Below the pieces are notes generated by a model. It saw nothing but the letters and a program-made list of their open reading frames with translations. It was not told where the DNA came from and did not search any database. DNA of 55,341 nt from Flavobacteriaceae bacterium. GTDB taxonomy: Bacteria > Bacteroidota > Bacteroidia > Flavobacteriales > Flavobacteriaceae. The position numbers and the translations under genes are program-made. This document shows positions 1 through 55,341 of the stretch, piece after piece (position 1 is the first letter of the stretch; each line of letters starts with the position of its first letter). Location: the NCBI GenBank assembly GCA_002719315.1, contig PBHD01000001.1:53439-108779 (forward strand), read 5' to 3'.

Positions 1-2
1 AA

Positions 3-1121
3 TGGAATAAGGTTGATTGGAAAATGCTTGACATAAAAGAAAATGAAGATTTAAGAATTTTTGCAAGATCAACCTCAGATGATAAGGGGCCTTTTATGAT
101 GTTTTTAACAGCATTAAAAATCCTTAAAATTTATAATAAAGAACCAGCTTTTAATATTAAAATAATTCTTGATTTTGAGGAAGAGAAGGGTTCGCCAGGT
201 TTGCCAGATGCTGTAGATAAATATAAAGATCTATTAACAGCTGATCTTCTTTTAATTTTAGATGGACCTATGCATTCTTCAAAAAAACCCACTTTAGTTT
301 TTGGTAATAGAGGTATAGCCTCAATAACTCTTAAGGTATATGGCCCTAAAACTTCTCAGCATAGTGGTCATTATGGTAATTTTATCCCTAATCCTGCATT
401 AAGATTAACCAAAGTTTTATCATCAATGAAAAGTGATGATGGTAGAGTTATTATACCTGGTTTTTATGATGGGATAAGAATTACTGATCAAGTTAAATCA
501 GTTTTAAAAAAAATACCATCAGAGGATGAATTAATTAAGAAAAGAACAAAAATTAAATCGGTAGATAAAGTCGCAGAAAGTTATCAAGAATCAATTCAAT
601 ATCCTTCGTTAAATATTAGAGGTCTTCAAAGTGGTTGGGTTGGATCTCAGGTTAGAACTATAATTCCTTCAATTGCTCAAGCTGAAATTGATGTAAGACT
701 TGTTTTAGAGAGTGATCCATTAAGATTAATAAATTTAATAAAAACCCATATAGAATCATTGGGATATAAAATTATTAATAAGGAACCAAATGATAATCAA
801 AGAATGTTAAATGATAAGCTTATAAAAATGTCTTATAAAGTTTCATATCCAGCATTTAGGACTCCAGTTGATGCTATTGAAGGTATATGGTTAAAAAATA
901 TTCTTTATAATACCTATGGTATTGATCCTGTTTTGATAAGAACTAGTGGAGGTTCCGTTCCTATCTCACCTTTTGTTAATAATCTAGGCATTCCTGCTAT
1001 TGGCCTTCCTACTGTTAATTTAGATAATAATCAACATAGTCCTAATGAAAATATTAGATTAGGGAATTATTTTTATGGTATAGAGACTTTTGTTAATTTA
1101 CTATCGGAACCATTTAAATAA
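3..1121 (+). CDS. M20-family metallopeptidase, 5'-truncated by window edge
   Basis: This is the C-terminal part of an M20/M25/M40 zinc peptidase of the cytosolic dipeptidase type. The frame stays open upstream of the first ATG (24) to the window edge, so the N-terminus lies outside. Visible family hallmarks are the SDDKGP metal-binding segment near residue 25, the FEEEKGSPG segment with the catalytic and metal glutamates, a lid/dimerisation domain in the middle, RTSGGSVPI, and a late HSPNE segment carrying a metal-binding histidine. The family hydrolyses dipeptides or N-acylated amino acids; the substrate cannot be told from sequence. The following kinase gene begins 25 bases downstream on the same strand, so the two may be co-transcribed. 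Confidence 0.88.
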   Translation, partial: WNKVDWKMLDIKENEDLRIFARSTSDDKGPFMMFLTALKILKIYNKEPAFNIKIILDFEEEKGSPGLPDAVDKYKDLLTADLLLILDGPMHSSKKPTLVFGNRGIASITLKVYGPKTSQHSGHYGNFIPNPALRLTKVLSSMKSDDGRVIIPGFYDGIRITDQVKSVLKKIPSEDELIKKRTKIKSVDKVAESYQESIQYPSLNIRGLQSGWVGSQVRTIIPSIAQAEIDVRLVLESDPLRLINLIKTHIESLGYKIINKEPNDNQRMLNDKLIKMSYKVSYPAFRTPVDAIEGIWLKNILYNTYGIDPVLIRTSGGSVPISPFVNNLGIPAIGLPTVNLDNNQHSPNENIRLGNYFYGIETFVNLLSEPFK

Positions 1122-1146
1122 TTTTTGAATTATTATTTTTTAATTG

Positions 1147-2010
1147 ATGAAAAAAAAAGTTGTATGTTTTGGAGAAGCTTTATGGGATAATTTTCCTGAT
1201 TATAAAGAAATTGGTGGAGCTCCCCTGAATGTAGCTTATCATTTAAATCAATTAGGAGTAGATACTCAATTTATAACAAAGGTAGGTGGGGATGAAATGG
1301 GAAGACAAATTATAGAGTTTATAGATGAACTTGGTTTTGATAACTCATTAATTCAAATAGATAAAAAATTTAATACGGGAGAGGTTAATATTTCTTTAGA
1401 TAAATCAAAATCTGCTAATTATATAATAAAATATCCAAGTGCATGGGATAAAATTCAGGTTTTGGATAATTATATTGAGGTTGTTGAAAATTCTGACTTT
1501 TTTGTTTTTGGAAGCTTAGTATCAAGAGATAAAGTTTCTAAAGAAACATTACTTAAATTAATTAGTCATGCTAATTTTAAAGTTTTTGATGTAAACATTA
1601 GAGAGCCTTATTATGATTTTGATTTAATTTCTTTTTTAATGCAAGAATCAAATATGATTAAATTCAATGAAGAAGAAATTGAAAGGATTTCTAAAGATTT
1701 GGGAATAGTTTCTAATTCTATTGAAAACAAAATGTTAGAAATTTCTAAAATAACAAATACGGAGTTTATATGCTTGACTCTTGGTGATAATGGAGTTATT
1801 TTTTACGATTCAAAATTTCATTATCAAGATGCAATAAAAACAAAATTACTAAATACTGTGGGAGCAGGGGATTCTTTTTTAGCAATGATAATAGAAGGGA
1901 TGATTTCTAATATATCAGTAAAGTTATTCTTAAAAAGAGCAGTTAATTTAAGCGCATATGTTTGTTCTAAAAATGGACCAAATCCAGAATATAATAAAGA
2001 TCAATTTTAA
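1147..2010 (+). CDS. PfkB-family carbohydrate kinase (fructokinase-like)
   Basis: A 287-residue sugar kinase of the PfkB/ribokinase family that phosphorylates a sugar with ATP in the cytoplasm. It has the N-terminal substrate-binding segment FGEALWDNFP followed by GGAPLNVAYHL, and the C-terminal signature NTVGAGDSF with the catalytic aspartate and anion hole. The GEALWD/GGAPLN pattern is typical of bacterial fructokinases, but substrate assignment by motif is not firm. ATG at 1147 is preferred over an in-frame TTG three bases upstream. It is the last gene before the hydrogenase island; the next 277 bases hold a truncated tRNA and palindromes. Confidence 0.85.
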   Translation: MKKKVVCFGEALWDNFPDYKEIGGAPLNVAYHLNQLGVDTQFITKVGGDEMGRQIIEFIDELGFDNSLIQIDKKFNTGEVNISLDKSKSANYIIKYPSAWDKIQVLDNYIEVVENSDFFVFGSLVSRDKVSKETLLKLISHANFKVFDVNIREPYYDFDLISFLMQESNMIKFNEEEIERISKDLGIVSNSIENKMLEISKITNTEFICLTLGDNGVIFYDSKFHYQDAIKTKLLNTVGAGDSFLAMIIEGMISNISVKLFLKRAVNLSAYVCSKNGPNPEYNKDQF

Positions 2011-2087
2011 TTTATTTTTTTAAGGTAAATAATGTTGTTTTTGCCCAATTTTATGTTAAGAATTAATCTTCTTAATTGTCTATTTTA

Positions 2088-2131
2088 GGACGCTTAGCTC
2101 AGCTGGATAGAGTATCTACCTTCTAAGCAGA
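2088..2131 (+). pseudogene. Truncated tRNA-Arg(UCU), 5' half only (putative att-like site)
   Basis: These 44 bases match 41 of 44 positions of the first 44 bases of the intact tRNA-Arg at 19712-19785: acceptor 5' strand, D-arm and the anticodon arm including the CTTCTAA loop. Similarity stops right after the anticodon stem, and no T-arm or 3' acceptor strand follows. The mismatches include acceptor-stem position 7 and the anticodon stem, so it cannot be a functional tRNA. With the intact tRNA in the same orientation it brackets the hydrogenase island as an imperfect direct repeat. The likely meaning is the scar of an integration or recombination in the anticodon arm. Confidence 0.85.
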
Positions 2132-2183
2132 TTACCCACTTAACTCTTCAAGATTTTATTAAACTCTATCACCGTGTCAAGCT

Positions 2184-2278
2184 CTTTATTAATAAAGATT
2201 AGAAAAAGTTTTCTAGATAAATAGACTCATTTAATTATGAATTTTATAATTTTTCTTTTACATTTATATGTAACATAT
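2184..2278. promoter_or_regulatory. Palindrome cluster upstream of the hydrogenase operon
   Basis: Three perfect inverted repeats lie in the leader of the small-subunit gene. CTTTATTAATAAAG is at 2184-2197, TAGAAAA-AG-TTTTCTA at 2200-2215 and ATATGT-A-ACATAT at 2266-2278, the last ending nine bases before the ATG. Any could be an operator, for example for the TetR-family regulator encoded in the island. The DNA is very AT-rich, so chance palindromes are expected. No clear Bacteroidota -33/-7 promoter was found here. Confidence 0.3.
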
Positions 2279-2287
2279 GATACAATT

Positions 2288-3442
2288 ATGACAAAAAATT
2301 CATCTAAACCTTTTGAAAATCAAATTTCGAACGTTTTTGACGAAGTTCATGCTTTTTGGATTGCAGGAGGCAGTTGTGATGGCTGTTCTATTGCTACTGT
2401 AGGTGCAACGAGCCCTTCAGTTGAAAATCTTCTTAATGGAGCTATACCTGGAGCTGCTAAAGTAATTTTGCATCATCCTGTATTAGCTACTAACGTTGGA
2501 GAAGAATTTATAAAACCTTTTCGATTAGCGGCCAAAGGAGAATTAGGTGCTCCATTCGTAGTTTTATGCGAAGGTTCAATTATGGACGAGAGTATAGCAG
2601 CAGAGAGTGGAGGTTATTGGTCCGGTCTTGGAGCTGATGAAGATGAGAATGGAGATCCGCAGCCCATACCTTCTTCAAGTTGGGTGACGAGAATGTCAGA
2701 ACACGCTGCAGCTGTAGTTGCAGTAGGTACTTGTGCAACATGGGGAGGAATTCCAGCAGCGGCAAATAATCCTACGAATTCAGTAAGTGTAATGGATTTA
2801 TTAGGCGAAGATTATCGAAGTACTTTGGGACTTCCTGTAGTTAATATTCCAGGATGCGCACCTCAAGGTGATAATATTACCGAGACTATTGTATCTGTAT
2901 TAATGTTTTTAAATGGGTTGACGCCCTTACCTGAGTTTGATGAATTAGGTCGTCCGTCTTGGTTATTTGATGAGACTGTGCATAGAGGGTGCACTAGAGC
3001 GGGTTTCTACGAAGAGGGTAATTTTGCTGAAGAACACGGAGATAAGGAATGCCTTGTAGAAGTAGGTTGTTGGGGTCCAGTTGTACAATGTAACATCAAT
3101 AAAAGAGGTGCTATTAATAATGCTGGTGGATGTATGAATGTTGGGGCACCTTGTATAGGATGTACCATGCCTGGTTTTCCTGATAGCTTCGCCCCTTTTT
3201 ATAAAACTCCTCCTGGGACAATTGTTTCTTCTAATATTTCTAGAGTAACCGGAACAGTTATGCGAAATTTAAGGGAAATGTCAATGGCGTTTCAAAATAA
3301 AACTCCAAAATGGAAAAAAGATGGGCATGTACCTTCAGGATGGGGTCATGTTAAAAAGCCTAACGTTTTAGATAATATTGTACATTATGCTTATGAAAAA
3401 ATGCAATTTAGTGATAGTCCTAAACCTGGTTCTAAAAAATAA
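2288..3442 (+). CDS. [NiFe]-hydrogenase small subunit (group 1h/1l-like uptake enzyme)
   Basis: The electron-transfer subunit of an H2-uptake [NiFe]-hydrogenase, 384 residues from the ATG at 2288. It carries the Fe-S clusters that pass electrons from the Ni-Fe site. Visible proximal-cluster elements are GGSCDGCS (C30, C33), GTCATWGG and IPGCAPQ; the C-terminal half has the further cysteine set HRGCTRAGFYEEG, VGCWGPVVQC, GGCMNVGAPCIGC. There is no N-terminal twin-arginine signal and no C-terminal membrane helix, unlike classical membrane-bound group 1 enzymes. An upstream in-frame ATG at 2237 would add a 17-residue hydrophobic stretch without a Tat motif; I prefer 2288. It opens the rightward operon. 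The closest groups I can recall are 1h and 1l, where this subunit is often called HhyS or HylS; the subgroup is inferred. Confidence 0.93.
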   Translation: MTKNSSKPFENQISNVFDEVHAFWIAGGSCDGCSIATVGATSPSVENLLNGAIPGAAKVILHHPVLATNVGEEFIKPFRLAAKGELGAPFVVLCEGSIMDESIAAESGGYWSGLGADEDENGDPQPIPSSSWVTRMSEHAAAVVAVGTCATWGGIPAAANNPTNSVSVMDLLGEDYRSTLGLPVVNIPGCAPQGDNITETIVSVLMFLNGLTPLPEFDELGRPSWLFDETVHRGCTRAGFYEEGNFAEEHGDKECLVEVGCWGPVVQCNINKRGAINNAGGCMNVGAPCIGCTMPGFPDSFAPFYKTPPGTIVSSNISRVTGTVMRNLREMSMAFQNKTPKWKKDGHVPSGWGHVKKPNVLDNIVHYAYEKMQFSDSPKPGSKK

Positions 3443-3450
3443 TTATTAAC

Positions 3451-3726
3451 ATGGAAAATGAAGCACTTTTTAATGAATGGTTGATTGGACTTGTATTGGT
3501 TTCGGCAATAGTTGTAATCGCTGCAATACTTTTAATTTTAGTATTCTTGGCGGCAAGGAGAATCTTAAGATTGGCTGTAGCTGCTTTGAAAATAGTAACT
3601 CAAATAAAGAATAACACTAATGCTATATGGGAATTGGAAAATACTAACAAGGTAGCCTTGAATATTAAAAATGAAGCAGAGGCAATTGAAGAGCATGCTA
3701 CTTTAGTAGCTGATGCATTAAAATAA
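3451..3726 (+). CDS. Hydrogenase-associated single-pass membrane protein 1
   Basis: A 91-residue protein of unknown family, eight bases after the small-subunit stop. It has one strongly hydrophobic helix at about residues 11-35, then a basic stretch (ARRILR) and a polar helical tail of about 50 residues with coiled-coil-like spacing. Its tail (NNTNAIWELENTNKVA...ADALK) aligns with those of the next four small proteins at an [x]-T-x-x-hydrophobic position and an A-L end, suggesting a tandem paralogous family. The basic residues after the helix suggest a cytoplasmic tail (positive-inside rule). It is probably a membrane anchor or scaffold subunit of the hydrogenase. Confidence 0.75.
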   Translation: MENEALFNEWLIGLVLVSAIVVIAAILLILVFLAARRILRLAVAALKIVTQIKNNTNAIWELENTNKVALNIKNEAEAIEEHATLVADALK

Positions 3727-3742
3727 TAAGTAAATAAAAAAT

Positions 3743-4060
3743 ATGAGTACAGGAATACAATTATGGATACTATCACTGATTATTGCCTTGGTAGTTATTG
3801 GTGTCGTAGCATTTCTTCTAAATTTAGTTAAGAAAACTGCCCTTGAGATTGATGAAACTGTATCAAATATATGGACTCAAGGAAAACTTACGGCAAACAA
3901 CACTATCCACATACCTTTGTTTTTAACGAAAACGAATCAAGTGGCAGGTGAAATATTAAAATCAGCTTTAGCTATTGTTGGTGGCTCAAAGGCAATTACA
4001 CAACATATAGAAAGTTGCCCTGGATGTCCTCATTGCATACTAGAAGAATCTAAAAATTAA
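3743..4060 (+). CDS. Hydrogenase-associated membrane protein 2 with CxxCxxC tail
   Basis: A 105-residue single-pass protein, 16 bases after protein 1 and the second of the tandem set. The membrane helix spans about residues 6-30 and is followed by LVKK and a helical tail with the NNTIHIP...TNQVAGEIL pattern shared with protein 1. Unlike its four neighbours it ends in a cysteine cluster, SCPGCPHC, with three cysteines spaced C-x2-C-x2-C, which could bind a metal or Fe-S cluster or form a contact with the hydrogenase. It has no known domain that I recognise. It is a candidate electron-transfer or docking subunit. Confidence 0.75.
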   Translation: MSTGIQLWILSLIIALVVIGVVAFLLNLVKKTALEIDETVSNIWTQGKLTANNTIHIPLFLTKTNQVAGEILKSALAIVGGSKAITQHIESCPGCPHCILEESKN

Positions 4061-4065
4061 ACTAT

Positions 4066-4356
4066 ATGAGTATTATATTAATAATTATTACCATTTTAGC
4101 CGTACTCCTTTTAGTATATGTTTTGGTACATTATCTTAGGGCGATTATTAAAACACTCACTAGTATTGGTGGAAATGGCTCAAGCTCTTTAGCTAAATTA
4201 AGATTAGGCCTTAGAGCAATCGAAACTGAGACCGGACACTTACCCACTCAGGCAACTAAACTAAATGGTGGTTTAACTGAAGTGGCTGGAGGACTTAAAA
4301 TAGTGGATGACCAATTAGAAGCATCAATAAATGCAGCTTTAAAACAAAAAGTATAA
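4066..4356 (+). CDS. Hydrogenase-associated membrane protein 3
   Basis: A 96-residue single-pass protein, five bases after protein 2. The helix spans about residues 3-27, then a polar tail rich in Gly, Leu and Asn. The tail segment ETGHLPTQATKLNGGL...DDQLEASINAALK aligns clearly with protein 5 (DDTGPLEEKVDVINGAL...DSHLVSIAKVLK), making this pair the closest relatives in the set. The tail predicts as two amphipathic helices joined at the NGG/AGG turns. Its role is inferred from position: anchor or stalk for the hydrogenase. Confidence 0.75.
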   Translation: MSIILIIITILAVLLLVYVLVHYLRAIIKTLTSIGGNGSSSLAKLRLGLRAIETETGHLPTQATKLNGGLTEVAGGLKIVDDQLEASINAALKQKV

Positions 4357-4357
4357 C

Positions 4358-4648
4358 ATGGATATTTTAAACATCTTATGGTTGGTTTTGTTAATAGTAA
4401 CAGTACTTATCTTACCTTATCTAATTCATTTGTTACATAAAACATGGCTTGCTTCAAAATCGATTGAACGCTATTTAAAAGAAATGAAAGAGGCGGGCAT
4501 AGGAGTAGCAGGAAATACAGAGCATGTGAAGGCTTTGGATGATACTATTGGTGTTGCTAGTGGAATTCTAAAAGTTGCCGGGTCTATCAATGAGAATTCA
4601 GAAACATTAAAAACAGCTTTGGCTTCACGAGCAGAAAAATTAAATTGA
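4358..4648 (+). CDS. Hydrogenase-associated membrane protein 4
   Basis: A 96-residue single-pass protein one base after the stop of protein 3, so tightly co-translated. The hydrophobic helix lies at about residues 4-26, then a basic segment (HKTWLASKSIERYLKE) and a tail with GNTEHVKALDDTIGVASGILK and a final LKTAL, matching the family pattern. It has no cysteines and no recognised domain. Its stop overlaps the alternative TTG start of protein 5. Confidence 0.75.
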   Translation: MDILNILWLVLLIVTVLILPYLIHLLHKTWLASKSIERYLKEMKEAGIGVAGNTEHVKALDDTIGVASGILKVAGSINENSETLKTALASRAEKLN

Positions 4649-4653
4649 ATTTT

Positions 4654-4929
4654 ATGAATTCATCAACTCTTTTTATAGCTACCATTATCATAGTTGCACT
4701 TTTAGTGCTGGTATTGGTTATATATTTAGTACTTATAATAATTGCACTTAGAAGAGCTGGCACCCATTTAAAAGGTTTAGCCGGAGGATTGCAAAAAATA
4801 CAGGATGACACAGGACCTTTGGAAGAAAAAGTAGATGTAATCAATGGTGCTTTAAAACAATTAAATGGTGGGTTATCTTCGGTTGATTCTCATTTAGTTT
4901 CCATAGCTAAAGTCCTAAAATTAGTTTAA
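4654..4929 (+). CDS. Hydrogenase-associated membrane protein 5
   Basis: The last of the five small membrane proteins, 91 residues from the ATG at 4654; an in-frame TTG at 4645 overlapping the previous stop would add three residues. A long hydrophobic helix covers about residues 5-30, followed by ALRRAG and a helical tail with the GGLQKI-x3-TG-PL and NGGL elements also seen in protein 3. The gene ends 20 bases before the large subunit. Placing five such genes between the two catalytic subunits strongly suggests they are structural subunits of the same complex. Confidence 0.75.
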   Translation: MNSSTLFIATIIIVALLVLVLVIYLVLIIIALRRAGTHLKGLAGGLQKIQDDTGPLEEKVDVINGALKQLNGGLSSVDSHLVSIAKVLKLV

Positions 4930-4949
4930 TTAAAATAAAAATATAACAT

Positions 4950-6824
4950 ATGTGTTTTAAAAATTTACCCATAGCATTTGATAAAGAAGGAAATGCTTAT
5001 TTAAAAGAGGGTCTAGCTGATCCTTATGAGCATAAAGTGGTTGATCTTGGAAAGGAACAAGATAAGCTTAAAGGTTTGCTTGAACGTAACGGATTTATTA
5101 GAAATATCGATTATGATCCTGTGACTAGAGTAGCTGGTGCTTTGGCTTTTCACAGCGTTGTTGATTTAGAAAAAAAGAAAGTGCTGTCAACAAATTCAAT
5201 GGCTACACTTTTTCGTGGTTATGAGGTTATTTTAAAAGGACGAGATCCTAGAGATGCAGCATATATTAGTAGTAGAGCCTGTGGGGTATGTGGCGGTGTT
5301 CATGCTACCACAGCTGCCTTGGCAATTGAAATGGCATTAGGAATTAAACCACCGCCATTGGGCATTGTTATGCGCAATATTTTATTGGCTATTGAATACA
5401 TGTATGATCACCCTTTACACTTATTCTTGTTGGCTGGTCCTGATTATTCAGAAGAATTGGTTCGAGAGACAAATCCTGAACTTCTAGATATTGCAGCATC
5501 GACAAAAGCAAAAAATAAGGATGTACATGGATACAATACCATATTGGATATAATGAAAGATTTGAACCCGCTTAAAGGTAAATTATACCTTGAGGCTTTG
5601 AGTATGACTCGTGTTGCTCGAGAAGCGTACGTTCTAATTGGAGGTAAATATCCTCATCCTCAGTCTGTTGTGCCTGGAGGGCTTTCAGTTACAGTAAATG
5701 CTTCTATGCTTAATGAAGTTTACAGTAAGTTGATAAAGTTTTTTGACTACAGTAAGAAAGTTACGGGTATTTGGGATGATGTTTTTGATTTTTTCTTAGA
5801 CAGTAATCCTGAATATGCTAAATGTGGTGTTCGACCAGCAACTATGATGGATACTGGTGTTTGGGATAGGCCAGACCATTATGATGCTACATTTAATAAT
5901 TGTGACAAGTGGGGGGAGGCAAGATGGTCAACACCTGGAGTTTTAGTTGATGGTAAGGTTGTTACTACAAAGCTTACCGAATTGAACGCGGGAATAGAAG
6001 AGTTTGTTGAACATTCCTACTATAAAAAATGGGATGGACATCGTTTTAAAGAAGATGCAAATGGAATGCCATTGAGTCCAAATCATCCTTGGAACAAAGA
6101 AACAATTCCTAAACCAGGAAAACAAAGCTGGAAAGATCGTTATAGCTGGGATACATCTCCTACTTGGGACAGAATGCCTATGGAAGCTGGTGCTTACACC
6201 AGAATGTACATGACCGCAAAAGCCCAAAAAGCACCGGCAAGCAAATTTTTGGAAAATACCGGAACTAGTATGAAAATTCATGTTCCAAAACATTTTCTCC
6301 CAGAAAAAACCTTGGAATGGAAAATTCCTAAACATTGGAATGCTTTCGAACGTAACCGAGCAAGGGCATATTGTTTACCTTATTCTACCATGGTTGCCTT
6401 AGAAAATTGGATGATGGCTATGGATTTAATCAAAAATGGAAATACAAAAGTTAGTGTGCCTTACGAAATCCCTAAAAAAGGTACACATATTGGATTTGGT
6501 GCATGGGGCGCTGGTAGAGGTTTCCTTTCTCACCATCTTATAGTCGAGAATGGACTCATCGAAAATTATCAAATTATTACGCCTTCCACTTTAAATGCTG
6601 CACCAAGGACTCCTTGGGGAGAAATGGGACCATATGAAGAAGCAGTACTAAACACGCCTCTACTTGAAAAATTTGACAAACCTGAAGATTATAAAGGAAT
6701 AGATATTTTGAGGGCCATAAGAAGCTTCGACCCTTGTATGCCATGTACTACACATATTATGTCTAAGGATAGCGACCATATGGTAACACGTGAAGTAACA
6801 ACCTGTGCTTGCGGTGTTGAATAA
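4950..6824 (+). CDS. [NiFe]-hydrogenase large (catalytic) subunit
   Basis: The Ni-Fe(CN)2CO-binding subunit that splits H2, 624 residues. The N-terminal L1 motif RACGVCGGVH supplies two Ni ligands (C111, C114). The C-terminal L2 motif DPCMPCTTH supplies the others (C596, C599) and ends at H602, the usual maturation cleavage site. The predicted 21-22 residue C-terminal extension would be removed by the peptidase encoded at 8870. Preceding helix motifs such as DPVTRVAG are intact, so the active site looks complete. Codon use includes CGT/CGA arginines, rare in the flanking core genes and consistent with transfer. The motif style and length resemble groups 1h/1l (HhyL/HylL); subgroup is inferred. 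Confidence 0.95.
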   Translation: MCFKNLPIAFDKEGNAYLKEGLADPYEHKVVDLGKEQDKLKGLLERNGFIRNIDYDPVTRVAGALAFHSVVDLEKKKVLSTNSMATLFRGYEVILKGRDPRDAAYISSRACGVCGGVHATTAALAIEMALGIKPPPLGIVMRNILLAIEYMYDHPLHLFLLAGPDYSEELVRETNPELLDIAASTKAKNKDVHGYNTILDIMKDLNPLKGKLYLEALSMTRVAREAYVLIGGKYPHPQSVVPGGLSVTVNASMLNEVYSKLIKFFDYSKKVTGIWDDVFDFFLDSNPEYAKCGVRPATMMDTGVWDRPDHYDATFNNCDKWGEARWSTPGVLVDGKVVTTKLTELNAGIEEFVEHSYYKKWDGHRFKEDANGMPLSPNHPWNKETIPKPGKQSWKDRYSWDTSPTWDRMPMEAGAYTRMYMTAKAQKAPASKFLENTGTSMKIHVPKHFLPEKTLEWKIPKHWNAFERNRARAYCLPYSTMVALENWMMAMDLIKNGNTKVSVPYEIPKKGTHIGFGAWGAGRGFLSHHLIVENGLIENYQIITPSTLNAAPRTPWGEMGPYEEAVLNTPLLEKFDKPEDYKGIDILRAIRSFDPCMPCTTHIMSKDSDHMVTREVTTCACGVE

Positions 6825-7365
6825 AAATGTTCTGATTGGCACAGTAGGTTATCATTTACTAAGTAACCATTCAGTGGGTCCAATTCTGCTTCCTCAGATA
6901 CGATCTATTCCATGGGATGGTTCTGTTACTGTGGAAGAAATGAACTGGGGACCTATTGCAATCGTTCAATATTTTCAGAGCTTAAAAAAACCTTTTGATA
7001 GAGTGATATTTTTAGTAGCAATTGAAAGACCTGAAAGAAATATTGGAGATATTTCTGTTTTTCAATGGATGGGGTACTTACCTTTTGAAAAACAAATTCA
7101 AGCTTGTATTGGTGATGCTGCAACTGGTGTAATTTCTATAGAAAATCTTTTGGTGATTGGTGAGCATTTCAAAATTTGGCCAGAAGAAGTTTTTTTAGTA
7201 GATGTTGAGCCTGGAGCTGAACAATCTGGTGAACACTTAACTGCTGAGGTTGATGCAAAAATTCCTGAAATTTTGCGTATATTGAAAGATTTAGAACACA
7301 AACCAACTACTTCTTTAGCTTCTAAAAAGTTAAGAGGAGACACCTTATTTGATAAAAGTTTATGA
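6805..7365 (+). CDS. Degenerate HyaD/HupD-like maturation peptidase homologue
   Basis: A protein of up to 186 residues with the fold signature of hydrogenase maturation peptidases, but an altered active site. The N-terminal segment NVLIGTVGYHLLSNHSVGP corresponds to the family's GxGN-x3-xDDGxG loop, with the Asn replaced by Tyr and the Asp-Glu/Asp Ni-binding pair replaced by Asn-His. A later VDVEPGAEQSGEHL may correspond to the family's C-terminal portion. It overlaps the large subunit; GTG 6805, GTG 6814 or TTG 6817 could be the start, and the last best matches the family's usual N-terminus. It may be a chaperone-like pseudo-peptidase, or a divergent enzyme using other ligands. The intact paralogue is at 8870. 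Confidence 0.65.
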   Translation: MLAVLNKNVLIGTVGYHLLSNHSVGPILLPQIRSIPWDGSVTVEEMNWGPIAIVQYFQSLKKPFDRVIFLVAIERPERNIGDISVFQWMGYLPFEKQIQACIGDAATGVISIENLLVIGEHFKIWPEEVFLVDVEPGAEQSGEHLTAEVDAKIPEILRILKDLEHKPTTSLASKKLRGDTLFDKSL

Positions 7366-7760
7366 AAAATGAAACGATAGAAGACAGTGCGTTACGCTGT
7401 TTATTTTGGAAGGATGAAATTCTTCAACTCCTTTACTGGATGCATGGTGAAGGTATGGGTAGTGAAATAAGTTTACCCCAAATGCTTCCTTTTTTGAATA
7501 CATCTTATCAAAATTTGGAGTATCATCTAAATAAAATAACGAATTCAGGATTATTACTAACGTTGGAGAAAAACGGAATCACTCATTATAAGTTTTCCGA
7601 GTCTGGTATGAAAGAAGGGGGACGAAAATTTTCCGAAGCTTTTCAAGGGATGCAAAAAGCGGGACACGGAGAGTGTGGTCCTGATTGCGAATTTTGTTAT
7701 GGTGCCGACGGTGTTAAGCTTGAAAACTGTGTCCATAACTGTGCTAATAGTTCCCACTAA
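7362..7760 (+). CDS. Cysteine-rich winged-helix-like protein
   Basis: A 132-residue protein whose start overlaps the previous stop by four bases (ATGA). Residues 10-80 read like a winged helix: SLPQMLPFLNTSYQNLEYHLNKITNSGLL then a wing (LEKNGITHYKFSESG), similar to ArsR/MarR-type folds. The C-terminus is a cysteine cluster: C105-x3-C109-x2-C112, then C123-x3-C127 with nearby histidines, probably a metal site. It could be a metal-responsive regulator, or a metallochaperone standing in for HypA, whose zinc finger is also cysteine-based; hypA is absent here. I do not recognise a named family. Confidence 0.65.
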   Translation: MKNETIEDSALRCLFWKDEILQLLYWMHGEGMGSEISLPQMLPFLNTSYQNLEYHLNKITNSGLLLTLEKNGITHYKFSESGMKEGGRKFSEAFQGMQKAGHGECGPDCEFCYGADGVKLENCVHNCANSSH

Positions 7761-8053
7761 TGAAACCTGTTCTATTCAATAACATCGAATTCAAAGAAAT
7801 TATGGAGTATGTGCAGGAACTAGTTAAGCAAACTGAAAAAATTCCGGATAAAGAAACTCAGGAGCTAACAGCTGAGATATTGAAGTATTATGATTTATTA
7901 CATCGTGAACCACTTTCAAGAATTCTTAAAGCCATTGAAAGTAGTTACCCTGATTTAAAAGATGCATTAAAGTTAGATTATACTATAAATAAACTATTAG
8001 AACTTTATGACTTTGAAAATTCTAACTCAAAAAGTATTTCAAAAAAAAGCTAG
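7760..8053 (+). CDS. Small helical protein of hydrogenase operon
   Basis: A 97-residue, entirely helical, acidic protein, overlapping the previous stop by one base. The pattern VQELVKQTEKIPDKETQELTAEIL...LLELYDF resembles, from memory, the N-terminal helical domain of the NifU-like proteins in actinobacterial-type (group 1h/2a) hydrogenase operons, here as a stand-alone protein without a NifU cysteine domain. That likeness is inference. If correct, it argues for a shared assembly or electron-transfer partner across high-affinity hydrogenases. Function unknown. Confidence 0.6.
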   Translation: MKPVLFNNIEFKEIMEYVQELVKQTEKIPDKETQELTAEILKYYDLLHREPLSRILKAIESSYPDLKDALKLDYTINKLLELYDFENSNSKSISKKS

Positions 8054-8864
8054 CTTCTCACTTATTTTATTAATTGGTATCCTTAACATTAAATGCAAAG
8101 GTGATCATAAAAAAAGTAACTTTGAGACACAAACAGGGCCTTTCATTTCCAATTTTAGCGAAGCTGATAAATTAGTAGATAAAACTATTATTCATTCTGG
8201 TGGAATGAAAAATTGGACATCTAAAAAAAGTTTGTCCTATATGAAAACGATTCATAGTTATGATTCTTTAGGGACTCTAATTCGTAGTGTAAATCAATCA
8301 CATAAATATCAATTAAAACCTTTTTTCAAAGCAAATATAAGTTGGGAGCAAAATGGAAAAAAACATGAGATAATAAATAATGGCAATCAATCATGGAAAT
8401 TGGTCGATGGAAAAATACAGTTAGATGAAACTTCCGTTAATAGTGCTTGGAACTCTTCATATGGTTCTCATTATATTTTGAGTATGCCATTTAAATTTAA
8501 AGATCCTGGAACTATAATACGCTATGAAGGCTTAGATACCCTATTAAATAATAGAATAGTGCATAAACTTAGGATAGATTACGAAAAGGGAGCTGGAAGT
8601 TCCGGAGGAATGCACACATGGTATTATTTTTTGAATAAGGAGACCTATCAATTTGAGGCAACCTTTTTAGACTATGGTGAGGGATACTCTTATACAGATT
8701 ACGAAACCTTTGTTAAAATTGATGATATTCTGCTAACAAAGGAAAGAAAACTTTATTCTTCTAATAAAAACATGGAGTTAAAGTATCTTAAAACCCAATT
8801 TAAGAATTTAAATTTTGAATTTGATTTAAAATTACCTGAAGAATTATTTAAAGTTAACAATTAG
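8007..8864 (+). CDS. Periplasmic lipoprotein-like protein (LolA-fold/DUF6503-like), hydrogenase-linked
   Basis: A 285-residue protein whose start overlaps the 97-residue gene by 47 bases. An N-terminal hydrophobic stretch (FSLILLIGILNIKC) ends at a cysteine, compatible with a lipoprotein signal although the lipobox is not canonical. The mature part is beta-rich, with GGMKNWTSKKSLSY, LSMPFKFKDPG and repeated aromatic strands, resembling LolA-like or DUF6503-type periplasmic domains. It is clearly related to the protein at 9457 (GGLDTWNGIKN, FSMPFKLKD). Its role is unknown; it may carry lipid or metal, or help position the complex. Confidence 0.65.
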   Translation: MTLKILTQKVFQKKASFSLILLIGILNIKCKGDHKKSNFETQTGPFISNFSEADKLVDKTIIHSGGMKNWTSKKSLSYMKTIHSYDSLGTLIRSVNQSHKYQLKPFFKANISWEQNGKKHEIINNGNQSWKLVDGKIQLDETSVNSAWNSSYGSHYILSMPFKFKDPGTIIRYEGLDTLLNNRIVHKLRIDYEKGAGSSGGMHTWYYFLNKETYQFEATFLDYGEGYSYTDYETFVKIDDILLTKERKLYSSNKNMELKYLKTQFKNLNFEFDLKLPEELFKVNN

Positions 8865-8869
8865 ATCTT

Positions 8870-9391
8870 TTGGTTGCTATTATAAAAAAAATCCTAATTG
8901 CAGGAGTTGGAAATGAATTAAAGCAAGATGATGCATTTGGTATCGAATTCGTCAAAAAATTCCAAAATATTGTTTCACATTTGAGTCGTATTATTGTAAT
9001 GGAGGTTGGTATAGGAGGTATTCATTTGGTACAAGAATTGCATGCGCAATATGATATTTTGATTTTAGTAGATTCCGTAGCGTGGGGAAAGGAAGCTGGA
9101 CATATTTACTTCCGAGAAATGGAAAAAGTTTCTGATATTGAGAAAATGCCAGTTTTTGAAAAAAGAACATTTCTTGCGGATATGCATTATACCAATCCTA
9201 TTAGAGCATTGATGTTAGCAAAGGCATTAAAGGTATTGCCTAAAGAAGTATATATCTTGGGTTGTGAAGCTGCAAAACATGATGATTTTGCAATTGGAAT
9301 GACGGATGTGGTTGAAAATGCAATACCTAAAGCGATCATTCTATTGAAAAATTGGTTGATTACAAAAAAGTTAGCATCCTTTAATGAGTAA
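8870..9391 (+). CDS. [NiFe]-hydrogenase maturation peptidase (HyaD/HupD family)
   Basis: An endopeptidase that trims the C-terminal extension of the large subunit once nickel is inserted; 173 residues from a TTG start. The Ni-sensing residues are all present: the loop GVGNELKQDDAFG (the Asp pair), the VDSVAWG aspartate near residue 68, and the MHYTNP histidine near residue 105. That makes it the likely active enzyme, in contrast to the degenerate homologue at 6805. It sits six bases after the lipoprotein-like gene. The substrate is almost certainly the large subunit at 4950. Confidence 0.88.
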   Translation: MVAIIKKILIAGVGNELKQDDAFGIEFVKKFQNIVSHLSRIIVMEVGIGGIHLVQELHAQYDILILVDSVAWGKEAGHIYFREMEKVSDIEKMPVFEKRTFLADMHYTNPIRALMLAKALKVLPKEVYILGCEAAKHDDFAIGMTDVVENAIPKAIILLKNWLITKKLASFNE

Positions 9392-9456
9392 ATACAATTA
9401 AAAATAATGAATATTAAGTGTAAATTTTGTAAATTGTAGTATACAAACAAAATATT

Positions 9457-10440
9457 ATGAATCATTACATTAAGTCAGCTAAAAGCTCAAAACAAATTCA
9501 GAAAGATTCGAAGAAAAAAACTCCTTGGTGGTTTTATCTAAATGTAAAAGATTTGGTGAACCCCATTAAAATTAGACGTTTGCAAATATTGTCTTTTGGT
9601 GCATTATTATTTGTGCTAGTTATTGGAGGAATTTATACATGGGAAAACTATCTAAGGGAGCCTACTGGAGCTGAGTTTGTTGATGAGATTGTTAATGCAG
9701 CTGGTGGTCTTGATACATGGAATGGAATTAAAAACGGACAATTTACTCGAACTCATAATTTATATGATGATACAGGAAAATTATTAAAGGTCACTAAAGA
9801 GACCTTTTACTTCAAAAGAGGTAAAGAAGGCTTAAAATTACAAGTGAAATCTGTTGGAAGTGACAAAATTGAAGTAATTTTAGGAAAGGATGCTGAAGGT
9901 TTTTGGGCGACAAAAGATAATGTATCAGTTGACCCAAGAGAGGCAGCTGATCATAAGGGAATGATGTGCGATTCTAAATTTTGTGAGCCTGATTGTTCTA
10001 TGTCAATGGCATTCTTTAGATTTTCAATGCCTTTTAAATTAAAAGATAATGGAGTGCATGCTAGTATAGCTTCAACAGGATTCAATATTGCTGAATTAAA
10101 TTTGTTGGAAAGTTCTGAAAAAGAACCAACATTACTCGATATATCTTATGACCCTGAAGTAGGAAAGGATAAATGGAGATTTTATATAGATCCTCAAGAT
10201 AAATTAATTCACAAAGTTGAATATTATAATAAATCTGATAACGAAGAGATTCGTCCTGAAGAAATTTATTGGACTGATCACAAAACCGTTGATGGCATTA
10301 CTTTTAGCCACCGTTGGATTAGGTATTGGCCTAATGGTAAGGTTATGGATGAATATATTTATTCAGACGTTAATTTAGATGATAAATTGTCTGATGAATT
10401 TTTTATTAGAAAAATTCCCTCAGAAATTGCACTTAGATAA
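9457..10440 (+). CDS. Membrane-anchored periplasmic protein related to the 8007 product
   Basis: A 327-residue protein with a cytoplasmic basic N-terminus, a single transmembrane helix at about residues 43-63 and a periplasmic domain. The domain shares GG-x2-x-W, TG(K)LLKV-like and SMPFKLKD segments with the protein at 8007, so the two are paralogues. It has a distinct cysteine trio, C171-x4-C176-x3-C180 (CDSKFCEPDC), absent from its paralogue, which could bind metal or be redox active. It is the last gene of the rightward operon; its stop is two bases from the stop of the convergent CooC-like gene. Function unknown. Confidence 0.65.
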   Translation: MNHYIKSAKSSKQIQKDSKKKTPWWFYLNVKDLVNPIKIRRLQILSFGALLFVLVIGGIYTWENYLREPTGAEFVDEIVNAAGGLDTWNGIKNGQFTRTHNLYDDTGKLLKVTKETFYFKRGKEGLKLQVKSVGSDKIEVILGKDAEGFWATKDNVSVDPREAADHKGMMCDSKFCEPDCSMSMAFFRFSMPFKLKDNGVHASIASTGFNIAELNLLESSEKEPTLLDISYDPEVGKDKWRFYIDPQDKLIHKVEYYNKSDNEEIRPEEIYWTDHKTVDGITFSHRWIRYWPNGKVMDEYIYSDVNLDDKLSDEFFIRKIPSEIALR

Positions 10441-10442
10441 AT

Positions 10443-11219
10443 TTAAGATAGGCCTGTTAAAATAGAATCACGCAATTTTTCTATGGCTTTTACAAATTTG
10501 GCTTCAGGGTTATAATCCATCACTGATTTTCCTATTAAGTCTGCCGCCATTACTTCTTTGTCAAATGGAACGAATACTGCAATTGGAAGGTTAATTTTAG
10601 CACAATACTCCCTTATTGCCATTTCATCCTCTTTGGTCTGTGCCTTATTGGCAATCGCCTCTACTTGACCAATACCCAATTGCTTTGCCATTTCGGCAAA
10701 TCGGGAGGCAGCTTCTAAAGACCTATAATAAGGCTCAACAACGGTATAGATTTTATCTACATATTTAGACGTTCCTCGTTTCATATGCTCTAAAGATGCC
10801 TCTGTATCTAAGATCATAATTTGCCCTTTTTCAGAGGTTAGAGCTGAATTTACCAATTCACGAACCACGGTATGTGAACCGCACATGCAACCTGTCCCTG
10901 CCTTTTCAGGTTTACCAATCATAAGTAAGGTTACATTTTCTGTTGCCCTTTGTCCATAGGTTTCTAATACTTCTTGAAAAGGAATTTTTACCTGAAATTT
11001 CCATTTACCATCTCCTATCTCTACTCTTTCGATGATGTCTGAGCTTAAATTTGGTGAACCTTCGTCTGACTTATCAATACCTAAAACAATGGAAAGGTTG
11101 GGATTAGGGTCACCATCAATTGCAAGAACTTTATCCCCTTTGGCTCCGAAAATCCGACAAAGTGTTCCACTAATTGTAGTTTTACCAACACCGCCTTTAC
11201 CTGTGATTGCTATTTTCAT
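10443..11219 (-). CDS. CooC-like nickel-insertion ATPase (SIMIBI P-loop)
   Basis: A 258-residue ATPase of the MinD/NifH-like (SIMIBI) family closest to CooC, which inserts nickel into CO dehydrogenase. The deviant P-loop GKGGVGKTT is at residues 7-15, the switch I aspartate lies in DGDPNP, and the CooC-type metal-binding pair C111-x-C113 is in GTGCMCGSHTVVREL. No CO dehydrogenase gene is in the window; the only nickel enzyme nearby is the hydrogenase. Since hypB, the usual GTPase for nickel insertion, is also absent, this protein is the best candidate to replace it. It is the last gene of the leftward hyp operon. Confidence 0.85.
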   Translation of the reverse strand: MKIAITGKGGVGKTTISGTLCRIFGAKGDKVLAIDGDPNPNLSIVLGIDKSDEGSPNLSSDIIERVEIGDGKWKFQVKIPFQEVLETYGQRATENVTLLMIGKPEKAGTGCMCGSHTVVRELVNSALTSEKGQIMILDTEASLEHMKRGTSKYVDKIYTVVEPYYRSLEAASRFAEMAKQLGIGQVEAIANKAQTKEDEMAIREYCAKINLPIAVFVPFDKEVMAADLIGKSVMDYNPEAKFVKAIEKLRDSILTGLS

Positions 11220-11240
11220 TATAATCTTAATTTAACATTA

Positions 11241-11498
11241 TTATTCATCATCAGGCTTAATTTCATCAAGTTCATCCGTTCCAAGAAGAAAATCCATTGT
11301 GCGTTTTGCCTCTTCCTCATCAACAACACTCATCGCTACGCCCACATGGACTAAGACATAATCACCTTCTTTAGCCTCAGGAACCAGTCCTAAATTGATT
11401 TTTTTTATAATCCCATCAAATGAAACCTTGCCTATTTTGAATACACTTCCTCTAGTATCATCAAAGCCAATAATTTTTCCTGGTACTGCTAAACACAT
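11241..11498 (-). CDS. hypC: Hydrogenase maturation chaperone HypC
   Basis: An 85-residue HypC/HybG/HupF chaperone that carries the Fe(CN)2CO unit with HypD and delivers it to the large subunit. The N-terminal MCLAVPGK has the essential cysteine right after the initiator Met, followed by the OB-fold beta barrel and the GDYVLVHVGVAM segment typical of the family. It sits 11 bases downstream of the TetR gene in the leftward operon, so a regulator and a TonB receptor separate it from hypE and hypD. Confidence 0.95.
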   Translation of the reverse strand: MCLAVPGKIIGFDDTRGSVFKIGKVSFDGIIKKINLGLVPEAKEGDYVLVHVGVAMSVVDEEEAKRTMDFLLGTDELDEIKPDDE

Positions 11499-11509
11499 AT
11501 AGTCTAAGT

Positions 11510-12190
11510 TTAAATAAATTTACGAAAATCCAGATAAAGGGATTCATCTAGATAAAATTTTTGTTGTAGTTGTGGAAGAATTAAGGCTTCAAATTCCATC
11601 CAGCCAGATTTTGTGAGCAGGGGAATCAAATGATTCCAAATGAATTTTTTGAATTCATATGATTCATTCAACTCATGGTGTTTTTTATCGCGCACTTGTC
11701 TTTGGGTGAGCCAGAAAGTAATAATCAACCAAATTGATTCAGCTGTACGAAAGTATTGTTTATCTGATTTTTCAGGTTTTATAATATCTTTATCAGAATT
11801 AAGTCTTATCCATTCCTCTATTTGAAGAATCATTTTTTCCAAATAGGCTAAACGTTTTGTGTGTATTTTTGGATAAGCTCTTTTCATTTCTAGTAGGTCA
11901 AGGAAATAAAAGGAATATTGATTAAGTATAAAAAAATAGCGTGTCAAATGATTATCAAAATCAATTAAGGAAGGAAAATTTTGATCAATAGATAACAATA
12001 ACTCCAATTCATTACCCAATTCTTTATCTATGGCTTGTATGATAGCTTTTTTGCTGCAGTAATGGTAAGCAAGATTTCCCACACTAATATTAGATTCATC
12101 AGCAATATGCTGCAAACGAACATTAACTAACCCTTTTTTGTTAAAAAGATTGATGGCTGAATTTAATATTTTTTGTTTCGTATTTGTCAT
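11510..12190 (-). CDS. TetR/AcrR-family transcriptional regulator
   Basis: A 226-residue regulator. The N-terminal helix-turn-helix is clear: KQKILNSAINLFNKKGL followed by LQHIADESNISVGNLAYHYCSKKAII, matching the TetR DNA-binding domain. The rest is a helical ligand-binding domain with many aromatics. It lies between the TonB receptor, seven bases upstream, and hypC, inside the hyp operon. It could control the island's operons or the receptor, and the ligand might be a metal chelate or fatty acid. Neither ligand nor operator is shown by the sequence. Confidence 0.85.
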   Translation of the reverse strand: MTNTKQKILNSAINLFNKKGLVNVRLQHIADESNISVGNLAYHYCSKKAIIQAIDKELGNELELLLSIDQNFPSLIDFDNHLTRYFFILNQYSFYFLDLLEMKRAYPKIHTKRLAYLEKMILQIEEWIRLNSDKDIIKPEKSDKQYFRTAESIWLIITFWLTQRQVRDKKHHELNESYEFKKFIWNHLIPLLTKSGWMEFEALILPQLQQKFYLDESLYLDFRKFI

Positions 12191-12197
12191 TATTCAT

Positions 12198-14318
12198 TTA
12201 ATTATTACCTGCAATACCAAGTCGAATAATAAGTTGCGCATTAATGCTACGACCTGGTGCAAAAAAACGTGTTTGATTTCCTGGAGTCCCTCTAAATACA
12301 TGACTTTGATATTCTTTATCTGTTAGATTTTCAGTCGATAAAACAAACGTTGTATATGGAGATTTTGGAAAGACATTATGAAGATTAATTCCAACACTAA
12401 TATTAAACAAAGAATAAGCATCGGTCTCCCTTTCGGTAGGAGCTGGCCTGTCTTGTTTTGACGTAAAAATTCCCTCAGCACGTCCGAAAAAAGTGTTATT
12501 TAAACTTCTAATTTGAACAGCAAATATATTTTGATTCGCCGGTATAAATGCTAAGTCATCATCTGTTATTTCATTTTTTCCTCTGATATAAGATCCTGTC
12601 CAGGAGATATTAGATAATGCTCGAATAGAATAGCTTAACTGATACTCAAAACCTATAATTTTTGCTTTTCCGACAGCTTGATTTTGTACGGCAGGTGTTC
12701 CTTGGAAATCGACGGTAACTGGTACATATAGATTATTTAAGAAGTTTTGATAAAAATTAGCATTTAACTTAAGTTTTTGACCCTTATAAGCATATCCTAA
12801 TTCATAAAAAACTCCTTCTTCAGGTTTCAAATCAGGGTTGGGAATAACTCCATCGGCAAAATTATATTTCGAAAATAAATCAGGTCCTCTAAAGGAATTC
12901 GCTAAATTGATAGAAAAATCTGATTTTTTTGAAGCGTGAATTTTAGCTCCTATATTACCAGTCAAGGCACTATTGTTGTCAAAAACGTTATCGTCATTAT
13001 ATAAATCGGCTATCTCAGTGATAAAAAATGGTCCACGCTCAATTTCATTTATTATATTGTCAAAACGTAAGGCAATTAGCAAATCAAAAATTTCACTTAC
13101 TTTCCATTCTTCAACAGCAAAAATGCCTACAGATGTTGCATCACTATCTGGTTGTATTTGTCCTGAAGGAGGTGTCACTTTGTTAACCTGAACTCCCTTG
13201 GGATTAAAAATATCGACAATCAATTCTCTCTTAGTCCCAAAACGATGTTCCTTAAGATAATCTAAACCTAAAGTTAATTTGGAGTTTTTAGATAAGCGAA
13301 GTGCAGTAAAGGCTTTCAAACCTCCAAAATTGACATCCACATCTAGATTGACATCAATTACACGGTTGTTATTCATAGTATTTTGAAAGAATACATTAGT
13401 AACCTGATCGATATGAAGGCGTTGTTGTTTTGCATATGCACTAAAACCTATTTCCTCAACTATATTGGATATTTTTTTACCACTATAATTAAGGTTATAA
13501 CCCGTCTGTTCATCTGGTGAAAATAAACGCACCCTCATTGGTGGACCAGGTGCACCAAGTCCTCCTGGAAATCCGACATTATCATTTTTAAAGTACTTAC
13601 CACTAAACTCAAAGCGATGATTTTCGAGTGGAGAATAACCTATATTCCAATCAAAATAATTAGATTCAAATTGACTATTGGGAACTTCTCCACCTGGTGT
13701 ATTTGTATTATTTGCATTTCTAATACCCCCTCCTATCAAAAAGTCAAAACCATTTCCTCTTCCTTCTAGTTCGAGTCTTCCTCTAGAGTAGGAATTAACA
13801 GATTGATAACCTCCATAAAGACTAGTTCCTATTTTAAAATCTTTGCCGTATCCATTTTCTGCTTTTCTAGTAATTACATTAACAAGTCCACTCACAGCGT
13901 CACTTCCCCAGAATGCAGAGGCCGGTCCTTTAATTACTTCAACTCTTTCGATTTGCCAATGATCAATAAGAGAATAACTCCTTATACGCCCTCCTACAAA
14001 TGAATTACCATCAATTAAAATAGGTGCTCTTTCTCTTGACAAACCTCTGATTATTGGTGTACTTGTAATACCTCCATCATTCTGTATAGCAATGCCAGGT
14101 ATATACCTTAAAATTTCTGTAGCAGATGTTGGTTGATTTTCAACAATTTCCCTGCGCTGTACCAAGGATATGTTGACAGGTAAATTCTTAAGAGTTGCTG
14201 AAGATCGTAGTGCGGTAATTTCAACCTTATTTAATTTTATAGTATCCTGAACTTTTTGTTGTGCATAATTAAAAGTTTGTAAAATCAATAAAAATATTAA
14301 GTAATTAAATTTTTTCAT
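12198..14318 (-). CDS. TonB-dependent outer-membrane receptor, candidate nickel-chelate importer
   Basis: A 706-residue receptor with a signal peptide (residues 1-19, ending near NYAQQ), a short TonB box region, a plug domain (ILRYIPGIAIQNDGGI, PIIRGLSRERAPILIDG, IERVEVIKGPASAFWGSDAVSG) and a beta barrel ending in an aromatic-rich C-terminus. It lacks the N-terminal carboxypeptidase-like domain of SusC-type receptors. It is embedded in the hydrogenase maturation operon between hypE and the TetR gene. The operon builds a nickel enzyme, so nickel-chelate uptake is a reasonable guess, but iron or cobalamin cannot be excluded. Confidence 0.9.
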   Translation of the reverse strand: MKKFNYLIFLLILQTFNYAQQKVQDTIKLNKVEITALRSSATLKNLPVNISLVQRREIVENQPTSATEILRYIPGIAIQNDGGITSTPIIRGLSRERAPILIDGNSFVGGRIRSYSLIDHWQIERVEVIKGPASAFWGSDAVSGLVNVITRKAENGYGKDFKIGTSLYGGYQSVNSYSRGRLELEGRGNGFDFLIGGGIRNANNTNTPGGEVPNSQFESNYFDWNIGYSPLENHRFEFSGKYFKNDNVGFPGGLGAPGPPMRVRLFSPDEQTGYNLNYSGKKISNIVEEIGFSAYAKQQRLHIDQVTNVFFQNTMNNNRVIDVNLDVDVNFGGLKAFTALRLSKNSKLTLGLDYLKEHRFGTKRELIVDIFNPKGVQVNKVTPPSGQIQPDSDATSVGIFAVEEWKVSEIFDLLIALRFDNIINEIERGPFFITEIADLYNDDNVFDNNSALTGNIGAKIHASKKSDFSINLANSFRGPDLFSKYNFADGVIPNPDLKPEEGVFYELGYAYKGQKLKLNANFYQNFLNNLYVPVTVDFQGTPAVQNQAVGKAKIIGFEYQLSYSIRALSNISWTGSYIRGKNEITDDDLAFIPANQNIFAVQIRSLNNTFFGRAEGIFTSKQDRPAPTERETDAYSLFNISVGINLHNVFPKSPYTTFVLSTENLTDKEYQSHVFRGTPGNQTRFFAPGRSINAQLIIRLGIAGNN

Positions 14319-14362
14319 TTTAAGGACTTTAATAATTGTTAATTAATATTTATTTAAATATT

Positions 14363-15421
14363 TTAACAAATCCGTGGTAATTGTTCTCCAGCCAACATAT
14401 TTACAATTCGTTTGCCACTAATGCTACTGGTTAATACGACCTGTCTTGGATGGCTCTCAGTAATCTCTCCTATTATAGATGCGTTCTTGCCATAGTCCAT
14501 GCTTTTAAGCTTTTTGACAAATTTTTCAGAAATTCGTGAATCTACTACGGCGATAAAAACACCTTCATTCGCAACATACAAGGGATCTAAACCAAGAATT
14601 TCGCATAGTGCATTTACTTCATTTTGTATAGGTATTTGTTTTTGTGATATTTTAACTCCATGGTTTCTGTCCCTAGCAATCTCATTTAAGACTGTTGCTA
14701 TGCCACCTCGTGTCGGATCTTTAAGTAAATGAATATCTTTCCCAAATTCATCTAATAGTTTTGAGACAACATGATTCAAACCACGAGTATCACTTTTTAC
14801 TGCAGTTTCAAACTCAAGTCCTTCCCTAACTGACATTATGGCTACTCCATGGGTAGCAATCGTGTCACTTACAATGATTTTATCTCCAGCTTTAACGTTA
14901 TTAATTGAAATTTGAGCGTGCTCGTGCACTTTTCCAACGCCACTAGTATTTATAAAGATTTTATCTCCTTTTCCCTTTTCAACAACTTTGGTATCACCAG
15001 TCACTATCTTAACATTGGTTTTATCAGCAGCCGATTTGATACCGATTAGAATTTTCCAGAACTCGTTCATTTTTAAGCCTTCTTCTATTATAAAACTTAA
15101 GGAAAGATATTGTGGGATAGCTCCGCACATGGCTAAATCATTTACGGTACCATTCACCGCCAATTCGCCAATATTACTATCTGGAAAGAAAATAGGTGAT
15201 ATTACAAAACTATCCGTAGTAAATGCTGTTTGGCTATCTAACTTCAATACTGCCCCATCATGTCGTTCTCGTAAATAATCGTTGTCAAAAAGATGAAAAA
15301 CGCCTGAATCCAATAATTTGTTTGTCAAAAGACCACCACTACCATGACCCAGGGTTATAACATCAAAATCCAATTTAGGCATTGGGCATTGTAATTTTAT
15401 TTTCAAATTTCTTTCAGACAT
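14363..15421 (-). CDS. hypE: Hydrogenase maturation protein HypE
   Basis: A 352-residue AIR-synthase-fold protein that dehydrates the C-terminal thiocarboxamide to thiocyanate, the source of the active-site cyanide. The conserved ending PRIC, with the modified C-terminal cysteine, is intact. Also visible are HGSGG near the N-terminus, FTTDSFV, NGTVNDLAMCGA, and KDPTRGGIATVLNEIA. It works with HypF, encoded in the same operon. It lies 20 bases downstream of hypD. Confidence 0.96.
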   Translation of the reverse strand: MSERNLKIKLQCPMPKLDFDVITLGHGSGGLLTNKLLDSGVFHLFDNDYLRERHDGAVLKLDSQTAFTTDSFVISPIFFPDSNIGELAVNGTVNDLAMCGAIPQYLSLSFIIEEGLKMNEFWKILIGIKSAADKTNVKIVTGDTKVVEKGKGDKIFINTSGVGKVHEHAQISINNVKAGDKIIVSDTIATHGVAIMSVREGLEFETAVKSDTRGLNHVVSKLLDEFGKDIHLLKDPTRGGIATVLNEIARDRNHGVKISQKQIPIQNEVNALCEILGLDPLYVANEGVFIAVVDSRISEKFVKKLKSMDYGKNASIIGEITESHPRQVVLTSSISGKRIVNMLAGEQLPRIC

Positions 15422-15441
15422 TATTTAAAAATCTTATAAAA

Positions 15442-16539
15442 TTAAATGCTTTCTGTTGCTCTGCTGAAATTATAATATGCAGCACAAGCTCCTTCTGAAC
15501 TCACCATAGGCGCTCCCATTGGATTCTGAGGTGAACATTTTTTACCAAACTGTGAACATTCCATCGGTTTTTTAATTCCTTTTAGTACTAATCCTGATAT
15601 ACATTCCTTAGGTTCCTCTACTTTTTTGATGCGGATATTGAACTTCAAATTGGCATCGAATGATGCATATTCAGGTCGTACCTCAAGTCCACTATTAGGA
15701 ATAATCCCAATACCTCTCCATTCCCTTTGCGAAATCATAAAAATCTTACGAAGAAGCTCCCGAGCTTTATAATTTCCTTTTGGTTTTACAACTCTACTAT
15801 ATTGGTTTTCAAGTATTGCTTTTCCCTTTTCTAATTGTTGAATCGCAAGTAATATACCCTGTAATAGGTCTAAAGGTTCAAAACCCGTGACAACCATAGG
15901 AATTTTATAGCGTTTCACCAAAGGATAATATTCATCCAACCCCATAATAGTGCAGACATGACCTGCAGCCAAAAAAGCGTCTATTTTACTTTCTTCATCA
16001 TCAATAACTGCTTCCATTGCTGGAGGCACCAGAACTTGAGAAGCTAAAATGGAAAAGTTAGTAAGTTCTAAATCATGGGCATTATCAACAGAAAGGGCAT
16101 TGGCAGGGGCTGTAGTCTCGAAACCAACTGCAAAAAAGACTACTTCTTTGTTGGGATTGTCTTTTGCAATTTGAACAGCTTCCAAAGGAGAATATAAAAC
16201 ACGAACATCTGCGCCAGCAGCTTTAACCTGAAGCAAACTTTTTTCCGATCCGGGTACCCTTAACATATCTCCAAAAGAACATAGAATAACACCTTCATTT
16301 TCGGCTAAATATATTGCTTTGTCAATAAAATGGAGTGGGGTAACACAAACGGGGCAGCCTGGTCCGTGAATCATTTGAACTTGTGAGGGTAACAAGTTCA
16401 AAATTCCGTTTTTAACCAAACTATGAGTTTGTCCTCCACAGACTTCCATTATATTCCAAGATTGGGTAACCGTAGCTTCTATTTCATCTAAATATTTTTT
16501 TGCTAAGTCAGCATCACGATACTCACTAAGAAATTTCAT
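15442..16539 (-). CDS. hypD: Hydrogenase maturation scaffold HypD
   Basis: A 365-residue [4Fe-4S] protein that forms the HypCD scaffold on which Fe(CN)2CO is built. Family motifs are complete: MEVCGGQTHSLVKNG, IHGPGCPVCVTP, GFETTAPA, a VTGFEPLDLLQGI segment, and late cysteines in QFGKKCSPQNPMGAPMVSSEGACAAYY. Start MKFLSEYRD fits the family. A GC-richer structured spacer precedes it (16540-16831). Confidence 0.96.
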   Translation of the reverse strand: MKFLSEYRDADLAKKYLDEIEATVTQSWNIMEVCGGQTHSLVKNGILNLLPSQVQMIHGPGCPVCVTPLHFIDKAIYLAENEGVILCSFGDMLRVPGSEKSLLQVKAAGADVRVLYSPLEAVQIAKDNPNKEVVFFAVGFETTAPANALSVDNAHDLELTNFSILASQVLVPPAMEAVIDDEESKIDAFLAAGHVCTIMGLDEYYPLVKRYKIPMVVTGFEPLDLLQGILLAIQQLEKGKAILENQYSRVVKPKGNYKARELLRKIFMISQREWRGIGIIPNSGLEVRPEYASFDANLKFNIRIKKVEEPKECISGLVLKGIKKPMECSQFGKKCSPQNPMGAPMVSSEGACAAYYNFSRATESI

Positions 16540-16831
16540 ATAAAAATTAAATAGTTAATATTAGATTTATTGTTCATAATTTCTAATCTTTATTGCTTTA
16601 AAATTATCGTAACGTTTGATCCGGATGCGTTATCTCCACCCGCGACTATATTATAAACCCAGTCCACACGGGTCATATATTATTGTGAAACAAGGGCTGC
16701 CACAACATATTTTTTGACTTTTCTATTTTTAACTTTAATAACTGATAAATAAATTACAAAATTTATTTTTATCATTTTATATGTAAATAGTAATCAATAT
16801 TTAGATTAAATAAAAATAAAGATTTTAAGCT
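16540..16831 (-). other. hypF-hypD spacer with GC-richer structured patch
   Basis: This 292-base gap separates hypF from hypD on the same strand. The outer parts are plain AT-rich DNA. The middle, roughly 16606-16712, is visibly richer in G and C. On the minus-strand RNA it can form three consecutive stem-loops: 16683-16705 (UUGUG/CACAA), 16638-16673 (ACCCGU/GCGGGU plus an inner GACU/AGUC) and 16610-16632 (UAACG/CGUUA). It could be a leader RNA, a processing element, or the remnant of a small gene (next entry). Confidence 0.5.
16590..16775 (-). pseudogene. Possible decayed small gene between hypF and hypD
   Basis: Reading the minus strand from the ATG at 16775, one frame runs 62 codons to 16590 with a single internal TAA at 16680-16682. 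The upstream part gives 31 residues ending VVAALVSQ. The downstream part, from the ATG at 16676, gives 28 residues including MTRVDWVYNIVAGGDNASG. No family is recognised and no SD site is seen. It may be chance, an inactivated small gene, or two short peptides. Confidence 0.25.
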
Positions 16832-19138
16832 TTAAAATTTATCGTTGTTTTTTGTTTGGTAAAATGCTAATTGCCCAAGTGCAATGTTCTCATCATTGGG
16901 TGATACTTCTTGATTAAAATAGAGTTGAAAATTTGATTCTAAATATAAATGCATTAAATCAACTAACAGAGCATTTTGAAAAACACCCCCACTAAAAGTT
17001 ATTTTTAATACACCTTTTAATAACGCAATTTTTTCAACCATTTTTACTAGAGAGTAGTGAAATTTAAAGGCAATCTGATTTAATTCCATACCACTTTTTA
17101 AATCCTTAACTACCCCATTAATAATATCACCCGCAGGAATTGTGTTAAGATAAGATATTTTAGAATCATAAATTGTTTCATCTATAACTTCATTCTGATC
17201 AAAATAAGTTTGCGCTAAAGTTTCTAGTTTCAAAGCGGCCTCTCCTTCATAAGTTTGTATATTTATTATTCCCAAAAGACTTGCCACAGCGTCAAATAGC
17301 CGGCCCATGCTTGATGTTTTTGAAAACTGACCTTTACTAAGTATTTTTTGATATATTAACCATTCTTGCTGAGTAAACTTTTCTACTATAATTTCAGTCG
17401 TCAATCCATTTTTCCAACAATGGGCCAATGCTGAAATCCGTGGTTCTAAAGACATTTTATCACCCAAAATAGATGGAACATATGATAAGTGTAAAAGACG
17501 AGTAAAAGCTCTGTTTTCATACATCAAAAATTCTCCTCCCCAACTATTGCCATCATTTCCAAATCCGGTTCCATCCCATATAACTCCTAAAACCTTTTCC
17601 GATTTTGTTAATAACGAATGCTCAGATAAAACACTAGCAAAATGAGCAAAATGATGTTGTACAGGCACAAGCTTTGCACCATATTTATCTGATAAATATT
17701 TCCCATACTCATTAGAATAATATTTTGTGTGTTTATCAACCAAAATGACATTGGGTCTGCAATTTAGTAGATTCATGAAGTGGTCAATAGTCTTTTTATA
17801 ATTCTCTGCACTTTCAAAATAAGCCAGATTACCTAAATACTGACTTAAATAAAATAATTCTTCGTATAGTAAACCAAAGACACTTTTTTGAGAGGCTCCC
17901 ATAGCAAGTATTACCTCTCTTTTTTCATTGGAGACTGGGCCGAAATAATTTGGTGCTAAACCTCTCGACCTTCTTATAAGTATCTGTTGTTTTTTTAATT
18001 GGCTAAAGCGAACAACACTGTCATCTTGAGATGTTACAATTTCACGGTCATTAGTAAGAACGTAATCCCAAATACCGGATAATTCAGAAAAAACCTTATT
18101 ATCTTCAAAAACAATAGATTCATTGCTAATGTTTCCACTTGTCGCTACGATTGGTTTATCAAAAAATTGCATCAAAAGTTCATAGAGCGGGGCATAGGGT
18201 AACATGACTCCAATCTGGTCAAGATTAGGTGCAACCTCAGGCATAGCAATACTAGGTCGTCTATTTTTTAATCTGAATAATACGATAGGAGCTATTTCAC
18301 CAGAAACCATTTTGAGTTCTGAAGTAAATGGTTGAAACTCTCGTTGTAGCGATTCTACATTAGGGAACATACAAGCAAAAGGTTTCGTTGGTCTTTGTTT
18401 TCTTTTTCTAAGTATATTTATAACTTTACTATTAGTCGCATCACAGGTCAATAGATATCCTCCGATACCTTTAATCGCAACGATTTTTCCTTCATGCCAA
18501 AAATTGACAACTTTTTTAATAATCTCTTTTGTTTCATTTGTAATTTCTTTCCCGAGTGGACATTTCAAGGATAATTTGATGCCACAGTATGAACAAGAAT
18601 TAGTTTGAGAATGATATCTAGGATTTTCAGGGTTCGTATACTCTTCTTTGCAAGTTGCGCACATTTTAAATTTATCCATAGTGGTGAATTCTCTTTCAAA
18701 TGGGAGGCTGTTAATCAAAGAAAAGCGGGGGCCACATAAAGTACAAGTAATGAAAGGATATAGTAACCTTCGATTATCGTTGGATAAAACTTCTCCTCGA
18801 CAACTTTCACATAAAGCAAAATCAGGCGTGAGCATTAATGCAGCAGTTTTGACCTCTTGGTTTTGTATAATTTGGAAATTTCTAAAAATTTGATTGTCCT
18901 CTTCAAAAATGAAATGTTTGGTTATTTTTGCCAGACTTGGTGCACCGTCAAGGACTGCCTTATAAAAAGGAATTGCTGTTTCTTTTGTGGCTGTAAATTT
19001 AATATGAACACCATTCAGGTCGTTAAAAACAATCCCATTTATTTTTTTTTGAGAAGCCAAACGATACACACTAGGTCGAAAACCAACTCCCTGAACCCTT
19101 CCCTGAATGTGAATATGCCAAGTATTCATAATTGGCAA
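16832..19138 (-). CDS. hypF: Carbamoyltransferase HypF
   Basis: A 768-residue enzyme that makes the cyanide precursor: it converts carbamoyl phosphate to carbamoyl-AMP and transfers the carbamoyl group to HypE. Domain order is complete. It begins with an acylphosphatase domain (IQGRVQGVGFRPSVYRLA), then two zinc-finger-like repeats (CESCRGE...CTLCGPRFS; CATCKEEY...CSYCGIK). A YrdC-like domain (IKGIGGYLLTCDA, KRPTKPFA-type) and a Kae1-like C-terminal domain follow (VQHHFAHFASVLSEH, WDGTGFGNDGNSWGGE, FSGGVFQN). It is the first gene of the leftward operon, near the right end of the island. Confidence 0.96.
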   Translation of the reverse strand: MPIMNTWHIHIQGRVQGVGFRPSVYRLASQKKINGIVFNDLNGVHIKFTATKETAIPFYKAVLDGAPSLAKITKHFIFEEDNQIFRNFQIIQNQEVKTAALMLTPDFALCESCRGEVLSNDNRRLLYPFITCTLCGPRFSLINSLPFEREFTTMDKFKMCATCKEEYTNPENPRYHSQTNSCSYCGIKLSLKCPLGKEITNETKEIIKKVVNFWHEGKIVAIKGIGGYLLTCDATNSKVINILRKRKQRPTKPFACMFPNVESLQREFQPFTSELKMVSGEIAPIVLFRLKNRRPSIAMPEVAPNLDQIGVMLPYAPLYELLMQFFDKPIVATSGNISNESIVFEDNKVFSELSGIWDYVLTNDREIVTSQDDSVVRFSQLKKQQILIRRSRGLAPNYFGPVSNEKREVILAMGASQKSVFGLLYEELFYLSQYLGNLAYFESAENYKKTIDHFMNLLNCRPNVILVDKHTKYYSNEYGKYLSDKYGAKLVPVQHHFAHFASVLSEHSLLTKSEKVLGVIWDGTGFGNDGNSWGGEFLMYENRAFTRLLHLSYVPSILGDKMSLEPRISALAHCWKNGLTTEIIVEKFTQQEWLIYQKILSKGQFSKTSSMGRLFDAVASLLGIINIQTYEGEAALKLETLAQTYFDQNEVIDETIYDSKISYLNTIPAGDIINGVVKDLKSGMELNQIAFKFHYSLVKMVEKIALLKGVLKITFSGGVFQNALLVDLMHLYLESNFQLYFNQEVSPNDENIALGQLAFYQTKNNDKF

Positions 19139-19191
19139 TATAAATAATTATCTTACGATTTTTATTCTATTTTACAGGTTTTACTTAACTC

Positions 19192-19199
19192 TAACTTTG
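19192..19199 (+). promoter_or_regulatory. Possible Bacteroidota -7 box before the 87-residue gene
   Basis: TAACTTTG fits the Bacteroidota -7 consensus TAnnTTTG and lies 93 bases before the start of the 87-residue gene. No TTG at the expected -33 spacing was found, so this is weak. Confidence 0.2.
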
Positions 19200-19292
19200 T
19201 TTTTGTTTGTAATGATTTTTATTTATTTTTATTGAAATAGCAACAAATTTGAGGGTTTATATAAAGAATTTAAAGAGGATTTAGACGAATTT

Positions 19293-19556
19293 ATGATTGA
19301 GGCCATTAAAGAGCTGCCAGAGCTCTATAAACGACTTAATTCAACACAAAAATTAGATTACTTAGTTAAATTAACACTTTACATGACAACAAGAATTATA
19401 GAAAAGCATTTGATCGACGAAACTGAAATACTTGAGCCGCAATTATTTATAGAAAACACAATGGTCGTCACAGACGAAAAGTATAAAGAAATGGAAGAGG
19501 AGGGACGTATAGACAAAGACGGAAATATAATTCCTCAAATGCTTCCAAATTCTTAA
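19293..19556 (+). CDS. Unknown 87-residue island protein
   Basis: An 87-residue protein divergent from hypF, inside the island near its right end. It is mostly helical and charged at the N-terminus (MIEAIKELPELYKRLNSTQ), with a segment that may form a helical hairpin, then a polar tail with KEMEEEGRIDKDGNIIPQ. It has no signal peptide, no cysteines and no recognised family. Two terminator-like hairpins follow it, consistent with a real transcription unit. Its job in the hydrogenase system, if any, is unknown. Confidence 0.55.
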   Translation: MIEAIKELPELYKRLNSTQKLDYLVKLTLYMTTRIIEKHLIDETEILEPQLFIENTMVVTDEKYKEMEEEGRIDKDGNIIPQMLPNS

Positions 19557-19597
19557 AGTGAATATGATTAAACTATATTATATTTGCCAAAAAAATC

Positions 19598-19622
19598 AGC
19601 TATTTTGAGATAGCTCCTTTTA
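19598..19622 (+). terminator. Rho-independent terminator after the 87-residue gene
   Basis: AGCTAT and ATAGCT form a perfect 6-bp stem around a 6-base loop, followed after CC by a T run. It lies about 40 bases after the stop of the unknown island gene. Confidence 0.55.
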
Positions 19623-19626
19623 ACCT

Positions 19627-19653
19627 AATTACAATTGTCATTGTAATTTTTGT
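19627..19653 (+). terminator. Second hairpin terminator before the tRNA
   Basis: AATTACAAT and ATTGTAATT form a perfect 9-bp stem with a TGTC loop, followed by a T-rich tract. In tandem with the hairpin at 19598 it would isolate the island from the tRNA gene. Confidence 0.5.
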
Positions 19654-19711
19654 TTTGGGTTTTAAAGTTAAAATGAACAGTTATCTCTAAGTAGTTGAAA
19701 AAATTAAGAAC

Positions 19712-19785
19712 GGACGCGTAGCTCAGCTGGATAGAGCATCTGCCTTCTAAGCAGACGGTCACAGGTTCGAATCCTGTCGCGTTCA
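19712..19785 (+). tRNA. tRNA-Arg (UCU anticodon)
   Basis: A complete 74-base tRNA. The acceptor stem GGACGCG pairs with CGCGTTC plus discriminator A. There is a canonical D-arm (GCTCAGCTGGATAGAGC), an anticodon stem TCTGC/GCAGA with loop CTTCTAA (anticodon TCT) and a T-arm ACAGG-TTCGAAT-CCTGT. CCA is not encoded. It decodes AGA, the dominant arginine codon of this genome. Its first 44 bases are repeated imperfectly at 2088, on the far side of the hydrogenase island, so it marks the right end of the island. Confidence 0.96.
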
Positions 19786-19798
19786 CAAATTAACTTGT

Positions 19799-19830
19799 AA
19801 ACCCTATTAATAGTAGAGGTTTGTTTTTTT
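19799..19830 (+). terminator. Terminator of tRNA-Arg
   Basis: AAACC at 19799 pairs with GGTTT about 14 bases later around a loop holding the palindrome CTATTAATAG, and seven T residues follow shortly after. It lies 13 bases downstream of the tRNA. Confidence 0.65.
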
Positions 19831-19850
19831 ACTTACGGTATTATAAAAAC

Positions 19851-19903
19851 TTTAATTAAATAATAAATACCTAAAGAACTTAACCCTATAATTAATAATT
19901 TGT
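19851..19903 (+). repeat. 53-bp direct repeat, left copy, flanking the transhydrogenase gene
   Basis: This block matches 21306-21358 at 47 of 53 positions in the same orientation. Shared core segments include TTTAATTAAA, TAAAGAACTTAA and ATAATTTGT. The two copies flank the single gene 19992-21275. The rest of the 19786-19991 gap is AT-rich with no gene visible. Confidence 0.7.
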
Positions 19904-19991
19904 CAGCATTCCCAATTATTTAAGCTTAACAAATATGACTCAAAAATATCACTAAAAGTTAATTATTAAGGGGTTGAATTTCTTATGTTTT

Positions 19992-21275
19992 TCACCAAAG
20001 AGTCATTGAATCATTAAATAATTTATTTAAATCTTCTGCATTAGCAGAACGGGGAGACAACTTTGTAACCCTATGTTGAGGTAATGTTCCCTTAATAAGG
20101 TTTGGAATATCATTCTTATTAAAGCCTATTGCAGACAGTCCGTTAGGAACTTCTAGGTCTTTCATTAATTTTATTATTTCATTTGATAAAATTAATCCAG
20201 CTTCATTTTTAGGGTCTTTAATATTATTAATTTTAGCTCCCATAATTTTTGCAACCTTTAAGTGTCTTTCAGGACATGCTTCTCCAGTAAATTTAAAAAC
20301 TGCTGGGGCATTTAATATAACAGATAATCCGTGAGGAATAATGGGATGATCTGAGGTTAAACCATGAGGTATAAAGTTTTTAACCATACCAGATACTGGA
20401 TAAGACATTCCATGACATAGATGAACTCCTGCATTTCCAAATCCAATCCCGGCCATACTTGATGCTAGAATCATATTCGAACGTGCTTCTAAATCATTCG
20501 GGTTTCTATATGCTCGAACTATATTTTTAGAAACAAGATCAATAGCTTTAATTGACCAAATATCGCTTATTGGATTATTTCCCTGGTACGCAGGTCTATA
20601 AATTGGTCTTTCAGGAAGAGGTCTTTGATTAAAATCAATTGCAGTGTAGGATTCTAGTGCATGGCAAAGAACATCCAAACCTGACGATGCAATAATTACT
20701 GGAGGTACATCTTTTGTATTTTCTGGATCAACAATTGCAAGACTAGGTTTTAAGAATCTATTAGCTATTCCAGTCTTAACATGTCTATCGCTAAGATCAA
20801 AAATTGCTACTCCAGTAGTTTCACTTCCAGTTCCAGCTGTAGTAGGAATTGCTATTAAAGGCTTTAAGGGGCCTGGAATAGGTTTGCCTTCTCCAATTGG
20901 AGCGTTTACATAAGTTAAAAATTCACTTGGATATGTAGAATATAAGTTTGCTGCTTTTGCTGTATCTATTGTAGATCCACCGCCAACAGCTAGAAAAGCA
21001 TCAAATTTTCCTTTTTTAGCAAAATTTATTGCCTCAATAAATGAAAGATCATTAGGCTCAACTCTCACATCTGTATATAATTCGAAATCTATTGATTCTG
21101 AATTTAAAGATTCTATTGAACGTTGAACTGGAGTTAAGTTTTTTAGGTTTTCATCTGTAATTAACAAAACTCTTTTAACTCCCATATCTTTAAAATCCAT
21201 TCCAACTTCATTAGTTACTCCAATACCGTATCTTAGATTAGAGCTGGCAACTTGAATTGCATAATCTTTTTTCAT
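19992..21275 (-). CDS. Hydroxyacid-oxoacid transhydrogenase (ADHFE1-like iron-containing ADH)
   Basis: A 427-residue iron-containing alcohol dehydrogenase of the subgroup represented by mammalian ADHFE1, which couples oxidation of 4-hydroxybutyrate to reduction of 2-oxoglutarate. Diagnostic segments are VGGGSTIDTAKAAN, IPTTAGTGSETTGVAIFD, SSGLDVLCHALESYTA, RPAYQGNNPISDIW, IGFGNAGVHLCHGMSYP, IPHGLSVILNAPAVF and KGTLPQHRVTKLSPR. Histidines in the HALE, CHGM and PHGL segments are the expected metal ligands. It stands alone, flanked by 53-bp direct repeats, immediately right of the tRNA/island junction. The reaction is assigned by family likeness. Confidence 0.87.
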   Translation of the reverse strand: MKKDYAIQVASSNLRYGIGVTNEVGMDFKDMGVKRVLLITDENLKNLTPVQRSIESLNSESIDFELYTDVRVEPNDLSFIEAINFAKKGKFDAFLAVGGGSTIDTAKAANLYSTYPSEFLTYVNAPIGEGKPIPGPLKPLIAIPTTAGTGSETTGVAIFDLSDRHVKTGIANRFLKPSLAIVDPENTKDVPPVIIASSGLDVLCHALESYTAIDFNQRPLPERPIYRPAYQGNNPISDIWSIKAIDLVSKNIVRAYRNPNDLEARSNMILASSMAGIGFGNAGVHLCHGMSYPVSGMVKNFIPHGLTSDHPIIPHGLSVILNAPAVFKFTGEACPERHLKVAKIMGAKINNIKDPKNEAGLILSNEIIKLMKDLEVPNGLSAIGFNKNDIPNLIKGTLPQHRVTKLSPRSANAEDLNKLFNDSMTLW

Positions 21276-21305
21276 TGTAGATTTTATAATTTATTTTTTA
21301 AAAAT

Positions 21306-21358
21306 TTTAATTAAACAATAAATTCTTAAAGAACTTAATTCTATAATTGATAATTTGT
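21306..21358 (+). repeat. 53-bp direct repeat, right copy
   Basis: Partner of 19851-19903, 47 of 53 identical and in the same orientation. It lies just upstream of the transhydrogenase start on that gene's strand, so it may include its promoter. The first copy sits downstream of the gene. Confidence 0.7.
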
Positions 21359-21444
21359 TTTCATATTTTCATTACATAATTTAATAAGAATAGAAAATCA
21401 TGTAATTGAGAATAATTAATATTTAATTTTAATAAACATAATTC

Positions 21445-21474
21445 AAAATCCCCTAAAGTTAATCAGAGGATTTT
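21445..21474 (-). terminator. Terminator of the small membrane protein gene
   Basis: AAAATCC and GGATTTT plus inner CCT/AGG-type pairs form a long stem with one mismatch around TAAAGTTAAT. T or A runs on both sides suit termination on either strand. It closes the minus-strand gene at 21503. Its sequence resembles the terminator at 21964. Confidence 0.6.
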
Positions 21475-21502
21475 AATTTAACCTTTAAAACATTTTAATA
21501 AT

Positions 21503-21928
21503 TTAATCTTTTGAAAGATTTACCCAAGTTCCAGCAATAATCATTATGGCAAAAGTCACCACAAAAATAAGAGCAGCAGGTTCTGGAGAAAATGAAGGAG
21601 GCCAACCATCAGAAGCTGAATAACCTATAAACTCCATAAAGCTATCAGAAACAGTGGAGAGTTCAGTTCCTTTGGACTTGAGTTCAGATAATCTATACGC
21701 TTGTCCTAACTGCAAGTTATAAGTAAATGAAAAAATGGTATAACCATAAAATGCAGTACAAAGGCCAAATATTGTTACAAGTACTTTACCAAAAGTATTT
21801 GAATTAGCTTCTCTCTGAAACCTTACTAATCTAAAAGTAATAAAGATTAAGCCTGTAAATGAGAGTAAATAAACTGCGTTTGCCACAAAAGCCAATTGAT
21901 GATAATTTAAAATTTCTAATTCATTCAT
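21503..21928 (-). CDS. Unknown integral membrane protein
   Basis: A 141-residue protein with three predicted transmembrane helices (about residues 12-33, 47-70 and 116-136). The long loop between helices 2 and 3 contains SDSFMEFIGYSASDGWPPSFSPEP. I recognise no family. It is a single-gene unit between two hairpin terminators, read leftward. The loop likely faces the periplasm under the positive-inside rule (FRLVRFQREAN lies between helices 1 and 2). Function unknown. Confidence 0.65.
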   Translation of the reverse strand: MNELEILNYHQLAFVANAVYLLSFTGLIFITFRLVRFQREANSNTFGKVLVTIFGLCTAFYGYTIFSFTYNLQLGQAYRLSELKSKGTELSTVSDSFMEFIGYSASDGWPPSFSPEPAALIFVVTFAIMIIAGTWVNLSKD

Positions 21929-21963
21929 AATATTAAATTAATTTATAATTAATAATCAACAAT

Positions 21964-21996
21964 ATAAAAAAAACCCCCTAAAGTTAATTAGAGGGT
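21964..21996 (-). terminator. Terminator of the Gfo/Idh/MocA gene
   Basis: On the minus strand, ACCCTCTAA pairs with TTAGGGGGT with one mismatch, followed by a run of T. It lies about 60 bases after the stop of the oxidoreductase at 22053. The stem and loop match the hairpin at 21445 closely. Confidence 0.7.
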
Positions 21997-22052
21997 ACTG
22001 TATTTATACTATATTTTTATAGAGACAGTTTTAGAGATACTAGAGCCTAAAG

Positions 22053-23414
22053 TTAGAGAGAAGGTAGTTTCCAACCATTATTATATTTTGGTATAATAAG
22101 ATTATTAGCTAAGGAATTATCAAAATTATTTTTTTCATCATTCCATCTGATTTTTGATCCACTTCTAAAAGCAACATTACCCATATGAGCAACTTTTGAT
22201 ACTTGACTTCCACTTTTCATGTCACAGTTTAAAATTGATGGATCATTTTTTTTAATGCTATCTATAAAGTTTTTTGTATGTAAATCAAGGGCATCACCAT
22301 ACTTTTTACGAACCTCATCCCAGTTAAAAGTAGTTCTTGGGACTCCTTCAATAAATAATTCCCCGCTATTACGATGATTTTTTTCTGGAATTACTTCCCA
22401 TCCAGTTCTATTAACCACTATTGTGCCTTTGCTTCCAATAAATGCTATTCCTTCATCAAGCCCATAATTTCCACCCTCGATTCCGTTAGAATGTTCCCAT
22501 AAAATTGTAAAATCTTTATATTCATATATAGTCTGAAGAGAATCTGGCGTCTCTGTATCTTGATCAGGATAGGCAAATTTACCTCCAGCTGCAGAAATTG
22601 ATAATGGATTTTTAACATTCATTCCCCATAGTGCTATATCAATTTCGTGAACTCCCCAGTCAGTCATTAATCCGCCAGCATAATCCCAGTACCATCTAAA
22701 ACTACCATGGAATCTATTTTTATTAAACTTTCTCATAGGAGCAGGACCTAACCACATTTTATAGTCAACTCCTTTAGGAGTTTTAGTATCCTTATAATTA
22801 TCTACCCATCCATACCAACCCATATAGGCCCAAACTTTGACTAATCTTACTTTCCCTATATTTCCTGACCATAAATAATTCATAGCTTCCCTGTATTGTC
22901 CTCCACTTCTTTGCCATTGTCCTACTTGAATACATTTTTTAGATTTAACTGAAGCTTTTAACATTAAGTCAGCTTCTTCAATTGAATTTGAAATAGGCTT
23001 CTCACAATATATATGTTTATCTGCATGTAGAGCATCTACTAAATTTAAACAGTGCCAATGATCAGGAGTTCCAATTACAACTGCATCAATATCTTTGTTT
23101 TCTAGTAACTTTCTATAATCCTTATAAATTTTAGGTTTTTTCCCAGTAATATCTTTTACATTTTCTGATCTTTCCTCAAGAACTTTATCATCAATATCGC
23201 AAAGGGCTATACAGTCAGTTTCACTATTTTTTAATATTGATGTCATGTCACTCCAACCCATTCCTTTACATCCAATTACACCAAGATTAATTTTATCGTT
23301 TGATGATACTTTTGATCTACTATTTGCTATCAGCTCAAGCGGTGTATTAAAAATAAACTGAGATCCTATAGCAATTTTTGCTGCTCTTTTAATAAATTCT
23401 CTTCTGTTATTCAT
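22053..23414 (-). CDS. Secreted Gfo/Idh/MocA-family oxidoreductase
   Basis: A 453-residue NAD(P)-dependent sugar oxidoreductase. The N-terminus NNRREFIKRAA-x-IAIGSQFIF is a twin-arginine signal, so it is probably exported folded with its cofactor. The Rossmann segment is INLGVIGCKGMGW, and the catalytic CEKPISN lysine motif near residue 136 is present. Middle motifs GSFRWYWDYAGGLMTDWGVHEID are typical of the large secreted Bacteroidota clade, some members of which oxidise sugars to 3-keto forms. It is a single-gene unit closed by a terminator. Substrate unknown. A distinct family member is at 52402. Confidence 0.88.
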   Translation of the reverse strand: MNNRREFIKRAAKIAIGSQFIFNTPLELIANSRSKVSSNDKINLGVIGCKGMGWSDMTSILKNSETDCIALCDIDDKVLEERSENVKDITGKKPKIYKDYRKLLENKDIDAVVIGTPDHWHCLNLVDALHADKHIYCEKPISNSIEEADLMLKASVKSKKCIQVGQWQRSGGQYREAMNYLWSGNIGKVRLVKVWAYMGWYGWVDNYKDTKTPKGVDYKMWLGPAPMRKFNKNRFHGSFRWYWDYAGGLMTDWGVHEIDIALWGMNVKNPLSISAAGGKFAYPDQDTETPDSLQTIYEYKDFTILWEHSNGIEGGNYGLDEGIAFIGSKGTIVVNRTGWEVIPEKNHRNSGELFIEGVPRTTFNWDEVRKKYGDALDLHTKNFIDSIKKNDPSILNCDMKSGSQVSKVAHMGNVAFRSGSKIRWNDEKNNFDNSLANNLIIPKYNNGWKLPSL

Positions 23415-23552
23415 AATATCTAATTGATTTTTAATTAAAAAACACCAATATAAAAAACTCTTATTAATTAAATATTACTAGTAGTTTATTAAGAATTAAT
23501 TTACTCTGCATAAATTAGCCACAAAAAGAGTTTTTTAAATATATTCGTATTT

Positions 23553-24665
23553 ATGATTATTGGAGTTCCAAAAGAAATTAAATCTGATGAATCTAGAGTA
23601 GGACTTACTCCGGCTGGAGCTTCAGCTTTAATTAATTCTGGTCATACAGTTAATATTGAGAAAGGAGCTGGTTTTTCAAGTGGCTTTAATGACAATGATT
23701 ATTCTTCAATTGGTTGTGAGATAATAGATAGTGCTAATGAGCTTTTTTCTACATCTGAAATGATTATTAAAGTTAAAGAACCTATAGAGGAAGAGTATAA
23801 ATTAATAAAACCAAATCACTTGATTTTTACTTTCTTTCATTTTGCTTCTAGTGAAAAATTGACAAAAGCTATGATTAATTCTGGAGCAGTATGTTTAGCA
23901 TACGAAACAGTAGAAAAAAATGGCAAACTTCCATTGTTAATACCAATGTCTGAAGTTGCTGGAAGAATGGCAACTCAACAGGGAGCTAAGTTTTTAGAGA
24001 AACCGCAAGATGGTTTTGGAATTCTTCTTGGAGGAGTTCCTGGAGTTCAACCTGCTAATGTTATGATACTTGGAGGAGGAATTTCTGGAACTGAGGCTGC
24101 TAAAATGGCTGCTGGTTTAGGAGCTAATGTTACCATATTTGATAATAATTTAGAAAGATTAAGAGAGCTTGAAAATATTATGCCTGCAAATGTTACTCCG
24201 ATTTATTCAAATCAATTAAATATTGAAAAAGAAGTAAAGAGATCACATTTAATTATTGGTTCAGTACTTATACCTGGATCTAAAGCACCTAAATTAATTA
24301 CTGAATCTATGTTATCTGATATGATTCCAGGAACTGTTTTAGTAGATATCGCAATTGATCAGGGAGGATGTTTTGAATCAAGTAAACCAACTACTCACAA
24401 AAATCCTATTTTCATTAAAAAAGGTATTATTCATTATGCTGTAACTAATATGCCAGGAGCAGTCCCAAATACATCAACTACCGCATTAACAAACGCTACT
24501 TTATCTTATGCAATTCAATTAGCTAATAATGGATGGAAAAAAGCATGTAAAATTGATAATTCTTTGGCAAAAGGATTAAATATTATTAAAGGAACTGTTG
24601 TTTATAAAGAGGTTGCTAATGCTTTTAATTTAAATTACAAAAAAGTGTCTACCTTTTTAAATTAA
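23553..24665 (+). CDS. ald: Alanine dehydrogenase
   Basis: A 370-residue NAD-dependent enzyme interconverting L-alanine with pyruvate and ammonium. It starts with the family hallmark MIIGVPKEIKSDESRVGLTPAG and has KVKEPIEEEY, the histidine in FTFFHFASS, a Rossmann loop MILGGGISGTEAAKMAAGLGA and a late DIAIDQGGCFESS followed by NMPGAVPNTST. All key residues look intact and the length is normal. The DUF4442 gene begins three bases after its stop, so the two are probably co-transcribed. Confidence 0.95.
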   Translation: MIIGVPKEIKSDESRVGLTPAGASALINSGHTVNIEKGAGFSSGFNDNDYSSIGCEIIDSANELFSTSEMIIKVKEPIEEEYKLIKPNHLIFTFFHFASSEKLTKAMINSGAVCLAYETVEKNGKLPLLIPMSEVAGRMATQQGAKFLEKPQDGFGILLGGVPGVQPANVMILGGGISGTEAAKMAAGLGANVTIFDNNLERLRELENIMPANVTPIYSNQLNIEKEVKRSHLIIGSVLIPGSKAPKLITESMLSDMIPGTVLVDIAIDQGGCFESSKPTTHKNPIFIKKGIIHYAVTNMPGAVPNTSTTALTNATLSYAIQLANNGWKKACKIDNSLAKGLNIIKGTVVYKEVANAFNLNYKKVSTFLN

Positions 24666-24668
24666 ATT

Positions 24669-25124
24669 ATGAAGTATACAATTTCTTCAATAAATACTTT
24701 TCTTTTTTTTAAACTACCCTCTGTTTGGTGGTGTGGAATAAGAGTAAGAGAAATTTCTAAAGAAAGTTGTAGTGCAAATGTAAGGTTAGGATGGTTTAAT
24801 AAAAATCCTTTTAAGTCTTTATTCTGGGCAGTTCAAGGAATGGCTGCTGAATTAACAACTGGAATTTTAATTATGCAAGCTATTAACGAATCCAAAAAAA
24901 ATATTTCAATGTTAGTATTAAATAATAAGGCTAACTTTTCAAAAAAAGCAAAAGGTTTAATAAGGTTTAATTGTAATCAAGGAAAAAGAATTAATGAAAC
25001 TATTAATAGGGCATTAGAAACAAAAAAATCTCAGACTGTGTGGGTAAAATCTCATGGAAAAGATGAAAGTGGGGATGTAGTTTCTTCATTTGAATTTGAA
25101 TGGACGATAATGTTAAAAAAATAA
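24669..25124 (+). CDS. DUF4442 hotdog-fold protein (putative thioesterase)
   Basis: A 151-residue protein of the DUF4442 hotdog-fold family, related to acyl-CoA thioesterases. Matching features are LFFKLPSVWWCGIRVREIS at the start, NPFKSLFWAVQGMAAELTTGIL forming the central hotdog helix, and a final strand FEFEWTIMLKK. It is sandwiched between alanine dehydrogenase and a nitronate monooxygenase. The substrate is not known. Confidence 0.8.
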   Translation: MKYTISSINTFLFFKLPSVWWCGIRVREISKESCSANVRLGWFNKNPFKSLFWAVQGMAAELTTGILIMQAINESKKNISMLVLNNKANFSKKAKGLIRFNCNQGKRINETINRALETKKSQTVWVKSHGKDESGDVVSSFEFEWTIMLKK

Positions 25125-25126
25125 AT

Positions 25127-26101
25127 ATGAAACCAAAATTTATAGATGAATTAAGCATACCTGTTGTTGCAGCACCAATGTTTTTGATTTCTGGACCAAA
25201 ATTGGTAATAGAGTGTTGTAAAAACGGAATAGTAGGAACTTTTCCTGCTTTAAATTGCAGGACAACTGATGATTTTGAAAAGTGGGTTATAGAAATTAAA
25301 GAAGAATTAGAAAAATATGAAAGTGAATCAGGAAAAAAAGCAGCTCCTTTTGGAGTAAACTTAATTGTTCATTTAACTAACCCTAGAGTTCAGCCTGATC
25401 TTGAAATATGCATTAAACATAAAGTTCCAATTATTATAACTTCCTTGGGAGCTGTTTCAGATTTAGTTAAGGCTGTTCATAGTTATGGAGGCATTGTTTA
25501 TCATGATATTATAAAAAAACGACATGCTGAAAAAGCTGCAGAAGCAAATGTTGATGGATTAATTTTAGTTGCTGCAGGAGCTGGAGGTCATGCTGGTATT
25601 ATTAATCCGATAGCATTAGTTAACGAAATTAAGAAGTTTTTTAATAAAACAATTCTATTGGCAGGATCCATTAGTAATGGAAACGATGTTGCTGCTGCCA
25701 TTCAAATGGGTGCAGATTTAGCTTGGATGGGTACAAGATTTATCAATGTTGAAGAAAGTTTAGCTGATGAAAAATATAAAAAAATGATAATTGATAGCTC
25801 AGCTGAAGATATTGTTTACACAGCTGCTGTTTCTGGCGTTAATGCAAGTTTTTTAAGATCTAGTCTAGAAGCAATGGGTATAACTGAGGAAATGTGGAGC
25901 AAAACTAAAAAGATTGATTTTGGAAGTGAATTAGATGCAGCAAAAGCAGAAGCTAAAGCATGGAAAACAATATGGTCAGCAGGGCAGGGTGTTACATCTA
26001 TAAATAACGTGAAGTCTATAAAGTCACTTGTCTCTGAATTAAAAAAAGAATTTTTATTAGGACTGGAAAGAATGAAAGAAGTTTATAAAACATATAATTA
26101 A
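25127..26101 (+). CDS. Nitronate monooxygenase (NPD family)
   Basis: A 324-residue FMN-dependent TIM-barrel enzyme of the 2-nitropropane dioxygenase family, which oxidises nitronates such as propionate 3-nitronate. Visible motifs are VVAAPMFLISGP at the N-terminus, AAGAGGHAG (FMN/substrate loop with the catalytic-type histidine), LLAGSISNGNDVAAAIQMGADLAWMGTRF (phosphate binding). I prefer ATG 25127, which follows the DUF4442 stop by two bases; ATG 25100 would overlap it. It is convergent with the permease gene. Confidence 0.88.
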   Translation: MKPKFIDELSIPVVAAPMFLISGPKLVIECCKNGIVGTFPALNCRTTDDFEKWVIEIKEELEKYESESGKKAAPFGVNLIVHLTNPRVQPDLEICIKHKVPIIITSLGAVSDLVKAVHSYGGIVYHDIIKKRHAEKAAEANVDGLILVAAGAGGHAGIINPIALVNEIKKFFNKTILLAGSISNGNDVAAAIQMGADLAWMGTRFINVEESLADEKYKKMIIDSSAEDIVYTAAVSGVNASFLRSSLEAMGITEEMWSKTKKIDFGSELDAAKAEAKAWKTIWSAGQGVTSINNVKSIKSLVSELKKEFLLGLERMKEVYKTYN

Positions 26102-26113
26102 ATTTTGATAGAA

Positions 26114-27202
26114 TTATATGTCCTTTGTTAAGGACTTTACTATTTTACTTTCAGAAAAAAACTCTTTTAAAATCACTTTTACTGATGTATATATTGGAAT
26201 AGCTATTATCATCCCTAAAGCTCCAAATAATGTTCCAGACGCAATTATAACTAAGAAAATTTCAAGAGGATGTGACTTTACACTTTTTGAGAATATATAA
26301 GGTTGGCTGAAAAAGTTGTCAATTAATTGTCCAATTATAAAACCTATCATTACATAAATAGTTTTAGGAAGGATTACAGAACTGAAGTCAAGGTCTATGT
26401 TGCTAGTCATTGTTAATATTAACATTAAAAAACCACCAATAATTGGGCCTATGTATGGAATTAAATTTAAAAGAGCACAAAGGAAAGCAATAATAAAAGC
26501 ATTTTTAATTCCAAAAATTAATAATACAATACTGTAAATAATTAATAGAATTGTAATCTGTAATAGAATGCCGATAAAATATCTAGACAGTAATTCTTTA
26601 ATTTTTGTAATTGATTTACTTACTTTTTGTGATATATTATCAGTAACAATGTTAAGAATGATTTTTCTTAATAGTTTGTTGTCTTTTAAAAGAAAAAAAG
26701 ATATAAAAACAACTGAAAACAATCCAATTGTAAATCCACCAAGAATTTCTATTAATTGATTTAAAACTTCTGGAATAATCGTGAAATTAAAATTGTTAAA
26801 AATACCTTGTATTGAAAACTGACTTACCCAAAATTCATTATAGAGGCCAAAATAAGCATTAGCTTCTGAGGCTAACTGTTCAATTTTTAGTTTCATTTCA
26901 TCAACATCAAGCAATGAAAGATTATCACTTTGCTGAAGCATTAGAGGAACAAAAAGAGATATTATTAAAAAAAAGAAGCTTAAAAGTATAATTATTGTTA
27001 AAGTAGAAGAGAAAATTTTGCCAAGTTTTAATTTGTTAAGAAGAAATCTATTTATCGGCCTTCCAATTAAACTTATTACAACTGATATGACTATGTAAAT
27101 AATTAATGATTTTAATTGAATTAAAAGCCAAATACAAATAAAAATTAAACCTAATTTAAAAATAGATAAAATTATTCCTTGAGATATTTCTTTAGAATTC
27201 AT
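26114..27202 (-). CDS. AI-2E-family transporter/permease
   Basis: A 362-residue integral membrane protein of the AI-2E (PF01594, formerly UPF0118) family with about eight helices. The conserved C-terminal half LLIFGIKNAFIIAFLCALLNLIPYIGPIIGGFLM and GFIIGQLIDNFFSQPYIFSKSVKSHPLEIF is clear. Members have been linked to autoinducer or ion export; no substrate can be assigned here. It lies downstream of rsmE by 16 bases and may be co-transcribed with rsmE and tsaD. Confidence 0.9.
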   Translation of the reverse strand: MNSKEISQGIILSIFKLGLIFICIWLLIQLKSLIIYIVISVVISLIGRPINRFLLNKLKLGKIFSSTLTIIILLSFFFLIISLFVPLMLQQSDNLSLLDVDEMKLKIEQLASEANAYFGLYNEFWVSQFSIQGIFNNFNFTIIPEVLNQLIEILGGFTIGLFSVVFISFFLLKDNKLLRKIILNIVTDNISQKVSKSITKIKELLSRYFIGILLQITILLIIYSIVLLIFGIKNAFIIAFLCALLNLIPYIGPIIGGFLMLILTMTSNIDLDFSSVILPKTIYVMIGFIIGQLIDNFFSQPYIFSKSVKSHPLEIFLVIIASGTLFGALGMIIAIPIYTSVKVILKEFFSESKIVKSLTKDI

Positions 27203-27218
27203 TTCTTAAATATAGGAA

Positions 27219-27941
27219 TTAAAATGTTTGCATATTTTTTAATTGTTGTTTGACAGAAATTATGTTACATGCTATAATTCCAGCTGTTTCTGTCCTTAAT
27301 ATATTATTTCCAATTGAAACAGAAATACCACCAGAATTTATTGATAATTTAATTTCTTCTTCAGAGAAATCACCTTCAGGACCAATTAAAATAGTATTCT
27401 CTTTATTCTTAAAATCAATCTCAAAAAGATTTTTTAAGTTTTCATCTTTACAATGAGCTATATAAAATGGATTTTTAACTCCTTTAATATATTCTTTAAA
27501 AGATATCATATGGTTTAATTCTGGCAAAAAGAATTGTTTAGATTGTTTTAACGCAGAAATCATAATTTTTTTTAATCTTTCTGTTTTTAAATCTTTTCTT
27601 TCTGAATTATTACATAAAATAGGAGTAATGCTTGAAATTCCCATTTCAGTTAATTTTTCTAACATCCATTCTATTCGTTTGATATTTTTCGCTGGAGCAA
27701 TTACTAAATGAATTTTATAAACAGATTTTTTATGAACCTTTGATTTAATTTTTTTTAATTCTGCTTTTTTGTTTTTAAAAGAAACAATTTCACCTAACCA
27801 TTCTAAACCATGACCATTTGTTATAGTCAGTTTAAAACCTTTTCTTTTTCTTAAAACATTATTTAAGTGATGACTTTGTTCGAAATTTAATTCGTGTTTT
27901 AATGAACTCTTTGAAATATTTTTATCATAAAAAAGTATCAT
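27219..27941 (-). CDS. rsmE: 16S rRNA (uracil-1498-N3)-methyltransferase RsmE
   Basis: A 240-residue SPOUT-class methyltransferase that methylates U1498 of 16S rRNA. It has the N-terminal PUA-like domain (HLNNVLRKRKGFKLTITNGHG), then KNIKRIEWMLEKLTEMGISSI, and the knot motifs TILIGPEGDFSEEEI and ILRTETAGIIACNI. Length is normal. It follows tsaD by two bases on the minus strand. Confidence 0.94.
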   Translation of the reverse strand: MILFYDKNISKSSLKHELNFEQSHHLNNVLRKRKGFKLTITNGHGLEWLGEIVSFKNKKAELKKIKSKVHKKSVYKIHLVIAPAKNIKRIEWMLEKLTEMGISSITPILCNNSERKDLKTERLKKIMISALKQSKQFFLPELNHMISFKEYIKGVKNPFYIAHCKDENLKNLFEIDFKNKENTILIGPEGDFSEEEIKLSINSGGISVSIGNNILRTETAGIIACNIISVKQQLKNMQTF

Positions 27942-27943
27942 AT

Positions 27944-28966
27944 TTAAAAGCTTAATCTTGGATCAGAAACTTGATTTAATTTAGAATAATCTTTATTTAA
28001 AAGCTTATAATAGCCAACAATACCTATCATAGCAGCATTATCCATTGTATATTCAATTGGAGGGATATAAACCTCCCAGTTTTTTGTTTTTTTTCTTAAT
28101 TCTAACTCTTTTTTTATTTCACTATTTGCAGAAACACCACCACCAATTACGATTCGATCAATTCCTGATTTTTCTGAAGCTATTTCAATTTTATTCATTA
28201 TTATCTTAATAAGATTCTTTTGAATAGAAGCGCTAATGTCACTTAAGTTTTGTTTAATAAAGTTTTTATTTTTTGACAAATTGTTATTTATAAAGTTCAA
28301 AAATGCTGTTTTAACGCCACTATAACTGACATCCAAATTAGGAACTTTTGGAATTGGAAATTTAAATTTATCTGAATCCCCATTTTTTGCTAGATCGTCA
28401 ATCTCTTTACCCGCGGGATAATTTAGACCTAATATTTTACCACATTTATCAAATGCCTCTCCAATAGCATCATCTAGTGTTGTTCCTATTATTTTCATTT
28501 TGAAATAATTATCAACATGAACAATTTGAGTATGCCCTCCAGATAAGGTTACTCCAATAAAAGGAAATTTTGGAATTTTAATTCTTTCATCATTTATAAA
28601 ATGACATAATAAATGTGCTTGCATATGATTTACCTCAATTAAGGGGATTTTTAAACTTAGGGACATTGATTTAGCAAAAGAAGAACCAACAAGTAAAGAG
28701 CCCAATAAACCTGGTCCTCTTGTATAAGCAATTGCAGATAGATCTTTTTTGTCGATATTTGCAATGGTAAGGGCTTGATGAACAACAGGAACAATATTTG
28801 ATTGATGCGCTCTGGATGCTAATTCTGGAACAACACCTCCATAGGATTTATGTATTTCTTGATTAGCGATACAGTTTGATAGAACTTTGTTATTTTTCAA
28901 AACAGAAGCTCCTGTGTCATCGCAAGATGATTCAATTGCTAGTATATATTTGTTATTATTGCTCAT
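27944..28966 (-). CDS. tsaD: tRNA N6-threonylcarbamoyladenosine transferase TsaD
   Basis: A 340-residue ASKHA-fold protein that transfers the threonylcarbamoyl group to A37 of ANN-decoding tRNAs. Family motifs present are AIESSCDDTGASVL, VPELASRAHQ, EVNHMQAHLL (metal-binding HxxxH-type), LSGGHTQIVHV, DDAIGEAFDK, and the late VIGGGVSANSEIKKEL. It is divergent from the TamB-like gene, with only about 40-100 bases between them. Confidence 0.96.
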   Translation of the reverse strand: MSNNNKYILAIESSCDDTGASVLKNNKVLSNCIANQEIHKSYGGVVPELASRAHQSNIVPVVHQALTIANIDKKDLSAIAYTRGPGLLGSLLVGSSFAKSMSLSLKIPLIEVNHMQAHLLCHFINDERIKIPKFPFIGVTLSGGHTQIVHVDNYFKMKIIGTTLDDAIGEAFDKCGKILGLNYPAGKEIDDLAKNGDSDKFKFPIPKVPNLDVSYSGVKTAFLNFINNNLSKNKNFIKQNLSDISASIQKNLIKIIMNKIEIASEKSGIDRIVIGGGVSANSEIKKELELRKKTKNWEVYIPPIEYTMDNAAMIGIVGYYKLLNKDYSKLNQVSDPRLSF

Positions 28967-29006
28967 TTAGAATTAAAAAAAATGTTAACAAAAATAAAAT
29001 TTTCAT

Positions 29007-32000
29007 ATTAAACAAATTAACAAAATAAAGCTATTATATGTTTCAGGGTTTATTTTTGCAATTACCCTATTAATTATTGGTGCTCTTTTGTTTTTTCAAA
29101 CAAAGATTACTGAAAAAGTCATTTCTCTTTATAAAAATGATATGAATATAGATTATGATTCTTTTGAAATGGATGTTTTTGGTGAAACAAATATTCAAAA
29201 TCTTTTAATTAAAGACCATCACAATGATACAATTATATACGTAAAAGAATTAAGAGTTTTAAAAACACCTTTTTTTGAATTATTAGATAATAAGATTAAT
29301 CCAAATAAAATTGATTTAGTTGATTTAAAAATAAAAGTTGTAAAATATATAAATGAAACAAATAACACATTAATAAGTTTACTTGAAAGAGTAAATAAAA
29401 ACAAAAACAATTTTCTTTTTTTTTCAAATTTCTTTAGAGTTAAAAATGGAACCTTCACTTTTTTGGATCAAAATGACAAAAAGAAAACACCTTTTGTGAT
29501 TAATGATTTTTCTTTTATATCAGATAACCTGAATTTTTCAAAAAAATCAATAAGTTTTAGCATAGATTCTATGTCAATTTCATCAAATGAAAAATTATTA
29601 AACATTGATTATTTTAAAACTGATTTTAATTATAAATCAAACAGAATTGTACTTAAAGATTTTGAATTTGAAAACAAGTTTTTTAACATAGAAAAAGGTA
29701 AATTAGAAATTAATAATGGTGAATTTTCATCTCAAGAACTACTTCAAACATCTATTATTAATATAGATATAAATAAATCTAAAATAAGTCCAGAACTATT
29801 TACATTTAAAGGACTTGACTTTAACTCTAAAGAGTATTTAGATTTTGCATTAAATGGTAGTGGAACCATTAATGATTTTAAATTAAATAAAATCGATTTA
29901 AAGCATCCACAAATAAAATTTAATGCTAATTCCTCTATTTCATTAGATAATGACCTTAAATTTAATAAAGGAGAATTTTTTATTAATGATATAGAAATAG
30001 CAGATAATTTAATTTATAATACAAATAGCTTAAGTGATATAATTAGTTCATTCTTAAATGATTCAATAAGAGTGAAATTTAAATTAGAAAATAATATTTT
30101 AGGCTTTGATGCTAACTTAATGTCTGAAAATGGGAGAATTAATGTTTCAAGCAAAATACCAACAAACTATTTTAACAGAAACAATTTTATTAAGGATTTA
30201 AATTTTGATACATATTTTGATAACTTAAGATTAAGTTCATTAATAGATATCAAAGAAAGTATAATACTTAATGGAAATATTGGTTTTAATATATCGGAAA
30301 AAGAAAAAAATGATTTTGTTCTAAATTGGAGTTCAAATAACATAACAATTGTTAGTTCTAATAAATTCCCTAATATTTTAATTGATGGATATTTAAGTAA
30401 AAATCAGGTTTTTAACACTCTTAATGTAAATAATAAAATATTAGAATTAAAAAGTGATTTTAAATTTGATTTTTCTAAAAATATTCCTGAATATTCTGCA
30501 GCAATTAATTTATTGAATTTTGACTTAAACTCTCTAGGGTATAGTCTAGGTGGAGGAAAGGCTCTTATCAGTGGAGTAAGTTTAATTAATTTAAAAGGAA
30601 AGAGTTTCAACACCCTTGAAGGAAGTGTCAATTTATCATCTCTAAATCTTATTAATAGTATCAATGAAATTAATTTTAATCCGATTTTTATAAATCAAAA
30701 AATAAGTCTTAATAAGAGGGAGTTTTTAATTGAAAACAATGATTTTGTTAACGCTAAAATAGTAGGGGATTTCAAAAATGAAGAAATTATTACACTTATT
30801 AAAAATACATTTTTAGAAGCTTATGAGATAGAGCCGTTAAAAAATATTTCTGATAAACAAGCTTTGTCATTTGAAATAAATGTATATGATAAGCCTTTAA
30901 AAGCTTTTTATCCAAAAATTTCATTTGGGTCTAATATTAAATTAATAGGTAATTTATCCTCTGATAATATAGCTTCGAAGATTAAAATACAATTTCCTAT
31001 ATACACTTATGATAATTTTGTTTTTAAAGATTTACTTTATGAATTAGATCTCGATGATTTTAATAAAAAGTCAACTCTTAAAATTAAAGAGTTAAATCAT
31101 AAACTATATAAAATAAATAATTTTAACCTTTCCTCTTTTTCTAATGATGAAGGAGTCTTATTTGAATCAATTTTTGAGGGAGATGAAGGGAATGATCTTT
31201 ATGATCTTAAATTTTTGAAAATTGATGATGATAAAAACAGACAAAATATAGTCATTAAAAAATCAAAGATTACATATAGAAAAAGATTTTGGAATTTAGA
31301 GTCTAATTTTCAAAAAAAAACAATTCAATTTGATAATGATTTAAATGAGATACTAATTGATAATTTAAAATTAAGTTCCGAAAATAGATTTGTAAATTTC
31401 TCTGCTTTATTTAAAAATAAATTAATTTCTGAATTAAAAATTAATATTAAAAATCTCAATTTAAATGAATTTATACCCATATATCCAAATTTTCAATTAA
31501 GTGGATTAACTGACTTAAATCTTTTTTATAGAAAGAACTTAAATAATACTTCTCTAAATTTAAATTCAGAGGTTAAAGATTTGATTTTAAACACTACTGA
31601 TTTGGGTGTTTTAAATTTAAGCTTGTCAAATAATGTAAACATTAGTGATAATTATAAGATAAACTTGTCTATAATTGATGACAAAAGAAATAAAATAATT
31701 CAAAGTGATGGAAATCTATATGGTGATAAATTAAATTCTTTTGATATAGACTTTGATATTAATGATTTAGATATTTCTTTTTTATCAAAACTTAGTGAAA
31801 AGTCAATTAATGAGATTGAAGGTTTAGCATCTGGTAATTTTAAATTAATAAAAATTAATAACAAAATTACTCATGAAGGGTCTTTGAATTTAAAAAATGC
31901 GAAACTATCAATTCCCTATTTAAATGTAGGATATTCTATTAATAATTCAATGGTAAATTTAAATAATAATAATTTGATTTTTAATGAAATTGTCTTTAGT

Positions 32001-33395
32001 GATAAAGAAAAAAATAAAGGGGGATTGTTAAATGGAAAAATTTATCATGAAGGTTTTAAAAATTGGGCGGTAGATTTTAAAATTAATTCTAAAGGAATGT
32101 TAGTTTTAAATAAATCTATTGAAGAGTCTGATGTTTTTTATGGTAAAGGATATTTTAGTGGCAACATTACTTTAAATGGATTAACTAGAAATGTTAATAT
32201 AGGTGTAAATGGAAGAACAGAAAAAAATACTTTTATTAAAATACCATGGTCAGACACATATGAAATTCAAGATGATCTCATTTTAAGCTTTTTAGATAAA
32301 AACAGTAATAAAAATGAAGAGAAATTTTTTGATTTTGATGATTATCAAAGAGGTGTTGATATTCAATTAGATTTAGATGTTAATAATTTAGCTGAAATTG
32401 AAATAGTATTAGATAAAGATTCTGGAAGTTCACTCATTGGTAGAGGAGAAGGTAAGCTTATTATGGAAGCAGATACCGATGGAAAATTTAATATTTGGGG
32501 TGATTTTACAGCATCGGAGGGATTATATAATTTTAAGAATATTGGTTTAATTGACAAGAAATTAGTTTTAAGCCCCGGTGGAAGTATAATCTGGGATGGA
32601 AACCCACTAGATGCGAAAATGGATTTTGATGCCATTTATGAAGTTCCTGGAGGAGCTAATCCTGCTATTTTATTAGATAATCCTTCATTTAATAAAAAAA
32701 TTCCAACTGAGGTAAAAATTCATTTAGAAGGAAAATTATTAAAACCTGATGATCCTATTTTTGAAATAAATTTTCCTAACACTAGCGGAACAGCTGAATC
32801 TGAGTTAAATTATAGGTTAACAGATCCTCAAATTAGGCAATTACAATCTTTATCATTACTTTCTCAGGGTATTTTTATTAATGAAGTAGGAGTTTCAATG
32901 CAAGGAATTACAAATAATTTATATCAAAAAGCTTCTGATGTTTTTTCTAATCTTTTAGGAGCAGATAATGAAAAACTTAAAATTGGAGTAAATTATCTAC
33001 AAGGGGATAAAAGTGCTATTCTTGATGTAGCTACAGAGGACAGGTTAGGATTTACTTTATCAACAAAAATAAGTGAAAAAATATTATTGAATGGAAAAAT
33101 AGGTGTTCCAATTGGAGGTTTAGAGCAAACGTTAATCGTAGGTAATGTTCAAATGGATTTTTTACTAAATGATGAAGGTTCTTTAAAAGCTAAGGTTTTT
33201 AGTAAAGAAAATGAATTTCGTTATTTAGGTGACGAATTAGGATATACTCAAGGTCTTGGAATTTCTTATGATGTAGATTTTAATTCATTTAAAAGTTTAA
33301 TTAAAAAAATTTCAAACAAAGAATCTAATATAAAAACTAAAGAATCAGATTTTATTAATAATTCAAATGAAATAAATTTTATAAATAAAAATTAA
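29007..33395 (+). CDS. TamB-like translocation and assembly module protein
   Basis: A very long (about 1,435-1,460 residues) periplasm-spanning AsmA/TamB-type protein. An N-terminal hydrophobic anchor (LLYVSGFIFAITLLIIGALLFF) precedes beta-helical repeats, and the C-terminal DUF490 domain follows (GEGKLIMEADTDGKFNIWGDF, LSPGGSIIWDGNPLDAKMDFDAIYEV, QALLSQ-type ending with ISEKILLNGKIGVPIGG). TamB works with a BamA-type partner in outer-membrane biogenesis and lipid transport. The anchor lies upstream of the first usable NTG start (TTG 29088), and no in-frame ATG covers it. I give an ATT at 29007 as a provisional start; a frameshift is another explanation. Confidence 0.82.
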   Translation: MKQINKIKLLYVSGFIFAITLLIIGALLFFQTKITEKVISLYKNDMNIDYDSFEMDVFGETNIQNLLIKDHHNDTIIYVKELRVLKTPFFELLDNKINPNKIDLVDLKIKVVKYINETNNTLISLLERVNKNKNNFLFFSNFFRVKNGTFTFLDQNDKKKTPFVINDFSFISDNLNFSKKSISFSIDSMSISSNEKLLNIDYFKTDFNYKSNRIVLKDFEFENKFFNIEKGKLEINNGEFSSQELLQTSIINIDINKSKISPELFTFKGLDFNSKEYLDFALNGSGTINDFKLNKIDLKHPQIKFNANSSISLDNDLKFNKGEFFINDIEIADNLIYNTNSLSDIISSFLNDSIRVKFKLENNILGFDANLMSENGRINVSSKIPTNYFNRNNFIKDLNFDTYFDNLRLSSLIDIKESIILNGNIGFNISEKEKNDFVLNWSSNNITIVSSNKFPNILIDGYLSKNQVFNTLNVNNKILELKSDFKFDFSKNIPEYSAAINLLNFDLNSLGYSLGGGKALISGVSLINLKGKSFNTLEGSVNLSSLNLINSINEINFNPIFINQKISLNKREFLIENNDFVNAKIVGDFKNEEIITLIKNTFLEAYEIEPLKNISDKQALSFEINVYDKPLKAFYPKISFGSNIKLIGNLSSDNIASKIKIQFPIYTYDNFVFKDLLYELDLDDFNKKSTLKIKELNHKLYKINNFNLSSFSNDEGVLFESIFEGDEGNDLYDLKFLKIDDDKNRQNIVIKKSKITYRKRFWNLESNFQKKTIQFDNDLNEILIDNLKLSSENRFVNFSALFKNKLISELKINIKNLNLNEFIPIYPNFQLSGLTDLNLFYRKNLNNTSLNLNSEVKDLILNTTDLGVLNLSLSNNVNISDNYKINLSIIDDKRNKIIQSDGNLYGDKLNSFDIDFDINDLDISFLSKLSEKSINEIEGLASGNFKLIKINNKITHEGSLNLKNAKLSIPYLNVGYSINNSMVNLNNNNLIFNEIVFSDKEKNKGGLLNGKIYHEGFKNWAVDFKINSKGMLVLNKSIEESDVFYGKGYFSGNITLNGLTRNVNIGVNGRTEKNTFIKIPWSDTYEIQDDLILSFLDKNSNKNEEKFFDFDDYQRGVDIQLDLDVNNLAEIEIVLDKDSGSSLIGRGEGKLIMEADTDGKFNIWGDFTASEGLYNFKNIGLIDKKLVLSPGGSIIWDGNPLDAKMDFDAIYEVPGGANPAILLDNPSFNKKIPTEVKIHLEGKLLKPDDPIFEINFPNTSGTAESELNYRLTDPQIRQLQSLSLLSQGIFINEVGVSMQGITNNLYQKASDVFSNLLGADNEKLKIGVNYLQGDKSAILDVATEDRLGFTLSTKISEKILLNGKIGVPIGGLEQTLIVGNVQMDFLLNDEGSLKAKVFSKENEFRYLGDELGYTQGLGISYDVDFNSFKSLIKKISNKESNIKTKESDFINNSNEINFINKN

Positions 33396-33424
33396 AGAAG
33401 AATAGTTAAATTTGGCATCATCAT

Positions 33425-34414
33425 ATGGCAAAAAAAAAAATAAAACGCATTGCAGTATTAACATCAGGAGGTGATGCTCCAGGCATGAATGCAGCTGTCA
33501 GAGCTGTTGTAAGAACTTCTGTTTTTAACTCTATTGAATGCTTTGCTATTTATAAAGGGTTTCAAGGTTTAATTAATAATGAAATTAAATTAATTAATGC
33601 AAGAGGTGTTAATAATATAATTAATCGAGGTGGAACTGTTTTGAAATCTGCAAGATGTTTAGAATTTAAAAATAAAAATGGTAGATTAAAAGCCTTTAAT
33701 AATTTGAAAGCAAAAAAAATTGATGCCCTTGTTATTATAGGTGGTGATGGATCTTTTACTGGTGGGATGATTTTTGAATCAGAATTTAATTTTCCAGTTA
33801 TAGGTATTCCAGGTACTATAGATAATGATATTTATGGAACAAGTCATGCCATAGGATATGATACAGCTTTAAACACTGTTGTTGATGCTATTGATAAAAT
33901 TAGAGATACTGCAATATCTCATAATCGTTTATTTTTTGTTGAGGTTATGGGTCGTGATGCTGGCCATATAGCATTAAATACTGGAATTGGAGCAGGAGCT
34001 GAAGAAATTTTAATTCCTGAAGAAAATATGGGAATTCAAAGACTTTTACAGTCCTTAAAAAATAGTGAAAAATCTGGAAAATCATCCAGTATTGTTGTTG
34101 TAGCAGAAGGGGATAAAACTGGAAAAAATGTATTTGAATTAGCCTCATATGTCGAAAAAAATATGCCTCATTATGAGGTCAAAGTTTCTGTCTTAGGTCA
34201 TATGCAAAGAGGAGGTAAGCCTTCATGTTTTGATAGAGTTTTAGCCTCCAGAATGGGTGTCTTTGCAGTTGAAACATTGCTGTCGGGTAAATCAAATTTA
34301 ATGATAGGTATTGACCATGACAAATTAATTTTAAGCCCATTAAAAACTGCTGTAAAATCTAAATCAGAAATCAATAAAGATTTAATAAGAATTTCTGATA
34401 TTCTTTCAACTTAA
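33425..34414 (+). CDS. pfkA: 6-phosphofructokinase
   Basis: A 329-residue ATP-dependent phosphofructokinase, the committing step of glycolysis. It has AVLTSGGDAPGMNAAVRAVVR, the ATP-site GGDGSFTGG, the catalytic GIPGTIDNDIYGT, VEVMGRDAGHIAL, and LGHMQRGGKPSCFDRVLA with the substrate arginines. It is followed 23 bases later by gap, forming a glycolytic pair. A TAAATTTG matching the Bacteroidota -7 box is at 33407, very close to the start, and may be its promoter with a minimal leader. Confidence 0.96.
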   Translation: MAKKKIKRIAVLTSGGDAPGMNAAVRAVVRTSVFNSIECFAIYKGFQGLINNEIKLINARGVNNIINRGGTVLKSARCLEFKNKNGRLKAFNNLKAKKIDALVIIGGDGSFTGGMIFESEFNFPVIGIPGTIDNDIYGTSHAIGYDTALNTVVDAIDKIRDTAISHNRLFFVEVMGRDAGHIALNTGIGAGAEEILIPEENMGIQRLLQSLKNSEKSGKSSSIVVVAEGDKTGKNVFELASYVEKNMPHYEVKVSVLGHMQRGGKPSCFDRVLASRMGVFAVETLLSGKSNLMIGIDHDKLILSPLKTAVKSKSEINKDLIRISDILST

Positions 34415-34431
34415 TTTTTAACTAAAAATAA

Positions 34432-35436
<1,005 letters not shown>

Positions 35437-35443
35437 TAAATAA

Positions 35444-36298
35444 ATGATTTTAGTTGTAGACAGTGGTTCAACAAAAACTGACTGGATAGCTCTTGATAAT
35501 AGTGGAAAAATAAAATTTTCTACTCAAACTAGAGGTATGAATCCCCAGGTTTTGTCTAGTTCAATTATTTCTGAAAGAATTATTAATAATTTTGATTTGT
35601 ATCATAATAGAAATTCTGTCAGTAAAATTTTTTTTTATGGCGCAGGTTGTGGTGTGTCTTCCGCTGTCAATCGGATACTGAAAGTTTTTCAAACTATTTT
35701 TAAAAATTCAAAATTCGACATAAAAGAAGATACTTATGCTGCTGTTTATTCAACTATTAAAGTTGGAGAAAAGGCAATTGTATGCATACTTGGAACTGGT
35801 TCAAATTGCTCTTATTATGACGGAAATGATATAGAACAAAGAATAGTTTCTCTGGGTTATACATTAATGGATGAAGCTAGTGGTAATTTTTTTGGAAAGG
35901 AATTGATTAGAAGTTATTATTTCAACGAAATGGATTCAGATATAGCTAGAGCTTTTGAAAAAAAATATAATTTAAATCCAGATGTAATAAAAGATAATTT
36001 ATATAGAAAGGAAAATCCAAATGCTTATTTAGCAACTTTTTCCAAATTTTTAATTGAAAATAAAGATTATAAAGTTTTTAAAGAAATTATCTTCAATGGA
36101 TTAAATAGATTTATAACTCATCAAATTATGCAATTCAAAGACTGTTATGAAATACCTATTCATTTTGTTGGATCAATAGCTCATTATTTGAAAAAAGAGA
36201 TAAGAATTTCACTAGGCGAAAAAGGGATGAAAATGGGCAAAATTGTTCAAAGACCTATTGATAATTTAGTTAATTATCATGTCGCAATGCTAAAATGA
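35444..36298 (+). CDS. BadF/BadG-family ATPase, probable N-acetylglucosamine kinase
   Basis: A 284-residue actin-fold ATPase. It begins LVVDSGSTKTDWIALDNSGK (phosphate-1 motif) and has CILGTGSNCSYYDG and DEASGNFFGKELI, the pattern of the bacterial N-acetylglucosamine kinase-like branch of BadF/BadG. It probably phosphorylates an amino sugar in the cytoplasm; the substrate is not proven. It is last in the pfkA-gap unit and ends directly against the ridA stop (convergent, no gap). Confidence 0.82.
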   Translation: MILVVDSGSTKTDWIALDNSGKIKFSTQTRGMNPQVLSSSIISERIINNFDLYHNRNSVSKIFFYGAGCGVSSAVNRILKVFQTIFKNSKFDIKEDTYAAVYSTIKVGEKAIVCILGTGSNCSYYDGNDIEQRIVSLGYTLMDEASGNFFGKELIRSYYFNEMDSDIARAFEKKYNLNPDVIKDNLYRKENPNAYLATFSKFLIENKDYKVFKEIIFNGLNRFITHQIMQFKDCYEIPIHFVGSIAHYLKKEIRISLGEKGMKMGKIVQRPIDNLVNYHVAMLK

Positions 36299-36682
36299 TT
36301 ATTTTACAGCAATCATTGAGATTTCTACTCTAACTGATTTTGGTAATGTCTTTACTGCAATTGTTTCTCTTGCAGGAGCAATATCGTTATCAAAATATCT
36401 GCCATAAACATCATTAACCTTTGCAAAATCATTCATATCACTTAAAAATATTGAAGCTTTTACGACATGTTTGAAAGTCATTTGTGCTGTTTCAAGGATA
36501 GCTTTTAAATTATTCATTACAAGATCAGTTTCTTCTTCTATTGTAGAATTAAGAATTTCCATAGTATTAGGAATCAGTGGAATTTGACCTGAAATATAAA
36601 GTGTTTTATCTGATAGGATTGCCTGATTGTATGGGCCAATAGGTGCCGGAGCATTTAAAGTTGTAATTATTTTCTTTTTCAT
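36299..36682 (-). CDS. ridA: RidA-family enamine/imine deaminase
   Basis: A 127-residue RidA/YjgF/UK114 protein that hydrolyses reactive enamines and imines. Motifs are APAPIGPYNQAILSDKTLYISGQIP, an ARETIAVKTLPKS segment with the key arginine, and VRVEISMIA. I choose ATG 36682 (MKKKIITTL) over the in-frame ATG 36700. It lies 20 bases downstream of lptD on the same strand. Confidence 0.94.
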   Translation of the reverse strand: MKKKIITTLNAPAPIGPYNQAILSDKTLYISGQIPLIPNTMEILNSTIEEETDLVMNNLKAILETAQMTFKHVVKASIFLSDMNDFAKVNDVYGRYFDNDIAPARETIAVKTLPKSVRVEISMIAVK

Positions 36683-36702
36683 AAAATTAAATATAAACAA
36701 AA

Positions 36703-39387
36703 TTATCTAAGGTCAGGCTGTCTTGTTTTGTCATATTTTATATCGCTTAATAAGCCAGATTTTATTCCAATAAAAAAATTCCAAGATTGTCTAGGTCCAA
36801 AAGGAGTCCAGCTGAAATTTAAAATCCAACTATCAAGGTCTCTGTCAAATCTTAATTGAGTATATGTAACGCCTTTTAATTTAAAATCATATCCTGAGGA
36901 AACACCTATTTCCCATTTTGGTGTTAGAGATAAATTTCCAGAAACCATTAAAGAATTATTTGAAATCATTTTTTCGCCAATAGTGTTTCTGTATGTAAAA
37001 GAATGGGCAAATTTTAAATTCCATGGAATTTCAGTCATGTAACTTGGGTATTTTGGCAGATCTTTTTTATTTGATCTGTCAATTATTCTATTTGAAGGAT
37101 CAACAGCTCTTCCAAATAGATCGTCATCTCTACCACCATTTGCAGAAGTGTTATTTTCTATTTCATCTTCATTTTGATCTTCATCTTCATTTTGACTTTT
37201 ATCTTTTTTTTCATTATTAAAATCATCGCTTGAAATTTGAAAATTTGTATTTATGTTTGCACTTGTTAATCTTAAAAGACCTCCTCCGTTAGAGATATGA
37301 AATTTATTAAATCTAACATTATTTTCATCTAAACCATATGGATCAAAAGTGCCTGCTATATTGATTTTTAGCCTATTATTTATAATATTTAATCCAGTTG
37401 AAACTCTTACAGGACTCCATTTTAGAGAATCGGCGGCAAAATTATAAGATGATGATAAATTCAAGTTGTTTAATAAACTTATTTTTTTTGCTTCTTTAGC
37501 TGTTGAATCTTTATTTTTTACTTTTGCTTCAAAAGTATTTCCAATAGAAATCCCCATACTGTTTGAAAAAGATTTTGAAGGTATTCCGTAAAGATTTCCC
37601 TGAAACCTTGTGTATTCTTCAGTATTTCCTTCAGCATCAATTATATATGTGTCATAATATTTTTTAAAACTCGGTCTTGTACTGTAGCTTATTGACGGAG
37701 TTAAAATATGCCTTATAGACTGAATTTTTTTTTCATCACCAAAGTTAACAGTTCCATAAATAGTTGTTCCCATACTTGCACTATAATTGTATTGTCTAAA
37801 AGAAGAAAACCCAGATATAGTATCAATACTTACAGTTTTAGTCTCAATATTATAATCATTTTTTTTAATTGTCCTTGGAGTCCAAACCTCGCTATAATTT
37901 GCATTTGCTGATACACTTAAATATTTTAAAATTTTAAAATTTGTGCTTAAAGGAATGTTGTGAATCATTCCGTTTTCTGCATTTTTAAACATCTTTCCTG
38001 AAAATAAATCGTCGGAGGTGGTAATAATTCTATTCTCAGCTCTTGTGCTGTATTGAATATTTATATTTTGAATTATTCCTTTTTTTGATCCATTTTTGGG
38101 TGCAAATGGATAAATTCTTTCCAAATTAGCTGTGAAAGTTGGAAGAGTTAAATTTACAGAATTTGTTCTTGAATTTTGAGACATTCCAGAGGTTAAACTT
38201 AAAGTTACACGTGGATATTCTGGAAATGTTTTTGAAAAAGAAATAGATGAACTTAAATTATTATTTAAGAAGTTTGGAGAATTTAATTGATTAATGGATT
38301 TTTGATAATAATCACTTGAACCAAAATTAACTGAAGCTGAAAAGTTAGAATTAGGACTAGATTTTGGATCTTTTGTATGAGACCAAGTTATATTAAAAAC
38401 AGTTGATTTTCCGTAATCAGGTAAACCTCTTTCACTATTGATAAGATTTTCATATCTAAAATTAAAATTACCTCTAAATTTATATTTGACATTGTATGTT
38501 GTTTGGCCTGAAAAACCATAACTTCCATTAGTATAATAATTTCCAGTTAAAGTCAGATCAAAATAGTCTGATAAAGCGAGATAATATCCTCCATTTTCTA
38601 AATAATAACCTCTGTTATTACTTTCTCCAAATGATGGAAAAATAAATCCAGATTCTTTCGTTTGAGTTGTTGGAAAATACGCAAAAGGTAGGGCTAATGG
38701 AGTAGGAATATCTGCTATAAACATATTAGTAAAACCAGTAATAATTTTACCTCCAGGTATTAACTTTCCTTTTCTAACCTTGAAATAATAATCTAAATCT
38801 TCTTTTTCTCCACCTAAAACTTTTCCTGCAGTGCTCACCCTAGCATCTTTAATATAATATACTGAGTCATTTTGTTTTTTTGTTAGTGCAGAAAAAACAT
38901 CCATACCATTTTCTCCAGATTTAGAATTCCATATTAATGCTTTTTGGGTATCAAAATTGAATCTTATTGAATCAGGATTTACTTCATTATTAGCTTGCTT
39001 GAAGTAAGGAAATTGAATTAAAGAATCTTTATCGTTTGGAATTCTTCCAGCGTAGACTTCATTTTTAGAATAATCAAGAATTATTATACCTGCTCTTAAT
39101 TCAATGTCTTGATAATATAATTCTGCTTCATCGTATAAATATAGTTTATTTTTTTCTCTATCTATTTTAACATAATTTTTGGCATTATATCTAACTTTAT
39201 CTAATAAAACTTCATCAGAACTTTTTTTGATTGAATCGGATTTTTTTAATGTATTTAATTCATCTTGAGAAAATATAAAAAAGTTATTAGTCAAGAAAAC
39301 TAATGTAATTAAAAAGATGAGTTTTGATTGCAATTTTATATCCCTAAATATGTTAATTAAATTAAAAAAGTATTCAAAATTAATCAT
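36703..39387 (-). CDS. lptD: LPS-assembly outer-membrane protein LptD-like
   Basis: An 894-residue outer-membrane protein of the Bacteroidota LptD type. A hydrophobic signal-like segment (LIFLITLVFLTNNFFIFSQ, residues 24-42) precedes an LptA-like jelly roll (VRYNAKNYVKIDREKNKLYLYDEAE), then a large beta barrel ending with FDRDLDSWILNFSWTPFGPRQSWNFFIG. It would insert LPS in the outer leaflet together with LptE. A low-complexity acidic loop rich in D, E, Q and N sits near residues 715-735. The long N-terminus before the signal suggests the true start may be a few codons later. Confidence 0.86.
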   Translation of the reverse strand: MINFEYFFNLINIFRDIKLQSKLIFLITLVFLTNNFFIFSQDELNTLKKSDSIKKSSDEVLLDKVRYNAKNYVKIDREKNKLYLYDEAELYYQDIELRAGIIILDYSKNEVYAGRIPNDKDSLIQFPYFKQANNEVNPDSIRFNFDTQKALIWNSKSGENGMDVFSALTKKQNDSVYYIKDARVSTAGKVLGGEKEDLDYYFKVRKGKLIPGGKIITGFTNMFIADIPTPLALPFAYFPTTQTKESGFIFPSFGESNNRGYYLENGGYYLALSDYFDLTLTGNYYTNGSYGFSGQTTYNVKYKFRGNFNFRYENLINSERGLPDYGKSTVFNITWSHTKDPKSSPNSNFSASVNFGSSDYYQKSINQLNSPNFLNNNLSSSISFSKTFPEYPRVTLSLTSGMSQNSRTNSVNLTLPTFTANLERIYPFAPKNGSKKGIIQNINIQYSTRAENRIITTSDDLFSGKMFKNAENGMIHNIPLSTNFKILKYLSVSANANYSEVWTPRTIKKNDYNIETKTVSIDTISGFSSFRQYNYSASMGTTIYGTVNFGDEKKIQSIRHILTPSISYSTRPSFKKYYDTYIIDAEGNTEEYTRFQGNLYGIPSKSFSNSMGISIGNTFEAKVKNKDSTAKEAKKISLLNNLNLSSSYNFAADSLKWSPVRVSTGLNIINNRLKINIAGTFDPYGLDENNVRFNKFHISNGGGLLRLTSANINTNFQISSDDFNNEKKDKSQNEDEDQNEDEIENNTSANGGRDDDLFGRAVDPSNRIIDRSNKKDLPKYPSYMTEIPWNLKFAHSFTYRNTIGEKMISNNSLMVSGNLSLTPKWEIGVSSGYDFKLKGVTYTQLRFDRDLDSWILNFSWTPFGPRQSWNFFIGIKSGLLSDIKYDKTRQPDLR

Positions 39388-39424
39388 AATTTTATCCTTA
39401 ATATATTTTTAATAAATATTAAGA

Positions 39425-40528
39425 TTGAAAACAAATATTCTACTTAAAACTCTCTTGTTTTTTTTAATAACTCTTTTTTTTCATTTTTATTTGTTTTCTC
39501 AACAAAAATCTTCACCAAAAAATATTTTCACAGTTGTCTTAGATGCAGGTCATGGTGGAAAAGACACTGGAAATCGCGGTAATAATTACTATGAAAAAAA
39601 AATAGCACTAAGTATTGCCTTAAAAACTGGAAAATTATTAGAAAAAGAAAAAAAAATAAAGGTTATCTATACTAGAAAAACAGATGTTTTTGTAAATCTT
39701 ATTGAAAGAGCCAATATTGCTAATAGAGCTGATGCAGATTTATTTATTTCAATTCATTGTGATTCTTTTGAAAAAAATAAGTCTGTTTATGGTGCAGGGA
39801 CATTTGTTATGGGGCTTCATGCAAATCAAAGAAATTTTGAGGTTGCAAAAAAAGAAAATTCTGTAATTTTTTTAGAGGATAATTATCTTCAAAATTATGA
39901 CGGATTTGATCCAAATAGTCTAGAATCTGTTATTGGATTAACCTTAATGCAAGAAACTTATTTAGACCAAAGTATTCTAGCCGCTAATTCAATTCAAAAT
40001 AGTTTTGTTAACAAATTAAACAGAAAAAATAGAACGGTAAAGCAAGCTGGCTTTATGGTTCTAAAATATTCATATATGCCAAGTGTACTTGTTGAAACTG
40101 GTTTTCTAACCAATAAAAGGGAAGGAGCATACCTAAATTCAAAAAAGGGGCAGAGTGAAATGGCAAAAACTATTGCTGAAGGAATCAAAAATTATTTTTA
40201 TAATCTAGAAGATACATTTGTTAGTAATAATATTGATTATGAAGAAAGACAGAATGATTTATCATCTTCAAAAAGCAGTATTATTTTTAAAGTGCAAATA
40301 GCTGCAAGTAAAAATTATTTAGCTAATAAATCTTATAATTTTAAAGGGCTTAAAGGTATTTCAAGAGAAAAGAATGGAAATCTCTATAGATATTACTACG
40401 GAAAAACATCTAAATATAAAAATGCCATAACTTTAATGAGAAGAGCAAAAAAGAAAGGTTATAAAAAAGCTTTTGTTGTTGCTTTTAAATCAGGAAAAAA
40501 AATTAAACTAAAAGATGCTTTAAAATAG
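39425..40528 (+). CDS. N-acetylmuramoyl-L-alanine amidase
   Basis: A 367-residue peptidoglycan amidase (Amidase_3) from a TTG start, divergent from lptD. A signal peptide (LLKTLLFFLITLFFHFYLFSQ) precedes the catalytic domain: VVLDAGHGGKDTGN with the first zinc histidine, EKKIALSIALKTG with the zinc glutamate, ADLFISIHCDSF with the second histidine and VLVETGFLTN with the catalytic glutamate. A C-terminal SPOR-like region (KVQIAASKNY...KKGYKKAFVVAF) suggests targeting to septal glycan. The MlaD-type gene follows by 56 bases. Confidence 0.92.
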   Translation: MKTNILLKTLLFFLITLFFHFYLFSQQKSSPKNIFTVVLDAGHGGKDTGNRGNNYYEKKIALSIALKTGKLLEKEKKIKVIYTRKTDVFVNLIERANIANRADADLFISIHCDSFEKNKSVYGAGTFVMGLHANQRNFEVAKKENSVIFLEDNYLQNYDGFDPNSLESVIGLTLMQETYLDQSILAANSIQNSFVNKLNRKNRTVKQAGFMVLKYSYMPSVLVETGFLTNKREGAYLNSKKGQSEMAKTIAEGIKNYFYNLEDTFVSNNIDYEERQNDLSSSKSSIIFKVQIAASKNYLANKSYNFKGLKGISREKNGNLYRYYYGKTSKYKNAITLMRRAKKKGYKKAFVVAFKSGKKIKLKDALK

Positions 40529-40584
40529 ATTGTCAAAGTTTATCTTTAAATAATTATTAATTTTACTTAAAATTAGAGAATAAA

Positions 40585-41514
40585 TTGAAAATTTCTAAAG
40601 AAATTAAAGCTGCTTTTTTTGTCATTGCTTCTGCTTTTATTTTAATTTTTGGATATAATTATTTAAAAGGCACTCCTGTTTTTAGTAGTGAAAAGATTTT
40701 ACATTCTGTTTATCAAGAAGTTGAAGGATTGTCTTTGGGGGCAAATGTTACAATTAACGGCATGTCAATAGGAAAGGTTGTTGGTATTAGTTTTGGAGAT
40801 AATTATGAAGGAATAAAAGTGAGTTTTACTGTTCCTGAAAGTCTTAAGATTTCTAAAAAAAGTAAGGCTACTTTATATGAAGTAGGGGTTATTGGAGGAA
40901 AAGCTATTTCTATTCAACCTGTTTTTAGTAATACATCTGTTGTAGAGGATGGAGATAAATTAGATTCCTCAATTAAACCAGGTTTAACTGAACTTATTAA
41001 TCAACAGATAGCACCAATACAAAATAAAATTGAGGGAATACTTTCAGGAGTGGACTCAATTTTTTCTGGGGTTAATAACATTGTTAATAATGAAACGCAG
41101 GATAATCTAAAAAAATCACTTGAAAATTTTTCTCTTTCATTAAAAAATATTAATGATTTAACCAACTCTATGAATGAACTTATTTCGCAAAATAAAACTA
41201 CTATAAATTCTTCTTTTAATAACATCAACAAAACATCTGAAAATTTAATTAAAATAACAGACTCAATTTTATTATCTGAAATAAAACCGATGATAAATAA
41301 TTTTGAAGTAGTTGGTGAAAAATTAAATAACACTTTGGAAAAAATTGAAAATAATCAAGGAACTCTTGGTAAATTAGTTAATGAAGAAGCTCTATATAAT
41401 AATTTATTGAATTCATCTAAAGAATTAGAATTGTTAATTAAAGACCTTAAATCAAATCCTAAAAAATATGTTCATTTCTCTATTTTTGGTCGTAAAAATA
41501 ATAATGATAAATAG
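40585..41514 (+). CDS. MlaD/MCE-family lipid-transport protein
   Basis: A 309-residue MCE-domain protein from a TTG start. The N-terminal membrane anchor (AAFFVIASAFILIFGYNYLKG) is followed by the MCE domain (VYQEVEGLSLGANVTINGMSIGKVVGIS...SKATLYEVGVIGGKAISIQP), then a long coiled-coil tail. Such proteins form periplasmic conduits for phospholipids between membranes. No permease or ATPase gene is adjacent here, as is common in Bacteroidota. It lies downstream of the amidase. Confidence 0.88.
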   Translation: MKISKEIKAAFFVIASAFILIFGYNYLKGTPVFSSEKILHSVYQEVEGLSLGANVTINGMSIGKVVGISFGDNYEGIKVSFTVPESLKISKKSKATLYEVGVIGGKAISIQPVFSNTSVVEDGDKLDSSIKPGLTELINQQIAPIQNKIEGILSGVDSIFSGVNNIVNNETQDNLKKSLENFSLSLKNINDLTNSMNELISQNKTTINSSFNNINKTSENLIKITDSILLSEIKPMINNFEVVGEKLNNTLEKIENNQGTLGKLVNEEALYNNLLNSSKELELLIKDLKSNPKKYVHFSIFGRKNNNDK

Positions 41515-41584
41515 ACTTTTTTTTATTAAAAATATTATGCATGCATAGTATCTTTTTTTAATACCTTTACAAAAGATAATTTAT

Positions 41585-42904
41585 ATGGATATTTTACCTA
41601 ATTTATTATTTTCTTTTATTTTAATTTTAGCTCTTTATTTTTTTGTAAATAATACATACAAATTATATAAAAATATTTCTCTTGGTAAGAGTGTTAATAG
41701 ATCGGACAATAGAAAAAAAAGAATTTTTAACATGCTTCGTGTTGCTTTTGGCCAATCTAAAATGGGTGCTAAACCAATTGCTGGAATTCTTCATTTAATT
41801 GTTTATGTGGGTTTTATAATTATTAATATTGAATTACTTGAAATTGTAGTAGATGGAATTTTAGGCACTCATAGAATTTTTGCAGATTATATGGGAGAAT
41901 TATATAACTATTTAATTGGTTCTTTTGAAATATTAGCTTTATTAGTATTAATTTCAGTTATATTCTTTTGGATTCGAAGAAATATATTAAAAATTGAAAG
42001 ATTTTGGAAACCAGAAATGAAAAATTGGCCCAAAAAAGATGCTGATTTAATTCTTTATTTTGAGTTTATTATTATGACATTATTCTTGTTAATGAATTCA
42101 ACAGATAGCCTATTACAGGATAATAATTACGAAGGTTATATAAAAGCTGGGTTTTTTCCTATTTCTGACTTTTTAAAACCACTTTTTGTTTCGTTTGATA
42201 TAAATTATTTATTTATACTAGAAAGATCATTTTGGTGGATGCACATCATTTTTATTCTTATTTTCTTAAACTATTTATATTATTCTAAGCACTTACATAT
42301 TCTCTTAGCTTTTCCAAATACATATTATGCTAATTTAAATATTAAAGGAATGTTTGATATAGATAAAAACATAACCAATGAAGTTAAATTAATGTTAGGA
42401 ATTGAAAATTCAAATGATCAAAACGATCAAGTTCCTGATAAATTTGGAGCAAGTGATGTTTTTGATCTTAATTGGGTTCAATTAATGAATTCATACAGTT
42501 GTACAGAATGTGGTCGGTGCAGTAGTGTTTGTCCTGCAAATTTGACTGGCAAAAAACTGTCCCCGAGAAAAATTATGATGGATACACGTGATAGATTAGA
42601 AGAGGTAGGGTCTAATATTTTTAAAAATAAAGGTAAATTTGTATCCGACAACAAGCAGTTATTAAACAATTATATAACTAAAGAGGAATTATGGGCTTGT
42701 ACATCATGTAACGCTTGTGTTGAAGCTTGCCCAATTGAAATTGACCCGTTATCGATTATTATGGATATGAGAAAATATTTAGTCATGGAGAAATCAGAGG
42801 CTCCAGTAGATTTAAATAACATGATGAGTAATATTGAAAATAATGGTGCTCCATGGCCATTTAATAATCAAGATAGAATGTTATGGGCAAAAGAAAATAA
42901 TTAA
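41585..42904 (+). CDS. Membrane-bound Fe-S protein, HdrD-/GlpC-like
   Basis: A 439-residue protein with several N-terminal transmembrane helices (a nitrate-reductase gamma-like heme b region, ending near residue 245) and a C-terminal domain with two [4Fe-4S] motifs: CTECGRCSSVCPANLTGKKLSP and CTSCNACVEACPIEIDP. It probably passes electrons between a quinone and a soluble partner. The partner is likely the CCG-domain protein at 43375, separated only by a small HAD-like gene. In known Hdr-type systems these domains are often fused; here they are split. Confidence 0.86.
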   Translation: MDILPNLLFSFILILALYFFVNNTYKLYKNISLGKSVNRSDNRKKRIFNMLRVAFGQSKMGAKPIAGILHLIVYVGFIIINIELLEIVVDGILGTHRIFADYMGELYNYLIGSFEILALLVLISVIFFWIRRNILKIERFWKPEMKNWPKKDADLILYFEFIIMTLFLLMNSTDSLLQDNNYEGYIKAGFFPISDFLKPLFVSFDINYLFILERSFWWMHIIFILIFLNYLYYSKHLHILLAFPNTYYANLNIKGMFDIDKNITNEVKLMLGIENSNDQNDQVPDKFGASDVFDLNWVQLMNSYSCTECGRCSSVCPANLTGKKLSPRKIMMDTRDRLEEVGSNIFKNKGKFVSDNKQLLNNYITKEELWACTSCNACVEACPIEIDPLSIIMDMRKYLVMEKSEAPVDLNNMMSNIENNGAPWPFNNQDRMLWAKENN

Positions 42905-42914
42905 ATTAATTAAA

Positions 42915-43358
42915 ATGAAAAAAGAAGAAGTTGACAAGTATTTACATGAAAAAGTTGAAAAAGGAGAAGTTGTTAGTCCTGTTTTACCTGAAGGATTAAA
43001 AAATTATCTAATTGATATTGATGGAACAATATGTGATGATATTCCGAATGAAGAGCCAGAAAGAATGGCAACTGCAAAAGTTTATCCAGATGCATTAGAA
43101 ACACTTAATAAGTGGTATGATCAAGGGCATATAATTTGTTTTTTTACTGCTAGATTAGAATCTCACAGAGAAATTACCGAAAAATGGTTAAATGAAAATG
43201 GTTTTAAATATCATAGTATGGTGATGGGAAAACCAAGAGGGGGTAATTACCATTGGATTGACAATCATTTAGTCAAAGCAACTCGATATAATGGAAAGTT
43301 TACAGATTTAATTGAAAAAGAAGTTACAATAGAAGTATTTGATGATAATAAAGATTAA
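42915..43358 (+). CDS. HAD-like phosphatase family protein
   Basis: A 147-residue protein with the HAD motif I in IDIDGTICDD (two aspartates), followed by ICFFTARLESHREITEKWL (motif II region) and a late WIDNHLVKA segment. Its short length and the HAD motifs suggest a small-molecule phosphatase or a related nucleotidase. The ATG at 42915 is chosen because an upstream ATG (42834) would overlap the preceding Fe-S gene. It sits between two Fe-S protein genes, and its role there is unknown. Confidence 0.8.
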   Translation: MKKEEVDKYLHEKVEKGEVVSPVLPEGLKNYLIDIDGTICDDIPNEEPERMATAKVYPDALETLNKWYDQGHIICFFTARLESHREITEKWLNENGFKYHSMVMGKPRGGNYHWIDNHLVKATRYNGKFTDLIEKEVTIEVFDDNKD

Positions 43359-43374
43359 AATTTTTATATAGTTT

Positions 43375-44148
43375 ATGAAAGTTCCAACTTTATTAGAAAT
43401 GTCTTCTAGAGGAGAAAAGCCTGAAGTTGTTTTTTGGATTGGATGTGCTGGAAGTTTTGATGATCGATCAAAAAAAATCACTAAAGCTTTTGTTAAAATT
43501 CTAAATAATTCTAATATTTCTTTTGCAGTTCTTGGTGCTGAAGAGTCTTGCAGTGGAGATCCAGCAAAAAGATCTGGCAATGAATTTTTATTTCAAATTC
43601 AAGCTTTACAAAACATTAATTCATTAAACAAATATAATGTTACGGACATTGTAACTACTTGTCCACATTGTTTTAATACTTTAAAAAATGAATATCCAGA
43701 GTTAGGAGGAAAATATAATGTTTTTCACCATTCTCAATTTTTAAAAAGGTTATTGTTATCCGGTAAATTGAAAGTAGAAGGAGAAAAGTTCAAAGGAAAA
43801 AAAATAACATATCATGATCCTTGTTACTTAGGAAGAGCTAATAATGAATATAAAGCTCCAAGAGAGTTGATTGAAAAATTAAAAGCTAATTTATTAGAAA
43901 TGAAAAATTCAAAATCTAATGGTTTATGTTGCGGAGCAGGTGGCGCTCAAATGTTTAAAGAACCTGAAAAAGGTAATAAGGACATTAATATTTTAAGAAC
44001 TGAACAAGCTCTTGACACAAAACCTGATATTATTGCAGCAGCATGTCCTTTTTGTAATACTATGATGACAGATGGAATTAAAAATAAAGAAAAAGATGTG
44101 TCTGTAATGGATATTGCAGAATTAATAGCTAACGCTGAAGATTTATAA
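43375..44148 (+). CDS. CCG-domain (Fe-S) oxidoreductase subunit, HdrB/LutA-like
   Basis: A 257-residue protein with two cysteine-rich CCG domains: WIGCAGSFDD and TTCPHCFNTLKNEY in the first half, then YHDPCYLGRANN, GLCCGAGGAQMF and AACPFCNTMM in the second. Such domains bind a non-cubane Fe-S cluster and act as the catalytic partner of HdrD/GlpC-type membrane proteins, for which the 41585 product is the candidate. The substrate is unknown; lactate or a heterodisulfide-like compound are possibilities in the family. Confidence 0.9.
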   Translation: MKVPTLLEMSSRGEKPEVVFWIGCAGSFDDRSKKITKAFVKILNNSNISFAVLGAEESCSGDPAKRSGNEFLFQIQALQNINSLNKYNVTDIVTTCPHCFNTLKNEYPELGGKYNVFHHSQFLKRLLLSGKLKVEGEKFKGKKITYHDPCYLGRANNEYKAPRELIEKLKANLLEMKNSKSNGLCCGAGGAQMFKEPEKGNKDINILRTEQALDTKPDIIAAACPFCNTMMTDGIKNKEKDVSVMDIAELIANAEDL

Positions 44149-44149
44149 T

Positions 44150-44632
44150 ATGTATGTTTCTTTTAATTTATTACCTCCTAATGCAAAAGTTTGGATATAT
44201 CAATCAGACAGTAATTTAAGTAGTACAGATGTTGAATTAATTGAAAAAGAAGTTAAATTTTTCTTAAATAATTGGTCATCTCACAATAAAGAAATCGAAT
44301 CAAGCTATGAGATTAGATATAATAGGTTCTTAATAATTGGTTTAAATGAAAATATAAATTCAGCCTCGGGGTGCTCTATTGATAAATCTGTAAATTTTAT
44401 AAAAAATCTTCAATCTATTTTGAAAGTAAATTTTTTAAATAGACTTGATGTTGCTTATAAAATTGGGAATGAAATTAATTCCATTTCATTGTTAGAGTTT
44501 CAGAAAATGATAAGAGAAAATAAACTATCAAAAGATTCAATAGTTTATAATAACATGATTGACACAAAAAAATTATATCTAAACAGTTGGGAAACTACAA
44601 TTGAAAATAGTTGGCACAAAAAATTTTTATAA
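44150..44632 (+). CDS. Conserved Flavobacteriia protein (often labelled ABC transporter ATPase)
   Basis: A 160-residue protein with no P-loop or ABC signature, so the common database label is not supported by its sequence. The start LLPPNAKVWIYQSDSNL and the end LYLNSWETTIENSWHKKFL are the recognisable features. It starts one base after the CCG-domain gene and ends against the GH3 gene, so it is part of this conserved operon. Function unknown. Confidence 0.75.
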   Translation: MYVSFNLLPPNAKVWIYQSDSNLSSTDVELIEKEVKFFLNNWSSHNKEIESSYEIRYNRFLIIGLNENINSASGCSIDKSVNFIKNLQSILKVNFLNRLDVAYKIGNEINSISLLEFQKMIRENKLSKDSIVYNNMIDTKKLYLNSWETTIENSWHKKFL

Positions 44633-47545
44633 ATGAAGAAATTTTTATTTATTTTCTTGTTCTTTATTTTAAATTTATTTTCTCAAGAAAATGATCCCTT
44701 ATTAGTAAACATTGCCGATAGAATAAATCAAGAAATATGGGTAGATAGCATTTATAATAAAATGTCCCTTGATCAAAAGATAGGGCAATTATTTATGCCA
44801 ATGGTTTTTTCTAGAAAGGATTCAACGCATTATATTTCTTCGTTAAAGCTCATTAATAAATATCACATTGGGGGTGTTATTTTTTCTCTTGGTTCTCCTT
44901 ATAAACAAACAAAATGGTTAAATTCATTTCAAAAGAACTCTAAAATACCCTTATTGGTTGGAATGGACGCAGAATGGGGAGTTTCTATGAGATTGGATTC
45001 TGTCATGTCTTTTCCATGGAATATGACTTTGGGAGCAATTAGAGACACTTCATTAATTAGAAAAATTGGCTTTAGAATGGGAGTTCAAGAAAAAAGATTA
45101 GGGGTTCATATAAGTTTTTCACCAGTATTAGATATTAACACAAACCCTAGTAATCCTATTATTGGGAATAGATCTTTTGGAGAATCAAAGAAACTAGTTA
45201 CAAATCATGGAATTGCATTAATGCAAGGACATCATCAGGCAGGTATTTTAACTTCAGGAAAACATTTTCCTGGTCATGGTGATACAGCCAAGGATTCTCA
45301 TAAAACTTTACCGATATTAAGACACAGCAAAAAAAGAATAAATGACATAGAATTATATCCATATTATAAATTAATTGAAAAAGGTATTTCATCTGTTATG
45401 ATTGCACATTTAAATGTACCTGTTTTAACTTCAGATAAAAACCCTACCTCATTATCAAGCGATTTGATTAAGAATTTATTAAAACAAAAGATGGGTTTTA
45501 AGGGATTAATAATTACTGATGCTTTAAATATGGATGGTGTTTTTAAAAATTCTAAATCTAAAAATGTTGATCTACAAGCATTCTTAGCCGGTAATGATTT
45601 ATTAATTGTATCTAGAGATACTCCAAAGGGTTTTAAAGCAATTAAAAAATCTTATAAAAAAGGAATTATTTCTGAAAAAAGACTTTCCCATTCAGTAAAA
45701 AAAATACTAAAAGCAAAGTATAAAGTAGGTTTATATAATTATAAGCCAATTAAATTAAATGATATAACCAAGGAATTAAATAGTAGAGAAGATTCAATTT
45801 TAAATTATAAAGCAATAAAGAAATCATTAACCCTTTTAAAAAATAAGGATAACCTTTTACCATTAAAATTAGATGAAAGAATTGCTCATATTTCATTAGG
45901 AGATGCCTCAAGTGATATATATAGGAATGAATTAAGCAAGAAATATAAAATTAAAACTTTAGAAAAAGTAGATTCAAATAATTATGAAATAAAAATCAAA
46001 AATTATGATAAAATCATTATAAGTTTTCATAGATCAAACAAAACTCCATATAAGTCTGAAAAGATGAATAAAGCTGAAATTGATTTAATAAAAAAGATAT
46101 CAGATAAAAAAAGTGTTATTCTAAACCTTTTTGTAAAACCATATGTTCTAAAAGGCATAGAAGGCTTAAATAACATATCATCAATACTTTTAAGTTACCA
46201 AAATAGTAATATCGCTCAAAAAATAAGTGTAAATGCATTATTTGGTTTTGAAAAAATTACAGGAAGACTTCCTGTAACAGGATCTAAAGATTTTGTTTTT
46301 AATTCCGGTATTGATTTATTACCTGTTAATCATTTAAAATATTCTAATCCAGCAGTTGTAGGCTTCAATGAAAAAAAACTTAATAGACTGGATAGTCTTG
46401 CTAAAATTGCAATTGATTCTATGATGACTCCAGGCATTCAAATGTTAGTCGCTAGAAAAGGTAGAATTGTTTATCATAAAAGTCATGGTTTTCATACTTA
46501 CAAAAAAAGAATAAGTGTTAAAAATGATCATGTATATGATATAGCATCTTTGACAAAAATTATTGGAACTTTACCTTTAGTCATAAAATCAGTAGATAAT
46601 TCAGATTTTCATTTAAATTCTACTTTGAAAGATATATTGCCCGAATTTAAAGGGAGTAATAAAGAAAATATCACAATTAAAAACATGTTGTCTCATTTTT
46701 CATATTTTACTCCTTGGATACCATTTTATAAAAAAACTATTAATAAAAGAAATAAACCTAAAAGGAAGTTTTATAGAAAAAATAAAAATAACAAGTTTTC
46801 AATTCTTGTTAGTGAAAATTTATATATAAAAAATTCTTATAAAGATCAGATGTTTGAAAAAATTGTTAATAGTCCGATTTTAAAAAATTCTGAAAGCAGG
46901 TATTCTGATTTGCCATTTTATATTTTAAAATATTATTATGAAAAAAAGTTCAATAAAGATTTGTCATTAATTGTCCAAGATCAGGTTATTAATCCATTAA
47001 GTTTAAAAAACACATCATATTTTCCATTAAAAAATAAAAATAAAGCTAAAATAGTTCCTTCAGAAATAGATAGTTATTATAGAAATTCTGAATTGAAAGG
47101 TTACGTGCATGATATGGGAGCTGCAATGCAAGGAGGAGATGGCGGTCATGCAGGATTGTTTTCTAATGCTTTTGACATTGCTGTTGTTATGCAGATGTAT
47201 TTGCAAGGTGGGGTTTATGATAATAAGAAAATCCTATCAAAAAAAAATATTGATAGTTTTAATTACTGTTATTTTTGTAATGAAGGAAATAGACGTGGAG
47301 TAGGTTTTGATAAACCTCAAATTAATAGTTTGGATAGTGGTCCTACTTTTGGAGGAGCATCAAATAAAAGTTTTGGACATTTAGGTTTTACAGGGACATA
47401 TACATGGGCGGACCCAGAGAATGAAATCATTGTTGTATTTTTATCAAATAGAACTTATCCTTCTATGGAAAGAAATCTAATAGCAAAACATAATATTAGA
47501 ACTAGAATGCAGCAGATAGTTTATGAAGCCTTAACAGAAAAATAA
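44633..47545 (+). CDS. GH3 beta-N-acetylhexosaminidase fused to serine hydrolase
   Basis: A 970-residue fusion. A signal peptide (FLFIFLFFILNLFSQ) precedes a GH3 domain with the NagZ-like loop KHFPGHGDT at 210-218 and the nucleophile aspartate in ITDALNMDG (D296). The C-terminal third is a beta-lactamase/penicillin-binding-type serine hydrolase with SLTK near residue 638 and GDGGHAGLFSN later. The combination suggests peptidoglycan turnover in the periplasm: cleaving GlcNAc and hydrolysing a peptide or ester. It may be an esterase or peptidase, not a beta-lactamase. It abuts bshA. Confidence 0.9.
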   Translation: MKKFLFIFLFFILNLFSQENDPLLVNIADRINQEIWVDSIYNKMSLDQKIGQLFMPMVFSRKDSTHYISSLKLINKYHIGGVIFSLGSPYKQTKWLNSFQKNSKIPLLVGMDAEWGVSMRLDSVMSFPWNMTLGAIRDTSLIRKIGFRMGVQEKRLGVHISFSPVLDINTNPSNPIIGNRSFGESKKLVTNHGIALMQGHHQAGILTSGKHFPGHGDTAKDSHKTLPILRHSKKRINDIELYPYYKLIEKGISSVMIAHLNVPVLTSDKNPTSLSSDLIKNLLKQKMGFKGLIITDALNMDGVFKNSKSKNVDLQAFLAGNDLLIVSRDTPKGFKAIKKSYKKGIISEKRLSHSVKKILKAKYKVGLYNYKPIKLNDITKELNSREDSILNYKAIKKSLTLLKNKDNLLPLKLDERIAHISLGDASSDIYRNELSKKYKIKTLEKVDSNNYEIKIKNYDKIIISFHRSNKTPYKSEKMNKAEIDLIKKISDKKSVILNLFVKPYVLKGIEGLNNISSILLSYQNSNIAQKISVNALFGFEKITGRLPVTGSKDFVFNSGIDLLPVNHLKYSNPAVVGFNEKKLNRLDSLAKIAIDSMMTPGIQMLVARKGRIVYHKSHGFHTYKKRISVKNDHVYDIASLTKIIGTLPLVIKSVDNSDFHLNSTLKDILPEFKGSNKENITIKNMLSHFSYFTPWIPFYKKTINKRNKPKRKFYRKNKNNKFSILVSENLYIKNSYKDQMFEKIVNSPILKNSESRYSDLPFYILKYYYEKKFNKDLSLIVQDQVINPLSLKNTSYFPLKNKNKAKIVPSEIDSYYRNSELKGYVHDMGAAMQGGDGGHAGLFSNAFDIAVVMQMYLQGGVYDNKKILSKKNIDSFNYCYFCNEGNRRGVGFDKPQINSLDSGPTFGGASNKSFGHLGFTGTYTWADPENEIIVVFLSNRTYPSMERNLIAKHNIRTRMQQIVYEALTEK

Positions 47546-47546
47546 G

Positions 47547-48674
47547 ATGAATATTGCAATAGTATGTTATCCAACATTTGGAGGCAGTGGTGTTGTTGCT
47601 ACTGAGTTAGGTATTGAATTATCTAAAAATGGTCATGAAATTCATTTTATAACTTATAGTCAGCCTGTAAGACTTGAAGCTTTAAATGCAAAGCTAAATT
47701 TCCATGAAGTAAATGTCCCAAGATATTCTCTTTTTAAATTCCAACCTTATGAATTGGCATTATCAAGTCGATTAGTAGATGTTGTTAAAGACAATAAAAT
47801 AGAAATCTTACATGTTCATTATGCAATACCTCATGCATATGCAGCCTATATGGCAAAAAAGATGCTTCAAGATGATGGAATCAACATTCCAATTGTAACA
47901 ACTCTTCATGGAACAGATATAACTTTAGTTGGAAGTCACCCTTTTTATAAGACAGCAGTTTCTTTTAGTATAAATAATTCTGATTGTATAACTGCTGTGT
48001 CAAAAAGTTTAAAAAATGATACAATTGAACTATTTGATATAGAAAAAGATATTGAAGTTGTTCATAATTTTATAGATTTTGAAAAGAAAGCTTTAAAAAA
48101 GAATCTATATGACAGAAATCTTCTCGCGAAAGATGATGAGAAAATAATTGCACATGTAAGTAATTTTAGACCATTAAAAAGAATTATGGATGTTCTCTAT
48201 GTTTTTGAACAGATAAGTTCTAAAATTAAGTCTAAATTAATTATGATAGGTGAGGGGCCTGAAAAATCAAAAGCTCAGAGATATTGTATAAAGAATAATT
48301 TAAATGATAAAGTCGTTTTTTTGGGAAATACTTCTGAAATTCATGATATTTTAAGTTTTTCAGATCTTTTTCTGCTTTTATCTGAAAAAGAAAGTTTTGG
48401 TTTATCAGCACTTGAAGCTATGATTCATAAAGTACCTGTAATTTCCACAAATGTTGGAGGTCTTCCGGAGTTAAATAAAGATAATTATTCTGGTTTTCTT
48501 TTTGATATTGGTGAAATAAATAAAATGGCAAAAAAATCAATTGAAATTTTGTCTAATGATGAGTTATTAAAAAACCTCAAAAATCAAGCATTTGAAAATG
48601 CAAAAAGATTTGATATAAAAAAGGTAATTAAACAATATGAGTCTGTTTACAAAAAGGCAATAGATTTAAATTAA
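47547..48674 (+). CDS. bshA: N-acetyl-alpha-D-glucosaminyl L-malate synthase BshA
   Basis: A 375-residue GT4 glycosyltransferase that makes GlcNAc-malate, the first step of bacillithiol synthesis. Diagnostic residues include CYPTFGGSGVVATELGIELSKNGHEIHFITYSQPVRL at the N-terminus, HVHYAIPHAYAA, TTLHGTDITLVG, SNFRPLKRI, and ESFGLSALEAM with the conserved glutamates. It lies one base after the GH3 fusion and is convergent with the acylase. Confidence 0.96.
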   Translation: MNIAIVCYPTFGGSGVVATELGIELSKNGHEIHFITYSQPVRLEALNAKLNFHEVNVPRYSLFKFQPYELALSSRLVDVVKDNKIEILHVHYAIPHAYAAYMAKKMLQDDGINIPIVTTLHGTDITLVGSHPFYKTAVSFSINNSDCITAVSKSLKNDTIELFDIEKDIEVVHNFIDFEKKALKKNLYDRNLLAKDDEKIIAHVSNFRPLKRIMDVLYVFEQISSKIKSKLIMIGEGPEKSKAQRYCIKNNLNDKVVFLGNTSEIHDILSFSDLFLLLSEKESFGLSALEAMIHKVPVISTNVGGLPELNKDNYSGFLFDIGEINKMAKKSIEILSNDELLKNLKNQAFENAKRFDIKKVIKQYESVYKKAIDLN

Positions 48675-50771
48675 TTATTTTGGATTGTATATTTTTTTCG
48701 CATTAAGTAAAACCTTTTCTTTTTTTAATGACATTTTTTTAGTTTTAAATAAAGAGTATATTTCCATTTGATCATCAAAGTGGGGACTATCTGGATTATC
48801 AGACGAACCATAAGAAATTACTGATTCTATTTCAGGCCCATCTTTAGTAAATTTGATTAATTCTATATATGATTCTCCAGCTGTAACCCTTGTTTTTCCT
48901 TTTTTATAAGGAACTGATGACATAGCCGTGATTACATCTCTTAATCCAAAAATTGGAATTTCTTTAGAACCTCTAACAAGTTTTTGAAACTCTCCTAACT
49001 TAACTTTTTCTTTTCCAAAGAATTTAAGCATATGTTTTTTTGTCTCTTTTAAAGCTTCTATTAAAAAAGTTTTTGGAAAAATCTTTGGTTCAGGTATTTG
49101 TTTATAATATTTTCTCAATTTTAAATAAAATATTGCATAAGCACCAGCTCCATATGAATCTGCATCTGTTTTTCTATCCCATTTTTGAATTTGAATTAAA
49201 ATATTTGAAATTTCAGGATATTTATTAGGATTAATGTCAAAAAGAGCATTTATGTCCATCCATGAATATGACAGAGGATTTGGCAGGTAATTATCATACT
49301 TTATTTTTTTAAAGTCATTATAATCTAATTCTTTTTTTTCTTCAATAAGCTTATATAACCTTGTTGATCGATTATTATCATATGTTTCAAAACCCATATT
49401 TTTTGAAAATGAATCTTTTTTTGGATTTTCATTTTTGGAAGTAGATAAAAATGGAGAATGGTTAGCATTATAAAAATACCCTGATTTAGGTTGAATTACT
49501 TGAGGTAATTCCTCTGTTTTATACATTTCTGTCCATAAAGTTTTTTTTGTATTACCAGGAACAACATTTTTCCAATCATATCCATCTCTTCTTTTTGGGA
49601 TTAGACCATTTGAAATATAAAAAATTGTATCGTTTTTGTCAGCATAACCAATATTGTATCCTGGTAATGAGTTCTGTTTTATTATGTTATAAAATTCTGT
49701 AAAATTTTTAGCTTTACCCATTCTCCACCATTGCTCCATTGCCCTGATCTCGAAGAGGGAAGGCGTCCTGATTGAATAATAACCCGAATTGTTTTTTAAA
49801 GTTGGACCGTAAATACTTTTGTAATATTTTCTCTTGATTTTTATTGGGATTCCTAAAATTTTGATGAATATGGTTGCTTTATATTCTTCTAGATCATAAT
49901 AATTATCATCAACTCTATATTTATTTTTAAATTTTGGATGCATTTCTAGTGCAAAGACATCAGTTTTATCAGGTCTATTTACTGTGTGAGACCATGCTAT
50001 ATTTTCATTTGCACCAATAAGAACATGTGGGCTTCCTGCAAAAAGAGCTCCTAGAATATTTGTTCCTTCTTCACTCGATAAATGTGCTTCATACCATGAA
50101 ACAGGACCATCTAATGGTTGGTGGGTGTTTATAGCTAAATAAGTATTTCCATCTTTTGTCATGGAGCTATTGAAACCAAAAACATTAGACCCTCTTGTTT
50201 CTTCATTAGTATATATATTATTTGATTGGTCAACAACCTGATATTTTAAATCATTTTTTAAAATCTTAGTTATCCAATAATCACCTTCTGATGATACAAA
50301 TAATTGTAATTGAGCATATTTTAAAAGTTTTTTAGGGTTTAAAGGAAATAGCTCCTTAATTAAAACTTTATCGGGATTTAATTCTGCAAATCGATTAATT
50401 CCCTGAGAGTATGCTTCAAGAATTTTTTTATATTCTGTACTTATTTTGGATTCATATAGGTCATTAATTAATTTATCAGACCCGATGAATTGAGTTAAGA
50501 AATCTGCTCCAGCTCCTTTTATTCCTAGTAATTTTGAAAGGAGGTTATTTCCTGCTAGATATGCTTTTTGAATTGTCTCAAAGTCATCTTCAGCATGTGC
50601 CCATGCTAATCCATAGGCTAGCTCAGCATCAGTTTTGGAAAAAATGTGTGGAACACCGTAATTATCTCGGATTATTTCAATATTGCTTGTATTTATTTGT
50701 GCATTAGAAGATGTAATTGAAAATAAAAAAAGAATATAACAAAACAGGAAATGATGATAGTTTTTTACCAT
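48675..50771 (-). CDS. Penicillin-acylase-family N-terminal nucleophile hydrolase
   Basis: A 698-residue secreted precursor of the penicillin/acyl-homoserine-lactone acylase family. A signal peptide (FLFCYILFLFSITSSNAQ) leads into NIEIIRDNYGVPHIFSKTDAELAYGLAWAHAEDDF, the alpha subunit start. Autocleavage should occur at RG|SNVFG (residues about 195-199), making the serine the beta-subunit nucleophile. The beta chain shows INTHQPLDGPVSWYEAHL and NIAWSHTVNRPD. Substrates may be AHLs, acyl amino acids or lactams. Confidence 0.9.
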   Translation of the reverse strand: MVKNYHHFLFCYILFLFSITSSNAQINTSNIEIIRDNYGVPHIFSKTDAELAYGLAWAHAEDDFETIQKAYLAGNNLLSKLLGIKGAGADFLTQFIGSDKLINDLYESKISTEYKKILEAYSQGINRFAELNPDKVLIKELFPLNPKKLLKYAQLQLFVSSEGDYWITKILKNDLKYQVVDQSNNIYTNEETRGSNVFGFNSSMTKDGNTYLAINTHQPLDGPVSWYEAHLSSEEGTNILGALFAGSPHVLIGANENIAWSHTVNRPDKTDVFALEMHPKFKNKYRVDDNYYDLEEYKATIFIKILGIPIKIKRKYYKSIYGPTLKNNSGYYSIRTPSLFEIRAMEQWWRMGKAKNFTEFYNIIKQNSLPGYNIGYADKNDTIFYISNGLIPKRRDGYDWKNVVPGNTKKTLWTEMYKTEELPQVIQPKSGYFYNANHSPFLSTSKNENPKKDSFSKNMGFETYDNNRSTRLYKLIEEKKELDYNDFKKIKYDNYLPNPLSYSWMDINALFDINPNKYPEISNILIQIQKWDRKTDADSYGAGAYAIFYLKLRKYYKQIPEPKIFPKTFLIEALKETKKHMLKFFGKEKVKLGEFQKLVRGSKEIPIFGLRDVITAMSSVPYKKGKTRVTAGESYIELIKFTKDGPEIESVISYGSSDNPDSPHFDDQMEIYSLFKTKKMSLKKEKVLLNAKKIYNPK

Positions 50772-50804
50772 TATAATCTAAAGTTTTTTTAATAATAAAT
50801 ATTA

Positions 50805-50894
50805 TTAATAAATTACTGAGATTATTATTCTGTAAGATAGATAAACAGCTAAAATTGCCCATATCCACCATCTATTTTTCATATACCAATCCAT
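50805..50894 (-). CDS. Possible 29-residue single-helix membrane peptide
   Basis: Within the 285-base gap 50772-51056, a minus-strand ATG at 50894 opens a 29-residue frame. It has a polar start, MDWYMKNRWW, and then a hydrophobic helix IWAILAVYLSYRIIISVIY. No SD is seen, as is usual in this phylum. A membrane peptide of this kind is plausible, but the length allows chance. Nothing else stands out in the gap. Confidence 0.35.
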   Translation of the reverse strand: MDWYMKNRWWIWAILAVYLSYRIIISVIY

Positions 50895-51056
50895 AATCTA
50901 TATATACAATAATAAAGCTTGCTAAATTAACAATTGTATTGATGTTATTAAAATTTTGATTTAAATATTTAATTTATTGAATGTAGATGTTTTAATATAA
51001 ATTTTGAGTCTTTCATTTATTATTAATAATATTGTAAGACAATAAATTTAAAAGTT

Positions 51057-51512
51057 ATGAAAACTAATATTAGAATTTTACTAACAGTAATTTTAATTTT
51101 TAATACTATATCTATTTTTTCACAGGTTAATGATGATAAAGTTGCTCTCTCTGACTTTGTTAAAGAACATGAAAATTTTGTAGAGAATGATGCAGGAGAA
51201 ATTGATCCTATTAATGTAAAAGAAATTAATAAGATTGTAAAATTTCTTGTTGAAGAAAAGTTTACAAATTTAGATCACACAAGAAATATTATTTGGGATT
51301 CTTATGAAACATATGTAAGTCCTTTTAGTAGATGGCATAAACATACTTTTATAGTTCAAGTAAAAATGGAAAATGTTGAAAGATATAAATATGTAGAGGT
51401 AACTTATGATCCTAAATCTAAGGAGGCTGATACTGAGTATTCTTGGGTTGAAGAAAAAGAAGATTTTTTTATTCTTGAAGAAGAAACTGTTGAGAAAAAT
51501 AAAGATGATTAA
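51057..51512 (+). CDS. Unknown secreted protein
   Basis: A 151-residue protein with a clear signal peptide (IRILLTVILIFNTISIFSQ) and an acidic mature domain with many aromatic residues (WDSYETYVSPFSRWHKHTF) and strand-rich end (YKYVEVTYDP). It ends in a Glu-rich tail. I do not recognise a family. It stands alone after an AT-rich gap. Location is probably periplasmic or external. Confidence 0.7.
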   Translation: MKTNIRILLTVILIFNTISIFSQVNDDKVALSDFVKEHENFVENDAGEIDPINVKEINKIVKFLVEEKFTNLDHTRNIIWDSYETYVSPFSRWHKHTFIVQVKMENVERYKYVEVTYDPKSKEADTEYSWVEEKEDFFILEEETVEKNKDD

Positions 51513-51609
51513 TCTTAATGATAAACTAATTATTAGTTTTTGGTTAACTCTAATTAAATTTTAATTAATTTTTCATTTAGTTAAGAATATATTTTTTATA
51601 TTTAACTCA

Positions 51610-51771
51610 ATGAAACGCAACCTTTTACATTATACTTTCCCTGAAGGCCTTACATCAATATATATAAATGGAAAGCGCTACACAAAAAAAGAATTTCAGG
51701 ATGCTCAAAGAAGGGAGAGAAATAGAGACAGTAAAGGAAGATTTGCTAAAAGGATCAATTATATTCAATAA
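51610..51771 (+). CDS. Unknown 53-residue basic protein
   Basis: A short frame of 53 residues from ATG 51610, highly charged: about one third Lys/Arg, with TKKEFQDAQRRERNRDSKGR and a final RINYIQ. The RDSKGRF-type motif recurs in small phage- and nucleic-acid-associated proteins in my recollection, but I cannot name a family. A start for the next gene is 40 bases downstream. It may be a nucleic-acid-binding protein or a chance frame; the base composition supports coding. Confidence 0.5.
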   Translation: MKRNLLHYTFPEGLTSIYINGKRYTKKEFQDAQRRERNRDSKGRFAKRINYIQ

Positions 51772-51811
51772 TTATTTTTTTAAATTATTTCAAAATATTT
51801 AATTTTATATC

Positions 51812-52405
51812 ATGAATGAATTAAAATTTATAATAACATTTTTTTTATTATGTAACTTTTCTTTTTCACAATCATTTTCTTTATTTAATGGTACTGATTT
51901 ATCAGGTTGGAATATTCATGGAACTGAAAAATGGTATGTAGAGAATGGAGATTTAGTCTGTGAAAGTGGACCTGATAATGAATATGGTTATTTGTCCACT
52001 GAAAAATTTTATGATGATTTTATTTTAACTCTTGAATTTAAACAAGATTCTAATGGAAATAGTGGCGTTTTTTTTAGATCAACTCTTGAAGGAACTAAGA
52101 TTAGTGGTTGGCAAGTAGAAGTTGCACCACCTGGAGATAATACTGGTGGAATATATGAATCATACGGAAGGGGATGGCTAATTAAACCTAACGAAAAAAA
52201 AGATAAACATTTAAAGTATGGTGAATGGAATTCTATGAAAATAATGGTTAAGGGAGATAATGTTAAAACTTGGTTGAATGGAATAAAAATGATTAATTTG
52301 AAAGATAAAAAGATAAGAGAGGGAAAAGGCTCAATTGCTCTTCAAATTCATTCTGGAGGGGATTTAAAAATACGATGGAGAAACATTATTTTAGAAAAAA
52401 TATGA
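51812..52405 (+). CDS. DUF1080 protein (3-keto-disaccharide hydrolase-like)
   Basis: A 197-residue secreted protein of the DUF1080 concanavalin-like family. A signal peptide (FIITFFLLCNFSFSQ) is followed by FSLFNGTDLSGWNIHG, a hallmark, then FILTLEFKQDSNGNSGVFFRS and WNSMKIMVKGDNVKTWLNGIKM. Members cleave 3-keto-glucosides or bind sugars. Its stop overlaps the next gene's ATG by four bases (ATGA), so it is translationally coupled to the Gfo/Idh/MocA oxidoreductase, which is consistent with a keto-sugar pathway. Confidence 0.9.
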   Translation: MNELKFIITFFLLCNFSFSQSFSLFNGTDLSGWNIHGTEKWYVENGDLVCESGPDNEYGYLSTEKFYDDFILTLEFKQDSNGNSGVFFRSTLEGTKISGWQVEVAPPGDNTGGIYESYGRGWLIKPNEKKDKHLKYGEWNSMKIMVKGDNVKTWLNGIKMINLKDKKIREGKGSIALQIHSGGDLKIRWRNIILEKI

Positions 52406-53739
52406 AAAAAAGAGAATTTTTAAAAAGTGCAACTGCCTTAGCGTCTATGACAATTTTGCCTTCTTCAATTTGGTCAATGAATAAAAACAATATAGTAAGA
52501 ATAGCTCAAATAGGAGTTGGAGGAATGGGTGCTGCAGATTTAAATTCAATCTCATCTCATCCTTCAGTCGACATTGTTGGATTATGTGATGTAGACTCTA
52601 AAGCATTAGATGAAGCAAAAAAAATTCATCCAAAAGCTTCGGCTTATGTTGATTATAGAATAATGCTTAATGAGATGAAAGATCAAATAGATGCAGTAGT
52701 TGTGTCTACTCCAGATCATACACATGCTCCCGCATCAATTATGGCAATGAATTTAAATAAGCACGTATATTGTCAAAAACCTTTAACTCACCATGTAACC
52801 GAGGCAAGGTCTATGAGGAAAATTGCAGATGACAAAAACTTAATTACACAAATGGGTATTCAAGTTCATTCATTTTATGATTATAAACTTGCAACTATTT
52901 TAATTCAAGGAGGAATTATTGGAAAAGTTAATACTGTAAGAGCTTGGTCACCAAAAAACTGGGGATACGACGGTGCTCCCCCAAAAGGTTCAGATCCTGT
53001 TCCTGATAATTTAGATTGGAACTTATGGTTAGGAACATCCTCTAAAAGACCTTATAAAAAAAATATTTATCACCCTATGAATTGGAGAAAACTTCTTGAT
53101 TATGGATGTGGTACTTTAGGTGATATGGGTGTGCATATTTTTGACACTCCATATAACGCTCTTCAATTAGATGTGCCTGAAACGATTAAAAATAATTGTA
53201 GAAAACCAAACGGGTATGGGTTTCCTGAAAAAAATTCAGTTACTTATATTTTTCCTGGAACAAAACAAACTACTGAAAAATTAAAATGGATTTGGTCTGA
53301 TGGACCTGGAGCTCCTTCATATCATAGAGATCTAAAATTGCCAAATAAAGAAAAGCTTCCAAATCAAGGAGCTATGTTTATAGGAGAAAAAGGAAGACTT
53401 CTTTTGCCTCACTTTATGGAATTACCCAGGTTGATTGTTGATGGCAAATACAAAAAAATTGACTTATCTAAATACCCTGAAGCAATAAAAATGGGAAATC
53501 CTGTCAGAGATTATGATAAAGAAGCTCATTTACATTATCATGAATTTGTAGATGCTTGTCTTGGAAAGGCCGAATGTACAGCTCCTTTTTCGTATTCTGC
53601 AAGGTTAACAGAAACAATTTTATTAGGTGTTATTGCAGGTAGATTTCCTAATAAAAAACTTCACTGGGATAGTAAAAAAGCTTTGTTTAAAGAATCTAAT
53701 GCTAATCAATTTCTTGATTCAAAATATAGAGACTTTTAG
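52402..53739 (+). CDS. Secreted Gfo/Idh/MocA-family oxidoreductase
   Basis: A 445-residue oxidoreductase from ATG 52402. The start KKREFLKSATALASMTILPSS is a Tat-like or Sec-like export signal. The Rossmann loop IGVGGMGAADLN, the catalytic lysine motif YCQKPLTHHVTEA and LGDMGVHIFDTPYNAL are present. It is coupled to the DUF1080 gene and convergent with the symporter. Together these suggest a secreted sugar-modification system in which the oxidoreductase makes or uses 3-keto sugars; the substrate is unknown. Confidence 0.88.
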   Translation: MKKREFLKSATALASMTILPSSIWSMNKNNIVRIAQIGVGGMGAADLNSISSHPSVDIVGLCDVDSKALDEAKKIHPKASAYVDYRIMLNEMKDQIDAVVVSTPDHTHAPASIMAMNLNKHVYCQKPLTHHVTEARSMRKIADDKNLITQMGIQVHSFYDYKLATILIQGGIIGKVNTVRAWSPKNWGYDGAPPKGSDPVPDNLDWNLWLGTSSKRPYKKNIYHPMNWRKLLDYGCGTLGDMGVHIFDTPYNALQLDVPETIKNNCRKPNGYGFPEKNSVTYIFPGTKQTTEKLKWIWSDGPGAPSYHRDLKLPNKEKLPNQGAMFIGEKGRLLLPHFMELPRLIVDGKYKKIDLSKYPEAIKMGNPVRDYDKEAHLHYHEFVDACLGKAECTAPFSYSARLTETILLGVIAGRFPNKKLHWDSKKALFKESNANQFLDSKYRDF

Positions 53740-53748
53740 TTTTATTTT

Positions 53749-55341
53749 TTACCAAAAAATACTATAAATAGCTGCAAGAATTATTAATACTGCAAAGGAA
53801 CCTATATTAAATATAGGTTCTGTATTAAACACACCTTTCCTTAATTCTATTCCCTTTATATCATTTGCTCCTTTATTTTGATTTAAACTGACAATAACAA
53901 TAACTAACATTGTAAATAATGTTGTTAATCCCATTTGATCTAAAAAAGGGAGTGTAGGGAAAACAGATTCTAAAGCAGTTCCTTCAACCCATCCCTTTGA
54001 GCCAACTTTTAAAAACATCGCAGTCGGAATAGATATTAGTGCTCCAATAATAGCACCTTTATTGGTTGCTTTTTTCCAAAACAAACCTAGCATGAATACT
54101 GCAAGTATTCCAGGACTTACAATACCAGTATATTCTTGAATAAATTGAAAAGCTTGATCTATACCTCCTAGAAGAGGGGCCATAATAGAGCCAATAATCA
54201 GGGCAATAGCTGCAGATATTCTTCCAATTTTTACAGATTTACTTTCGCTAGCACCAGGATTTATAATTTGTTTGTATATATCCATAGTAAAAATTGTAGC
54301 AGTTGAATTTAACATTGAAGCTAGAGAAGAAACAATAGCCGCTGCAAGTGCAGCAAAAGCTATGCCCTTAAGGCCAGTTGGCAAAAATTGTAATAACCAA
54401 GGATATGCTTTATCAGCAGTTTCATTATTTGGCATATTTAATAAACCTTCTTGACCAAGACTTGAAAGAAGTGCAGGGTCATTTACTATAACATAAGCAG
54501 CAATTCCAGGAATAACAATAATAAGGGGAAGAATCATTTTTAACCCAGCTGCTAAAACTATTCCTTTTTGAGATTCTTTTAATGATTTTGCCGCTAATGT
54601 CCTTTGAATAATATATTGATTAAAACCCCAATAATAAATATTTGCAACCCACATACCTCCAACTAGAACAGCAATACCTGGAAGATTATCATATTCTGGA
54701 TTGCTTTTATCAAGTATCATGTCAAATTTTTCAGGAGCTGCTTTGTAAATGCCTTTTAAACCCTCTATAACACCTTCTCCTGAAGAAACTGTATTTAAAG
54801 CTAGATAAGTTGTTATAAAACCTCCTATAACTAAAAAAACAACTTGAATAACGTCTGTCCAAGCTACAGCAGATAGCCCGCCATATAAAGAATATGCAGC
54901 TGCAAAAAGAGATAATCCAATAATTGAATAAATCATTTTTACCCCTAAAATAGTTTCAAATGCTAGTGCTCCTAAATATAAAACGGATGCAAGATTAACA
55001 AATACAAACAGACCTATCCAAAAAACAGCTAAAATTGTTTTTAGATTTGTTGAATATCTCTTTTCTACAAATTCAGGAATAGTATATAGACCTTTTTCAA
55101 TAAAAATTGGCAAAAAGTATTTGCCTACAATTAATAGAGTTAATGCTGCCATCCACTCATATGAGGCTATTGCAAGACCAACTGCAAAACCTGAACCTGA
55201 CATACCAATGAATTGTTCAGCTGATATATTAGCTGCAATTAGTGATGTTCCTACTGCCCACCATGGTAAAGATTTACTTGCTAAAAAATAATCTTCAGAA
55301 TTTTTTTCTTGTCCTTCTTTATTTCTTGAAACCCAAAGACC
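53749..55341 (-). CDS. Sodium/solute symporter (SSS family), 5'-truncated by window edge
   Basis: The C-terminal 530 residues of a sodium:solute symporter, likely for a sugar. The reading frame remains open to the right edge of the window upstream of the internal Met at 55203, and that upstream part contains the family sequence DYFLASKSLPWWAVGTSLIAANISAEQFIG, so the real start is outside. About 12 transmembrane helices are visible, with LYGGLSAVAWTDVIQ and AAIVSSLASMLNSTATIF typical of SGLT-type transporters. It is convergent with the Gfo/Idh/MocA gene and probably delivers the sugar that locus acts on. Confidence 0.92.
   Translation of the reverse strand, partial: GLWVSRNKEGQEKNSEDYFLASKSLPWWAVGTSLIAANISAEQFIGMSGSGFAVGLAIASYEWMAALTLLIVGKYFLPIFIEKGLYTIPEFVEKRYSTNLKTILAVFWIGLFVFVNLASVLYLGALAFETILGVKMIYSIIGLSLFAAAYSLYGGLSAVAWTDVIQVVFLVIGGFITTYLALNTVSSGEGVIEGLKGIYKAAPEKFDMILDKSNPEYDNLPGIAVLVGGMWVANIYYWGFNQYIIQRTLAAKSLKESQKGIVLAAGLKMILPLIIVIPGIAAYVIVNDPALLSSLGQEGLLNMPNNETADKAYPWLLQFLPTGLKGIAFAALAAAIVSSLASMLNSTATIFTMDIYKQIINPGASESKSVKIGRISAAIALIIGSIMAPLLGGIDQAFQFIQEYTGIVSPGILAVFMLGLFWKKATNKGAIIGALISIPTAMFLKVGSKGWVEGTALESVFPTLPFLDQMGLTTLFTMLVIVIVSLNQNKGANDIKGIELRKGVFNTEPIFNIGSFAVLIILAAIYSIFW

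Follow-up and report, generated by a model that had tools for sequence, protein, structure and literature searches.

The closest described counterpart of the locus analysed here is the group 1l [NiFe]-hydrogenase cluster, in which five short predicted transmembrane proteins, HylTM1-5, are encoded between the two subunit genes (section on this cluster in PMC9561532, citing Ortiz et al. 2021, PNAS). The same section outlines a group 1m cluster with two small single-helix proteins (82-92 residues) and adjacent small and large subunit genes. In the relevant passages of PMC8528921 and PMC10305171, group 1l is the most abundant hydrogenase lineage in oligotrophic desert soils and the dominant hydrogenase in subantarctic seawater samples. 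Group 1l and 1m hydrogenases have also been reported in Actinobacteria. Another point of reference is HucM, a 188-residue protein encoded by one gene upstream of hucS and present in four copies per complex, which is peripherally associated with the membrane; it is α-helical, and its amphipathic coiled coil links enzyme and membrane and is proposed as a menaquinone path (structural account in PMC10017518).

The window, the whole stretch of 55,341 nucleotides that was analysed, carries on its + strand a small subunit gene, five short genes (3451-4929), a large subunit gene and then further genes including a maturation protease. It shares with the published HylTM1-5 cluster the enzyme group and the position of the five genes, a likeness of description rather than of compared sequences. 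As HylTM1-5 have been published for group 1l, the five-gene set is already in print and the observation itself was known. The features are as follows, A and B denoting two subfamilies.

2288..3442, + strand: [NiFe]-hydrogenase small subunit (Pfam PF14720/PF01058)
3451..3726, + strand: HylTM1-like protein, subfamily A (A1), 91 aa (ORF call, profiles); modelled as a single helix, residues 2-90
3743..4060, + strand: HylTM2-like protein, subfamily A (A2), 105 aa (ORF call, profiles)
4004..4036, + strand: H-x3-C-x2-C-P-x-C motif, residues 88-98 of A2, near its C-terminus; likely metal site
4066..4356, + strand: HylTM3-like protein, subfamily B (B1), 96 aa (ORF call, profiles)
4358..4648, + strand: HylTM4-like protein, subfamily A (A3), 96 aa (ORF call, profiles)
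4654..4929, + strand: HylTM5-like protein, subfamily B (B2), 91 aa (ORF call, profiles); modelled as a single helix, residues 3-89
4950..6824, + strand: group 1l [NiFe]-hydrogenase large subunit, 624 aa (PF00374; tree)
4950..5009, + strand: N-terminal arm of the large subunit, residues 1-20 (conservation); candidate docking element
7362-7760: conserved Cys-rich protein, downstream of the large subunit
8870..9391, + strand: hydrogenase maturation protease, downstream accessory gene (TIGR00072, E 1.9e-25; PF01750)
at 10443: CooC/MinD-like ATPase (PF01656)
at 11241: HypC (PF01455)

The initial annotation had placed five small ORFs of 91-105 residues between the subunit genes, and the lengths found, 91, 105, 96, 96 and 91 residues on the + strand, agree with it. 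Two starts required a choice: for the small subunit, whose ORF could begin at 2237 with a possible upstream ATG, the ATG at 2288 was preferred, and for gene 5 the ATG at 4654 was used, where the ORF list has a TTG at 4645. The gaps from the small subunit through the five genes to the large subunit are 8, 16, 5, 1, 5 and 20 nt, the layout expected for one transcription unit. None of the five small proteins passed the Pfam or NCBIfam cut-offs; compared with two relatives (L003 and L007), all five genes have dN/dS of 0.05-0.24, and they look like real genes under purifying selection. The maturation genes nearby (the protease at 8870, the CooC/MinD-like ATPase at 10443 and HypC at 11241) would fit a role of the five proteins as helpers of assembly or membrane insertion that stay outside the finished enzyme. 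We consider such a role very unlikely, given that a position between structural genes, the joint retention of A and B and a coiled-coil tail are generally atypical of maturation factors.

Sequence search against solved structures revealed that both subunits are closest to those of the group 1h hydrogenase of Cupriavidus necator AH (PDB 5aa5), with E-values of 5.7e-106 for the small and 4.9e-137 for the large subunit, far ahead of all others including Huc. In a tree of 47 rows, the large subunit of the window clusters with Bacteroidota sequences, and further out with those of Marinovum algicola FF3 and of Hymenobacter roseosalivarius, whose hydrogenase we take to be group 1l. The Marinovum enzyme is named group 1l in the corresponding passage of PMC10305171. 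Thus, the large subunit falls inside the group 1l clade, and the five short transmembrane genes that define the group in the cluster section of PMC9561532 lie between the subunit genes. By contrast, three plasmid-borne group 1h loci have adjacent small and large subunit genes, no A/B match and no large-subunit arm of the 1l type. The group 1h hydrogenase of C. necator is not known to carry a Tat signal. In the window, no twin-arginine was found in the first 40 residues of either subunit, and neither has a membrane helix, the highest mean hydropathy of any 19-mer being 1.43 in the small and 1.33 in the large subunit. In addition, the cytochrome b family Ni_hydr_CYTB has no match in the organism's own genome, an 89%-complete draft, and the neighbourhood of the enzyme yielded no recognised quinone-reactive partner. 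These scans bear out the earlier statements that the enzyme has neither Tat signal nor membrane helix nor, as far as this family detects, a cytochrome b gene, and we infer a cytoplasmic hydrogenase that would work without the usual cytochrome b partner.

Judged by sequence profiles, the five genes form two subfamilies, A (genes 1, 2 and 4) and B (genes 3 and 5), in the order A-A-B-A-B. Slot-specific profiles were built from Bacteroidota and run on the remaining loci. In the two-gene loci L030 and L031, the first gene gave E-values of 3e-14 to 2e-20 with the profiles of slots 1, 2 and 4 and no better than 2e-3 with those of slots 3 and 5; the second gave 3e-10 to 7e-12 with slots 3 and 5 and no better than 1 with slots 1, 2 and 4. 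Profile-profile comparison of the tails alone gave probabilities of 93.5% (1-2), 95.4% (1-4), 94.8% (2-4) and 95.8% (3-5), with scores of 37-43 against maxima of 14.8-17.9 in 60 column shuffles, none of which scored as high. The six A-B pairs reached 0.3-4.3%; of these, only 1-5 and 2-5 scored above every one of the 60 free shuffles, and for 4-5, 16 of the shuffles did as well. With deep profiles (91 rows for A and 65 for B), 20 of 100 heptad-preserving shuffles attained an equal tail-only A-B score, and kinship between A and B tails alone was thus not established. At full length, A and B align with a probability of 94.6% over 86 columns and a score of 42.6, compared to a probability of 1.4% for the reversed B profile. 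None of 100 constrained shuffles attained this score (best 27.0); the constrained shuffle keeps columns within the membrane segment and the heptad classes, but destroys the order inside the membrane helix. A and B are therefore probably one superfamily related at full length, with strong proof within each subfamily only; since the tail-only signal is no better than that of heptad-preserving shuffles, the case for their common origin rests mainly on the membrane half.

The initial annotation had read the genes as five paralogues, of which 3 and 5 match best, and had proposed a profile-profile comparison. That comparison returned kinship within A and within B, and between the two at full length but not in the tails. 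Paralogy is supported, but five equal copies were rejected, as the tail-only profiles split 1-2-4 from 3-5 and each of the L030/L031 genes matches one side convincingly. The 3-5 pair is indeed at the top, with the pairs among 1, 2 and 4 nearly equal to it. An initial iterative search, in which each of the five models retrieved 159 proteins, was excluded from the evidence because membrane helices can drive such drift. DUF948 (PF06103) is weakly similar to subfamily B, with 7 of 17 members matching at E <= 0.01 (best 2.6e-5) and gene 5 scoring 23.1 bits, short of the gathering score of 37.2; none of 18 A members matches it at E <= 0.01. Subfamily B also hits designed coiled coils from the PDB (best 8qae, 2.5e-14); these hits were discounted as compositional, agreeing with a coiled coil but indicating no more. 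Among the PDB sequences matched at E <= 1, no HucM-named chain is found in the 21 A matches or the best 60 of 81 B matches, which speaks to kinship with HucM only insofar as its chain is in the collection searched.

Orthologues of all five slots have a strongly hydrophobic 19-mer near the N-terminus, followed by a tail. The tails of genes 1-5 show hydrophobic periods of 3.40, 3.50, 3.55, 3.45 and 3.50 residues, equalled in strength by 2, 1, 2, 18 and 2 of 2000 shuffles, respectively. In 127 of 148 proteins (29/29, 20/28, 19/30, 29/30 and 30/31 for slots 1-5, weak for genes 2 and 3), the sequence following the membrane helix is more positively charged than that preceding it, so the tails probably share the cytoplasmic side with the enzyme, a placement that is clear for genes 1, 4 and 5. 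One N-terminal helix and one amphipathic tail per protein, as first annotated, are thus supported. Of the shared tail positions claimed at the same time, the motif of N, D or E followed by T-x-x-hydrophobic recurs in 146 of 148 orthologues (29/29, 28/28, 28/30, 30/30 and 31/31 by slot) when loosened to [NDEH][TS]xx[ILVPM] at any point of residues 41-75, a pattern loose enough that some of these occurrences may be due to chance. A final A-L is not general, as gene 2 ends near CPGCPHC and gene 5 in AKVLKLV. Histidines between the N-terminus and the end of the membrane segment occur in 0/29, 7/28, 9/30, 21/30 and 8/31 proteins of slots 1-5, which makes paired haem ligands unlikely, with gene 4 as the possible exception.

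AlphaFold2 predicted one helix for gene 5 (residues 3-89, pLDDT 84.5, pTM 0.39) and one for gene 1 (residues 2-90, pLDDT 85.9, pTM 0.45). The models cover these two genes, each as a helix of ~88 residues predicted from 17-18 sequences, a depth at which many amphipathic stretches would give the same lone helix. Structural similarity search using Foldseek with the gene 5 model gave no matches, as expected of a lone helix. Isolated helices with a stripe of hydrophobic residues would generally be unstable, which argues for oligomers. The core face of gene 5 consists of 60% Leu, 17% Ile and 10% Val, and that of gene 1 of 31% Ala, 26% Leu, 13% Ile and 13% Asn; such differing faces are compatible with mixed A-B pairing. 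Like HucM, the five are α-helical accessory proteins encoded beside the subunits, with a predicted amphipathic coiled-coil part: all five tails have a heptad-like period, and the two one-helix models are of single chains. Unlike HucM, they are five paralogues encoded between the subunit genes, and each carries a membrane helix, where HucM associates peripherally and has no such helix.

Search with the large subunit yielded 37 loci, 34 of which contain A/B genes, two of them contig fragments (L002 and L005). Among the 32 complete sets, 29 are AABAB in the same order, two are AB (L030 and L031) and one is ABAB (L033). Five related copies, deemed unusual at first, are thus the prevailing form here as well as the published group 1l arrangement in the cluster section of PMC9561532. 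The set-bearing records belong to Bacteroidota, SAR324, Pseudomonadota and Chloroflexota, and Hymenobacter roseosalivarius and strains of Maribacter and Flagellimonas are among the carriers in culture. The orthologue counts omit gene 2 of L005, the incomplete gene 2 of L019, the partial gene 4 of L002, and L022, whose five proteins read identically to those of L021 in loci not identical in full; L019 and L022 remain among the 29 AABAB sets. The three loci L035-L037 have no A/B genes, and no small subunit was found by tblastn in the stretch read. Their large subunits are 49-51% identical and fall among the pseudomonadotal sequences, on a long branch, and the N-terminal nickel-binding pair lacks its first Cys (TASGIC in place of RACGVC); on these grounds they look like decayed or repurposed relatives.

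In the organism's own genome, the A model retrieves genes 2, 4 and 1 (E <= 9e-29), its following match being at 0.4; the B model retrieves genes 5 and 3 (E <= 3e-30), followed by gene 2 at 0.04. Seventeen further genomes from which loci derive were searched. In the 15 with a set, every A-model match at E <= 0.01 maps inside the set, the four with the poorest E-values (1e-3 to 5e-3) being gene-5 (B) genes of the same sets, and the genomes of L035 and L037 have no A-model match at E <= 0.01. In genome samples, at E <= 1e-3, the A model matched 12 of 400 genomes from the G061 phylum and 2 of 395 Bacteroidota, one of them the own genome; at E <= 1e-4, it matched 1 of 398 from the G064 phylum, namely G064, and 4 of 52 from that of G070. 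Eleven genomes of the 400-genome sample are convincing, and all of them also match the B model; marginal single A matches in G274 and G754 were treated as chance. Six sampled genomes show weak B-only matches (best 2.3e-6), and the A and B proteins of L031 found no match in a plasmid collection.

Additional ABAB sets lie between the subunit genes in L085, L087, L088, L090 and L095 (the genome of L033); L089 is also ABAB, with the small subunit off the contig. L092 has ABAB ahead of the small subunit, with the first gene split over two frames and a large-subunit gene broken by stops. AABAB recurs in L084 and L086, as well as in L126 and L127, two loci of the same phylum as a SAR324 genome. The two small proteins of the group 1m cluster might perhaps be an AB pair, a guess from their description. 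The large-subunit tree was built from tblastn-matched parts rather than whole genes, leaving out L092 for its stops. When rooted at its midpoint, it separates the three group 1h plasmid loci from the rest, and the ABAB rows branch first (one fork weak, 94/78), then AB, and then a single AABAB group that includes L035-L037. The set labels require four changes on this tree, compared to a minimum of three and a shuffled mean of 13.4. The simplest reading of this pattern is that the five-gene set arose once and later moved with its enzyme between phyla.

Two AABAB sets lie away from any hydrogenase in the stretch read, which counts against a stalk serving this enzyme. In G130 (L093), the set adjoins a membrane protein of 529 residues that has no clear Pfam assignment, and the 17 kb read contain no hydrogenase subunit; a large subunit ~40% identical lies on a different contig (10.6 kb) without A/B genes. 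In G307 (L091), nine genes, AABAB followed by A, B, A and B with longer frames, occupy a 14.7 kb contig without a hydrogenase subunit, and a 24-residue large-subunit piece is found at two contig ends. These sets may be broken assemblies, remnants or proteins with another use. A relative of the 529-residue protein of G130 was seen in L033, ~2.5 kb upstream of the small subunit.

The H-x3-C-x2-C-P-x-C motif ends gene 2 in 26 of 28 orthologues and is absent from all 120 proteins of the remaining slots; it also occurs in the AABAB sets of L086, L091 and L093. It is likely a metal site at the far end of the stalk. If it bound an Fe-S cluster or another metal there, the stalk itself could take electrons from the small subunit. 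This relay reading, to which the near-exclusive place of the motif in gene 2 lends some weight, strikes us as improbable: the motif is missing from L026 and L027, from the divergent SAR324-type loci L126 and L127 and from the AB and ABAB proteins read, and nothing below it offers a further redox site by which electrons could get to the membrane. The large subunit has a further conserved element, the N-terminal arm, whose mean conservation is 81% over 40 stalk-bearing rows (tblastn-matched parts, not whole genes). As annotated, three group 1h genes have 17, 16 and no codons ahead of the points matching residues 48, 53 and 34, and their first residues contain no arm of the group 1l type. Kept in stalk-bearing large subunits and not seen in these group 1h genes, the arm is a candidate docking element.

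As a point against the stalk reading, electrons could instead be relayed by the Cys-rich protein at 7362-7760. Its C-terminal stretch, rich in His and Cys (HGEC-like, then more Cys), is kept in all 20 aligned sequences, those of the window and of 19 chosen loci. The HylTM bundle might then be an anchor and nothing else, tethering the hydrogenase and perhaps clustering copies of it, with electrons leaving through a separate quinone reductase or this protein. No result demands a quinone path, and the tail cores are mostly Leu, Ile and Ala, as in a closed coiled coil. Nevertheless, this alternative seems possible rather than favoured, as it needs a partner and none that is recognisably quinone-reactive stands beside the enzyme or, as Ni_hydr_CYTB, in a genome incomplete enough for a partner to be missed.

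As the best explanation, held with moderate confidence, we propose that HylTM1-5 form a hetero-oligomeric coiled-coil stalk that anchors the cytoplasmic hydrogenase and possibly guides quinone. A stalk of this kind, which the initial annotation had envisaged, is the most economical reading of the data. Repeated duplication of A-type and B-type single-pass proteins would have produced the five-gene set. The membrane helices would bundle, and the A and B tails, 55-71 residues long, would wind into a parallel hetero-oligomeric coiled coil, giving a cytoplasmic stalk on the order of 80-100 Å that holds the small and large subunit pair at the inner face of the membrane. We regard the anchoring by such a stalk as fairly probable. 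The hydrophobic core of bundle and stalk might also give quinone access to the enzyme, an idea prompted by the failure to find a cytochrome b or another recognised quinone-reducing partner alongside it. Passage through the stalk, which would repeat with unrelated proteins the route proposed for HucM, is tentative and rather doubtful.

Within the open-licence literature searched, we found no account of paralogy, AB or ABAB versions or a stalk role of the HylTM proteins. Compared with the section describing them, the present analysis adds the division into subfamilies A and B, the two- and four-gene versions AB and ABAB, the heptad analysis and the Cys motif. A bolder and distinctly speculative extension is a modular kit, in which AB, ABAB and AABAB sets would build defined hetero-oligomeric membrane tubes that feed quinone, with the gene 2 metal site where the five-gene stalk meets the enzyme. 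Such a kit would be a second, independently evolved conduit beside HucM, possibly serving enzymes other than group 1l (as in G130 and G307). Altogether, the locus bears on how a cytoplasmic enzyme without cytochrome b may supply the respiratory chain with electrons. With the A/B scheme, five genes of uncharacterised function become a complex open to testing, and the scheme predicts which chains pair; two genes may suffice in the AB relatives, and the Cys motif of gene 2 and the N-terminal arm of the large subunit would be the priority residues for mutation.

In the large subunit of the group 1l [NiFe]-hydrogenase, REVTTCACG (residues 614-622; positions 6789-6815) is strongly conserved across 40 group 1l rows, namely the tblastn-matched large-subunit sequences of loci bearing A/B genes. 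These residues lie beyond the protease cut expected after DPCMPCTTH, and such conservation past the cut is odd if the tail is discarded.

Downstream of the large subunit, the following features were assigned:

7362-7760, conserved 132-residue protein, from alignment with relatives
8007-8864 and 9457-10440, two proteins with DUF6503 matches
10443-11219, CooC/MinD-like ATPase gene, PF01656

The first is Cys-rich, with an H-G-E-C-like C-terminal stretch present in 19 aligned relatives, and had zero matches in a Pfam search; a metal or electron-carrier role is possible. The next two, both retained in Bacteroidota relatives, barely exceed the DUF6503 cut-off of 22.9 bits, scoring 24.0 and 24.1 bits, respectively. 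Because both match this family and share a short stretch of similarity (BLASTP, E 2e-4), they are probably paralogues. For the ATPase gene, whose CooC label was assigned by eye, tblastn detected a relative at 27 of the 33 loci with A/B genes (L003-L034 and L038), at varying strand and side.

Elsewhere, nine consecutive A/B genes occupy L091:5142-9200 of genome G307, AABAB first and then A, B, A and B, with open frames of 294, 208, 212 and 336 codons for the last four; hydrogenase subunits are absent from this contig. At L093:7709-10879, an AABAB set precedes the gene for a 529-residue membrane protein with mutually similar halves and no clear Pfam match, and no hydrogenase was found in the vicinity of the set. 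The ABAB-bearing locus L033 encodes a relative of this protein at 2449-3150, upstream of its group 1l enzyme.

The large subunits of L035, L036 and L037 are nested among group 1l, with neither A/B genes beside them nor a small subunit detected in their neighbourhood. Their N-terminal nickel pair has lost its first Cys (TASGIC), and they look like decayed or repurposed hydrogenases.
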